Part shown: piece after piece, positions 1 to 64,000 of the stretch | Numbering within the stretch: position 1 is the stretch's first letter | Layout: the number at the start of each line of letters is the position of its first letter | Assembly: GCA_034231615.1 (NCBI GenBank) | Contig: CM067310.1 | Span: 3,702,510-3,766,509, forward strand | Direction: 5' to 3' | Source: Meghimatium bilineatum | Lineage: Eukaryota > Mollusca > Gastropoda > Stylommatophora > Philomycidae | Length of the DNA: 64,000 nucleotides | The notes under the pieces: model-generated | Told to the model about the DNA's origin: nothing | Database searches by the model: none | What the model saw: the letters and a program-made list of their open reading frames with translations, nothing else | Translations under genes and position numbers: made by a program

Positions 1-124
1 GAAGATAGTTATCTGGTCATGTTGCATGATACCGTGGTTGCTGGTGCACCTCTCAACCTGGTATCTCTGACTTCAGCACCTGTGCTTGCTTGGGCAGGAC
101 TATTCTTCTTCTTTCGTTCACTTG
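1..124. repeat. Dispersed-repeat sequence at the left edge
   Basis: This stretch resembles 22500-22640 and 36600-36720 (GATACC.TG.TTGCTGG, CTTGGGCAGGACTAT). It is a fragment of the same dispersed family as the neighbouring retroelement and has no coding content. Confidence 0.4.
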
Positions 125-1345
125 AAACATGTCTATATCTGTAATTCTGTCTCCTTAATAAAACTCACTGTCTTTTGTAGTTCATACAGTGTCCCATAGA
201 GCTTTGATTCCAGTGTTGTTTCCTCTGGCCAATATGTCTGCCTCAGCATTTCATGCTCAGAACACTCTTGAAGTATATGTTTGGCACTCTGTGCTTCCTG
301 TACACATGACCGTGTTGCCAATCTTGAACTTTGTATACATGTGACTGCGGAGTCGGTTGTGTCCTGTTCTGAGACGTAGAATTAGAACTTGTTCTGATCT
401 GTTCATAATGTGATAGTCATCTTGTGTTGGCGTTTGTGGCTTTCTTATTGACTTGATCATCTGTTTTTTCTGATGGTAGGTGATTGGTATATCTGGTTGG
501 TCTTCGGCAGCACCTTCCTTAGCCAGTTGGTCTGCTTTTTCATTTCCTGGTATTCCACAGTGAGAGGGTATCCACTGCATGGTTACCCTATACTGGTAAG
601 ACAATTCGCTAAGTAGTTTTTTCAAGTCTGTTAGTTTTCCAGACTGGAGAGCTTGAAGCACTGACCTTGCATCTGTCAGGAATACCACAGGCTGTAGGCC
701 AGAGTTGGAGTTCAGCAGTTTTTTAGCTGCCACACTAATTGCCAGGATTTCTGCATCATAATTATTGCAGAATTTTCCTATCGGTGTTCTGATTGTATCT
801 GATATACACCTGCACCTCCATTCCTCACAGCATTCTGTGCTGACCCATCTGTGTGTACTCTGACCCATATATCTTGTGGATATTCCTCATCCAGGAAACT
901 GAGGTCCTTCGCTGCACACTGTTCTGTTCGTCCTCGCATAGTATTCCTTTCACGTGGGTCTGAATGTATATTGACATTCCATGCCTTTCACTCCACGGGG
1001 TTTGTTCTGGTACAGACCTTAAGGGGCTGTCAACTTCAGGTAGGTCTGTAAGTTGTCTACGGAGTCGTTTAGCTTGATGGATAAAGCTGCTTCTTTTCAG
1101 TCGCCCCATTGCTAGATTTTGGAATCTTTCCTTCATTGGATGACTTGGCATCGAGGCCAGCACCATGAAGTGGTGATGGGGCTTAGTTCAGCCATCAGGG
1201 GCTGGAAACTAAGACTGGCCGGGCAGTCCCATTCGAGCAGGACCATAGTCCTGCCCAAGTAAGCAGAGTGCTGAAGACGGAGGCATCCAGCCAAAAGGCG
1301 CACAGATAATCAGGATGCCACGCACAAAACACAATATCGCAGCTA
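125..1345 (-). mobile_element. Non-LTR retrotransposon 3' part with RNase H domain (NL1), decayed
   Basis: The minus strand encodes an RNase H type I domain: TDGSAQNAV (first Asp), DAEILAI (Glu), FLTDARSVL (Asp), then WIPSHCGIPGNEKADQLAKE (final Asp). Beyond it lie HIMNRSEQVLILRLRTGHNR and a C-terminal tail ending ETELQI and a stop near 128. This layout is that of the C-terminus of a non-LTR polyprotein whose RNase H follows the reverse transcriptase. At least two frameshifts (near 305 and 790-860) break it, so it is dead. Bases 1150-1345 match the 5' part of the copy at 36556. Confidence 0.75.
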
Positions 1346-1689
1346 AGATGTACGCTATAACACAATGAACTTCGTTCTCCTAACTACATAAAGCTGATCA
1401 GGAGTCTGAAAACGAATGCAGAAGAACAAGAGCGAAATTGGATCATGTCCGCGGATGAAAGAAGAGCACCATTACCATAAGAGTACCACCAATGCAACAG
1501 AAAACCTTAGTAGATGACATACCGTTATATTGAGACTCTTATGGAAGCTTTGTAGCATGTCATCTATACAATTATAGACCCTCTCTGAGTAGGTCTCTTT
1601 AAATAGTCACTGCACTAAGCCGAAAGCTGAAATCTCATTGGTATGAAAGAAAGCTCAGAAAAACCATCCCACTGCACATAGGAAGCAAG

Positions 1690-1875
1690 AAATTTGGTTT
1701 GAAATGTGGTGTCGCTAGAAAGGAGCAGTTTTCGAGGGCAAGAAAGAATGATGGTCAATCAACTGCGTACTGGGACCGTCAGTCAGCGTGTAATGGCGGC
1801 TACACTCATCGAGAGATCTGAGCATCTATGGACTTGTCCGGAGTGTAGTGATGATGATCCAACGACTAACTAACT
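1690..1875 (+). repeat. Dispersed repeat D1, copy 1
   Basis: Nearly identical to 36318-36503 (GGTTTGAAATGTGGTGTCGC ... GACTTGTCCGGAGTG), ending in ACTAACTAACTA. A diverged inverted copy is near 10035-10200. The frame MVSQLRTGTVSQRV...LWTCPEC looks like the end of another non-LTR open frame. Bases 1346-1690 before it show nothing I recognise. Confidence 0.55.
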
Positions 1876-2139
1876 AACTATAGAAAGCAAGAGTTCTCAC
1901 AATTCCTGGGGATCTCAAAAACACAAACCATAATGTTACTTAAAAAAATTATTATAATAATAAAATATTGTGATACAAACAAGGTAATAATGAAACATGA
2001 AGATCACAAAACACAGATTTATTACACAGACATATTTTGATCAAAATTATTTCTTGATAACCTATATATATATATATTTAAGCTTACATGTGGGACTGTC
2101 TGACCATCATGTAATAATGAACATGCGCACGCACGCACA

Positions 2140-2490
2140 CAAAAGAATGTGTGTATATATGAGAATAGGGGGAACTTCGTGGAAAGATGAGAAAACGAAA
2201 GAAAAAAACTTTTAATACTTTGTATGAAAAAAAAAGAACTATTAAAGAAATAAAGATAAAATAAATAATGTAGTTTGAACCTTATTAAAAGACATGACAC
2301 CTTATTGCAGACCTTACTGGATTGAGGGGAGGGGAGCAAGGGTATGCAGAGATACAAGTGGGAGAGAAATATCACGAGATGGACAGGTTACAGTCTGGCA
2401 GAGTGCATAACCAAGGCAAAAGAAAGGGGATGTTGGAGGTCCGTTGCAGCCAACTTTCGTCACGAAGATGGCACATCATGATGAAGAACG
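2140..2490 (+). mobile_element. NL2 non-LTR retrotransposon 3' fragment, decayed
   Basis: It matches the better copy at 55263-55795: GGGGAACTTCGTGGAAAGATGAGAA, then an A-rich stretch, TTAAAAGACATGACACC, GAGATACAAGTGGGAGAG and TGGACAGGTTACAGTCTGGC. It ends near CACATCATGATGAAG. No frame survives. Confidence 0.65.
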
Positions 2491-2885
2491 ATGACTGACA
2501 GGCACATAGGTGCCCAGTCTCTCCCAGCAAATGTCGAAGGGCATGCATGTTAATTGTTCCTGTGTTTCGCTGGGTAAGTACGCTCCCCATTTTACCCTGC
2601 GTGGTTCCAGCGGTACTATCTATGTTTCTTCAACGCAGAATGAGGTACAAAGGGCAGAAACCAGAGCTCATTTTTCAGAATACTCTGGGAGTATGTTAGA
2701 ATCACCATTACCAACGCATATCAATCAAAGAGTAAAGAAATATGCAAGAAAGGTGATTTTGATTTTATGGGACGTCAAATGTGTCATAATGAAAAGTTAC
2801 CTGCCTCAATGCAAGACGACTAAAGGCCAGTGGTACGTTGATCTCCATACCAAACTGAAAAAGACTGACCAGAAAACGAAAAAAC

Positions 2886-3235
2886 GTCCTGGAACATGGA
2901 GTACTAACAGAGCCTGGGACATATAGCACATACAGATCATGGGACAGAGCACTGAAAGTGCCTGGGACACATAGCACAGACAGATCATGGGACATAGAGC
3001 ATTCACGTCCTGGAAGATGGAGCACTGACAGAGCCTGGGGCATATAGCACATACAGATCATGGGACAGAGTACTGACAAGTGCCTGGAGCATAGAGCACT
3101 GAAAGTGCCTGGGACACATAGCACAGACAGATCATGGGACACAGAGCACTCACATCATGGAACACTGACAGAGCCTGGGGCATTTACAGCGACTGAAACA
3201 CAAACCACTGATAGATTAAACCCCCAGATTTAGAC
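2886..3235 (+). repeat. Imperfect GCCTGGGACATA/CACTGACAGA minisatellite plus unique tail
   Basis: Irregular repeats of GCCTGGGACAYATAGCACA and ATCATGGGACAGAG units of about 20-50 bp. The part from about 3057 to 3235 recurs at 4034-4193, including the non-repetitive tail TTTACAGCGACTGAAACACA. Confidence 0.7.
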
Positions 3236-3318
3236 GTCATACCACACTATGTGATGTCTTCGAGATGTGAATATATTGACAGAAAAGTGCTGACAGCTGT
3301 GTATGAAAAAAAAGGAAA

Positions 3319-3501
3319 TTTGTTCTCAAACTCCCACTAGATCACTATTGTAGCAGAATTTGTTCTCAAACTCCCACTAGATCACTATTGTAACAGGACA
3401 CTGTCCCTACTAGACTTCCAACAGGATGTAGTCCAGACAATGAAAATATGGTGTGACGCTGTTTTATCTGTGCCATGGCCTAAAACATCTGACTTCGGCT
3501 G
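3319..3501 (-). mobile_element. SINE-A copy, diverged, with a local 45-bp duplication
   Basis: Family A in reverse (TTCTCAAACTCC ... TTTCCA ... GACTTCGG). The segment TTGTTCTCAAACTCCCACTA is duplicated in tandem at its start (about 3319 and 3361). Confidence 0.6.
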
Positions 3502-3690
3502 TAGAGTAGAAGTGAGGACAATGTTCTGTAAGGGAAGTGTCACATAGATAGATGGCGTCCTACTTTGCCCCAGATGGTCCCAAATTTTCTCCAGGTTGTA
3601 ACATTTATATATTTTATTGAACAATCAAGACACTAAATTGAAGAACAAACATAAGGACAAAGGCAAAAATATGTCTGTATTCTGTCAATC

Positions 3691-3840
3691 TTCCTTCAAA
3701 CAACATATGTAAATATTAACTTCTTTCAAACAATATATGTAAATATTAACTTCCTTCAAACAACATATGTAAATATTAACTTCTTTCAAACAATATATGT
3801 AAATATTAACTTCCTTCAAACAATATATGTAAATATTAAC
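3691..3840 (+). repeat. Five units of the 30-bp CATATGTAAATATTAAC satellite
   Basis: Exactly five 30-bp units. Units alternate TTCCTTCAAACAACATATG and TTCTTTCAAACAATATATG, a 60-bp dimer pattern. The same unit forms the 4.4-kb array at 5434. One more degenerate unit lies near 3911-3950. Confidence 0.9.
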
Positions 3841-4033
3841 TGTCATCTTTCTTAATACCAGCAGATTTTTACACTCAAATTTTACATATATATTTCATCA
3901 CATATTTACATACAACATATGTGAATATTAACTGTCTTCAAACTATATCTTCTTTTTCTTCTCGAACCTCAGGAATTGCGAGCGATTAGCTCTTACTTCC
4001 GGTGGAGAGGTTTCTATGAGCTTTCTTTCATAT

Positions 4034-4193
4034 CATGGGACAGAGTACTGACAAGTGCCTGGAGCATAGAGCACTGAAAGTGCCTGGGACACATAGCACA
4101 GACAGAACATGGAGCACTGACAGAGCCTGGGACATGGAACATTTACAGCGACTGAAACACAAACCACTGATAGATTAAACCCCCAGATTTAGA
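4034..4193 (+). repeat. Duplicate of 3057-3235
   Basis: Near-identical to the end of the upstream minisatellite with about 20 bp missing. It ends at the same CCCCCAGATTTAGACG, so it is a segmental duplication about 970 bp away. Confidence 0.75.
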
Positions 4194-4199
4194 CGGTTT

Positions 4200-5159
4200 C
4201 AGCTTAGTGCAATGCCTATTGAAGGAGCCTTCTACTCAGAGGGGGGGGGGGATATATGCCATGAGACGAGCTGAAAGTTTGCCTGGGTCACCCATTGTTT
4301 GTCTTTTCTCAGACGAGGCACTTCGCAGCCAGCAAGTATTCCTCATGTAGGAAAACCATTCCATTACCACCTAGGTCCCAGACCTAATTTCTTCCATATG
4401 AGCTGTGTTGGGTAGCAGAGACAGTCAAATTAGACTCAGGGTTGATACACCTTCCTAGACGAGATGCTGTTTTGTCAAACATGTTGTGGGCTGGGATTTT
4501 ACCTGTGCATTTCTCACGCAATCACCTCATCCGCTTGAGATGGCTTTCCAATCCATCGCCAGGCGTTGACCATGTATTTTTAATCTTTGCCATTGCTTAT
4601 ATTACCCAAAGAAGTATCTTAAATATGAATCTCAGATGAGGAGCTTTGCAGTGGACCCTTGGGTACTGAACCCAATTCTCTCTGTATGAGCCATGCTGGG
4701 AAACAGCCGACAGTCGAGTTGGGCTATGTTTGCAGTGTCGTTAGAGACTTTTGCTCACCTCTACGTTGCCTGCAGTGTCCAGAGTTCGAGTTTGAACACT
4801 GCTTTGGTTGTTCAATTGAACAATTCACTTCCTGACATTTTGTCCATGCTTGTCTATACCCAGAAGTGTATGTTCAAATTGGAGTATCCAATATGAATAC
4901 CGGTACTTTGAATGAGGTCAACTGTGATGGGACATGTAGACTTCTGTGTGTTCTCGAGCATGAACAGCACTTCTGCCAGTTGGTCTCGTGCTGGACTATT
5001 GTAGCTTCGTTGCCACTGGATTGATTCACACATTCCCACTACACTGTCCTCTAGCGTGTGTTTCCTTTTCCAGATTTTATATGTACTCATAAGACCATCG
5101 TATGCTAGGAACACTGACATTGGTCATCCCTCCAATGTTTCTGCTATTTAAACCAGCCA
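4200..5159. other. No gene recognised
   Basis: Short open frames only, none protein-like. Contains a G run (about 4241-4250) and ACCCA.TTCTCTC..TATGAGC segments that recur near 16930, suggesting old dispersed-repeat sequence. Confidence 0.4.
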
Positions 5160-5433
5160 AGACAGAATGCACAGATGCCTTGTATCACTGTGTGCCAACA
5201 GTGATGTTGGATGTAATGGCGTAGAGTTTTCGGTGATATTTCCTGTATCTCTGCAGGCAATTCTCATTCCGTCTACAGCCTCCCCATCCACTAGCTTAAA
5301 AGTGTTCGACTGGAATACAGAGAAAGTAGCTGTATTTCTGTTTCCAGGGTGCACCACGAGGAGGTACTATTTGGATCTTGGTTATCTGCTAACCCTGGGT
5401 CCGCACAAGAGCAACGTGAGACCATTTGCAACC
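5160..5433. repeat. Dispersed repeat D7, copy 1
   Basis: Matches 17250-17545: AATACAG..A..GCTGTATTTCTGTTTCCAG, then GGTACT and GATCTTGGTTATCTG. The pair is diverged and of unknown class. Confidence 0.55.
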
Positions 5434-8400
5434 CTTCAAATTACATATGTAAATATTACCTTTCATCTTTCTTCAAAATACATATGTAAATATTAACTTT
5501 CTTCAAACTACATATGTAAATATTAGCTTTCTTCAAACTACATATGTAAATATTAGCTTTCTTCAAACTACATATGTAAATATTAGCTTTCTTCAAACTA
5601 CATATGTAAATATTAACTTTCTTCAAACAACATACAGGTATGTAAATATAAGCTTTCTTCAAACAACATACAGGTATGTAAATATAAGCTTTCTTCAAAC
5701 TACATATGTAAATATTAACTTTCTTCAAACATATGTAAATATTAACTTTCTTCAAACTACATATGTAAATATTAACTTTCTTCAAAGAACATATGTAAAT
5801 ATTAACTTTCTTCAAACTACATATGTAAATATTAACTTTCTTCAAACTACATATGTAAATATTAACTTTCTTCAAACAACATACAGGTATGTAAATATAA
5901 GCTTTCTTCAAACTACATATGTAAATATTAACTTTCTTCAAACTACATATGTAAATATTAACTTTCTTCAAAGAACATATGTAAATATTAACTTTCTTCA
6001 AACTACATATGTAAATATTAACTTTCTTCAAACTACATATGTAAATATTAACTTTCTTCAAACAACATACAGGTATGTAAATATAAGCTTTCTTCAAACT
6101 ACATATGTAAATATTAACTTTCTTCAAACTACATATGTAAATATTAACTTTCTTCAAACTACATATGTAAATATTAACTTTCTTCAAAGAACATATGTAA
6201 ATATTAACTTTCTTCAAACTACATATGTAAATATTAACTTTCTTCAAACAACATATGTAAATATTAACTTTCTTCAAACAACATACAGGTATGTAAATAT
6301 AAGCTTTCTTCAAACTACATATGTAAATATTAACTTTCTTCAAACATATGTAAATATTAACTTTCTTCAAACTACATATGTAAATATTAACTTTCTTCAA
6401 AGAACATATGTAAATATTAACTTTCTTCAAACTACATATGTAAATATTAACTTTCTTCAAACTACATATGTAAATATTAACTTTCTTCAAACAACATACA
6501 GGTATGTAAATATAAGCTTTCTTCAAACTACATATGTAAATATTAACTTTCTTCAAACTACATATGTAAATATTAACTTTCTTCAAACTACATATGTAAA
6601 TATTAACTTTCTTCAAACTACATATGTAAATATAAGCTTTCTTCAAACTACATATGTAAATATTAACTTTCTTCAAATTACATATGTAAATATGTTTCAT
6701 CTTTCTTCAAATTACATATGTAAATATTATGTTTCATCTTTCTTCAAACAACATATGTAAATATTAACTTTCTTCAAATTACATATGTAAATATTATGTT
6801 TCATCTTTCTTCAAACAACATATGTAAATATTAACTTTCTTCAAATTACATATGTAAATATTATGTTTCATCTTTCTTCAAACTACATATGTAAATATTA
6901 ACTTTCTTCAAACTACATATGTAAATATAAGCTTTCTTCAAACTACATATGTAAATATTAACTTTCTTCAAATTACATATGTAAATATTATGTTTCATCT
7001 TTCTTCAAATTACATATGTAAATATTATGTTTCATCTTTCTTCAAACAACATATGTAAATATTAACTTTCTTCAAATTACATATGTAAATATTATGTTTC
7101 ATCTTTCTTCAAACAACATATGTAAATATTAACTTTCTTCAAATTACATATGTAAATATTATGTTTCATCTTTCTTCAAACTACATATGTAAATATTAAC
7201 TTTCTTCAAACTACATATGTAAATATAAGCTTTCTTCAAACTACATATGTAAATATTAACTTTCTTCAAATTACATATGTAAATATTATGTTTCATCTTT
7301 CTTCAAATTACATATGTAAATATTATGTTTCATCTTTCTTCAAACAACATATGTAAATATTAACTTTCTTCAAATTACATATGTAAATATTATGTTTCAT
7401 CTTTCTTCAAACAACATATGTAAATATTAACTTTCTTCAAATTACATATGTAAATATTATGTTTCATCTTTCTTCAAACTACATATGTAAATATAAGCTT
7501 TCTTCAAACTACATATGTAAATATTAACTTTCTTCAAACTACATATGTAAATATAAGCTTTCTTCAAACTACATATGTAAATATTAACTTTCTTCAAATT
7601 ACATATGTAAATATTATGTTTCATCTTTCTTCAAATTACATATGTAAATATTATGTTTCATCTTTCTTCAAACAACATATGTAAATATTAACTTTCTTCA
7701 AACTACATATGTAAATATTATGTTTCATCTTTCTTCAAACAACATATGTAAATATTAACTTTCTTCAAATTACATATGTAAATATTATGTTTCATCTTTC
7801 TTCAAACAACATATGTAAATATTAACTTTCTTCAAATTACATATGTAAATATTATGTTTCATCTTTCTTCAAACTACATATGTAAATATAAGCTTTCTTC
7901 AAACTACATATGTAAATATTAACTTTCTTCAAACTACATATGTAAATATAAGCTTTCTTCAAACTACATATGTAAATATTAACTTTCTTCAAATTACATA
8001 TGTAAATATTATGTTTCATCTTTCTTCAAATTACATATGTAAATATTATGTTTCATCTTTCTTCAAACAACATATGTAAATATTAACTTTCTTCAAACTA
8101 CATATGTAAATATTAACTTTCTTCAAACTACATATGTAAATATAAGCTTTCTTCAAACTACATATGTAAATATTAACTTTCTTCAAATTACATATGTAAA
8201 TATTATGTTTCATCTTTCTTCAAACAACATATGTAAATATTAACTTTCTTCAAATTACATATGTAAATATTATGTTTCATCTTTCTTCAAACAACATATG
8301 TAAATATTAACTTTCTTCAAATTACATATGTAAATATTATGTTTCATCTTTCTTCAAACTACATATGTAAATATTAACTTTCTTCAAACTACATATGTAA

Positions 8401-9855
8401 ATATAAGCTTTCTTCAAACTACATATGTAAATATTAACTTTCTTCAAATTACATATGTAAATATTATGTTTCATCTTTCTTCAAATTACATATGTAAATA
8501 TTATGTTTCATCTTTCTTCAAACAACATATGTAAATATTAACTTTCTTCAAATTACATATGTAAATATTATGTTTCATCTTTCTTCAAACAACATATGTA
8601 AATATTAACTTTCTTCAAATTACATATGTAAATATTATGTTTCATCTTTCTTCAAACTACATATGTAAATATAAGCTTTCTTCAAACTACATATGTAAAT
8701 ATTAACTTTCTTCAAACTACATATGTAAATATAAGCTTTCTTCAAACTACATATGTAAATATTAACTTTCTTCAAATTACATATGTAAATATTATGTTTC
8801 ATCTTTCTTCAAATTACATATGTAAATATTATGTTTCATCTTTCTTCAAACAACATATGTAAATATTAACTTTCTTCAAATTACATATGTAAATATTATG
8901 TTTCATCTTTCTTCAAACAACATATGTAAATATTAACTTTCTTCAAATTACATATGTAAATATTATGTTTCATCTTTCTTCAAACTACATATGTAAATAT
9001 TAACTTTCTTCAAACTACATATGTAAATATAAGCTTTCTTCAAACTACATATGTAAATATTAACTTTCTTCAAATTACATATGTAAATATTATGTTTCAT
9101 CTTTCTTCAAACAACATATGTAAATATTAACTTTCTTCAAATTACATATGTAAATATTATGTTTCATCTTTCTTCAAACTACATATGTAAATATTAACTT
9201 TCTTCAAACTACATATGTAAATATAAGCTTTCTTCAAACTACATATGTAAATATTAACTTTCTTCAAATTACATATGTAAATATTATGTTTCATCTTTCT
9301 TCAAACTACATATGTAAATATAAGCTTTCTTCAAACTACATATGTAAATATAAGCTTTCTTCAAACTACATATGTAAATATTAACTTTCTTCAAATTACA
9401 TATGTAAATATTATGTTTCATCTTTCTTCAAATTACATATGTAAATATTATGTTTCATCTTTCTTCAAACAACATATGTAAATATTAACTTTCTTCAAAT
9501 TACATATGTAAATATTATGTTTCATCTTTCTTCAAACAACATATGTAAATATTAACTTTCTTCAAATTACATATGTAAATATTATGTTTCATCTTTCTTC
9601 AAACTACATATGTAAATATAAGCTTTCTTCAAACTACATATGTAAATATAAGCTTTCTTCAAACTACATATGTAAATATTAACTTTCTTCAAATTACATA
9701 TGTAAATATTATGTTTCATCTTTCTTCAAATTACATATGTAAATATTATGTTTCATCTTTCTTCAAACAACATATGTAAATATTAACTTTCTTCAAATTA
9801 CATATGTAAATATTATGTTTCATCTTTCTTCAAACTACATATGTAAATATTAACT
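5434..9855. repeat. 4.4-kb satellite array of a 30-bp unit with higher-order repeats
   Basis: The unit is about 30 bp (CATATGTAAATATTAACTTT CTTCAAACTA), with variants ending in AAGCTT, GAACATATG, an inserted ACAGGTATG and a longer 37-bp TATGTTTCATC form. In 5434-6700 blocks of 5-7 plain units are separated by the CATACAGGTATG variant. From about 6700 an ordered set of variants repeats, for example every 298 bp between 6963 and 7261. The 414-codon minus-strand open frame (KKVNIYICSL repeated) comes from a stop-free unit whose length is a multiple of three and is not taken as a gene. Confidence 0.95.
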
Positions 9856-9989
9856 GGCATATCAATTTATCTTAAACATTTCTGAAGGCAACCACACATT
9901 TGCACACACACATCCACACAAAATCAATTTTGTTATATCACATATTTTGGACATCAGTATAGTTTAAACATAATGAGCACAAAGCAATC

Positions 9990-10345
9990 AATAAAAAGAA
10001 AGGAAAGAATTGCATAAAACAAATTATAAATATGTCTATTCCAGTCAGCCTGTTAAGATAGTTGTCCAATGATCATCATTGCACTTCGGACAGTCCATAG
10101 GTGCTCAGATCTCCAACCCAGTGGATCCACCATTACACGATGATTGACTGTTACAGTTCTTTGTTGGTTGACCGACATTTTTCTAAGCTCGCAGTAGCGT
10201 TCATTTCTGGCAACTCCATACTTTAAGTGCAGTTCTTTATTCGGGACATGGAAAAAAGATCATGGTTGGTTAATGGTCCAGAGGTCCATGGGCTCATGCC
10301 CTTTGACCCAAAAGCAATCATCATCCTCATTGATTTCATTTGCTC
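9990..10345 (-). repeat. Retroelement-derived sequence with D1- and D6-like parts
   Basis: Bases 10035-10200 are a diverged inverted copy of repeat D1 (CACTTCGGACAGTCCATAGG). Bases 10265-10318 (GGGCTCATGCCCTTTGACCC) recur near 23710 and, inverted, near 48670 and 56955. Confidence 0.5.
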
Positions 10346-11100
10346 TTGCTGTTTCTCATAAGGAGTTTAAAATGTCAGTACTGTACCACCAGATACAGTA
10401 GCAGTGCAAGCCAGCCAATCCGCTCTGTCATTGCCCTGAACACCCACTTGACCAGGCACAAAAATGAATCTGACATTTTCTAACTTTGAGCTCTTGACTA
10501 CCTCAAGCAACTGTTCTCGAATGTAATCCATTTGTACTTTTCTGATCATGCTGATTGAGTCACTAAAGATACAGACAAGAGTTGATATCTGTGTACTCAT
10601 CCAGTTCAAGGCCTTGGTCACTGCCATAATCTCCATGGTTATGCATGCTAGTCACATCAAATGGTACACTCTCTTCTTTGGTCTTCCCTACATAATGAGA
10701 TGCGAAGTCCCAAGCACTAAACATGTGTAAAAAATGAATCATTCATGTCCCCTTCACTGAAATTCTTGAACCTCAGACTCCACTGCAATACTGCACCCAC
10801 TCATTTAGTGTCTATTGAGAGTTATTATCACTTAAAAAAGGTCTCGCAATCCATGAGCACACTTATCCATTCCACAGCAGGTGTCACATCCTGAACATGC
10901 ACACACTTTGTATGACATCCTCAGTACCCCCCCCCCCCCCCCCCCCCCCCATCCATGACTTCCTCTTTCTAGTCTACTACTTTTCACTTCTGAATTTCAG
11001 AATTCAGTGGGTGTTCTTTGTCAACTGTGATTTAGGGGTAGGCTTGTGCTCTGTAGGTGGACTGTTGAGTACAATCGCATTGCTCATACTGAAGTGTCTC
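10346..11100 (-). mobile_element. RNase H-bearing retroelement fragment (NL7), decayed
   Basis: Minus-strand frame 10636..10367 encodes an RNase H-like segment: EIMAVTKALNW (Glu), CIFSDSISMI (Asp), FVPGQVGVQGNDRADWLA (final Asp; usual His replaced). A homologous decayed copy lies at 40930-41690 in the same orientation, sharing the RNase H part and AGTGGGTGTTCTTTGT. Contains a poly-C run. Confidence 0.6.
10926..10950 (+). repeat. Poly-C tract
   Basis: About 24 consecutive C residues, prone to length error and to G-quadruplex formation on the minus strand. Confidence 0.95.
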
Positions 11101-11250
11101 TAGTACACCCAAGTATGATAAGCATCACCTCATCCTGGATCTTGTCCAATCTTTCAGCTTGTATAAGAAATAGCGCTGCTTATACTAACACAGAAACAAC
11201 CAGGCCCTGATATAAGAAGGAATACTCGTAGTTAGCTTCTACTCACACTG

Positions 11251-11380
11251 AGCTGGATCTCTCCTGTAGCAGGACAATGGTCCTACTAGATTTCCAGCCG
11301 GATGTAATCCAGAGAATGGAAATACGTTATGTCAACATTTTATTTGTGCCCATGGCCAGACACATCCGCTCTTCTGCGGC
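11251..11380 (-). mobile_element. SINE-A copy
   Basis: Reverse-strand family A: GTAGCAGGACAATGGTCCTA, TTTCCAGC.GGATGTA, CAGAGAATGGAAATACG, ACACATCCGC. Missing the outer GTTCATTCTCAAAC end. Confidence 0.75.
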
Positions 11381-11508
11381 AATACAGAAATTATTTAATC
11401 AATGATTAAAATAAACTTCTAAATTTATGCATTAGATGTTTCTTATGACATATTCTTGATTTCTTGTAAACATTCTTATTTCAAACTGCACAAAATGGGC
11501 ATGTAGAT

Positions 11509-12015
11509 TAGTGGTTCTCAAGCATTTTTTTACTGTGGCGCATGCCCCCCAATTTTTTAGACATATTTCCTTTCTTGTGGCCACCATTGTGCCTTACAAA
11601 CATAAAAGGCATTGACTTTCTGTACATGTCATTACACCGCATCACAAATACATTGTATTTCTTTACAAGTCGACTCACCGCACTGAATATACAATGACTT
11701 TTTGTAGGACTCACCACACTGTGTCACAAATACATTATGTTCTTTACAAGACACCACAATGTGTCACAAATACATCAATTTTCTGTACAGGTCACCACAA
11801 TGTGTCACAAATACATTGATTATCTGTACAAGTCACCAAGACTTTTTTCAGTATTTTCACTATAATTCTTGCTGTTTATCCTTTTGTGGTTTCCTTCCTG
11901 TCCTATTCCTCCCCCTTCCCCCCACATCGAATTTCAAAATTATCTCCATGTCCCCTTCAAGTCTCCGTGGCCACCCCAGAAGGGGGGAGCATATGACGAA
12001 AGTTGAGAACCATTA
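11509..12015. mobile_element. hAT-like MITE
   Basis: 507 bp bounded by TAGTGGTTCTCAAG and, inverted, TAATGGTTCTCAAC, close to the common animal hAT terminus CAGTGGTTCTCAA. It is flanked by ATGTAGAT (11501-11508) and ATGTAGGT (12016-12023), an 8-bp target duplication with one mismatch, the length expected for hAT. No transposase. The interior has short internal repeats of CACCACAATGTGTCACAAAT. Confidence 0.75.
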
Positions 12016-12213
12016 ATGTAGGTCATGTCTTAAAAAGCATCTACAAAGTTAGGTAAGATTTAAGCTGAAAAATCTGACCAAAATATTGCAACAATTATGT
12101 AAATTACTCGAGAAAATAACATTTGTTAAATAGCAGTTTTATGTGAAACAATACAGAGAATCAACATTTCATCAAAAAAAAAAAGATCTTTACCAAGATA
12201 AGGACAAAAAAAA

Positions 12214-12573
12214 CAGCTGACATGTCAGGTAATCAAGCAGAGACTACATATCAGCCATGTGGGAGCTAATAGGTCAGGGAATCAAGCAGAGACTACTAAT
12301 CAACCACGTGGGAGCTGACGGGTCAGGGAATCAAGCAGAGACTACATATCAACCATGTGGGAGCTGACGGGTCTGGGAAGCAAGCGAAGCCTACATATCA
12401 GCCATGTGGGAGCTGACGGGTCAGGGAATCAAGCGGAGCCTACATATCAGCCATGTGAGAGCTGATGGGTCATGGAATCAAGCGGAGCCTACATATCAAC
12501 CATGTGGGAGCTGACGGGTCTGGGAATCAAGTGGAGCCTACATATCAACCATGTGGGAGCTGACGGGTCTGGA
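12214..12573. repeat. Minisatellite, 50-bp unit, about 7 copies
   Basis: Unit GAGCTGACGGGTCAGGGAAT CAAGCGGAGCCTACATATCA ACCATGTGGG with scattered substitutions. The 380 bp after it (12574-12953) hold no recognisable gene. Confidence 0.93.
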
Positions 12574-12953
12574 ATACAACAAAAAGATGTAGAGAGGTAA
12601 GAGTGATGGAATGTGAATGATTGTAGAGAAAGTACATCACACGAGGAAAATGCAATATAGAAAACAAAAGTATAAACAATGATAATAAATAAAATTCTTA
12701 TCTGGATACAGTGTGAGATTGTCAATTGGTTGCTGGATGAGAGGCCGGAAATATGAAAGGAAATGAAACAAATATTGACACATGACCCCCCCAACTAGAG
12801 TCAGTGTTCTAAAAATCATGTAAAGGTTACATTGCCAAATATGGCTGGAAAGTTTACTTTGTAAACGAAAAACCACTTCAATGTGATTGGTATGTCTTCA
12901 TTGTAAATTTTACAGTAAATTTTACAGATAACAGAAAAATCCATAACTTAATA

Positions 12954-14017
12954 TGTTACAGCATCCCTCAAAAATATATTGTTACAACAACAAAAATATA
13001 TTGTTACAACAACAAAAATATATTGTTACAACAAAAATATATTGTTACAACAAAAATATATTGTTACAACAACCAAAATATATTGTTACAACAAAAATAT
13101 ATTGTTACAACAACAAAAATATATTGTTACAACAAAAATATATTGTTACAGCAAAAATATATTGTTACAACAACAAAAATATATTGTTACAACAACAAAA
13201 ATATATTGTTACAACAACAAAAATATATTGTTACAATAACAAAAATATATTGTTACAACAAAAATATATTGTTACAACAACAAAAATATATTGTTACAAC
13301 AACAAAAATATATTGTTACAACAACAAAAATATATTGTTACAACAAAAATATATTGTTACAACAACAAAAATATATTGTTACAACAACAAAAATATATTG
13401 TTACAACAACAAAAATATATTGTTACAACAAAAATATATTGTTACAACAACAAAAATATATTGTTACAACAACAAAAATATATTGTTACAACAACAAAAA
13501 TATATTGTTACAACAACAAAAATATATTGTTACAACAACAAAAATATATTGTTACAACAAAAATATATTGTTACAACAACAAAAATATATTGTTACAACA
13601 AAAATATATTGTTACAACAACAAAAATATATTGTTACAACAACAAAAATATATTGTTACAACAACAAAAATATATTGTTACAACAACAAAAATATATTGT
13701 TACAACAACAAAAATATATTGTTACAACAAAAATATATTGTTACAACAACAAAAATATATTGTTACAACAACAAAAATATATTGTTACAACAACAAAAAT
13801 ATATTGTTACAACAACAAAAATATATTGTTACAACAACAAAAATATATTGTTACAACAACAAAAATATATTGTTACAACAACAAAAATATATTGTTACAA
13901 CAAAAATATATTGTTACAACAACAAAAATATATTGTTACAACAAAAATATATTGTTACAACAACAAAAATATATTGTTACAACAACAAAAATATATTGTT
14001 ACAACAACAAAAATATA
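12954..14017. repeat. 1.06-kb minisatellite, 22/19-bp units, abutting the epimerase stop
   Basis: Units of ACAACAACAAAAATATATTG TT (22 bp) mixed with a 19-bp form lacking one ACA, about 50 copies. Because 22 and 19 are both 1 modulo 3, long frames in all three plus frames arise with no coding meaning. The epimerase stop is about 40 bp away, so the array probably lies in its 3' UTR. Confidence 0.95.
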
Positions 14018-14057
14018 CATACATAAAAATACTAAAGAACTAAGGTGAAAATTACAA

Positions 14058-17801
<3,744 letters not shown>

Positions 17802-18162
17802 CTAGCTTTTCTGATGTCAATGAATTGTTAAACTGAAATATAAAATGTAACGGCAGGAATGTTTTAGTAGAAGATATTGTTGAAGGTAGACGTGTTTTGT
17901 TGTAGACATTATGGAAGGTAGAGATGTATTAGTAGAAAAAGTTATACTTTTCAATATGTGTTGTTTTATCCTGGAATAAAATAATATTTGATTACTTTTA
18001 TTTTAGCACGTCTGACAGTCAGACGGTGAATTTTCGTACATCATACTGTTGTCTGCATAATTTCTATCACGAGAAGAAATTGCCCAAAAAGAAGTGTTGT
18101 CAGTAAGTTTTGAATACTTTAAATATGGATTCACTGCGTTTCGTCATTTAAAACAATACAGA

Positions 18163-18313
18163 TGAAGACGGATGTGTCAGGCCATTTGAGCAAATAAAAC
18201 GGGGACAACGCATTTCCATTCTCTGGACTACATCCTGCTAGAAATCTAGTAGGATCATTGTCCTTCTACAAGAGAGAGCCAGCTGAGTTTGAGAATGAAC
18301 ATTGAAGAAGAAT
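18163..18313 (+). mobile_element. SINE-A copy with target duplication
   Basis: Family A: GATGAAGACGGATGTGTCAG, ACAACGCATTTCCATTCTCT, GGACTACATCCTGCT, TGAGAATGAAC. TAAAACAATA occurs on both sides (18149-18158 and 18317-18326), a likely 10-bp target duplication. Confidence 0.8.
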
Positions 18314-18326
18314 AATGTAAAACAAT

Positions 18327-19030
18327 AATTACTATTGTGTTTAATGTATGAAAATGATTTTTAGTGAGCCCATGAAACAATCGAGATTAAGAGATTATCA
18401 TGGGAAGGGAATAGTCACCATCAGTGGAGAAAAAAATTCCACCAAAATTAAGAATTGAGGGTTTATTAAAGATAAAACTATCCTGTCACCGACTCCACCA
18501 TCACCTCTATAACACATACAAGATCGGCGTAGCCAGGTGAGGTTTTCCCGATACACCACTGCGACAGGATTAGCAATCCGACAGTGAGAACTCAACAGAC
18601 GGACAGAGCAGCACAGAAATACACAATAGATGTAGTAAAGCATACCAAGCCCTAGAGCAAATGACACCACTGACGCTGAAAGGCAACAACGGGTTTCAGT
18701 GAATAGACGGATAGACAGACAGACAGATAGATAACAGATTCCGCCATCACCTATATCCCACACAAGATCAGCACAATAGAGAAATACACCTGTGGCACCT
18801 GTCCAACGTACGCTGAAAAATAAAGAAACGCGTTGCCAGGTTCTATCCCCAATCATTAAAAAAATCTACGGCACTGCTTGGAGTCTGGGGTTGACTGGTA
18901 CCTTTGTTAGAGTTATGAGTGTGGAAGTCTTAAAGTGAACGATGTAGAAGAAGGATGATTTCCAATCAGCCGGCATGTTTTATATTGTTAATGGTCACGA
19001 TCAAACACAGAGAGTCGGAAGTTTATTTTT
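18327..19030. other. No gene recognised
   Basis: The two halves 18480-18550 and 18730-18800 are a diverged direct duplication (CCATCACCTATA..CCACACAAGATCAGCAC). A 152-codon minus frame here looks spurious. GACA/GATA microsatellite near 18712. Confidence 0.4.
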
Positions 19031-19039
19031 AGTTGGGTA

Positions 19040-19319
19040 GTAAAAAAAAGTAAAGTAACCTATAGCATTTATTAATGTCGTAGGGGTGTGAGATGTTAGC
19101 GATCTCACATTTCAGATGCTCTGCAAATGAGGGTGGTAGCCATCTCCTCTCCCTCGCAGTCTTTACTTCCCGGATTAATCCGGTACCCATTTAAAGGCTG
19201 GGTCGACCCGGGAGCCGTTGCGATCTAAAAAAAAACATTTCCGCTTCAACTGGGGAATAACACATGACTACTCATATGCGAAGCCGGTGCGCAAACCACT
19301 GCGCTACGTGGATCCCAAC
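19040..19319 (-). mobile_element. SINE-C copy (tRNA-headed) with 9-bp target duplication
   Basis: The minus strand begins GGGATCCACGTAGCGCAGTGG (A-box TAGCGCAGTGG) and carries a GGTCGACCC B-box-like motif. It ends in TTACTTTACTTTTTTTTA. AGTTGGGTA flanks both ends (19031-19039 and 19320-19328). Diverged from the 30501 copy by an insertion in the head. Confidence 0.85.
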
Positions 19320-19394
19320 AGTTGGGTACACCACACCGGAATCGAACCATTATAGATTGATGATTTACAATCCAGGCAACATTTCACAAGATAA

Positions 19395-19870
19395 AAACCA
19401 TCCTATGTAATATATCTTTGTCAACTGAGATGAGAAATAGAGTTCTAAGAAGTTATATGGAAATAACTCTGATGTATGGAAGAGAATCGTGGACACTCAG
19501 CAGAATAATGAAAAGTGCTATTGAGACAGCAGAGATATAGTTGTATAGAAGAATATTAAGAACACCATGGACATATAAAAATCGTAATGAAGATATCTTG
19601 AAAGTAGGTAATTCAAAAAAAGAGAGCTGCTTACCTGCATGACAAAGAGACAATCCACATTTTGTGTACACACGAGAAGAGGAAAGATGGAACACACAGT
19701 AACAACAGACAAGTTTAAGAGCAAGAGAGATAGGGAAAAATCATCAAGGGAGAAGGTGCTTGACAACCTAGCATTAGAACATCGGTATCAGAAATGATTG
19801 ATATCACACGAAATAGAAGGTTGTGGGCTGACATGATAACCAAAGCCTCATGGCACGTATCATAAGAAGA
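19395..19870 (+). mobile_element. NL6 non-LTR reverse-transcriptase tail, decayed
   Basis: Broken plus-strand frames read STEMRNRVLRSYMEITLMYG, ESWTLS, LYRRILRTPW and RNEDILK, the post-catalytic region of a non-LTR reverse transcriptase. Stops interrupt it. Same lineage as 29770-30985 (minus). Confidence 0.65.
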
Positions 19871-20440
19871 AGAATATTTACAATCACCCTCTTACCCTAA
19901 AGTACTATGATGACAAACTAATTTTAATTTTCGGGGTAAAACGGGGTCTTTTTCTATTTTCTAAATAAAATCATCAAAAATACTACAAAAACGCAAGTGT
20001 ATATACTTTGCTTTAGGGACAACACCCCCATATCACTAAGCAAAGTCGCATCCACGCCCCTGATAACGACCATCTTTCTTTTTACTCTACAGCTATATAT
20101 CATGTTCTTTTTTAATAAAAAAAGGGGGTAGGCGTTTGAACCCCTTCCCCTCTAGCATCCCTGTATCTACGTGCTTATCTACACTGAGTACAAATGTAGA
20201 ACGTCTACTCTGTGTGTGGCAGAGGGTGAAATTTACTGCAAGTGGTAGTATAATCTGAACCATGAAATACGGAAGCAATGACTAAAACTATGTCTACTTT
20301 TTCTCCCTCATTCTTCAATTAAGTCAGATGATGGTATGGATTTCATCAATGAACTGGACTGTGGTTACCAGCCCCGAGACAGGGCAGTAGAGCTTGCCAA
20401 TGAGAGCTATTTCAGATGTCCATAGTTTTCTTTCTTTAGT
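19871..20440. other. No gene recognised
   Basis: AT-rich, short open frames only. Confidence 0.4.
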
Positions 20441-20693
20441 ATAGTCTTGTCTTGTCCTAGCCAGAAATGCCGCGAAGCGTCGTGGGGAGACCTAAGTCTT
20501 TTTTTTAATGCCAAATGTGTTGCATTTGATGTTGTAATACCATGGTATTATAGTTTGTCTCTGATGTTATCAGTCCATCTGCCTCTAGGTATTCCTCTCG
20601 CTCTGTGCCCAGATATTCTTCTGTTATAGGTTACAGCTGGGATGCGATCTGGTTCCATTCTCATAATTGATCGAACCACTTAATCTGTTGTCT

Positions 20694-21159
20694 TTCTATA
20701 TATTTGATACTTGCTAGAGTTCCTATATATTTGATACTTGCTAGAGTTCCTATATATTTGATACTTGCTAGAGTTCCTATATATTTGATACTTGCTAGAG
20801 TTCCTATATATTTGATACTTGCTAGAATTCCTATATATTTGATACTTGCTAGAGTTCCTATATATTTGATACTTGCTAGAATTCCTATATATTTGATACT
20901 TGCTAGAGTTCCTATATATTTGATACTTGCTAGAGTTCCTATATATTTGATACTTGCTAGAGTTCCTATATATTTGATACTTGCTAGAGTTCCTATATAT
21001 TTGATACTTGCTAGAGTTCCTATATATTTGATACTTGCTAGAGTTCCTATATATTTGATACTTGCTAGAGTTCCTATATATTTGATACTTGCTAGAGTTC
21101 CTATATATTTGATACTTGCTAGAGTTCCTATATATTTGATACTTGCTAGAGTTCCTATA
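20694..21159 (-). repeat. Minisatellite, 27-bp unit, 17 copies, in frame in a retroelement ORF
   Basis: Unit CCTATATATTTGATACTTGC TAGAGTT. On the minus strand it encodes GTLASIKYI repeated with no frame change, between DDIRDFI and ERQQIKWF of the NL4 element. Three units have AATT for AGTT (Gly-Ile). Confidence 0.95.
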
Positions 21160-21197
21160 AAATCTCGGATGTCATCGTTTCTTATGCGGTCTGTTCT

Positions 21198-21353
21198 TTT
21201 CTTCTTCTTCACCGTTCATTCTCAAACTCCAGCAGGACCTCTCTTGTAGCAGGACAACGGTCCTAATAGATTTCCAGCAGAATGTCCTGAGAATGGAAAT
21301 GCGTTGTGTCGCCATTTTATTTGCCCAACAGCCCAACAAATCCGTCTTCGGTG
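21198..21353 (-). mobile_element. SINE-A copy with 12-bp target duplication, inserted in NL4
   Basis: Reverse-strand family A from CTTCTTCTTCACCGTTCATTC to CCGTCTTCGG. GTCTGTTCTTTT lies on both sides (about 21189-21200 and 21355-21366), the duplicated target inside the retroelement frame. Confidence 0.88.
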
Positions 21354-21548
21354 GTGTCTGTTCTTTTTATCCCAACGATCTTCCTTAGACATCTCATCTC
21401 ACGTATTGCAATATTTCTCCAATATTTCTCCCCTGTGTCTTGGACAGTGACCATGATTGACATTGATAAGACAAAGTTGGTATAAATATATTGTTCATCA
21501 ATATTTGTTTAGTAGCCAAATACTGTATATAGTGCAATTATTTAAGCA

Positions 21549-21605
21549 ATGTAAGTTATGTAAGCAATGTAAGTTATGTAAGCAATGTAAGTTATGTAAG
21601 CTATG
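21549..21605. repeat. 18-bp tandem repeat, 3 copies
   Basis: Unit TAAGCAATGTAAGTTATG. Confidence 0.9.
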
Positions 21606-21668
21606 TGTTATGTAAGCAATTCTCTAAAACGTGTATTTTCTGTGGTAATGTGTGGTATCATCAACTAC

Positions 21669-22158
21669 AAACGTTCCGTACATGTGATGTTTGAGTTTGT
21701 TGTAGCCTGTTCTCAAACGTCCCGTACATGTGTTGTTTGAGTTTGTTGTAGCCTGTTCTCAAACGTCCCGTACATGTGTTGTTTGAGTTTGTTGTAGCCT
21801 GTTCTCAAACGTCCCGTACATGTGTTGTTTGAGTTTGTTGTAGCCTGTTCTCAAACGTCCCGTACATGTGTTGTTTGAGTTTGTTGTAGCCTGTTCTCAA
21901 ACGTCCCGTACATGTGTTGTTTGAGTTTGTTGTAGCATGTTCTCAAACGTTCCGTACATGTGTGGTTTGAGTTTGTTGTAGCCTGTTCTCAAACGTCCCG
22001 TACATGTGTTGTTTGAGTTTGTTGTAGCCTGTTCTCAAACGTCCCGTACATGTGTGGTTTGAGTTTCTTGTAGCCTGTTCTCAAACGTCCCGTACATGTA
22101 TGGTTTGAGTTTGCTGTAGCCTGTTCTCAAACGTCCCGTACATGTGTGGTTGAGTTTC
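21669..22158. repeat. Minisatellite, 46-bp unit, about 10.6 copies
   Basis: Unit TCAAACGTCCCGTACATGTG TTGTTTGAGTTTGTTGTAGC CTGTTC; later units carry GTGTGG and TTTCTT variants. Confidence 0.95.
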
Positions 22159-22494
22159 TTTTAGCTCTTTCTCGATCTAAAAATGATTGTTTGTTCCTTT
22201 CTTCCAAGATTGTAAACGGCGTCATTCCACATTCATGAATGTTTTGATAATGGATTTCATTTCTTGAAATGATACCGGGTCTTATGTCTGTGTTTGTGGG
22301 TCTATTGTGTACATCCCTGCCTTTTAGTCATATTTTAATTAGCTCATGATGGCCAAGCAAAATTTTGGCAGGAAGTTCTTTCGTCCAGTGTGTAGAATGT
22401 GACTACTAGTCTATCCTAACTTACCTTCTTCTTCTTATCCCTAGTTGAACATGTCTACTCAGCAACTGCTTTGTCCTGAAGACATATTAACTAA

Positions 22495-22860
22495 TCGGGA
22501 TGCGTGATACCATGCTTGCTGGGGAATCTCTCGGGCTGGACTGTGGTCCTGCTCGATGTAAGGGATGACCAAACCAGTCTTAGATTCCAGCATATGTTGG
22601 CTGGGCTAAGCTTCATCTGCACTTCCAAGAGTTGTATCGATGCGATCCTAACATATAAGTTACGATATTTCTGTTGCGTTCTATTTCATGTCTATCTGAT
22701 TCTTCTGTATTGTAATATGCCTACAGCCCCTCTCTCTATGTACCTTTGTTAAATTATCTTTCCTGTTTTTATATTTTTTATGTTCTTATCTTGATGAAGG
22801 TATTTTGGTCGAAGCGTCGATTATGTAATTGTTTTATTCGTAAAACTTCATTTTAACAAA
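22495..22860 (+). repeat. Dispersed retroelement-related sequence with a degenerate hammerhead-like core
   Basis: Bases 22500-22640 resemble the 5' part of NL1 (GTGGTCCTGCTCGA, CCAGTCTTAGATTCCAGC). At 22791-22814 TTGATGAAGGTATTTTGGTC GAAG resembles the CTGATGA-stem-GAAA core seen intact at 27094. No host gene. Confidence 0.4.
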
Positions 22861-23040
22861 TTTTGTTTCAATTCTCTCTTTCATATTAGATTAGTTTGAA
22901 CAAGAATCATATAGTCCTTATTGTTGTATCTCTCGGACATCCAAGAATTATCCTCATTGCTTGCTATTTAATTATGTATATTCTGTCAATCTCAGTTGGG
23001 CTAAACACAACATATATGTCTTAAAACCGAAGTTGAATGT

Positions 23041-23158
23041 GTCGGGCAAAGAACGCAAATAAAATGACAGCTCAACTTATATCCCTTCTCTAGAAATCTA
23101 GAAGGATTATTCTTCGGCTACAAGGAAGTTCCAGTGGAAATTTGAGAAAGAACTCCGA
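23041..23158 (+). mobile_element. SINE-A-like remnant
   Basis: GTCGGGCAAAGAACGCAAAT AAAATG, TCTAGAAATCTAGAAGGATT and TTGAGAAAGAACTCCG keep the order of family A but are strongly diverged. Confidence 0.45.
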
Positions 23159-23184
23159 CAAAAAGACGTGTCCATCTACCAAAA

Positions 23185-23309
23185 GATAAGTGGACTTACC
23201 TTCGCACTGCTCGACAAATTCACCAACTGTCTGTGAAGCTACAGGCAAAGAGCTGATATAGAGGTAGACGCTGACAAGATCATCAAACTGATAATACACG
23301 TCCACATGA
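23185..23309 (-). CDS. Possible internal exon of an unidentified gene
   Basis: On the minus strand, an acceptor-like TCTTTGACAG is followed by an open stretch encoding HVDVYYQFDDLVSVYLYISS and LPVASQTVGEFVEQCE. A strong donor GTAAGTCC follows (about 23196-23203 on the plus strand). The amino-acid mix looks protein-like, but I do not recognise a family and see no partner exons. There is no ATG in frame, so it would be internal. Exon edges are uncertain by several bases. It could be chance. Confidence 0.25.
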
Positions 23310-23599
23310 GCTGTCAAAGAGCACTACGTTTCGATTATCTGACTAACACGTCTGTCTAAGCGAACAACGTGCAACACAAGCGGGCGTACTACATCAATTA
23401 TATGGTTAGTGGTCACACATACATAAGTTAGATGGTTCAGATACTGTTGTTTTTTTAAATCTCAAATAGTCAATAACCGAGTTGCCTTTTTATATATGTT
23501 CTCAACGGGAAGATATCCTATTTCGTGGCTGGTCATATTTTGGTGTTATGCAAGGGTGTCGGTTAGTAGGTTAGTTGTCACGTGGTTTTCAATAACGTC

Positions 23600-23682
23600 A
23601 AATAGATTTGAATAATATCACATAGATTTGAGTAATATCACATGGATTTGAGTAATATCACATGGATTTGAGTAATATCACA
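23600..23682. repeat. 20-bp tandem repeat, 4 copies
   Basis: Unit CACATGGATTTGAGTAATAT. Confidence 0.9.
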
Positions 23683-24313
23683 TATCCCATCAAATCATTG
23701 CGTTTGGAAGGTTGGTTGCTAATCCAGCAGTCTATGGGCTCATGGCCTTTGACCCAATGCCATTGTGTGATATATGCATGTGTTTGTGAGCTGTTGTTTT
23801 GTTCTGTATAATGTGTTCCATATATCTGGCCCTGGAGGGAGAAAATATGTCCTACTGAGACGGCACTCTTCCAGAGCTGAGTGGTTCCATGGATGATCTG
23901 AAGCTATTGACGCTGTAACCTGATATCTGACTGAAGAACGATGAAGATCCAGTGCTGGACATTCAAAAAGATGGTAGTCAACATAGTTTCATAGAGACGA
24001 GTGCACAGCCGGCACCCTGGAGTGTGTTGTGGTTGTATTCAGTTCAGATAATTATTAATCTGTACGTGTGTGCGGAAAATAATTCTCTGGTCTTTCCTTC
24101 CCCGGAGGTTGATGTTGTCTTTAGGACTTGGGATGTTATATATTTATAGATTTCCCTCCCAGTGTTTTCCAGTGCGTATTGATAAGAGTCGAGATAAGAG
24201 TATCCTGGATATGAAATAAATCTCTTGGAGAATCCTCCCCATTTCATCAAGTGTACAAGAGTTACACTGCTGGTAATTTATGGGGAAGGAAATAACCGAT
24301 CACATTAACCAAA
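23683..24313. other. No gene recognised
   Basis: Begins with repeat D6 (GGGCTCATGGCCTTTGACCC near 23735). Remaining frames are short and not protein-like. Confidence 0.4.
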
Positions 24314-25238
24314 CTAAGAGGTGATAAGTTACAGTATAACTGCCGTGTCATGTTCACATAAGAGGTACTCAGTTACAGTATAGCAACTCCCTGTGTGTTA
24401 TGTTCACATAAGAGGTACTCAGTTACAGTATAGCAACTCCCTGTGTGTTATGTTCACATAAGAGGTACTCAGTTACAGTATAGCAACTCCCTGTGTGTTA
24501 TACCCACATAAGATGTACTCAGTTACAGTATAGCAACTCCCTGTGTGTTATGTTCACATAAGAGGTACTCAGTTACAGTATAGCAACTCCCTGTGTGTTA
24601 TACCCACATAAGAGGTACTCAGTTACAGTATAGCAACTCCCTGTGTGTTATACCCACATAAGAGGTACTCAGTTACAGTATAGCAACTCCTGTGTGGTAT
24701 TTTCACATAAGAGGTACGCAGGTTACAGTATAGAAACTCCTGGGTGTTATGCCCCCCCCCATTAGAGGTACTCAGTTACAGTATAGAAACTCCTGGGTGT
24801 TATGCCCCCCCCCATTAGAGGTACTCAGTTACAGTATAGAAACTCCTGGGTGTTATGCCCCCCCCCACATAAGAGGTACTCAGTTACAGTATAGCAACTC
24901 CCTGTGTGGTATTTTCACATAAGAGGTACTCAGTTACAGTATAGCAACTCCTGGGTGTTATACCCACATACGAGGTACTCAGTTACAGTATAGCAACTCC
25001 TGGGTGTTATACCCACATAAGATGTACTCAGTTACAGTATAGCAACTCATGTGTGTTATACCCACATAAAAGGTACTCAGTTACAGTATAGCAACTCATG
25101 TGTGTTATACCCACATAAGATGTACTCAGTTACAGTATAACTGCCGTGTCATGTCCACATAAGATGTACTCAGTTACAGTTTAGCAACTCCTGTGTGTTA
25201 TACCCACATACGAGGTACTCAGTTACAGTATAGCAAGT
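24314..25238. repeat. Minisatellite, 50-bp unit, about 18 copies
   Basis: Unit CATAAGAGGTACTCAGTTAC AGTATAGCAACTCCCTGTGT GTTATGTTCA. Subtypes end TTATGTTCA, TATACCCA, TATTTTCA or a run of C's; three poly-C units lie together (about 24750-24870). Confidence 0.95.
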
Positions 25239-25504
25239 CATGTGTGTCAAGCTCAGCGATGAACCTCTTCTACAGAATGACAATTCTACGAATTGCTTTT
25301 ACAAGAAAAATCTCCCTTTCTACGCATTGTTTTAGCGTATTGGCAAAACGGTGTTAAGTCCGTATTTTGCATTGATCATAGGCATACTTATAAATAGTGT
25401 GACCTGCATCACGACAGCGGCCTTTACTTTCCCAGAAGATCTGGTACCCATTTCCTTATATTTGGTCTACTTAGAAGCCACTTGTGGTTTAAAAATATTT
25501 TCTA

Positions 25505-25735
25505 TGATATCAATCAATCAAGCGCCATACCGAAAGGCATAGGCGACCATGTTTCTCCAAAACTCTCTCGTCTCTTGTATTGCTAATAAGTTATGTTGGT
25601 GACATTCTCTCATGCCGCAGTGACAACCCATCCAGCAATTTCTCTATTTCCCTTTCTCTGTCTCTTCTCCCCTTGATCTTTCAAGTGGTTACTAAATGTC
25701 CAAGATTATCTCTTCTCATACCATGCTATAAAAAT
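25505..25735. repeat. Dispersed repeat D2, copy 1
   Basis: Shares AATCAAG.GCCAT, GGCATAGG.GA.CATGTTTCT, GCAGTGACAACCCATCCAG and CTGTCTCTTCTCCCCTT with 48845-49025; a third diverged copy is at 39275-39420. Class unknown. Confidence 0.6.
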
Positions 25736-25930
25736 CGGGACTTTCCGTCTGTAATTTCCACTATAATTTGTCGTTTTACTCCAGCACCTCTCATGTAAAT
25801 TTTCAGTAGGAAGCCAGACCTCTCATGTATATTTGTTTTCTTGACTGTCCATAGAAATTTCATCATTCTTCTTCAAAACCACATCTCAGTTGCCTCCCAT
25901 GATATGACGCAATTTTTTTTATCACTCTGG

Positions 25931-26291
25931 TGATCTCTGTATCGTAGTGGTTAAGCTGTTCGCCTTGTGCTCAAGAGGTCGCAGATTCAAATCTGTTTCG
26001 TTATGTCTTGTTTACAAAATCGCCCGTGTGTTGCCGGGGCACGAAATGGTTAGCAAAGAATAGCAACACTGTTTACCTTCTATGCATGTCGTAAAAGGCG
26101 ACTAAGGAGGTTATGGGATGGAGTTGGCTGTCCCATATAGGGTCAGCGACCCAAAACCATGCTGAAGTCGGATGTGTCAGGCCGAAAGGCGCAGATATCG
26201 TAGCAATGATGTAAACCATGACCCAACGCATTCAGTTCTCCTGGCTACATCCTGCTAATCTGCAGGAGTTTGAGAACGAACGCAGAAGAAG
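25931..26291 (+). mobile_element. SINE-B, longest copy, tRNA-like head
   Basis: The head ATCGTAGTGGTTAAGCTGTT..GTCGCAGATTCAAATCTG has an A-box-like TAGTGGTTAAG and B-box-like AGATTCAAATC spaced as in a tRNA-derived pol III promoter. The body runs GTGTTGCCGGGGC, GCATGTCGTAAAAGGCGAC, GGAGTTGGCTGTCCCA, GTCGGATGTGTCAGGCCGAA, TGCAGGAGTTTGAGAACGAA and CGCAGAAGAAG. The last half is shared with SINE-A. Two internal tails read GCAGAAGAAG. Confidence 0.8.
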
Positions 26292-26870
26292 TTTACAAAA
26301 TAAACGTCTTCAGAGACCTTTGGGATTGTCGCTTGAAGCTACGGAGTTATGTGCTATGAGTGGTACTCTCGGCCGGCAGCGTGGCATTTCGTTGAGAGGG
26401 GAAGAGTACATATGGAAAAATCCGAGTACAAGAAGTCAGTCTTCTACGTTTTTGAACTTTTTTTTATAAAATCAAGACGAGAGCTCAAAGAGAAAATTCA
26501 ACAGTGTCTTCCCTTCTATATTCAGGAGGTACTTGTGTTTCATTTAACGAACGAATGTCGATAAGCGTGTGCGCGTGTGCATGAGTGCAACCTAACGTGT
26601 ATCTTTGAAGCATCAATTAAAACAATCAATTAAAACAGGGTAAACTGTAAGCATAGATTTCACGTCACTGAACTTTGGCTTAATTATAATTCTCTAGTTA
26701 ATGACCCGGCCTTTAGGTTACTTTATAATGTTATCACTGCAATATGTGTGCTGTAATAGGGACTTGAACTTATCTGAATGGTGGAGGCAGTCTTCTTAAC
26801 AACGGATGACATCGGTAACACAAATAGCGAAACGATAACACCTGATGATGATGAAATAATGTCTTAAGCT
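26292..26870. other. No gene recognised
   Basis: AT-rich, with GTGTGCGCGTGTGCATGAGTG near 26560. No homology seen inside the window. Confidence 0.35.
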
Positions 26871-26874
26871 GTGA

Positions 26875-27430
26875 ACAGGTAGCGTTTAAAATGTCATAGT
26901 CTTTCTGACAAATCACAATACTCACCCCAAACTACACCTAAAATCATGTACGGTTGTCTCAAAGGCATGGTTGTGTAAATAAAGGGGAAGGGGTGTGGAA
27001 GCATGTTTTCTTCCCGAAGGGAGTGCTCCAGTAACCATATCAACCACGTTTGTCTCCATGTAAGATTCGTTGCACTGTTGTCTTTCGTTTGTCCTGATGA
27101 AGACTTTTTAGTCGAAACGTCGTCTGTCCCTGTATCTCGTCGTTAGGTTGTTTTATGTTTTATTTTAGTAACACATCTACCTATTTTTGTTTATCTTGAC
27201 ATTTACCCGGTGTTACTCCGGCCACCTACTTCCTGTTTAGAGTTGTTACCCAACACTGGAACATTTATTCCTTGATATCCCAGGATTACCACGTCATGTC
27301 AGGAGCACAGGGCATACTTCTGGGTCAACTATCTCATTATTTTTCTGTTAGACTTGTTGACCCTACAGTAGTGTAGGCACATCTAAGCATTCCCCGTCAC
27401 CTGGGAGTCTGTCACATTCCCCGTCACACT
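26875..27430 (+). repeat. Dispersed repeat D3 copy 1, containing a hammerhead-like core
   Basis: Parts match 58400-58720: ATAGTCTTTCT, GGTTGTGTAA, CATACTTCTGGGTCAACTAT CTCAT and GGGAGTCTGTCACA. Between them 27094-27118 is CTGATGAAGACTTTTTAGTC GAAAC, absent from the other copy. Confidence 0.55.
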
Positions 27431-28240
27431 CGTTTCCTGTAGGGCGTTCAAAATGTCTGCTCGATCCATCGCTCCACCAACAGCAATGTTTGTCTACATC
27501 TCGTGAAGACATTATGGATGATTTTTGGTAATATGAAGAGCAAGCGATCGATGGAGGAAGTGTAGGGGGTATCTGAGAACAGCTGAAAACTTAGTTCATT
27601 AATTAATGAAGTTTGCTTCTATATATTAACTTTCTCCGTTGTCAGCAGGGACAATCGGCAATATAATACGAGTTAGCTAAGTTAGCTAATTGGAAAACTG
27701 CCTTCTAGAATTTCTCATTAGTCTTTCCCTGACTTTCATTGCTGTTTTGTATCAACAACCAATGAAAATTATGGGAAAAGACAAATGAGTCTTTTGTGAA
27801 GGATGCTTTCCAATTATCCGACAGGTATTATGTGCCCAATGTTCACGTGTCAGCTGTGAAACATGATTTCACCATGCACATCCTATTGTAGGTGTCAATA
27901 GTGCAGTGTGCAAGTATATGCACTCTTAATCGACGAGCGACAGGTGCCACGCTAGACAATTTATCTATCTATCTATTGTTATTTCCACTTTCCCGCTACG
28001 CTAAGTGTTGTGGGTGTTAGCGTTGTTTGTCTTTGTACATTTGAGTCGCACTAGATATTATCAGCCCATATCTCTTGAAGTATAAATCGCTTTGTAGAAA
28101 TGCATATTAATCCATTAATTTAACGTGTGTTTTCACAATTGGAGACAGCTGGTATGTTACATAACTGGCTTTCTATCTTGTTTCCAAATCTCTATCCAGA
28201 TTTTTCATCCGCTGTAACGACGATTCTTATATATTTGAAA
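27431..28240. other. No gene recognised
   Basis: Unique-looking AT-rich DNA with a short TATC microsatellite near 27960. Confidence 0.35.
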
Positions 28241-28600
28241 CGGGCCCAGAGATGTCATGCACACCAGAGTGCACAGGCCGGCGCTACATAGCTGGTCGAG
28301 CATCAGGGTCAGCGAACCACAGCTGGCCAAGACCCTCAGTACACTTCCACGCAGTGGGCCTGGAAACAGGAGTGCAGCAATCCTGCTGTAGCCTGGCCAA
28401 GTACTAGGGATCGAAGATACGGGAATGCCAACCCGGCCCAAAAAAATGCTGGCTGAAGACGGATGTGTCAGGTCGAAAGGCGCAGATAACGCAGCTTGCT
28501 GTAAAACATGACACAACGCAGATCACCCTCATACGTCCTTCTCAGGACGGTCAGCGGAATGCTTTCAGAGGGTCCGCCGCAAGGCGTACGACGAAGAAGA
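28241..28600 (+). mobile_element. Composite SINE-like repeat with a SINE-B middle
   Basis: Bases 28450-28520 match the SINE-A/B shared block (GCTGAAGACGGATGTGTCAG GTCGAAAGGCGCAGAT). GC-richer flanks (GGCCGGCGCTACATAGCTGG) are not seen elsewhere. It ends CGACGAAGAAGAAGAAG. Confidence 0.5.
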
Positions 28601-28729
28601 AGAAGATATATTTGAAACTCGGAGACATGCTTTAGTTTTGTGTCATTGACAGATATATTTAACTGGATCTGGTGATGAGGATTGACTTGATAGTCTCTGT
28701 TTTATATTGTGTTTAGTTTGATGTTTGTA

Positions 28730-29754
28730 TTGTTCGCAGGCTGCATGGAGGTGATGTGTGTGAAGTTGTGATTTTTGTGTTCGCAGGTTGCATGGAGCAG
28801 ATGTGTGTGAAGTTGTGATTTTTGTGTTCGCAGGTTGCATGGAGGTGATGTGTGTGAAGTTGTGATTCATGTGGTCGCAGGTTGTATTAAGCAGGTGTGT
28901 GAAGTTGTGATTTATGTGGTCGCAGGCTGCATGGAGGTGATGTGTGTGAAGTTGTGATTTATGTGGTCGCAGGCTGCATGGAGGTGATGTGTGTGAAGTT
29001 GTGATTTATGTGTTCGCAGGCTGCATGGAGGTGATGTGTGTGAAGTTGTGATTCATGTGGTCGCAGGTTGTATTAAGCAGGTGTGTGAAGTTGTGATTTA
29101 TGTGGTCGCAGGCTGCATGGAGGTGATGTGTGTGAAGTTGTGATTTATGTGGTCGCAGGCTGCATGGAGGTGATGTGTGTGAAGTTGTGATTTATGTGTT
29201 CGCAGGCTGCATGGAGGTGATGTGTGTGAAGTTGTGATTCATGTGGTCGCAGGTTGTATTAAGCAGGTGTGTGAAGTTGTGATTTATGTGGTCGCAGGCT
29301 GCATGGAGGTGATGTGTGTGAAGTTGTGATTTATGTGGTCGCAGGCTGCATGGAGGTGATGTGTGTGAAGTTGTGATTTATGTGTTCGCAGGCTGCATGG
29401 AGGTGATGTGTGTGAAGTTGTGATTTATGTGGTCGCAGGCTGCATGGAGGTGATGTGTGTGAAGTTGTGATTTATGTGGTTGCAGTCTGCATGGAGGTGA
29501 TGTGTGTGAAGTTGTGATTTATGTGTTCGCAGGCTGCATGGAGGTGTGATTTATGTGGTCGCAGGCTGCATGGAGCAGATGTGTGTGAAGTTGTGATTTA
29601 TGTGGTCACAGGCTGCATGGAGCAGATGCGTGTGAAGTTGTGATTTATGTGGTCGCAGGCTGCATGGAGCAGATGTGTGTGAAGTTGTGATTTATGTGGT
29701 CGCAGGCTGCATGGAGGAGATGTGTGTGAAGTTGTGATTTATGTGGTCGCAGGC
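28730..29754. repeat. Minisatellite, 47-bp unit, about 22 copies with a 186-bp higher-order period
   Basis: Unit GGTCGCAGGCTGCATGGAGG TGATGTGTGTGAAGTTGTGA TTTATGT. A distinct variant GGTTGTATTAAGCAGGTGTG recurs near 28879, 29065 and 29251, so blocks of four units were copied as one. Confidence 0.94.
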
Positions 29755-30126
29755 AACATTGAATGACTTTTCCTCTTCTTCTTTACGGTCCAATGCCGTG
29801 TGATGTTGGTTATATCTTCCTATCCTTGTTTCATGTGCTGTCAATCATTTCTTCTTATAGTTAATGACGTGTGGCGTTGTTTATTGTGTCTTTTCAAAAC
29901 CTTCTATTTCGTGTGTAGTTAATCACTTCCAATACCGATGTTCTCCCATGCCACTACGCTAGATTATCAAGCATCTTCTCTCTTGACCTTCTAACACCCC
30001 TCTTGCTCTTCAACTTAACTGTTGTTACAATGTGTTCCATCTTTTTTCTTCTCATTATTTATCCCCAAAAATGTGAACTATCTCTTTCTGATGCAGGTAA
30101 GCAGATCTCTTTTTGAATTAACAAAT

Positions 30127-30280
30127 CCCGCCGAAGACGGATGTGTCGGGCCATTGGCGCAAATAAAACGGCGACACAACGCATTTCCATTTTCTGGACT
30201 ACATCCTGCTGGGAATCTAGCAGGACCATGATCCAGCTAGATCCAGTTGGAGTTTGAGAATGAACGCAGAAGAAGAAGAA
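30127..30280 (+). mobile_element. SINE-A, well-preserved copy with 12-bp target duplication
   Basis: From CCCGCCGAAGACGGATGTGT to CGCAGAAGAAGAAGAA. GAATTAACAAAT flanks both ends exactly (30115-30126, 30281-30292). The target lies in the NL6 element, and the A-rich 3' end is at the right, so the strand is plus. Confidence 0.92.
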
Positions 30281-30500
30281 GAATTAACAAATTTCTGATA
30301 TTTTCATTACGCTTTGTATCTGTCCATTGTGTTCTTAAAGATTTTTTTTCCAAAAAAACCCACATCTTTGTTGACTCAATAGAATTTATCCACTATTTTG
30401 TTGAGTTTCCCAGATACACTTCCATACATCAGAAATATTTCTATATAGCTTCTAAGAACTCTCTTTCTCACCTCAATTGACAAAGGTGTATTACATACGG

Positions 30501-30743
30501 ACGGGAGCCGCGTAGCGCAGTGGTTAGCGCACTGGCTTCGCATATGATTGGTCCTTGTTTTTAGATCGCAACGGCTCCCAGGTCGACCCAGCCTTAAATG
30601 GGTACCGGATTAATCTGGGAAAGACTGCGAGGGAGAGGAGATGACTACCGCCCTCATTTGCAGAGCCTCTGAAATATGAGATCGCTAACATCCCACACCC
30701 CTACGGTATTAATAAATGCTATGGGTTACTTTACTTTTTTTTT
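30501..30743 (+). mobile_element. SINE-C, tRNA-headed, with 11-12-bp target duplication
   Basis: The head GGGAGCCGCGTAGCGCAGTG GTTAGCGCACTGGCTTCGC has a consensus A box (TAGCGCAGTGG), and GGTCGACCC serves as B box. The body runs to AATAAATGCTATGGGTTACT followed by poly-T. ATTACATACGG flanks both ends (30490-30500, 30744-30754). 243 bp. Confidence 0.93.
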
Positions 30744-30989
30744 ATTACATACGGTGATCTTCATATTAGAATTGACTTTGCCTGGTCAATTCAACATTTG
30801 ACTTCTTGAATGAATCTTCCATCTGATGTTATTATTGCGCTCAAATATATGAATATGTTGACTTGCTTCAAACCGATTCCTTCTACTTTGATCTTGCATT
30901 CTCGAGGACATTTATTCCTTGTTTTTACTATTACTTCAGTTTTCTCAATATTCGATTTAAAAAATATATCCATTTTATAACGAAAGTAA

Positions 30990-31540
30990 ACTATGAACTA
31001 ACGAATATGTACCGAGTTATCCCCTTCAGACACTTGGCTAAATGTATTGACATAGGGTGGGCATCGCGTGAATCTATTTTCATTAAGACATTTACAGCTG
31101 GGGTGTGCTACATAAGTGGTCGAACCTGGTCGTAAAGTGAAAATGTCAAGTGGTAAGAGAGAAACATGTCATCTATCATGAGGAAAAAACCTATTGCTAC
31201 CAACATTTATGTCATGTACATTGTACGTATGTGCTTAGGTGTCACTAACATATTATTTTACATTGTGTTAAATGTACACCTGCGTGCAGTGTCCTTTTTT
31301 TTTTTTTTGGTAGAATCTTTAGTTATGGTTATCACATTTCACGAATGTCCGAGGTGATCCGACAAATATTCAAAAATGTGAGGTACTAAAAACATGTTCA
31401 GAAGCTGTTAACAAAAATATTAAGAGACTGTAAAAATAATGATACTGTAACCCTGAACGATGGGTGGGGGGAGACAAAGTTAGTTAGTACAAAGATCATT
31501 CTTACTGCAGATGGAATCATCGGTCCATAAGTGATAGGGT
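30990..31540. other. No gene recognised
   Basis: AT-rich with a T run near 31291-31306; short open frames only. Confidence 0.35.
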
Positions 31541-31997
31541 TTCCTTCTCAAGATAGCCCTCTCCGTGTAACTACCAGCTACACCTACTCTGTGTTGGTTT
31601 AGCAGTCTCCTCCTCAAAATATCCCTCTTCGTGTAGCGACTGGCTACACCTACTCTGTGTTGGTTTAGCAGTCTCCTCCTCAAAATATCCCTCTTCGTGT
31701 AGCGACTGGCTACACCTACTCTGTGTTAATTTAGCAGTCTCCTCCTCAAAATATCCCTCAGCGTATAGCGACTGGCTACACCTACTCTGTGTTAGTTTAG
31801 CAGTCTCCTCCTCAAGATATCCCTCAGCGTGTAGCGACTGGCTACACCTACTCTGTGTTAGTTTAGCAGTCTCCTCCTCAAGATATCCCTCAGCGTGTAG
31901 CGACTGGCTACACCTACTCTGTGTTAGTTTAGCAGTCTCCTCCTCAAGATATCCCTCAGCGTGTAGCGACTGGCTACACCTACTCTGTGTTGGTTTA
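31541..31997. repeat. Minisatellite, 66-bp unit, about 7 copies
   Basis: Unit TCCTCCTCAAGATATCCCTC AGCGTGTAGCGACTGGCTAC ACCTACTCTGTGTTAGTTTA GCAGTC. The left units are more diverged than the right ones. Confidence 0.95.
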
Positions 31998-32448
31998 TTC
32001 TTCTCTGGTTACCAGCACAACGCGCTTGTTTAGCCACGCCCCTCTAGACAATGTACTCCTCAGTATTATCAGAATTGCAGTTTCACAAGCATTTGTTACA
32101 TCAATCACTCGTCCTATCTCCCCAAGAGCATTTAGAACATCGCCTCTGTCCATTGCTTGTCCGGTACCCATAATCGCTATACCAACACGCCTGTCTGCGC
32201 GTTCATTTCCTCCGACACCGATATCCGGGCACAAATATGAAGCTGATTATTACCAGATTAGACCGTTTCACCGTCACCAACCACTGCCTGCGTGCCCATC
32301 AACTCTCAATATTTTTAGCATGCTCATTGAATCGATGAGAAGACATATGAAAATGCATGAGTGTAGGTTTGAGACTAACCACGCCATTGTCCTGTAAAAC
32401 ACAAATCGACGCATACTTTAAATGCTTTCTTCAAGATACATAAAAACA
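31998..32448. other. No gene recognised
   Basis: A 136-codon plus frame spans 31987-32397 but resembles no family and begins inside the minisatellite. Confidence 0.35.
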
Positions 32449-32724
32449 TCGTCGTGTGTTGCCAGGGCCCGAAAGGAGAGCAAAGAATAGCACCACTCTT
32501 TACCTTTCCATGCATATCGTAAAATGCCACTAAGGAGGTTGTGGAATGGAGTTGGCTGTCCCATCCTATATAGGGTCAGTGACCCAAAACCATGCTGAAG
32601 TCGGATGTGTCAGGCCGAAAGGCGCATATATCACAGTAATGCTGTAAACCATGACACAGCGCATTCCGTTCTCCGGATTACATCCTGCTAATCTACAGGA
32701 GTTTGAGAACGAACGCAGAAGAAC
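32449..32724 (+). mobile_element. SINE-B copy lacking the tRNA head
   Basis: GTGTTGCCAGGGCCCGAAAG GAG, TAAGGAGGTTGTGGAATGGA, GTCGGATGTGTCAGGCCGAA, CTACAGGAGTTTGAGAACGA and GCAGAAG. 5' truncated relative to 25931. Confidence 0.85.
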
Positions 32725-32879
32725 ATAAAAACATATAGACTAAGTTATAATAATAAAACCAACATGAGAAATATCTCATCCATTGGCCAGCTGGGACTGA
32801 CCGGAGCACAAGGTGAATGAATCTACTACACTGAAGATTACGTAGAAAGATCAAGAGATTTGCCAATGACTGGACAATG

Positions 32880-33190
32880 TTGGCCTGCCTATGTGACGGA
32901 CTGGTTGTTGTTCGTCCATCACAAGTGATGATGACCATTTGTTACATGCACTTTTGAAATTCAGCTAGAGTTATGCCCTTGACTATGAATTCGTAGATAA
33001 ACCATATTCTGGCAACATATGTCCTTGGACAGTTCAGGCATAAGATGGCAACTGTAGATGACTTTTGGTCTACTTGTGACTTTCTAGCTACTCTCCGCTG
33101 ATAAGCTGCTGCATTTCTCTTTTCATAAGATGTTGTGCCTTTTATTTTTTTACTATAAAACGCCATGTAGCTCTATTTTTGGCATCCAGT
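32880..33190 (-). mobile_element. NL3 retrotransposon 3' tail with zinc-finger remnant
   Basis: The minus strand reads AILCLNCPRTYVARIWFIYEF, a decayed C-x2-C...H-x3-H finger like the [18 protein letters not shown] at 57950. Past the stop is the family 3' end GTCATCATCACTTGTGATGG ACGAAC. Homologous to 38675-38925. Confidence 0.65.
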
Positions 33191-33644
33191 GTTCTTCCAT
33201 TTGAGTGAATTTTCGTGGATGTGAAAACGATTTGCATTGAGGATTTTTATTTAGTCGAGGAAGAGTTGAGCAAAGCATTGACCTTATTCTCTTGTCGGAT
33301 CTCATTTGAAACCAATGGCAAGACGACTGGAAATGAAGTTCAGTGGATGATCTTCCATATGAATCACCATGCTCGATGCGTTCCACGCCGCGATGTTGGA
33401 ATCCGCCTTCATACCCGGTGGACCGATAAATTAACATGCGTCATAAAAGTCATACAGAGAACGTCTCTGACGGCCTAGATACCAGGTTCAAACCTCACCA
33501 CAGACGAATGTTGTGCACTAGGTCCATTCAAAAAGTAATGGCAGCCTACTAAACGCATTTATCATTATATCCACAACATTATATTACAACGCATTTAGTG
33601 CCCATAACTGTGAATATAATATTTAATATGTTAATATATCGTGT

Positions 33645-33963
33645 ATAATTCCCCATATTTAATATGTAAATAGACTAAATAATTCCCCATATTTAATATG
33701 TAAATAGACTAAATAATTCCCCATATTTAATATGTAAATAGACTAAATAATTCCCCATATTTAATATGTAAATAGACTAAATAATTCCCCATATTTAATA
33801 TGTAAATAGACTAAATAATACCCATAATTAATATGTAAATAGACTAAATAATACCCCATATTAAATATGTAAATAGGCTGTATATAATTCACCATATTAA
33901 ATATATAAATAGACTATATAATTCACTGTATTTAATGTGTAAATATATTATATATAATTCACC
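33645..33963. repeat. Minisatellite, 34-bp AT-rich unit, about 9 copies
   Basis: Unit CCCCATATTTAATATGTAAA TAGACTAAATAATT; homogeneous at the left, decaying to the right. Confidence 0.94.
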
Positions 33964-34446
33964 ATCAACTATTGTCCTACAGTGAAGTAAATATAAAATC
34001 CTGATTAAACCAACTATTTACGTTAAAAGCAAGTAGGCCTGCGTGCAGTGTTGGGCAAAAACACCTGATCGACTTCCTAATAAAGATGGTCGTGTTACAG
34101 ACAAAATGTCTATTGGAGTGTTATTGGTTGCGTTGATGTAAATCAGTTTTTAAGTAAATGTGCGTGGTTGGTGGTCCTAAAAAAAGAGTGTCAAATCTAG
34201 CAGAAACATGGTGGTTTTATCACAATATCAGTCTGAATAGCTGTAGCAGCAGGTGCTGTTATATATGGAACTTGCACGAACTTACACTTATAGAATTTGG
34301 CAATGAATGTTTAATGCGTGCATATACTAAGTGTATTGTGCGTCACACTCCGTGTATTGACATAAATATGCGAAAGGTGCTATGGTTAGGCCGTGACCGT
34401 GTCTAATAAAGACATTTCAACAGAAGTAATTACGGTGTACTTATTC
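33964..34446. other. No gene recognised
   Basis: Includes an 82-codon frame (34158-34406) with no recognisable family. Confidence 0.35.
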
Positions 34447-34641
34447 GTCTTCTGCGTTCGTTCTCAAACTCCTGCAGATTAGCAGGATGTAGTCCGGAGA
34501 ACGGAATGCGTTGTGTCATGGTTTAAAGCATTGCTGCGATATCTGCGCATTTCGGCCTGGCACGTCCGACTTCAGCGTGGCTTTGGGTCACTGAACCTAT
34601 ATGGATGGGACATCCAATTCCATCCCACAACCTCTGTAACA
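34447..34641 (-). mobile_element. SINE-B copy, truncated
   Basis: Reverse strand from GTCTTCTGCGTTCGTTCTCA through CCTGCAGATTAGCAGGATG to CCATCCCACAACCTC. Confidence 0.85.
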
Positions 34642-34723
34642 CTTTTCCTTTACAACATAACCTTTTCAGCCATATTTGGCAGTGTAACTGTAACCTTGTA
34701 AGCCATATTTGGGTGTAACCTTA

Positions 34724-34955
34724 CTCCTTAACTGAGGAGGTATTCTTAACGATATGATCGTTAAGAAAGTCGAAAGTCACTGCCATTTTGTGGAGATCCT
34801 CCTCTTTTTAGCTTCCCAGGGAAATAATCCATCTATATGCTTATAATAAACCATCCAGATGAATAGTTTCCCTGGGAAACTAAGAAAAAGAGGATTTCAG
34901 CAAAATGGCATCATCCCCTCATCGTAATCTTAAGGATACCTCCACAGTTAAGGGA
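34724..34955. mobile_element. Fold-back MITE, about 100-bp inverted repeats
   Basis: The left arm CTCCTTAACTGAGGAGGTAT TCTTAA ... CTGCCATTTTG ... CTTCCCAGGGAAA pairs with the right arm, read inverted as TCCCTTAACTGTGGAGGTAT CCTTAA ... ATGCCATTTTG ... GTTTCCCAGGGAAAC. Flanked by TTA on both sides (34721-34723, 34956-34958). The 3-bp TTA target suggests PIF/Harbinger ancestry. 232 bp, no coding capacity. Confidence 0.75.
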
Positions 34956-35090
34956 TTAACACGATTGATATAGCATTGTAAGACATATTTGGCAGCGTAA
35001 ACCTTGCATGATTGATGTAAGATCTTTCATCATTTTCAGATTATTCATTAGCTGGCACTTTCAAAGTATTCTATAGTAGGATCTATGTAT

Positions 35091-36020
35091 GTGATAGCGT
35101 ATGTCAATCTGGTAGCGTATGTCAATGTGATGGCGTATGTCAATGTGATAGCGTATGTCAATGTGATAGCATATGTCAATGTGGTAGCGTATGTCAATGT
35201 GGTAGCGTATGTCAATGTGGTAGCGTATGTCAATGTGATAGCGTATGTCAATGTGATAGCGTATGTCAATGTGATAGCGTATGTCAATGTGATAGCGTAT
35301 GTCAATGTGGTAGCGTATGTCAATGTGATAGCGTATGTCAATGTGATAGCGTATGTCAATGTGATAGCGTATGTCAATGTGATAGCGTATGTCAATGTGA
35401 TAGCGTATGTCAATGTGATAGCGTATGTCAATGTGATAGCGTATGTCAATGTGATAGCGTATGTCAATGTGATAGCGTATGTCAATGTGATAGCGTATGT
35501 CAATGTGATAGCGTATGTCAATGTGATAGCGTATGTCAATGTGATAGCGTATGTCAATGTGATAGCGTATGTCAATGTGATAGCGTATGTCAATGTGATA
35601 GCGTATGTCAATGTGATAGCGTATGTCAATGTGATAGCGTATGTCAATGTGATAGCGTATGTCAATGTGATAGCGTATGTCAATGTGATAGCGTATGTCA
35701 ATGTGATAGCGTATGTCAATGTGATAGCGTATGTCAATGTGATAGCGTATGTCAATGTGATAGCGTATGTCAATGTGATAGCGTATGTCAATGTGATAGC
35801 GTATGTCAATGTGATAGCGTATGTCAATGTGATAGCGTATGTCAATGTGATAGCGTATGTCAATGTGATAGCGTATGTCAATGTGATAGCGTATGTCAAT
35901 GTGATAGCGTATGTCAATGTGATAGCGTATGTCAATGTGATAGCGTATGTCAATGTGATAGCGTATGTCAATGTGATAGCGTATGTCAATGTGATAGCGT
36001 ATGTCAATGTGATAGCGTAT
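35091..36020. repeat. Minisatellite, 18-bp unit, about 52 nearly identical copies
   Basis: Unit GATAGCGTATGTCAATGT. Apart from about ten left-end units (GGTAGC, GATGGC, GATAGCA variants) the copies are identical. A stop-free unit of 18 bp gives long frames on both strands (NVIAYV, LTYAIT, DIRYHI); none has a flanking coding context. Confidence 0.97.
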
Positions 36021-36317
36021 CTTGCAGATGATGAAAATTTGTGAAGTACATGTTTGTTTCTTGTAAGCGAACACAACAAGGACAGAAAGAGAGAGATTGA
36101 ATCATTAAAACTATTTATTACATGTACTTTCTCTATACATGGTTGGCAGAGTTATGACATGATTATTGCACTTGACAACAAGTATTCAGAGTTGTGTCAC
36201 TAGTCTAAAATGAATCACTTATAAAAAGACATTTATATGACATTTTGCCCTACGGGAAAACGCACAAGCAAATGACTGTATAAGTGACGATGACTCTTGT
36301 TCCATGACCAGAATAAA

Positions 36318-36503
36318 TGAATTTGGTTTGAAATGTGGTGTCGCTAGAACGGAGCGGTTTCGTGGGCAAGAAAGAATTATGGTCAGTCAACTGCGTACTG
36401 GGACCGTCAGTCAACGTGTAATGGCGGCTACACTCAAGGAGAGATCTGAACACCTATGGACTTGTCCGGAGTGTAATGACAATAATCCAACGACTAACTA
36501 ACT
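36318..36503 (+). repeat. Dispersed repeat D1, copy 2
   Basis: Close match to 1690-1875 with only a few substitutions, ending ACTAACTAACAA. Confidence 0.6.
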
Positions 36504-36555
36504 AACAAAAACAAACATGTGACATGCCCATTTTATTACATTAATAGTGTGTGTT

Positions 36556-37110
36556 TCCATTGTGTTTTGTGCGTGGCATCCTGATTATCTGTGCGTCTTT
36601 TGGCTGGATGCCTCCGTCTTCAGCACTCTGCTTACTTGGGCAGGACTATGGTCTTGCTCGAGTGGGACTGCCCGACCAGTCTTAGTTTCCAGCCCCTGAT
36701 GGCTGAACTAAGCCCCATCACCTCTGCACAGTGCTGGTCTCGATGGGGATGGGGACCAACACAAGATGACTATCACATTATGAACAAATCAGAACAAGTT
36801 ATAATTCTACGTCTCAAAACAGGACACAACCTTTGTATACATGTGACTCTGCAGTCACATGTATACAAAGTTCAAGATTGGCAACACGGCCATGTGTACA
36901 GTCAGCAAAGAGTGCCAAACATATACTTCAAGAGTGTTCTGAGCATGAAACACTGAGGCAGACATATTGGCCAGAGGAAAAAACACTGGAATCAAAGCTC
37001 TATGGGACACTGTATGAACTACAAAAGACAGTGAGTTTTATTAAGGAGACAGAATTACAGATATAGTACCTGTCCCTTTGCTACAAAATTCAATAGAATA
37101 AAGATATGGC
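36556..37110 (+). mobile_element. NL1 retrotransposon copy with the RNase H region deleted
   Basis: Bases 36556-36757 match the NL1 5' block (inverse of 1150-1345). The sequence then jumps to ACACAAGATGACTATCACAT TATGAAC, the part after RNase H, and ends with the same ETELQI tail. At 36836-36860 a TGTATACATGTGACTSYGCAGTC segment forms an inverted duplication of the tail. Confidence 0.75.
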
Positions 37111-37187
37111 AACATCTAATAAGCTTAAAATGATATAATATAATTATAATATGCATCACTTAAATATAGATTAGATGTCTAATCAAA

Positions 37188-37330
37188 TATATCACAGCAC
37201 ATCAGTATCAACAAATATATCACGGCACATCAGTATCAACAAATATATCAGGCACATCAGTATGAACAAATATATCACAGCACATCAGTATGAACAAATA
37301 TATCACAGCACATCAGTATGAACAAATATA
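37188..37330. repeat. Minisatellite, 28-bp unit, 5 copies
   Basis: Unit CAAATATATCACAGCACATC AGTATGAA. Confidence 0.92.
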
Positions 37331-38205
37331 TTACGATGACATTACAGGCATTATGATTATGAGCTTACTAAGACAAGAAGTAATGACCCCGCAGGTTAGT
37401 CCAATGATGCAACAATGAATGAAACAAGACAACAAAACCGGTGTCTATCTTTCCATGAGCACTATGATGATTTATTGAATCAGATCAGCTGTTTTTAAAT
37501 TATAAGTATGTTACTGTTAGTAACACTGTTGAGTGTTACTGTGTAAGTATAACTGTTCATTACCCAATTGTGTGTCTCACCTGCATGAGGTTCAAGTTAT
37601 GTTTGAAGGCAGGTTATCATCATCGCATACCGGACGATAACGATATATATAGGCATAATATAATGATAACAATATAGGTGACCAAATCCCTGCCTCAACA
37701 GATCTGACTATGCCTCTATAGACTAATGACAATGATTATAATTATTGATTAGTAGGCCTAGTAATTTTAAGTAGGTCTAATTTAGTCTAATTCTAATCTT
37801 TTAATTTTAATTGTTTCTGAAGCTCCAGTTTACGTAGTGTGGACTGAAAGTATGGCTATGCGATCATCATTTATCACAGTGTTATGAATTAAACATCAAA
37901 TCTCTGAGCTAATACTTTAATAACATAATCTTACCTTTGAGATCTAAGCCGGTATAGAATTTGCTTGATCAGGCTGTTACTAAAAACGTAAAGTACCTGG
38001 TGACAGTAGCAACGAAAGCTTGGTCATCGTCAGGAAGTGGAATGCTGTTACTCAACTCAACTTGTTAAAAATATTTTGATTGGCTTAGGTACAGGTCAGG
38101 AAGTGTAACCTCTAGCGCTATTGGTAGATTAGCCGGCGTGATCGTTTCGTAATTCAGTCATCACAGACACCGTTCTTATGTCTCCTATTTTCAAACGCAA
38201 ACCCC
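37331..38205. other. No gene recognised
   Basis: AT-rich sequence, no long frame, no repeat match inside the window. Confidence 0.35.
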
Positions 38206-38367
38206 GCCGAAGACGGATGTGTTGGGCCAATTGCGCAAATAAAACGGCAACACAACGCATTTCCATTCTCTGGACTGCATCCTGCTGGAAATCTAATAGG
38301 ACCATGGTCCTGCTTTAAGAGGAATTCAGCAGGAGTTTGAGAATGTACGCTGAAGAAGAAAAAAAAG
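38206..38367 (+). mobile_element. SINE-A copy
   Basis: CCGCCGAAGACGGATGTGTT GGGCC to GTACGCTGAAGAAGAAAAAA. GCAAAC occurs at both ends, a probable short target duplication. Confidence 0.85.
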
Positions 38368-38389
38368 CAAACATGTTAACATGAACACC

Positions 38390-38650
38390 ACAACTGAACT
38401 ATATAAAAGGACCATCATGCCATCACTATGCTACCAATGTCAAACGTGGACACTAACAACAAAAGTCAGAAGAAAACTTGTTACAACAGTAATGACTTGT
38501 CTACGTTGAATCCTCGGAATAACAATAAGAGATAGGAATCAGAAACGAAAACATCAGAAGACTAACAAACACAATGCCAATCCTGAATTATATCAGAAGA
38601 CAACAGCTTTAGTGGTTTTCACATATTTCCTGACTACCATGAGACAGTAC
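38390..38650 (+). mobile_element. NL4 retrotransposon tail, decayed
   Basis: Plus-strand frames read YKRTIMPSLCYQCQTWTLTT, RRKLVTTVMTCLR, LGITIRDRN and then RLTNTMPILNY, the same region as 20441-21480 but without the 27-bp amplification. Confidence 0.6.
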
Positions 38651-38674
38651 CTTCAAAAAACATTACTAAATGTG

Positions 38675-38935
38675 TTCGTCCATCACAAGTCATGATGACC
38701 ATTTGTTACATCCACTTTCAAAAATTCAGTTAGAATTATATCCATGCCTAATAGTTCGTAGATGACAAATACGCCATATTAGAGCTGTAAATGTTTTTGT
38801 ACAGTTCAGGCATGGAATGACCAATCTGGAAGGATGTTGGTCTATCCGTGACTTTCTAGCTACTCTCTGCTGTTGTGCTGATGCATTTCTCCTGTTTTCA
38901 CAAGAAGATGCGCCCCTTTTGACTATACAGACACG
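38675..38935 (-). mobile_element. NL3 retrotransposon 3' tail with zinc-finger remnant
   Basis: The minus strand reads SRLVIPCLNCTKTFTALIWR and ICHLRTI, a decayed C-terminal finger, followed by the family 3' end. Homologous to 32880-33190. Confidence 0.65.
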
Positions 38936-39142
38936 ATGGATACAAAGCCAGGAGTGGACCATGCAAATGATGGATTACAGAAATAAAAGAGTCAACGAAA
39001 ACAAACATAGGGACCTATATAAAGCACACAAAAAGGCAATCCTCAGAGAACTCTTCTTCCCCTGACGCTACAATGCACAAAAATGGGTATAAAGCGAAAA
39101 GAAAAGGGGGAAAGGAAGACAAAAGCCATGCCACTCGTGGGG

Positions 39143-39216
39143 TTTTTTCTAATATAAATAACCAAATGTTCAAAGGGTGTCCGACAAAGTGGATGGTGCC
39201 ACAGTAACCTAATGAA
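39143..39216 (-). repeat. Dispersed repeat D5, copy 1
   Basis: Inverse match to 54976-55038 (CACCATCCACTTTGTCGGAC ACCCT..GACCATTTGGTTAT). Confidence 0.6.
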
Positions 39217-39274
39217 CAAATAGTCAAGCAAAACCACACAACCTCATCATTACTCATCTATCATTATCATATGC

Positions 39275-39420
39275 CATTCTGGTTGGCGTAGGTGACCATG
39301 GTTCTCTGTTCATAGTATTGTTATCAGGATCGTTGTTTACAAGCCTTGCTAGGTTGTCACACGAATATTTTCTCACGTCCCCATCTGTCTCTGTTCCCTT
39401 CAGTCTTGCCTGTTGTGACT
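39275..39420. repeat. Dispersed repeat D2, copy 3, diverged
   Basis: GGCGTAGGTGACCATGGTTCT and CCCCATCTGTCTCTGTTCCC align loosely with 25505 and 48845. Confidence 0.4.
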
Positions 39421-40660
39421 ATGTTCTTAAAACCTGCCTGTCTAATAAAGTGACAAAAGGGGTATTTTTCTTATCTTTTTCTTTTATTATTCTTGCACTC
39501 ATTATAAACATCCCAACTACATCTATAGTGCCTCTAATTTCTCACTTTCGGTTTGTTTATAATGAATGCACGCATTTTCTCTTTTACTAGATGCGTTGCC
39601 ATCCCTGCGTTATGGAGACGGAGCTTGATGAAATCTAGTCATCTATTTTGTTTTTATTTTGTTGTTTTCTGTTGTTTGTCTCTTGAAAAAGGTTCAATTT
39701 GAGCCGATACGTGGAGAATTGTCCTGTTTAGTTTTATTGTATGTTTTTTTATATATACTTTTTAAATATATTTTTATTAATAGGCAAGGTAAGTGTTTTA
39801 GTAACCTGTTTAATTCATTTTGCTTGACTATCGCCAAAATGGGGTTTTTTCTACTAGATCTGGAGTTTTTGTCGTCGTCGAGGTGATATGGTTCATTTAG
39901 TCAAATTTGCCGTAATCCTGTTTTTTTTAAAAATATAGTTATTTAACCAAAAGTCTAGCCACAATGTAAACCCTCTACACCCTTAACAATTTTCACACAA
40001 AAAATATCACCAAAAGCTGCATGGCAACGATGGAATCACGCACGAAATTCGGCTAATGACCTTTTTAATACTTCCCTGTGTAAATTTTACGGAAATTTAG
40101 TTATCTCCCTTTGATTATGTTAATGCCGTTGCTAACAACGCCTAATTGTGTGTGTGTGGGGGGGGGGGGGAGAGAAAGGGGTCACTGATTTATATAGCTG
40201 TACATAGCAAGATGTTGTCGCTAACATACAAACACAATGTGCATTAATAAACTGTTATAGTATCATATAACATAAGTAATTGTGTACAGATTCACTGCTA
40301 TACGCGTTATAGTTTTTAAGATAGACCCCTATTGTGATATAATATTTGCTATATAACAAACTTTGTCTTTAATAAAAATGAATTGCTAATTATTTATTTT
40401 GTACATTGCTATTTAGGCTTTACTAGCTACCTTTGTACTTTATCTATATTTGGTTTGGATTCATTCAAAATGAAGGTGACAGAATCATTTTACTTGATGT
40501 CTCAAATAATTATTTGATTTAAACGCCATGAATTGTGTGGACACCTTGGGGTATGTTGTTCTGCTAGTTTTACAGCAGTTTCGTTATTTGCCCATTTTGG
40601 TCCAGAAGATCCGATTTCAGCATACTTTTAATTTAGATGAGCTTCCTTGGTCTGCGAGTC
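39421..40660. other. No gene recognised
   Basis: About 1.2 kb of AT-rich DNA with a TGTGTGTGTGGGGGG tract near 40148. Short frames only. Confidence 0.4.
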
Positions 40661-40671
40661 TTTCGCCAAGC

Positions 40672-40795
40672 AACGAGAGTGTATATGTTATTTCTGTATG
40701 TCGGAAAAAGACGAGTGTATGTTATTTCTGTACGTCGGAAAACAACGAGAGTGTATATGTTATTTATGTACGTCGGAAAACAACGAGAATATACC
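40672..40795. repeat. Short tandem repeat, about 36-bp unit, 3-4 copies
   Basis: Unit GAGTGTATATGTTATTTCTG TACGTCGGAAAACAAC with one shortened copy. Confidence 0.85.
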
Positions 40796-40929
40796 TATTC
40801 TAAGCAATGATGGTTGATCGCCCTTGGACTTTAGTTAGTTATTCCTCTAGGGCCAATAAAGGCGGCACATAGGGTGGATGTCATTTATTTCTATGTCTCG
40901 CGTTTCATTGCAATTTGTTTTAGGTCTTC

Positions 40930-41690
40930 ATTATTTAGGCCTTGGAATTTACTACATGCAAAACATGTCCTTGGTGGAAGTTTTTGAGGAAACGGTAAGC
41001 GAAGATTTGGATTAGGATCAATTACGTCTATCTGGTACGAGGTTAGTTAACCTCTTGACTGTCTCAAGCCACTGTTCTCAAATGCATTCCATCTGTATTT
41101 TTTTAATGATCATGCTCATCGAGTCACTAAGGATGCAGACATGAGTTGCCCTCTATGTATCCATCCAGTTCGAAACCATGGTCACAGCCACAATTTCCAT
41201 AGTCATGCTGCTTGTAGTCACTGTAAATGCACCACTCTCCTCTTTGATGGTCTTCTACACAGACTGAGATATGAAGGCCCAAGCACTACGCACGTGCCTT
41301 AAAACCGAACCATTCGTGTATATAATCGTGTCCTTTATAATCTATAATCGTGGATTTCACGCTGATCAATATTTTCACCACAGACTTCACCGAATAAGGC
41401 ACCATTCTTGTAATTGTCTATTGAGAATTATTATCACTCGGATGAAGGTCTGGAAATTCACGGGAATACTTATCCATTCTGCATCAAGATGCCACACCTA
41501 CCAACACGAACACACTTTGTATGACTTTCTTCTTTTCAGTCTACCACCTTTCACTTTCAGAATGCAGTGGGTGTTCTTTGTTAACTGCAATTTGGAGGTA
41601 AGCTCATGCTCTGCATAACTGTAAACTGTTCTCAGATTGTCATTCTGTGAACGATACAGTTGAGACAATCCTGTTCTTTCATTGAAAAGT
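40930..41690 (-). mobile_element. NL7 retroelement fragment, second copy
   Basis: Diverged from 10346-11100: ACTGTTCTCAAATGCATTCC AT, CATGCTCATCGAGTCACTAA, CTCCATAGTCATGC-like block and AATGCAGTGGGTGTTCTTTG TTAACTG. All frames are broken. Confidence 0.55.
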
Positions 41691-41730
41691 GTCAACTAAG
41701 TTACCTTCTGTATGTCAAGAAAAATGAGCA

Positions 41731-42515
41731 ATCACTCATGGACTGCCGAAATCACAAGACGCAGTCACCATGAATGAGCAATTCACAAGACAAAGTCACC
41801 CATGGGCTATAAACATCACAAGACGCAGTCATCCATTGATGTACAAGTTACAGTCACTCATGGATGTACAAGACACAGTCACTCATGAATGTACAAGCCA
41901 CAAGACGCAGTCACCCAAGAATGTAGAAGTCACAAGATTCAGTCACTCAAGAATGTAGAAGTCACAAGATGCAGTCACTCATGAATGTACAAGTCACAAG
42001 ATGCAGTCACCTATGGACTGCAGAAGTCAGAAAATGCAGACACCATGGATGAACAAGTCATAAGACAAAGACCCCCATGGGCTATAGAAGTCACAAGACA
42101 CAGTCATCCATTGATGTACAAGTTACAGTCACTCATGGATGTACAAGACACAGTCACTCATGAATGTACAAGCCACAAGACGCAGTCACCCAAGAATGTA
42201 GAAGTCACAAGATGCAGTCACTCAAGAATGTAGAAGTCACAAGATGCAGTCACTCATAAATGTAGAAGTCACAAGATGCAGTCACTCATGAATGCAGATG
42301 TTACAAGATGCAGTCACTCATGAATGTAGAAGTCACAAGATGCAGTCACCCATGGATGTACAAGCAACAAGACGCAGTCACTCATGAATGCAGATGTCAC
42401 AAGATGCAGTCATTCAAGAATGTAGAAATCACAAGATGCAGTCACTCAAGAATGTAGAACTCACAAGATGCAGTCATTCAAGAATGTAGAAATCACAAGA
42501 TGCAGTCACTCATAG
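41731..42515. repeat. Minisatellite, about 32-bp unit, about 25 copies, with an internal block duplication
   Basis: Unit CACAAGATGCAGTCACTCAT GAATGTAGAAGT. Bases 41770-41960 recur at about 42045-42235, giving two near-identical frames (TRRSHPLMYKLQSLMDVQDT). Confidence 0.93.
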
Positions 42516-42801
42516 ATATAAACTCAATGAAAAACATAACATTAACATTTCACAACATGCAGTCAAAAGATAAATTGAGCAATGTATTTGATATATACAA
42601 ATGTAGAAATAATACTCTCTATCTCATGGCTTGAACATAAAAATAAACATATTTCACAACTTAATAAAATGTATGTGTACAAATATATCTTACTGGTATA
42701 CCTAAATAATAAACAATACTCAAAATTTAAAAAATAATAAATTATGAATACCTCAAATCAATACACTAAAGTGCGCTGTGATATTTGTCTTAATTCATTC
42801 T

Positions 42802-42947
42802 GTATTGGCAACATTGATTGTACAGTCATACTGGACAGTATTGGCAACATTGATTGTACAGTCATACTGGACAGTATTGGCAACATTGATTGTTCAGTCA
42901 TACTGGACAGTATTGGCAACATTGATTGTACAGTCATACTGGACAAT
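42802..42947. repeat. Minisatellite, 36-bp unit, 4 copies
   Basis: Unit TATTGGCAACATTGATTGTA CAGTCATACTGGACAG; open on both strands by chance. Confidence 0.93.
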
Positions 42948-43750
42948 CTCGCAATTTTCGTGCCGTCAGATCACACAAAGTGGTAAGTTGTACTGTTGTA
43001 CTGGCACATTTACAAATGCAGTCATGTTTGATTTTTAGCACAAAATACTACAATTCATTGACTAGTTTCTGAAAGAATATGCAACAATGTGAATTGTGAC
43101 ATCTTTTATATTTTCAACATTCAACCTCACAGATCATCCTACGTGTATGTGTGGATGTCTCACAGATGCTAGTATGGGCATTAAATGTCTAATAGCGTAG
43201 CAAATTATATCTTCGGAGTCTGTTGCTCAGTCACTCAATGTGGTGCAGCAATATCATCAGGTGCTTGCATCATCGAGAAGCATCAAACTTCGGAGGCACG
43301 GAGAAAATGCGCTGCCCGAAAAGACAGAACAGATACACATAGGTCCAATTCTGACCATACACGTCCCAAATGTGGCAGGGGAATCTATGTCAGGATTGAA
43401 CGTTTCAACTATCTCCGCACACACCAGAGAGATACAACAACACAGGTCACATGATGCAGTCATCACCACTGAAACGTCATCATCACCTTCGATGGCTGGC
43501 TATTAATTACTAGTGTAGCCACGTGCATTATCAGCGCAGTATTCGGAGTTCATAGTCAGCTAGTCTCACAAACTCAACTCGCTGAATTAGGTGGCTCAAA
43601 TATCCACTGTACTGGTAATATGACTAGATGTATTAGTGCCATCCACATTGTACTGGCAATACGATTGGATGTATTAGTGGCGCCTCAAACATTAATAAAT
43701 AGTTGAATAGCAATGTTTTGTAAAGGATACGATTCTATTATTATTTATAA
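42948..43750. other. No gene recognised
   Basis: Overlapping frames of 86-89 codons at 43185-43506 have no familiar motif. An imperfect duplication of TGTACTGGYAATAYGA lies at 43610-43680. Confidence 0.35.
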
Positions 43751-43751
43751 C

Positions 43752-43940
43752 CACACCTGTGTTTGTATGGGCACCACACATGTAAGTACGAACACACCTG
43801 TGTTTGTATGGGCACCACACGTTAGTACGAACACACCTGTGCTAGTACGAACACACCTGTGCTAGTACGAACACACCTGTGCTAGTACGAACACACCTGT
43901 GCTAGTACGAACACACCTGTGCTAGTACGAACACACCTGT
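43752..43940. repeat. Minisatellite, 20-bp unit, about 8 copies
   Basis: Unit ACACCTGTGCTAGTACGAAC; left units have GTTTGTATGGGCACCAC instead. Confidence 0.94.
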
Positions 43941-44254
43941 GCCTTGCTAACATAGATGTATACATAAATAGATGTGCATACAAAACACTGAGGAAGAACT
44001 TAAAGCACTCAACTGCTTCACCAACCCGGGCAGCATCCTGAGAATATCTCTCACGGAGATAAACAAATAGTGATGTTTGTGCCACATGTGGATGACTGCA
44101 CATAAATGTATGTGACAGAAGGGGAATAACAACTACCACCAAACAGCATTAATACCATCATTACCTTATACCTGTAAAACATTGACAGTATGCGTTAGGC
44201 ACGCTTGGAGACTTAACCATTTCTACTAGAGCTGCCGTTGTAAGATACTCAACC

Positions 44255-44460
44255 ACCATTGGTGGCATACACTATCAGTGAAATACTGATGAAATCTAAA
44301 TCTTTAAGCATACACACGACGCTTGATTGTTATCAGGCAGGTTATCTGGATCGCATGAAAGACCGTCTCTCAACAAAAAAAACAACTGCTATATGGAGAA
44401 CTCCAAATAGACCCCAGAAAGACCACAGGACAGAAGAGGCATTTTAAAGACACAAAATAT
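44255..44460 (+). mobile_element. NL3 retrotransposon fragment, strongly decayed
   Basis: KSKSLSIHTTLD, AGYLDRMKDRLSTKK and RPQKDHRTEEAF align with [26 protein letters not shown] and [11 protein letters not shown] of the copy at 57433. Confidence 0.5.
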
Positions 44461-44468
44461 TACTAATA

Positions 44469-44614
44469 CAGAAGTTGGAGGTGTCTGGCCAATAGCAATA
44501 AAATGGCAACACAACGCATTTCCTTTATATGGACTACATTCCGCTGAGAATCTTGTAGGATAATTGCCCTGCTATAAGAGATTTCCGGTGGGATTGTGAG
44601 AACGAACAGGGAAA
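44469..44614 (+). mobile_element. SINE-A copy, diverged
   Basis: GGCCAATAGCAATAAAATGG CAACACAACGCATTTCC, then GGACTACATTCCGCTGAGAA TC and GTGAGAACGAAC. Confidence 0.75.
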
Positions 44615-44837
44615 AAACATCACTGACTTCTTTCAACATAAGACATTACTCATAGGAAAGTCTTGTACATGGCAGATCTGAGTAGAGTTGTAGTATCAGG
44701 AGTGATGAAGCTGCTGCAGAGAAACACAGAAGAGCTACTGCTCAACAAACTATTTCTAGAAGAAAGGCAATAGCTGCTCAATGTCTCACTGACCCCTTCC
44801 ACACTTCATCAGAGTTTTCAAGAACATTCCAGACATA

Positions 44838-45723
44838 CGAGGCGTGTTCAAATGAAAACGGGACTTGTTACACCACGCGTGATAGAGCGCACTGATATTG
44901 ATGACATTTTGCACTAGTAATGAGTATCCAATAATTTACATACAGTCACGTGTTCATCTTCCCAGCATGCATATGTGCTGCAGAAGACTGTTAACAATAT
45001 GGCGGGTGTGATTCCGAACCCGTCCAAAGTGAATCAGCGTGCTGTGATCCAGTTTCTTTCATTTGAAGGATGTCAAGCAGTAGACATTCATCGGAGAATG
45101 AAGGCAGCATATGGTGACAAATGTTTGTCGAGGACCAGAGTGATGGAGTGGGTGCGTATGTTTAAAGACGGACGTGAGTTAACGGCAGATCTTGCACGGC
45201 CAGGTCAGGCGCATATTGTTGCAACAGAAGAAGACACTTTAGACAAGCTGCATAAGGCCATCAAGGCTAAGCGACCAGGCAGACTTTCTCAAGGTGTGAT
45301 TCTTCTCCACGACAACGCTCGTCCGCACATCGCAAAAATTGTGCAGGAAACATTGGCAAAGAAGAATTGGGAAGTTCTTCATCACCCAGCCTATAGTCCC
45401 GATTTATCCCCGTGTGATTTCCATTTGTTCGGACCGTTGAAGAAAGCACTAAAGGGACAGCGATTCAACAGCGACGCAGACGTGAAGACAGCGGTGACCA
45501 CATGGTTCAGAGAACAGCCACGCAACTTTTTCTCGGACGGCATTCGACGTCTACCTAAACAGTGGGATGCTTGCCTAAATGCATACGGAGATTTTTTCTG
45601 ATGAACCCAGGTGCATTCTTATTCACAAGTGGTTGCTTTGTTCAATTCCGTTGAAAATATTAAATTGCGTATGATACTTTTTAAATAAATCCACAAGTCC
45701 CGTTTTCATTTGAACACGCCTCG
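44838..45723 (+). mobile_element. Internally deleted mariner with perfect 31-bp terminal inverted repeats
   Basis: CGAGGCGTGTTCAAATGAAA A... at 44838-44868 and its exact inverse at 45693-45723, flanked by TA on both sides (44836-44837, 45724-45725), the Tc1/mariner target. 886 bp against about 1.3 kb for a full element. The interior is one open frame (see 44975). Confidence 0.95.
44975..45601 (+). CDS. Mariner transposase, internally deleted but open (208 codons)
   Basis: The N-terminus (VNQRAVIQFLSFEGCQAVDI ... LSRTRVMEWVRMFKDGRE) is the first helix-turn-helix of mariner/SETMAR transposases. It then passes from ATEEDTLDKLHKAIKAKRP straight to VILLHDNARPHIA (second catalytic Asp) and YSPDLSPCDFHLFGPLKKAL (third Asp), ending in a normal C-terminus. 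The centre, with the second helix-turn-helix, linker and first catalytic Asp, is missing (about 130-140 residues by comparison with usual length). It cannot cut DNA but may bind the element ends. The ATG of MAGVIPN (44999) is the likelier true start. Confidence 0.9.
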   Translation: MLQKTVNNMAGVIPNPSKVNQRAVIQFLSFEGCQAVDIHRRMKAAYGDKCLSRTRVMEWVRMFKDGRELTADLARPGQAHIVATEEDTLDKLHKAIKAKRPGRLSQGVILLHDNARPHIAKIVQETLAKKNWEVLHHPAYSPDLSPCDFHLFGPLKKALKGQRFNSDADVKTAVTTWFREQPRNFFSDGIRRLPKQWDACLNAYGDFF

Positions 45724-45906
45724 TATATAGGACTTATTAATCACGTCCGGGCACATATAGTCGCCTCAGACGAACAAACAACATTTTAGTAAGGGAACAA
45801 GATGTGTTCCAATAAAGGCTCCATACACGTGCTAGTATGGCATCTAAAATGTGAATATTGTAACCCACCTGTCCAGGAAGGAAGCACATGCAATATTATC
45901 TTCTAG

Positions 45907-46316
45907 TCAAACACATAAAACAAAGACTGTTTCCTGGAATGTAAAATAACAAGAACATGGACATCCTGACAACAAATCAATTCTCCTCAACAATCGACTA
46001 GCTACCACAACACTCTCTAAGCAAGCAGGTTCACATGATATACCCAATATAAGAGAGGACATTATTGTAATCATGCAGAAACAATAACATGCTATACTAA
46101 ACAAAACATGAGCTCTCGAAACAAGGAAGCACTATGTAAACAAAACATGATGACAGATTAAACAATTCTGTCCATCTCCATTATTCTATCAATGAATACA
46201 TACTGGTGTATACGTATTCCCTTCTGGGATCTCCTTGGTAAGTATTCACAATATTTAAAACAATACTTCAAAGATGATAGCCTGTTGTGCTACAGTTAAA
46301 ATCAGGCCAGTGTACT
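45907..46316. other. No gene recognised
   Basis: AT-rich DNA between the mariner and a SINE-A; only short frames. Confidence 0.35.
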
Positions 46317-46317
46317 T

Positions 46318-46477
46318 TCTTCTTCTTCAGCGTTCATTCTCAAACTCCCACTGGATTTCTCTTGCAACAGGACAATGATCCTACAAGATTTCCAGTTGAA
46401 TGTAGTCCAGAGAATGGAAATGCGTTGTGTTGCCGTTTTATTTGCACCAATGGTCCAACACATCCGTCTTCGGCGGC
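46318..46477 (-). mobile_element. SINE-A copy with 12-bp target duplication
   Basis: TTCTTCTTCTTCAGCGTTCA TTC to CATCCGTCTTCGGCGGC; AGGCCAGTGTAC flanks both ends (about 46304-46315 and 46480-46491). Confidence 0.9.
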
Positions 46478-46604
46478 AAGGCCAGTGTACAATTTCAAAT
46501 TGACAATGAGGGACTCCAAATTTCATACGATTGCTTGCCTGGACAGGTTTAATGGAGAAAGTGAATTGCCCATATACACTAACCCCCCTCTCGACTCTGT
46601 TGAT

Positions 46605-46755
46605 TAGCTCCATGGGAAAGGCAATGCTAATACACTTGGAAACAAGCAGAACTGCAGGAGATACCAAAAAATGGTATAATATATCATAGACTTCCTTAGG
46701 GTCTCCACTTTCTGTAGGAGTTGACTCCCTTAGCCTAAAGCGCTCCAAGCTAACC
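46605..46755. repeat. Dispersed repeat D4, copy 1
   Basis: Shares ATGGGAAAG, AAGCAGAAC.G.AGG, GGGTCTCCACTTTC and GAGTTGACTCCCTTAGCC with 53820-53965. Confidence 0.55.
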
Positions 46756-47032
46756 TGTGTAGGTACAAGATAATACATACAGGGCCCCCCCCCCCAAAAA
46801 AAACACACTACTTTAATAAAATATGAAAATATACAAGGTTTGTGCATGTACGCAGACATGATTCCTGTCAAAAAACAATCCTTAATAGATAACAACATCA
46901 CTATGTGTTATTTGTTATTGCTGATGTTCTGAAGTTCTAGAAACTACATCACAAAACTCAAAGCTTTTATGACAAGTACATAACATAAGATGTATTTAGT
47001 CATTAATGAAGTCCTTGTTCTAAATGACAACA

Positions 47033-47132
47033 TAACTTGATACTAAATGACAGCATAACTTGATACTAAATGACAGCATAACTTGATACTAAATGACAGC
47101 ATAACTTGATACTAAATGACAGCATAACTTGA
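47033..47132. repeat. Minisatellite, 23-bp unit, 4-5 copies
   Basis: Unit AACTTGATACTAAATGACAG CAT, followed by an (AC)n run. Confidence 0.93.
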
Positions 47133-47548
47133 TAACGCACACACACACACACAAATTGCCATTTTCATGAACACTCCAGTCTCACATGCCAAAACTGTCA
47201 ACAGAGGGTCTGTGTGTCTCACCAGTGGTCCATTAAACCAGCCACCACACAACAGCAGAGTCCTAGTAGATATGCCTATATACAGTGGAATCCCTCTATA
47301 GAGCATCCTTTTATAACAAATTTCCTTTCATAAAAAATTTCCCTATAAACACTTTTCAAAATCACCACTTATATTTGTTCTCTATTGTTTGTATCTCCTG
47401 ATGTATATTGTGAATGAAGGTAAATTATGTGCATTTAATATTTCATTGGTCATGACCAAGTTGTTATAATGGGATTTAAGAGAGGTTTTGTTTGTGTGGA
47501 AGGCTATAGCATTTCATCTATACAATTATATTTTTCATGTTGTATATC

Positions 47549-47824
47549 TTCTTCTTCTGCGTTCGTTCTCAAACTCCTGCAGATTAGCAGAATGTAGTCC
47601 GGAGAACGGAATGCGTAGTGTCATGGTTTACAGCATAGCTGCGATATCTGCGTCTTCGGCCTGACACATCCGACTTCGGTATGGCTTTGGGTCACTGACC
47701 ATATATGGGATGGGACAGCCAACTCCATCCCATAGCCTCCTTTGTCGCCTTTTACGACATGCATGGAAGGTAAACAATGTTGCTATTCTTTTCTCTCCTT
47801 TCGGCACCGGCAACACACGGGCGA
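47549..47824 (-). mobile_element. SINE-B copy
   Basis: From CTTCTTCTGCGTTCGTTCTC to CCGGCAACACACGGGCG; keeps the body but not the tRNA head. Confidence 0.88.
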
Positions 47825-47842
47825 TGTTGTATATCCAACACA

Positions 47843-48270
47843 AGTTCAGTGGACCTGATGTTCTCTTTGATCAATTAGAGCTGACACTGTGGAAAACAAT
47901 ATAACTCAGTGGTCCTTATGGTCCCTATGAGCAACTAGAACTTACACTATGGAAAACAATATAACTCAGTGGTCCTGATGGTCCCTATGAGCAACTAGAA
48001 CTTACACTATGGAAAACAATATAACTCAGTGGTCCTGATGGTCCCTATGAGCAACTAGAACTTACACTATGGAAAACAATATAACTCAGTGGTCCTGATG
48101 GTCCCTATGAGCAACTAGAACTTACACTATGGAAAACAATATAACTCAGTGGTCCTGATGGTCCCTATGAGCAACTAGAACTTACACTATGGAAAACAAT
48201 ATAACTCAGTGGCCCTGGTGTTCCCTTTGATCAATTAGAACTGAAACTGTGGAAAACAATATAACTCAGT
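47843..48270. repeat. Minisatellite, 60-bp unit, 7 copies
   Basis: Unit AACTCAGTGGTCCTGATGGT CCCTATGAGCAACTAGAACT TACACTATGGAAAACAATAT. The first and last units share TTTGATCAATTAGA, unlike the middle five. Confidence 0.95.
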
Positions 48271-48844
48271 GGATCAGCTACCAGACGGTGGAGTTTTATT
48301 ACTGAAACCTTATTTATGACCCATCTATACAGTTCTCTGTCCTATGTGCTAATAGGCATGCACCATCTGTGGTTTGGAGAGAACCAGAGATGTACTGCAC
48401 AGCAGTGGGGAGACTAACTGCAGTTTCTTATGACTGAGGCCCATCACAAAGACAGTGACTCAGGATGTGACAAGTCATTTGCTTTGAACAGTTGGTTTAC
48501 ATGTCTGCAGCCATAGAAAAGTTTGGCATAACAAGTAGTCAATTGATGGCAGGGAATGAGCACATGTAATCCTATCTTGGCCGTAATAACTTGGAGTAGT
48601 GCATAGTTTCCTGGTGGTGTGACATTGCCGGTCTCTGATGGGTAGAAAATCCAGACATCACACCACAAGTGGGCAAAGGGCGTGAGCCTATGGGAAACTT
48701 GACCAACAACTAGCCAACCACATGATAAAAATGTGTTTAGGCATATTGAAGTCAAATGTGTCCAGCAGAATCACTACCAATAACAAATGTCAATATTTCC
48801 TCATCCATAAAAAACACTAGAAGGTTTGTTTAATGGTTGCATTC
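48271..48844. other. No gene recognised
   Basis: Contains an inverted D6-like segment near 48668-48720 (GGGCGTGAGCCTATGGGAAA). Confidence 0.35.
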
Positions 48845-49025
48845 ATTCAATCAATCAAGTGCCATGCGGAGTGGCATAGGTGATCATGTTTCTTGTGGTG
48901 TTAATAAGTTCAGTTGGTGACATCTTTTTGTGCCACAGTGACAACCCATCCAGAAATTTCTCTCTTTGTCTTCCTGTCTCTTCTCCCCTTTATCTTTCCA
49001 GTGGATACTAAATTTTCACACTTTG
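48845..49025. repeat. Dispersed repeat D2, copy 2
   Basis: Best match to 25505-25735. Confidence 0.6.
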
Positions 49026-49677
49026 CTACCAATGTCAAACATGGTCTCTAATAGTATTGCAGCAGAAGACAATCTTTACATGAGACATTTGTGTGTTTTA
49101 TTGAGTTTTCCTAGTGTTTTATGTGTTAAAATATTAAGATAACGATTGTTTATTAATGAAACAACAAATACAATTGGTCTAGATAATTTATCAGGGTTAC
49201 CAGATATCGGCAATAAATACAATCATGCCATATGTCGGCGTAGACCTAATTATAGAATGCCGACGTCGTATGTGATATGTATATATTTAATTCATTTGTT
49301 CAGTTCATATTATGCTTGTTTGACTATAGAAAAACATATATACAACAGGCATAGATAGAAATTTAGGATAATTCTATCAGTATTGCCACACATTACTCAA
49401 GTATTAGATGTATCATGAAATTATTTTTGCAACTTTTAAAGTTGTGGTTTTGTTAATTCACAGATTGCTTACAACTTTCATACAGCAAAAAAAAAAAAAC
49501 CCACAATTATATGCATTATTCACTTCTTTATTTTCATGTACAAAAATTATTTAAAAATCTATAAAAATAAAAATATTATTAAATTTACCAAACACTCACC
49601 AAAAATAATGCACATTGTCAAAAAAATAGCCATGCTCAGAAGAAAAATTGTGCCATTTTAATTCAGGGTGCTAAAGG

Positions 49678-49922
49678 TTAAAAGAAATAAAGATTAAACA
49701 AATAAAGTATTTGGGATATATTAAAAGACGTGACACCATGTTGAAGACACTTTACTTGAGGGTAGAGTCAAGGAGAGATGAGCAAGAGGTAGGCATAGAT
49801 ACAAGTGAGAGAAAAATATCAAGAGGACAGGATACAGTCTAGCAGAGTGCACCACCAAAGTAACTGACAGATGATGTTGGAGGTCCGTGGCAGCCAACCG
49901 TCATTGCGAAGGCTGATGATGA
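49678..49922 (+). mobile_element. NL2 non-LTR retrotransposon 3' fragment
   Basis: AAAGAAATAAAGATTAAACA AATAAAGTA, TTAAAAGACGTGACACCATG TTGAAGAC, CAGGATACAGTCTAGCAGAG TGCACCACC and a final GATGATGATG. Frames are broken. Confidence 0.75.
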
Positions 49923-50583
49923 TGCCAATATTAATTGGACACTCGTAAAAGCAAATTTACAATATGAAATGAGAAATCATCAACAGAGAAAAATGACAAA
50001 AAACAATTTAGCCACAAGTCAATACTGTCTTCTTCAGGTAACATATTCTTTCCAGAACATAATCTTCTTTACGGATCTTCTGATTATTCTGTGCGAGTTG
50101 ACCTGCCGTAGCTAGGGGCATATTTAAACAATCTGAGATGTCTCTTATCCGTCATCATCGTGTGTTGCTCTTACCCATGCTACCAGCAACCATACCTTCC
50201 ATTATTAATTTTTCCATGCTGTTATGTCTCTTTATATAGCCAAATAAATCTAAGCTTTTTTATTATAATGTCGTTTAAGAGTCGACCCTCGTAAACGTAT
50301 AATGTTCTTAACACTTCCTATTTGTCTTTTTCTCTATCCATGGTATTTTCAAGAATTTTTTTCTGTAGCATCTCATTTCAGAGGTAGCTATTATCTTTGC
50401 TACTGATATATTAAGTAACCAAGTTTCAGAGCTATAAATTGCAACTGGAAATACAATTGATGGCATATCCTATTCAGGACATAGTCATCAACCCAGCATT
50501 TTTTGGTTGTAGTGATTTTATAGGCAATATAAATATATTCAGTAGTTTGCCATTGCTTTCTGAATGTCCGGATGCTCAAATAC

Positions 50584-50658
50584 CTGTGGCAGGGATCAAA
50601 CTCTGTACCTTTGGCCATCACAGACATGCACTGTACCACTTCACCAAAGAGCCGGAAA
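50584..50658 (-). mobile_element. tRNA-like SINE head or tRNA pseudogene
   Basis: The minus strand GGTGAAGTGGTACAGTGCAT ... GGTACAGAGTTTGATCCCTG CC has an A-box-like TGGTGAAGTGGTA and B-box-like GAGTTTGATCCC about 40 bp apart. Arms do not fold into a full cloverleaf, so a functional tRNA is unlikely. Confidence 0.45.
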
Positions 50659-50904
50659 TACAATACTGCCTAATTAAAAATAAAATATCACTAGAAGTAT
50701 ATTAATCATAGACAAAACAATCAGAAGAGTGGAAAATTAGAGGTCACAAAGATGTGCTTCTACAGAAGATGATTAAGAATACCACAGACAATTATAAAAA
50801 CTAATGAGTGTACTGAAAAATAGAAATATGAAATGGGGAGGTTGGTTGCTTCCCAACATCAGAAAGTTGCAATGTTTCATTTATTTTACCAAGTTCTGAG
50901 TAAG

Positions 50905-51822
50905 ATTGAAGTCAAGAGAGACAGCTTATGTTGAAGTCAAGAGAGACAGCTTATGTTGAAGTCAAGAGAGACAGCTTATGCTGAAGTCAAGAGAGACAGC
51001 TTATGTTGAAGTCAAGAGAGACAGCTTATGCTGAAGTCAAGAGAGACAGCTTATACTGAAGTCAAGAGAGACAGCTTATGCTGAAGTCAAGAGAGACAGC
51101 TTATGTTGAAGTCAAGAGAGACAGCTTATGTTGAAGTCAAGAGAGACAGCTTATGCTGAAGTCAAGAGAGACAGCTTATGTTGAAGTCAAGAGAGACAGC
51201 TTATGCTGAAGTCAAGAGAGACAGCTTATGTTGAAGTCAAGAGAGACAGCTTATGCTGAAGTCAAGAGAGACAGCTTATGTTGAAGTCAAGAGAGACAGC
51301 TTATGTTGAAGTCAAGAGAGACAGCTTATGTTGAAGTCAAGAGAGACAGCTTATGTTGAAGTCAAGAGAGACAGCTTATGTTGAAGTCAAGAGAGACAGC
51401 TTATGTTGAAGTCAAGAGAGACAGCTTATGTTGAAGTCAAGAGAGACAGCTTATGTTGAAGTCAAGAGAGACAGCTTATGTTGAAGTCAAGAGAGACAGC
51501 TTATGTTGAAGTCAAGAGAGACAGCTTATGCTGAAGTCAAGAGAGACAGCTTATGCTGAAGTCAAGAGAGACAGCTTATGTTGAAGTCAAGAGAGACAGC
51601 TTATGTTGAAGTCAAGAGAGACAGCTTATGCTGAAGTCAAGAGAGACAGCTTATGTTGAAGTCAAGAGAGACAGCTTATGTTGAAGTCAAGAGAGACAGC
51701 TTATGTTGAAGTCAAGAGAGACAGCTTATGCTGAAGTCAAGAGAGACAGCTTATGTTGAAGTCAAGAGAGACAGCTTATGCTGAAGTCAAGAGAGACAGC
51801 TTATACTGAAGTCAAGAGAGAT
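50905..51822. repeat. Minisatellite, 25-bp unit, about 37 copies
   Basis: Unit GTTGAAGTCAAGAGAGACAG CTTAT. Almost all variation is one site (GTTGAAG or GCTGAAG) plus two ACTGAAG units, giving a binary map along the array. Confidence 0.97.
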
Positions 51823-51879
51823 GGTGGTTGACAGCACAAGAAATTATTTATAGTTTAACACCATGGCGTAGTTGACGGT

Positions 51880-52620
51880 CAATGATATTATCACCATCAT
51901 CAAACTTATAACCCTTCAGGGTCGTAGGGATGCCACTCTTGAAACAACACAAAAATTCCACCATGTCTCTCTATTCTCAGTTTCTTGTGTAAGTGCGGAG
52001 AATCTTAATCTTGTCTAGTCTTTAATATTATCAATCCATTATTCTTTTGTCCTCCTCTTCAACCCTCAACTGTTCCCTGTACAATAATTTTGGAAAGGGA
52101 ATCGTGCCTCATCATGTGGCCAAATCACGCAAGTTTGCGATATTTCACCACTGCCATGAGATGCTCTTGTTGTCCTGCAAGAGTATTTATTTTGTTTCTC
52201 ACTTGTATGTTAGTTTATTATTCTGTATAATAGATGTGCAATATTTGTCTGTAACATGTGTTGTCAAAATCCTGTATTCTCCTCTCCATTTCCGCTGTAA
52301 TTGTCCAACTCTCACATCCGTACAAAAAAATAGGTTTTATTAAAAAGATTTATATCGGTTTCTCTTCACAGCTGTACTTATTCTGCTCTTCCGTATGGTA
52401 TTTAAACTCGACACTGCAGCCGAGGTTATTTCAAGCCTCATCTTTATTTTTTTGTTAGTGCTTCCATCGCTGCTCATATAATCACATAAGTATTTTAAAG
52501 TATCAACTTCTAGTTTCTGTCCATTCACCCAGATGTTGACAGAAGTCGTGTTGTAACCTCTGTTTGCCATTATTTTGCTTTTCTCAATGTTTGATAAACA
52601 TGATATACAAGATACTAGTG
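51880..52620 (-). mobile_element. Non-LTR reverse-transcriptase fragment, decayed
   Basis: Minus frame 52570..52340 reads VNIWVNGQKLEVDTLKYL, SSDGSTNKKIKMRLEITSAA and VSSLNTIRKSRISTAVK, the thumb region after the YxDD motif. The sequence from 51880 to 52330 contains diverged non-coding remnants of the same element. Confidence 0.65.
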
Positions 52621-52779
52621 ATAGTGGGTTGTAGAGATATACTACCGCTTACGCCATATTCGACATGGCACAAGATGATAATGAGATGGATACGTTTGAA
52701 TTTGTATGAGTTCCGACTCCTTAAAATAGCTCACAAAACTTATTGTTGAAGATAATTACTTGATAAAAATGGATAATTT

Positions 52780-52960
52780 TTGTTCACGTATTGTAACTCT
52801 AATTATCTACATAAACAAATTATCTTTTCTATGTTTGTATTGTATAAACATAGAATAGATAATTTGTGTTCACTATTGTAACTCTATACAAGACAGACAT
52901 AGACTAGACAATTTGTGTTCACTTATTGTAACTCTATAATAGGCAAACAGACTAGATAGG
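52780..52960. repeat. Imperfect about 50-bp tandem repeat, 3 copies, near the TOP1 3' end
   Basis: AATTTGTGTTCACTATTGTA ACTCTATA repeats with ACATAGAATAGAT spacers, about 250 bp beyond the TOP1 stop on the minus strand, perhaps in the 3' UTR. Confidence 0.75.
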
Positions 52961-53212
52961 TATTATCATTCTTACAATGTTCACTCCCTGGATTGTGTAG
53001 CGCACCCCCCCTCCCCTCCACACATGAATATCTGACACACTTCCTTCTAGGAAACTACACACACACAACAGACACACTTCTTCAAACCATGCTACTAAAC
53101 ACCACAGCCTGTGAAACATCGCATCATCCTATAGTAATAAATCGCTGACCCACAAGGAGCAGTGCTGATGTCAGAGAACAGGACAACTTTCATTCTAATG
53201 ATCAGCTGGCTA

Positions 53213-53315
53213 TCAAAATTTAAAGTGTTCCGTGGCCATGTCTATAGCCCATCGAAACTTGTCTCTCTGGGTTTTGTTGTAAACCTTCTCAAGAGGCACA
53301 CCAAACTTTTTGCAC
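53213..53315 (-). CDS. TOP1: TOP1 terminal coding exon
   Basis: 103 nt. One base completes the Trp codon, then [20 protein letters not shown] and [13 protein letters not shown], then TGA at 53213-53215. Ending in ...FKF matches the conserved C-terminus of the family (human ...YEF). I could not assign a poly(A) signal in the few hundred bases beyond. Confidence 0.96.
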
Positions 53316-56300
53316 CTGAGGAAACAATTAAAAACAGTTTCACACATCAAACAACAATATGTACTCAGATATTAATATTAAATAAACATTGCTGTGTACT
53401 TTATCAAATCATTGTGCTTATATCATATAGGAACAATTTATTGGATGGAAGGATATGGCAACACTAACAGATAGTTCAATGTGAAATCTTTGATGAGAAC
53501 AGTGGGTAAAATGTGCTGTCACCAACAGATTCAAATACAACATATTCAAATACAACAGATTCAAATACAACAGATTCAAATACAACAGATTCCATCTACA
53601 GTAGGGGTGGGTACAATCCTACCATGGAAATGAAGATAAGAAGTTTTTAACAGTCCATCTAAAGGTGATGGTGAGAGAACAAGAGGACAAAGGAAAGTAT
53701 AGATTAATAATATTAAAGACTGGAAAATGATTTTCCACACTTAAAGAAATGGAATAGAAAGGCATGGCAGGATTTTTGTGGGTTTTTTTCCTCATGATTT
53801 ATTGTTTTAATGAATGAATGAGTCTATGGGAAAGCACTTGAGATCAAGCAGAACCGTAGGGGATGCCAGAGGATATTTTAAAGCCCGCCATTGACCACAT
53901 CAGGGTCCCCATTCTCCAACTTTCTGAAGGAGTTAACTCCCTTAGCCGTATGCATTCCTATTATGACTTACGCGACAAATGGGTTTAGTTTAATACTATT
54001 TATGATGAGGATGGATTTGCCTGGCCGTTGGCGCAAATACAAAGGCGGCAAAGCGCATTGCTGTTCTCTGGACTACATCTTGCTGGAAACCTAGTAGGAC
54101 CATTGCTCTGCTATAAGTAAAATCTGGTGGGAGTTTGAGAACGAATGCAAAGAAACAAATATAAACATTGTAATACGTATATATGACAGCACAGCAAAAT
54201 GACAAAAAAACTTAAGCAATCACTTCTGGCAGAAAATGTATGTGAAAAATATAAGTTCAACACTTCAGTGTCTAACCTTGTAGACAAATATCTTCTTCTG
54301 CATTCGTTTTCAAACTCCTGAAGATAAGCAGGATGTAGTCCAGAGAATGTTGTGTCATGGTTTAGAGCATTGCTGCGATATATGCGCCTTTTGGCCTGAC
54401 ACATCCGACTTCAGCATAGCTTTGGGTCACTGACCCTATATGGGATGGGACAGCCAACTCCATCCCATAACCTTCTTAGTCGCCTCGTACGACATGCGTG
54501 GAAGGTAAACAGTGTTGTTATTCTTTGCTCCCCTTTCGGGCCCCGACAACACACGGGCAGCGACAAATATACAAAGCAAACTTTCAGACATCATCATGTC
54601 ATCAAGTCTCTAACATTGAATACTCACCAAGCCACAGAGATTCTTGGATCCAGATAATTCAGCTTGGAGGTTCCCAGGGCGATTTCTTTATTTTCATCCT
54701 GTGGATACCATTTTGTATAAAACACAACTTACTAATATGGTGGAAGAAATAAGGATAATTTGTTCAGTACAAATTCATTCTACAATACAAAGAAAGTTAA
54801 GTGTCCAGCATTTAATATTTTCAGTCTAGGCCTTTTGTTTTTCACCTCTTATCCCAACACCATATAGTTTTCTCTGCATGAATGTTTTAAAGAGAACTTC
54901 CTTTCTCAGCAAAAGATTAAATCACAACCGCTTACTACGTTTAACGATTGTTAGTATGGTCCTGTTGTCCAGCAAGCACCATTACTGCGGCACCATCCAC
55001 TTTGTCGGACACCCTCTGACCATTTGGTTATTTATATTTGTCCAGCAAGGCTATGCTACATAATATATGTATGTTAACATTACACATTGTCTTTACATTG
55101 ATAGATATGTCACATCGGCTGTGTTGTTTTCATAAGTTGACTATTATCATTGATGTTATCCAAATCCAACTTCTTCTCTTTTTTCCCCTTGTCCTTGTTT
55201 AGAGTTCTTTTTATTGTTCTATTCATAATCTGATGAATCGTAAAGTTCGGTAATTGAAGTGGGTTGAATGAAGCGAATGGCTAAAAGTACCTTCAATGAC
55301 ATGAGGAAATTATTAATATCTAAACAAATTACAAACAAGTTAAAAATGAGAATTATAAAATGCTACATCTATTCCATATTAATGTATGGCTCAGAAACAT
55401 GGACACTAAATAAACAATTAGAAGACAAAATTGATGCCTTTGAAATGTGGGTATATAGAAGAATAGGGAGAACATCATGGAAAGAGAAGAAAACAAATAA
55501 AGAGGTGCTAAAGACACTTAATATGAAGAAAGAACTACTAAGAGAAATAAAGATCAGGCAAATAAAATACTTTGGACACATTAAAAGACATGACACCCTA
55601 TTGAAGACCTTACTTGAGGGTAAAGTCAAAGGGAAGCGAGCAAGAGGTAGGCAGAGATACAAGTGGGAGAGTAACATTACACGATGGACAGGTTACAGTC
55701 TAGCAGAGTGCACCACCAAGACAAGAGACAGGAGATGTTGGAGATACGTTGCAGCCAACCTTCGTTGCGGAGACGGCACTTGATGATGATGATGATGAAT
55801 GAAGCCTAAACCATCTTTCTGCCAATATTCTTCTTCCACCAACAATATATGGCAGAAGAGCCAGGGGTAGAACAAAGGAAACACTCAGATGAACAATATT
55901 TAGAGAAATTAAAACAAACAACATTTATACTATTCAAGACCTGCACAGAATAGCTTTGAACAGACAGAATTGGAGAGATCTGACCTCTGCACTAACTTCA
56001 GCGCTAAAGGAAAATGAATGAAATAGTCTTTATCGACCATAAGTAGAAGTACTAAGAATAAATGGAAATAGACTGTCACTACACGCATAAAAAGGGGTAC
56101 CAGATGGCAAAAGAAAAAGAGGAAGATCAAGAAAGACTCTTTACAGAACAATCATCAAAGAGGGTATGACTATATGTCTCAACAACATGCAAGAATTACA
56201 CACAGTAGCATCACATCGCTGGAACTGGAAAGCACTGATTTCTGCCCTATGCAATATATTCAGCACAGAAGAAACATAGATAGATAGAATTGAAGAAAAA

Positions 56301-59300
56301 CAATACAACTGACCTTGTCTGTTGCCTGGACCTCCAGTTTCATGAGCTGATCTTCAAGTCTGCATAACGTCTTCTTCTTCTTCTCATACATCCTAAAAAG
56401 AATGGTACATAAAGAAACATTACAGCACATTCTAGGATGATAGATGCACACTCAGCACAAAGATGTCGAACAACACATTTTTTAATGTCCAGTGCTGGAT
56501 TATATTAGAAAAATGCTTCTCCCTCGCGGTCAGATAAACCCTCGCGGTCAGATAAACCCTCGCGGTCAGATAAACCCTCGCGGTCAGATAAACCCTCGCG
56601 GTCAGATAAACCCTCGCGGTCAGATAAACCCACGCGGTCAGATAAACCCTCGCGGTCAGATAAACCCTCGCGGTCAGATAAACCCTCGCGGTCAGATAAA
56701 CCCTCGCGGTCAGATAAACCCTCGCGGTCAGATAAACCCCCGCGGTCAGATAAACCCTCGCGGTCAGATAAACCCTCGCGGTCAGATAAACCCTCGCGGT
56801 CAGATAAACCCTCGCGGTCAGATAAACCCTCGCGGTCAGATAAACCCTCGCGGTCAGATAAACCCTCGCGGTCAGATAAACCCTCGCGGTCAGATAAATT
56901 GAACACCCTAATATAGAACAACACAACCGATCACAAACACGTGTATATATTTGGTCAAAGGGCATAAGCCCATGAACCACTGGATCAGCAAGCAACCAAA
57001 GAAACAGTGAGGTGTTACCTTCGTCTTCTGCTTTTGTTCTAACACTTATGCAGGTTAGCAGGACAAAATCCAGAGAATGGAATGTGATGTGGTGTGTCAT
57101 GGTTTACATCTTTGCTGTGATATCTGCACCTTTCGACCTGACTCATCCGACTTCAGCATGGTTTCTGGGTCATTTTGACCCTACATGGGGTGGGCAGGCC
57201 AATTTCACCCCATAACCTCCTTTAGTTGTCTCTTATTACACTATGAAAGGTAAACAGTATTGTTATTGCTTGCTCCCCTTTCAGGAACTGGCAACACATG
57301 CGGGTACCACCAATGAATGAAGTGTAATATCAACAAGCTAGACACTAAAGAAATGATGCACAGCATGGACAACTCTACAATTTGAACGTGCCTTCATGAA
57401 TATCTAGTGCTAGTATACACAAATCTAAACAACCAACCTTACTATACGCCTGCGAAATGTGGACAGTGTATGCTAGACATGCAAGAAAGTTAAATCATTT
57501 CCATCTTACCTGCCTACGTAAATTACTAAACATCCATTGGTGGGACAAAGTACCAGACTACGAGGTCTTGGAAAAATCAACCTCAATAAGCATCCACACA
57601 ATACTTATGAAGGCGCAGGCACGCTGGGCAGGCCATCTTGTGCGTATGGAGAACTCGCGTTTGCCAAAACAAATATATTATGGAGAACTCAAGGCAGGAT
57701 TTCGAAAAGCTGGTGGACAGAAAAAGCGTTTCAAAGACACGCTCAAGTCATCCTTGAAACATCTTAACATTGACGTAGGCGCTTGGGAGAGCCTCGCTCA
57801 GGATAGAACAGCATGGCGTTACAGCATTAGAACGGGAGCACTAGCGGCAGAAGAATTCAGACAAGAAACTGCAAGACAGAAGCGGACACGTAGAAAAGAA
57901 AAAAACATCCCAACCTCACACAGATACCTTCTATTGTTGTCAATTCTGTAAAAGAACATTTTGTGCGCGCATTGGACTTGCTAGTCATTTAAAAACGTAC
58001 TATTAACTTTATTATTTTATTATTTATTGTTATTATTATTATGGTTGAGTTTTTGGTCATCGTCGATCACGACGGACGAACATCATCAGTGCTAGTATAC
58101 ACAAATCTAAACAAGTTCAGGCATGTAAATGGAAATCCCTCATGTGTGCAGCAACATATGGCCAGCCAAACCATTTTTTTACTGTAAACAGAAGGTCACA
58201 AAGTAAACAGAAGGGATCAAATAAAAGTAGCTACAGTATTGTCTTAGTTTTTCGTTACATAGAACGACAACCTGGCCCACAAGCGCTTCTCTGCAAAACA
58301 AGTTCTGGGGAAGTCATAAAACAAACTGCTTTTGTACAGAATCAATATTGGACTGGATGTTTAATAATTAATTTCAGAAATGGAAGAAAATGATGATATA
58401 ATCCCTTTAGCTGGGAGCAGGTAGCTTTTGACAGCCCATAGTCTTTCTAAAAGAAGCACAGGTTCTTCTCAGCTATGCAACTGAGGCGATACCCGGATCC
58501 ATATAAGGCTGACTCAATGGCAAGGTTGTGTAAGGGGGGTTTACAGATGCATGTTTTAGTCCCTAAAAGGAGGCATTCCAGTGTTGAAGCATCCCAAAAC
58601 TACCACGTCCTGCCATAGGCACAGCACACACTTCTGGACCAACTATCTCATCACTCTTCTGTCAGATTCAATCACCCCTCTACAGTGACGGCACCTAGGA
58701 GTCTGTCACAAAGTAACAAAGGTTCAATGTGCGCTGCCCTGCATCTCTTTGTCATCTTGGATATTATTTCATAGAAGACAAATGTAAGAAATTCAGACAA
58801 GATGTAACAAGATTTTTTACGAGTGACAGGTTGTAAACCTATCTCCCAACTTTCCTTTGCTGTCTCTCATGACATACCTGGAAAGAAGACAGTGACCCTA
58901 TTCTTTGCAACCTGAACAATTGTCTTTACAATTGTCTTTTTGTCAATTGTCTTACAATTGTCTGCAATCTAAGTCCAGGCTCAGGCCCGAGAAAAAATTA
59001 AGAACTAGTAAACTGATAGACAAAAGATATTATCTCAACAGCTGAGTACCATGAGTGCACCAACAGGACCAATGTTTAAGAATCTTTTTCTTCTTCTGCG
59101 TTCTTTCTCAAACTCCTGCAGATTAGCAGGATGTAGTCCGGAGAACGGAATGCATTGTGTCATGGCCAACTCCATCCCATAACCTCCTTAGTCGCCTCGT
59201 ACGACATGCATGGAAAGTAAACAGTTTTGCTATTCTTTGCTCCCCTTTCGGGCCCCGACAACACACGGCAATGTTTAAAAATTACAACTATGTTTAAGAC

Positions 59301-62300
59301 TTACAGTTTTGTTTTGACAGATTTCTGCTGCTTGTAGCCTGCCTTGATTCCCTTGATCTCTTTCTTGACTTCCTTGATCTCAGCTTTCTTGGAATCAACC
59401 TGACATGAGAAACATAACAGTCATTAACAGTCATCTATGACTATCCACAAGGATATCCAGATTTCAATGGCAAAAAAATATACTCAAGAGGTCATGGCTA
59501 CACAATATCCCTAGCAAATAGTTAAATTTCCCTCAGAGTTACACGATCATATCCCTAGCAAATAGTTAAATTTCTCTCAGAGCTACACGATCATATCCCT
59601 AGCAAATAATAAAATGTCCCTCAGAGCTACACGATCATATCCCTAGCAAATAGTTCTTTCCAAAATCATAAAAATGCACCAGGAAATCACCGCAGACATG
59701 GAGAGAAGATTACAGGTTTTTGAGTACAAATGCTACAGATGAATTCTATGAATTTCCTATAGGGAACATAAGACCAATGTGTACGTAAGAAATAGAGATG
59801 TGTGCAGGTGTTCAGGAGCCATTGCTTTCAATAGTGAAATGATGAAAACTAGCATGGTTCGGACATGTATGCAGGCAAGATTCCTTGTCAAAAACAATAC
59901 TGCAGGGAACTGTCAAGGGTGGAAGAAGCAGAGGACAAATAAAGGCACGGACAAACAAAATCAAGGAATGGACAGGGCAAGATATTTCCACAATCATCCG
60001 CATCACTGAGGATAGAATTCGCTGGAGGACTCTGTGTGCTGAAGCATCCAATGTGGTACCACTACAACCCTGAAGGGTTACGGGTTTATTGATTGCTTGA
60101 TTTATATAAATGTGAAAAAATCATTCTATACCAACTCAAAATGCTGTGTTAGAACAGAAAAATTCAGAATGGTTCCCTGTGATTCCTGGTGTTAAACAAG
60201 GCTGCCCTATGTCACCACTACTATTCAATATTGCAATTGACTTGGCTATGAGAAAAAGCACATCCAACACAAATTTAGGAATCAAATGGATTCATAAAAC
60301 AACATTAGAAGACCTGAATTATGCTGGTTATCTTGCACTATTGAGTGAAAACCATCAAAATGCACAAACAAAAACTGATAGATTAAAACTCATCGCAGGA
60401 CAAATAGGCCTCCAAATCAATTCAGCAAAAACACCATTAATTTAAATGGACAACAACTTGAAAAAGTACAGAAATTCTCCTATCTAGGAAGCAAATTAAC
60501 ACTCGACGGTGATGTCATGACAGAAATTACAACTTGCATTGCACTAGCATCAAGTGCCTTTAACAGACTGTCTAATATCTGGAGGTCAAAGTCAATCAGC
60601 ACACGTACGAAAATGCGCTGATTTAATTCCTGCTTTATTCTGGTGCTATCATATGGATGTGAGAGCTGGAAAAGCTCTTTATCTTCAGAAAAGAGATTAC
60701 TGAGTTTCGAGAACAAATGTCTTCGTAGGATAACTAACACCCATTGGAGTGAATTCAAATCGAATGATTAAATCAGAGAAGAGACACATCAAAATTTCAT
60801 CACAGATGTTATCAGAAAATGCCTTTGGTCCTACATCGGGCATGTCCTACACGCAGACATAAACAGAATACACCACCAATCTCTTGAATTGATACCTGCA
60901 GGCAAAAGAGTAAGGGGTAGACCAAAAGAAACACTCAGAAGAACAAAACTTAGAGAAAGTAAAACAATCAATATCCATACTATTCAAAAACTGCACAGAA
61001 TAGCTTTGAACAGACAGAATTGGAGAGATCTGACCTCTATGCGCTAACTTCAGCTGCAAAAGGAAAATGAATGAATGAAGCACATAAAGAATAGATGAAA
61101 CAGAAGTGTATACCTTCTTCATGAGATTATCCATGGACTTCTCAAAGGTTTTTGGAACAGCTCGTTGATGGTTACACAGAATGGCTACAGCCCTGTTTGC
61201 TCTGTTGTAAGCAAGCATCTTGGCTGCCACAGAGTCATTACCTGCACAATAAACAGTGTGATAATCTCTCACATCATCACAAATGTAACATTAAAATTAA
61301 ATGATTCAGTATCTCATGCCAATCAATCAAGTTTTAGAATAGTTTATAAATATATTAAGAGATTATTAAAATAAATAAAGATCAAACAAATAAAGTATTT
61401 TTGACAAATTAAAATACATGACACCATCTTGAAGACCTTACTTAATGGTAAAGTCGAGGGGAAGCTAGAAAAAGTTAGGTGGAGATACAAGTGAGAAACA
61501 TCACAAGATGGACAGGCTACAATCTGAGCGTGCCACCAAGGCAAGAGATCACCGAGCCAAATTTTGTTGTGGAGACAGCACTTAATGATGATGATGATTA
61601 TATAGAAGAGTCCAGATGTCAAAATAGGCCCAGAAGTGAATCAGACCTCTGTCTCTTGCCGTGTTGATCATCATTAAGTGCTGTGTCTGCAACAAAGGTT
61701 GGCTGCAACAGACCTCCAACATCCCGTCTCTTGTTTTGGTTGTGCACTCTGCTAGACTGTAACCTGTCCATCTTGTGATGTTATTCTCCCACTTGTATCT
61801 CTGTCTACCTCTTGCTCGATTCTACCTTCAAGTAAAGTCTTCAACAAGGTGCCCTGTCTTTTAATATGTCCAATATATTTTATGTGTTTGATCTTTATTT
61901 TCCTTTATTAGTTCTTTTTTCATATGAATTGTTGTCAGAACATCTTTGTTTTCTTCTCCTTTCATAAGTTCTCCCTATTTTTCTATATATCCACACCATT
62001 ATCTTAAGCGTTCATTCTCAAACTCCTGCTGGATATCTCTTGTAGTAAGACAATGGTCTTACTAAATTTCCAGCAGGATGCAGTCCAGAATGGAAATGTG
62101 TCGTGTTGCTGTTTTATTTGCATCAATGGCCCGACACATCTGTCCTCTGCCATATATCCACAACTCGAAAGCATCCATTCTGTCTTCTAGCTTTTTTTTC
62201 ATTATGGGTATTAATATTTTCTTCATCATTGAACATGTATGGTTCTTTAAGGGGAGAAGTACCTACATTCCAACTTTTTATCAAACCTTGTTGTCACAAT

Positions 62301-63925
62301 GGTTAATTTAATCGAAGATTAAAAAGTCGCTGGGCTGCTTTGAAAGTTTGGACTGCTCCTGAAAGCATCGATCTGCACGCTACACACTGAGTTCAAATCG
62401 ATGAATCTAGCAACTACAAAATGTGTCTTTATCAACATTTTATTTAGTTAAATAATTAAATTATTTGTTTCATTAAAATGTAGGTACTTCACCCTGTACT
62501 GTACTGAAAGTACTTTTAACCATCTTATTATCCTTTTAACCTGTTTCACATCTACCATCATTTGTGATTCTGCTATACACACCAAAGCACACACAGAAAT
62601 AGCCTTATTTTCAAAATGGAGAACTAACAGATTTATACCTTCTCAAGGATGTCCAAGCAGCAGATAGATTTCAAGCTTCAACTTACCACTTGTTAGCATT
62701 TCAAGTTGTTCAGAGAGTGTTTTCGAGGCATTGAATGTACGAAACACTTTTGCTGTAAGACCCTCCATGAGATCTTGGAGATGTTTATTGAGAATGGTGG
62801 TCTGCAAACAGGAAAATATGTGTTATCAGCAATATAACTGATGTAAAAATGGGTTAGTCTGTTGTGTGTGCGATTGCTTAATCTTGTGCGATTGCTTAAT
62901 CTTGTGAGACTGCTTTATCTCGTTTCATTGCTTAATCTTGTTTTATTACTTAATCTTGTGAGACTGCTTAATCTCTTTTCATTGCTTAATCTTGTTTTAT
63001 TACTTAATCTTGTGAGACTGCTTAATCTTGTGAGACTGCTTAATCTTGTGAGACTGCTTAATCTCGTTTCATTGCTTAATCTTGTGTCATTGCTTAATCT
63101 TGTGAGACTGCTTAATCTCAATTCATTGCTTAATCTTGTTTGTTTCATTGCTTAATTTTGTGTGATTGTTTAATCTAAAGTTTGATTGTTTAAATGCCAT
63201 CTGCAAAACGCAACACAAATTTCCGGGTGTGACACCCTTAACAACTTTTTAACAAATTTGTGATTCATCCCTATCCAGTTTTGTAACTAGAATCAAGTTT
63301 AAATTTAACTTTTTAACCTTTAGCACACGCATGTCAAACTTAGACTCCATCAATATCATATACTTACATTCAGCCTTTCAACCTACTCCACCAATATCCC
63401 ATACTTACATTCAATCTGTCAAACCTAGACTCCACCAATTTCATATACTTACACTCAACCTGTCAAACCTAGACTCCAACAATCCCATACTTACACTCAA
63501 CCTGTCAAACCTAGACTACAATAATGTCATATACTTACACTCAACCTGTCAAACCTAGACTCCAATAATGTCATATACTTACACTCAACCTGTCAAACCT
63601 AGACTCCACCAATGTCATGTACTTACACTCAACCTGTCAAACCTAGACTCCCCCAATGTCATATACTTACATTCAGTCTGTCAAAAAGATCATCCTCTGG
63701 CTGCTTATTCTCCATAAATAACTGAAGATTCCTATATACACGTTTCTCCACAGGTATTGCATTCTGATAGCGAATGGAGTCTTTCCCAAGGAAGTCAAAC
63801 TCAACAACGTTCTGCTTCTCACCTCTCTCATCATGTAGCTTGATATGCTCCACACGCAAAGAGCAACAACCGACAGTATCTGCTGTTTCTCCTTCTTCTT
63901 TTTCATTGCCGGCTCTCAGGGCAAG
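53213..63925 (-). CDS. TOP1: DNA topoisomerase I, 3' seven coding exons (gene continues off the right edge)
   Basis: Nuclear type IB topoisomerase: it nicks one DNA strand through a 3'-phosphotyrosine, lets the helix swivel and reseals it, relaxing supercoils during transcription and replication. Coding exons in transcript order: 63925..63671, 62801..62687, 61241..61114, 59399..59305, 56392..56314, 54698..54628, 53315..53213. All introns are GT..AG and all phases agree. The joined exons give 281 residues, the same length as human residues 485-765, with no gap needed. All catalytic residues are visible: Arg in LALRAGNEK, Lys in FLGKDSIRY, Arg in KVFRTFNAS, His in LCNHQRA and the nucleophile Tyr in [10 protein letters not shown] (human 488, 532, 590, 632, 723). 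Introns are 869, 1445, 1714, 2912, 1615 and 1312 bp and are filled with minisatellites and retroelements. The N-terminal and core exons lie beyond 63925. The gene looks intact and functional. Confidence 0.96.
53524..53595. repeat. 16-bp tandem repeat, 4-5 copies, TOP1 intron
   Basis: Unit AGATTCAAATACAACA. Confidence 0.9.
53820..53965. repeat. Dispersed repeat D4, copy 2 (TOP1 intron)
   Basis: Diverged match to 46605-46755. Confidence 0.55.
54004..54156 (+). mobile_element. SINE-A copy (TOP1 intron)
   Basis: GATGAGGATGGATTTGCCTG GCC to GAGTTTGAGAACGAATGCAA AG; older than the other copies by divergence. Confidence 0.8.
54291..54558 (-). mobile_element. SINE-B copy (TOP1 intron)
   Basis: CTTCTTCTGCATTCGTTTTC to CCCCGACAACACACGGGC, body complete without the tRNA head, 70 bp downstream of the active-site exon donor in gene direction. 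Confidence 0.88.
54628..54698 (-). CDS. TOP1: TOP1 exon: active-site tyrosine
   Basis: 71 nt encoding [20 protein letters not shown] then SVA and two bases of a Trp codon. The nucleophilic Tyr (human 723) is the TAT codon at 54654-54656. The acceptor is TATCCACAG and the donor GTGAGT. Being present and uninterrupted, it argues that the gene is active. Confidence 0.97.
54976..55038 (+). repeat. Dispersed repeat D5, copy 2 (TOP1 intron)
   Basis: Inverse match to 39143-39216. Confidence 0.6.
55263..55795 (+). mobile_element. NL2 retrotransposon 3' end, open 171-codon frame (TOP1 intron)
   Basis: The plus frame 55268..55783 is uninterrupted: [77 protein letters not shown] and [17 protein letters not shown]. 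This is the C-terminal part of a non-LTR reverse-transcriptase polyprotein, 5' truncated, ending in a (GAT)n tail as in the family's other copies. An open frame implies recent insertion. It is antisense to TOP1. Confidence 0.85.
55796..56280 (+). mobile_element. NL5 retrotransposon tail, decayed (TOP1 intron)
   Basis: Aligns with 60850-61070: GCAGAAGAGCCAGGGGTAGA ACAAAGGAAACACTCAGA, GCACAGAATAGCTTTGAACA GACAGAATTGGAGAGATCTG ACCTCT. A second similar tail follows (56090-56280). Confidence 0.65.
56314..56392 (-). CDS. TOP1: TOP1 exon: end of linker
   Basis: 79 nt. One base completes the split Leu codon, then [18 protein letters not shown] and [20 protein letters not shown] is almost invariant in animal TOP1. 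The acceptor is TTCTTTTTAG and the donor GTCAGT. An 18-bp GC-rich array starts about 130 bp upstream of this acceptor, in the preceding intron. Confidence 0.96.
56519..56899. repeat. GC-rich minisatellite, 18-bp unit, 21 copies, TOP1 intron
   Basis: Unit CCCTCGCGGTCAGATAAA, nearly perfect (one CCCACG and one CCCCCG unit). Each unit carries two CpGs in an otherwise AT-rich region, so it is a 380-bp CpG-dense block 127 bp upstream of a TOP1 acceptor. Confidence 0.97.
57022..57305 (-). mobile_element. SINE-B copy, diverged (TOP1 intron)
   Basis: GTCTTCTGCTTTTGTTCTAA to GGAACTGGCAACACATGCGG. Confidence 0.8.
57406..58114 (+). mobile_element. NL3 non-LTR insertion with perfect 27-bp target duplication (TOP1 intron)
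   Basis: AGTGCTAGTATACACAAATC TAAACAA occurs exactly at 57406-57432 and 58088-58114. Between them 655 bp encode the 3' end of a non-LTR element: [57 protein letters not shown], then after a frameshift near 57900-57930 [22 protein letters not shown], a C-terminal zinc finger whose last His is Tyr. 5' truncation and a long target duplication are normal for target-primed reverse transcription. Confidence 0.92.
58400..58720 (+). repeat. Dispersed repeat D3, copy 2 (TOP1 intron)
   Basis: Matches parts of 26875-27430 but lacks its 27094 hammerhead-like stretch. Confidence 0.55.
59090..59269 (-). mobile_element. SINE-B copy with about 100-bp internal deletion (TOP1 intron)
   Basis: Runs TTCTTCTTCTGCGTTCTTTC ... 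GTGTCATGG then directly CCAACTCCATCCCATAACC ... CCCCGACAACACACGG; the middle with the GTCGGATGTG block is missing. Confidence 0.85.
59305..59399 (-). CDS. TOP1: TOP1 exon: coiled-coil linker
   Basis: 95 nt encoding [31 protein letters not shown] and two bases of a Leu codon. Lys/Glu-rich helical sequence is as expected for the two-helix linker that joins the core to the C-terminal domain and slows strand rotation. This is the least conserved exon, and it was recognised from phase, splice sites (CATGTCAG acceptor, GTAAGT donor) and position. Confidence 0.9.
59500..59655. repeat. Minisatellite, about 43-bp unit, 3-4 copies (TOP1 intron)
   Basis: Unit CTCAGAGCTACACGATCATA TCCCTAGCAAATAGTTAAAT TTC. 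Confidence 0.9.
59690..60075 (+). mobile_element. Non-LTR retrotransposon tail, decayed (TOP1 intron)
   Basis: Plus frames read [35 protein letters not shown] and [37 protein letters not shown], a widespread non-LTR C-terminus, broken by stops and frameshifts. Confidence 0.65.
60120..61070 (+). mobile_element. NL5 non-LTR reverse-transcriptase fragment, catalytic motif lost (TOP1 intron)
   Basis: Plus frames read [20 protein letters not shown], then [20 protein letters not shown] where the catalytic YADD is [41 protein letters not shown] and [13 protein letters not shown]. Several stops break it. Dead copy, antisense to TOP1, ending 44 bp from a TOP1 donor. Confidence 0.75.
61114..61241 (-). 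CDS. TOP1: TOP1 exon: core with His632 equivalent, start of linker
   Basis: 128 nt. The first two bases complete the Gly codon begun in the previous exon, followed by [28 protein letters not shown] and [12 protein letters not shown]. It contains the catalytic His of CNHQR, which stabilises the transition state. The acceptor is ATTGTGCAG and the donor GTATAC (weak but GT). It ends in phase 0. Confidence 0.96.
61360..61600 (+). mobile_element. NL2 retrotransposon 3' fragment (TOP1 intron)
   Basis: ATAAATAAAGATCAAACAAA TAAAGTA, ACATGACACCATCTTGAAGA CCTTACTT, GATGGACAGGCTACAATCTG and a final (GATGAT)n. Confidence 0.75.
61662..62200 (-). mobile_element. NL2 retrotransposon fragment, opposite orientation, split by SINE-A (TOP1 intron)
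   Basis: The reverse strand from ATCATCATTAAGTGCTGTG through ACTGTAACCTGTCCATCTTG to TTCTCCCTATTTTTCTATAT, resuming after the SINE with the frame [10 protein letters not shown]. It lies tail to tail with the copy at 61360. Confidence 0.75.
62008..62151 (-). mobile_element. SINE-A copy with 11-bp target duplication, inserted in NL2 (TOP1 intron)
   Basis: GCGTTCATTCTCAAACTCCT GCTGG to GACACATCTGTCCTCTGCC; ATATATCCACA is on both sides (about 61985-61995 and 62153-62163). Confidence 0.88.
62687..62801 (-). CDS. TOP1: TOP1 exon: core with Arg590 equivalent
   Basis: 115 nt encoding [15 protein letters not shown] through EQLEMLTS plus the first base of a Gly codon (ends in phase 1). The acceptor is TGTTTGCAG and the donor GTAAGT. 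It contains the catalytic Arg of [10 protein letters not shown]. It joins the preceding exon as RLN/TTILNK, matching the family. Confidence 0.97.
62868..63178. repeat. Minisatellite, about 18-20-bp unit, about 16 copies (TOP1 intron)
   Basis: Variants of GCTTAATCTTGTGAGACT and GCTTAATCTYGTTTCATT alternate; ends about 65 bp upstream of the acceptor of exon 62801..62687 in gene direction. Confidence 0.92.
63335..63670 (-). repeat. TOP1: Minisatellite, 44-bp unit, derived from the TOP1 exon/donor boundary
   Basis: Unit on the plus strand TCATATACTTACACTCAACC TGTCAAACCTAGACTCCAAT AATG. On the transcribed (minus) strand each unit reads TTTGACAGGTTGAGT/GTAAGTATATGA, against TTTGACAGACTGAAT/GTAAGTATATGA at the true exon end. 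Decoy GTAAGTA sites are at 63620, 63576, 63532, 63488, 63446, 63402 and 63361 (left coordinate), spaced 41-44 bp; the real one is at 63664. Confidence 0.93.
63671..63925 (-). CDS. TOP1: TOP1 exon: catalytic core with Arg488 and Lys532 equivalents
   Basis: Eighty-five codons, phase 0 at both ends, from [12 protein letters not shown] to EDDLFDRLN. The acceptor is ATCCTCAG on the minus strand (AG at 63926-63927) and the donor is GTAAGTAT (63663-63670). It holds the catalytic Arg of ALRAGNEK and the Lys of FLGKDSIRY. The last bases of the exon and its donor resemble the unit of the minisatellite that follows at once in the intron, so the exon end appears to have seeded that array. Confidence 0.97.
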
Positions 63926-63960
63926 CTGAGGATAGATATGGTTAGTCATAAATTTATAAG

Positions 63961-63984
63961 TAAAAAAAAAAAAAAAAAAAAAAA
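63961..63984 (+). repeat. Poly-A tract in a TOP1 intron
   Basis: About 24 A residues 35 bp upstream (gene direction) of the acceptor of exon 63925; on the transcribed strand it is a T run. Confidence 0.95.
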
Positions 63985-64000
63985 ATCACATATAATTTAA

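Follow-up and report, generated by a model that had tools for sequence, protein, structure and literature searches.

A TOP1 exon ends inside a tandem array

The window (the whole stretch of DNA analysed, 64,000 bases) carries on its minus strand an 85-codon exon that the initial annotation had assigned to TOP1. This assignment is borne out: the translated exon matches chains named DNA topoisomerase I with an E value of 3e-43 as well as the Pfam family Topoisom_I, and the exon is bounded by GT/AG splice sites. Its final residues, DDLFDRLN, are the same in the solved topoisomerase I 1nh3, which we take to be the human enzyme. The 85-residue sequence was also compared with bacterial/archaeal contigs (59 pattern matches, none confirmed) and viral contigs (4 pattern matches, none confirmed), collections that have no bearing on animal relatives. 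The features of the locus, all on the minus strand, are as follows.

63671–63925: 85-codon TOP1 exon with phase 0 at its donor, translation ending in DDLFDRLN
Splice sites of this exon: acceptor tcctcag/CTTGCC, donor ACTGAAT/gtaagt
62687–62801: next TOP1 exon
62802–63670: host intron, 869 bp, of which 649 bp lie within two tandem arrays
62867–63176: second array of the same intron, 18-bp unit, with AATAAA at 63001 and 62947 and ATTAAA at 63174
63332–63685: minisatellite with a 44-bp period, eight units and a further 7 bases (TRF), with the real exon end within unit 0
63671–63685: exonic half of unit 0, the final 15 exon bases (TTTGACAGACTGAAT)
63664–63670: presumed real 5' splice site, GTAAGTA, placed from the protein match and reading frame
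63620–63626: decoy donor 1, GTAAGTA
63576–63582: decoy donor 2, GTAAGTA
63532–63538: decoy donor 3, GTAAGTA
63488–63494: decoy donor 4, GTAAGTA
63446–63452: decoy donor 5, GTAAGTA
63402–63408: decoy donor 6, GTAAGTA, exon-like half matching the exon at 14 of 15 bases
63361–63367: decoy donor 7, GTAAGTA, with the exon's CTGAAT kept in the exon-like half
63332–63338: terminal TTTGACA, a heptamer matching the array's exon edge, where unit likeness ends

TRF describes the minisatellite as having period 44, 8.2 copies and 87% matches. It had been annotated as starting right after the exon, which is wrong, as the first 15 bases of its extent (63332–63685) are exonic. Unit 0 comprises the final 15 TOP1 exon bases (63685–63671) and the first 29 intron bases, and the tandem unit holds exon and intron sequence of the adjacent real junction, as in the repeats termed mirages. 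GTAAGTA occurs eight times, with first bases at 63670 (directly after the exon), 63626, 63582, 63538, 63494, 63452, 63408 and 63367, hence at steps of 44, 44, 44, 44, 42, 44 and 41; these are all the occurrences on the minus strand of the window, and the plus strand has four. We presume that they represent one real donor and seven copies. TRF and the GTAAGTA positions together confirm a tandem array that repeats the TOP1 exon/intron junction, with seven donor copies at 41–44-bp steps. All seven copies carry the GTAAGTA splice signal; of the two motifs that had been ascribed to every copy, TTTGACAGGTTGAGT is exact in five of the seven and GTAAGTATATGA in four.

The heptamer TTTGACA is found at both array edges, 63685–63679 and 63338–63332. 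The terminal one reads equally as an edge repeat or as a partial last copy of the unit, two things that an outgroup would tell apart.

For the second array of the intron, we considered whether a branch-point-like motif, AGACTAACCC, had been amplified; this was rejected, with 140 of 500 shuffles matching equally well.

The copies are related to the exon end

Compared in fixed register with the end of the exon, the exon-like half agrees at 14 of 15 bases in unit 6 and at 12 of 15 in units 1–5 and 7. Such likeness could in principle be chance or convergence of an intron repeat with the exon end, and there is some room for this, since of the 288 ways to encode FDRLN, 33 agree with the unit at 12 of 15 bases or better, a consequence of the copies reading FDRLS in the exon's frame. 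Outside the array, however, none of the 7,886 15-mers that precede a GT (both strands) reaches 12 matches to the exon end, and only one of 127,208 15-mers of any context does so. The exon-like half is thus closer to the exon end than chance would give, as the initial annotation had required of its own proposal. Moreover, the intron half is also alike, and in register: unit 0 agrees with the unit consensus (typed by hand) at 40 of 44 positions, and a 22-base degenerate junction pattern, allowing up to three mismatches, finds eight places in the window, all within the array. No dinucleotide shuffle among 100 yielded eight such places (mean 0.01, largest 1). These data make a chance resemblance exceedingly improbable.

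Since a solved topoisomerase I has the identical FDRLN, the exon predates the copies and is the source of the array. The outer units retain traces of this. In units 1–5, three bases of the exon-like half differ from the exon; of these, two have the exon state in unit 6 and two in unit 7, and jointly the two units preserve all three. Pairwise, units 1–5 differ among themselves at 1–6 columns, compared with 7–10 columns between them and units 6 and 7, suggesting that the outer units are less homogenised than the inner ones. One caveat here is that eight units are a small sample and that unit 4, although inner, is 5–6 columns from the other inner units. Taken with the conserved exon peptide and the TTTGACA edges, the exon bases in the outer units make the junction, as had been suggested, the likely seed; judged from the sequence, the TOP1 junction very probably gave rise to the array.

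Formation of the array

A minisatellite born by slippage between short direct repeats is expected to keep a repeat of 5–10 bp at both of its edges, and TTTGACA is such a repeat here. Array birth between direct repeats of this size is described in sections of PMC3389668, which also state that the two known birth models may account for only 6% of the repeats studied there. In our proposed scheme, a 44-bp segment that begins with the TTTGACA of the TOP1 exon end and reaches to another copy of this heptamer in the intron would have been tandemly duplicated. Slippage or unequal exchange between these heptamers is the most likely means, and amplification to eight units, with partial homogenisation, would have followed. 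In the TOP1 mRNA, the donor at 63670 would be the one used, with the seven copies leaving with the intron as inert decoys.

Tandem arrays make up 26.2% of the window (16,753 of 64,000 bases, in 42 merged arrays), and 1 of the 13 TOP1 junctions placed (by eye) lies inside one. Given this, no special cause is needed for an array at this position. We consider it highly likely that the whole is an ordinary minisatellite of the mirage type, born by happenstance across an exon/intron junction, with decoys that are inert.

Donor choice and its consequences

The repeated donors had been called strong consensus donors. Their intron half is indeed perfect, but their last exon base (–1) is T, and in U1 pairing the weakest array donor is equalled or surpassed by 141 of the 7,949 GT sites found on both strands of the window. 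Pairing with U1, computed from a U1 5' end entered by hand, comes to –7.3 kcal/mol at the first donor; among the decoys, two have –7.3, one has –7.8 and four have –8.3. By this measure, the first donor has no advantage and is not the best among the eight. The next three TOP1 donors tested gave –9.1, –5.7 and –5.4, versus –7.3 for the first array donor. Predicted folding does not favour the first donor over the decoys either: its openness (0.006) is below that of five of the seven, the whole set spanning 0.002 to 0.149.

We also considered RNA structure of the array as a means of hiding the decoys. This was rejected, since the array folds worse than shuffled sequence (z 1.52; 93 of 100 shuffles fold equally well or better), and the greater predicted openness of those five copies speaks against it as well.

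Use of any of the seven decoys would add the same TGA, three codons past the exon (codon 89 from the exon start). This stop precedes the exon containing SKLNYLDPR, which presumably holds the catalytic tyrosine of TOP1. As all seven decoys lead to it, a working TOP1 enzyme needs the first donor. The frame shift that had been regarded as the main cost of decoy use is therefore not the main cost, because the frame survives at two of the decoys, which add 132 and 303 bases, yet all seven reach the TGA.

Two functional readings share the same array origin and would differ in what the decoys do. According to one, decoys are sometimes spliced, the resulting premature-stop transcripts are destroyed, and array length tunes TOP1 output through such unproductive splicing. 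The decoys equal or exceed the first donor in computed U1 pairing, and five of them are predicted to be more open, in keeping with this idea; against it, TOP1 is generally essential in animals. Other systems point both ways. SRSF1 activates intron-proximal donors and hnRNP A1 intron-distal ones (part of PMC5585400), and the intron-proximal donors of the TOP1 array are the decoys. In human IFI6, two repeat units further downstream are said to serve as donors in the transcript (part of PMC4526556). Amphioxus mirages, on the other hand, are reported in portions of PMC3087553 and PMC3902484 as leaving splicing undisturbed. On balance, we regard unproductive splicing as unlikely. According to the other reading, the ladder has been retained as a platform for U1 binding, which would aid the first donor, with its T at –1, or shield the intron against early polyadenylation. 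The clustering of eight GTAAGTA in about 310 bases, with no further one on the minus strand of the window, would suit such a role, as would the presence, further downstream in this intron, of AATAAA twice and ATTAAA once; published abstracts also report that U1 guards against premature polyadenylation. However, those polyadenylation-like hexamers sit in another tandem array, and the ladder itself is but one of 42 arrays in a repeat-dense window.

Sequence constraint bears on this point as well. The invariance of GTAAGTA in all eight units has a P value of 0.023 when calculated by columns and 0.037 by events in the seven copies. Some change-free 7-column stretch is nevertheless expected in 57% of random placements, and when any such stretch is allowed, the invariance is not significant (0.57). 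It is a weak hint of constraint, and nothing in the heptamer across the eight units argues convincingly that the decoys are under selection. The U1 enhancer or anti-polyadenylation role put forward in the initial annotation is thus unsupported, and we deem the platform very improbable.

The ordinary minisatellite with inert decoys remains our preferred reading. The locus is a clean example, in a core gene, of a minisatellite made out of an exon/intron junction. Should splicing always take the first donor, it would be a natural experiment in which eight near-equal donors compete and each wrong choice is penalised. The array might further be seen as a natural test of exon-side donor choice, with eight near-identical donors, the first unfavoured by U1 pairing or folding and only the outermost yielding TOP1, and with array length possibly tuning output via unproductive splicing or U1 loading; we give this extended view a small chance.

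Comparison with known systems

A human counterpart is the minisatellite of IFI6 (6-16), reportedly described by Turri et al. in 1995 as having multiple splice donors. In IFI6, as at TOP1, tandem units supply splice donors at an exon end; unlike in IFI6, where the two downstream units said to be used give protein isoforms (part of PMC4526556), any TOP1 decoy would lead to a stop. A different relation is seen in MIR137HG, where VNTR length goes with alternative splicing and the donors lie outside the VNTR (part of PMC6692358).

With respect to its edges, the TOP1 array resembles minisatellites born between short direct repeats in having a 7-bp direct repeat on either side and a partial last unit. 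Models for such births, by Haber and Louis and by Taylor and Breden, are summarised in PMC3389668, which gives 7 bp as the most frequent length of flanking repeat across 300 human arrays derived from transposons.

The closest likeness is to the mirages of amphioxus, found in Adh, globin and troponin C genes, with similar repeats in PGBD5 (parts of PMC3087553 and PMC3902484). These too are minisatellite-like tandem copies over an exon/intron boundary, many with a splice signal, and in the BflGb6 array, as here, the outer units escape homogenisation (parts of the same two sources). The TOP1 array differs from them in its gene and its 44-bp unit, compared with 10–72 bp in amphioxus Adh3 and 150–160 bp in the globins (parts of PMC3087553). 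That source also proposes junction duplication as a route to new introns. In one open-access library, searched in terms that did not include the gene's name, we saw no report of a TOP1 array of this type. As the kind has already been published, the value of the TOP1 array is that of an example: it is a clear new instance of such arrays, not a new kind.

A 44-bp minisatellite that includes the end of a TOP1 exon

On the minus strand, the right end of the window contains the 3′ portion of an animal TOP1 gene. Its exon at 63925–63671 encodes 85 residues that match, over their full length, chains named DNA topoisomerase I (best 1nh3, the human enzyme, E = 3e-43) and the Pfam family Topoisom_I (E = 2.3e-34), and ends ...DDLFDRLN in phase 0. 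The downstream features are:

Host intron after exon 63925–63671, minus strand, 869 bp
62801–62687, minus strand, next TOP1 exon
61241–61114, minus strand, further TOP1 exon
59399–59305, minus strand, further TOP1 exon
About 56392–56314, minus strand, further TOP1 exon (ends hand-counted from the sequence; protein seen)
54698–54628, minus strand, further TOP1 exon
53315–53213, minus strand, further TOP1 exon

TRF places the 44-bp array at 63332–63685 (8.2 copies, 87% matches). The initial annotation had it directly follow the exon, but the array starts 15 bases within the exon. The junction itself, TTTGACAGACTGAAT joined to GTAAGTATATGACATTGGGGGAGTCTAGG, makes up unit 0. As had been proposed, the junction is repeated as seven decoy donors at 41–44-bp steps: GTAAGTA is present in all seven copies (numbered away from the exon), with donor-to-donor steps of 44, 44, 44, 44, 42, 44 and 41. 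Ahead of GTAAGTA, units 1–5 carry TTTGACAGGTTGAGT and unit 6 carries TTTGACAGATTGAAT; the exon-like half of unit 7 (the bases preceding GTAAGTA) is one base shorter in the alignment made here and ends CTGAAT. All eight minus-strand GTAAGTA heptamers of the window fall within the array, and the four on the plus strand are scattered.

Aligned without any shift of register, the exon-like half shares 12/15 positions with the end of the exon in six units, and 14/15 in one. Outside the array, none of 7,886 15-mers preceding GT reaches 12/15, and 1 of 127,208 15-mers of any context does. A degenerate 22-mer of the junction matches the eight array places alone in the window (mean of 100 shuffles, 0.01). 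These controls make chance likeness very improbable. One further control calls for caution: among all encodings of FDRLN, 33 of 288 likewise reach 12/15 against the unit, since in the frame of the exon the copies encode FDRLS, which is what descent from the exon predicts.

Origin of the array

The exon peptide is identical to that in solved topoisomerase I (the 1nh3 match), and hence the exon predates the array. Three positions of the exon-like half set the exon, which has A, C and A there, apart from inner units 1–5; units 6 and 7 each have two of these exon bases and jointly all three, with the caveat that single shared bases could be repeat mutations. Inner units differ from one another at 1 to 6 columns, from units 6 and 7 at 7 to 10, and from unit 0 at 5 to 9; unit 6 differs from unit 7 at 10 columns, and unit 0 from each of them at 7. 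In the simplest history, the exon/intron junction would have seeded the array, after which amplification and homogenisation acted on the inner units and bypassed the outer ones. Seeding by the junction, as first suggested, is well supported by the exon-end match, the exon's priority and the exon bases in the outer units. Units 4 and 6 (63382–63509, minus strand) have GTAAGTATGGGA in common, with GTAAGTATATGA in units 0, 2, 3, 5 and 7, a pattern that suggests exchange between non-neighbouring units.

The far edge of the array is TTTGACA, the same heptamer as at the exon edge, and likeness ends after it. One study describes tandem-repeat birth between direct repeats of 5–10 bp (a length of 7 bp occurring most often in 300 human arrays derived from transposons) and a second model giving an incomplete last unit, the two together perhaps accounting for only 6% of the set studied (PMC3389668). 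The TTTGACA edges fit both models. By arithmetic, a leftover of at most 8 bases beyond whole units is expected by chance in ∼8/44 cases, so this support is modest.

Tandem arrays occupy 16,753 of the window's 64,000 bases (26.2%; 42 merged arrays, 26 of at least 100 bp), and, compared by eye, 1 of 13 placed TOP1 junctions (7 acceptors, 6 donors) lies within one. In so array-dense a window, a junction-spanning array needs no special cause.

Several other features were seen in the window. A second 44-bp array (59505–59655, 3.4 copies) lies in a different TOP1 intron, ∼100 bp upstream of an acceptor, with the junction outside it. In a 4.4-kb array at 5434–9855, 30-bp subunits form a higher-order unit of 298 bp. 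An open frame at 14061–14954 (minus strand; 298 codons stop to stop) encodes a sugar-nucleotide epimerase/dehydratase of the NAD-dependent type (Pfam Epimerase, 1.8e-25; best solved match 6vo6, named a putative sugar-nucleotide epimerase/dehydratase, E = 4e-58), and a 22-bp array of ∼49 units (12969–14017) begins ∼40 bp past its stop. A mariner-like transposase remnant lies at 44924–45598 (plus strand; DDE_3, 6.5e-08; HTH_48 under its cut-off), and an ORF with an RNase H domain at 260–886 (minus strand; 1.3e-09) is probably part of a retroelement.

Donor choice and possible function of the copies

Splicing from copies 1–7 would add 44, 88, 132, 176, 218, 262 or 303 bases. The expectation that alternative use usually breaks the frame holds for five of these; 132 and 303 keep it, yet end at a stop anyway. 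All seven products would share one stop, at codon 89 counted from the start of exon 63925–63671 and upstream of the exon with the SKLNYLDPR motif, which carries the catalytic tyrosine. A functional enzyme therefore needs the first donor, at 63670.

Nothing visible in the sequence favours that donor. Computed U1 pairing is −7.3 kcal/mol for the first donor versus −7.3 to −8.3 for the copies, with an assumed U1 end and the −8.3 values counting pairs beside a bulge; 141 of the window's 7,949 GT sites reach −7.3 or better. In predicted openness the first donor scores 0.006 and the copies 0.002 to 0.149, five of seven being more open, and the predicted folding of the array RNA is poorer than that of shuffles. 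Exon definition, i.e. recognition from the exon side, would be the likely reason for a choice of the first donor. Splicing is described as normal in the amphioxus arrays (PMC3087553, PMC3902484). SRSF1 can shift choice between close donors, and hnRNP A1 is cited in the same paper for the opposite effect (PMC5585400); leakage to the decoys is therefore possible.

The GTAAGTA heptamer is the same throughout units 0–7 (column-wise P = 0.023), and of the 19 or more changes among copies 1–7 not one falls within it (P = 0.037). Some change-free 7-column stretch, however, arises in 57% of random placements, and the suggested role as an intronic U1 enhancer or in suppressing polyadenylation is, like functional readings of the copies generally, mostly unsupported. 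Further downstream, the host intron contains two AATAAA and one ATTAAA, within an 18-bp array; these polyadenylation-like hexamers and the GTAAGTA invariance can be treated only as leads towards a role for U1.

Comparison with known systems

Mirages are a published amphioxus class of minisatellite spanning an exon/intron boundary (PMC3087553), and arrays of this type extend to PGBD5 and troponin C (PMC3902484). A human IFI6 minisatellite is cited as having downstream units that act as donors (PMC4526556). The TOP1 array has the anatomical features of this kind. Its kind is already published, and the TOP1 array is a further example.
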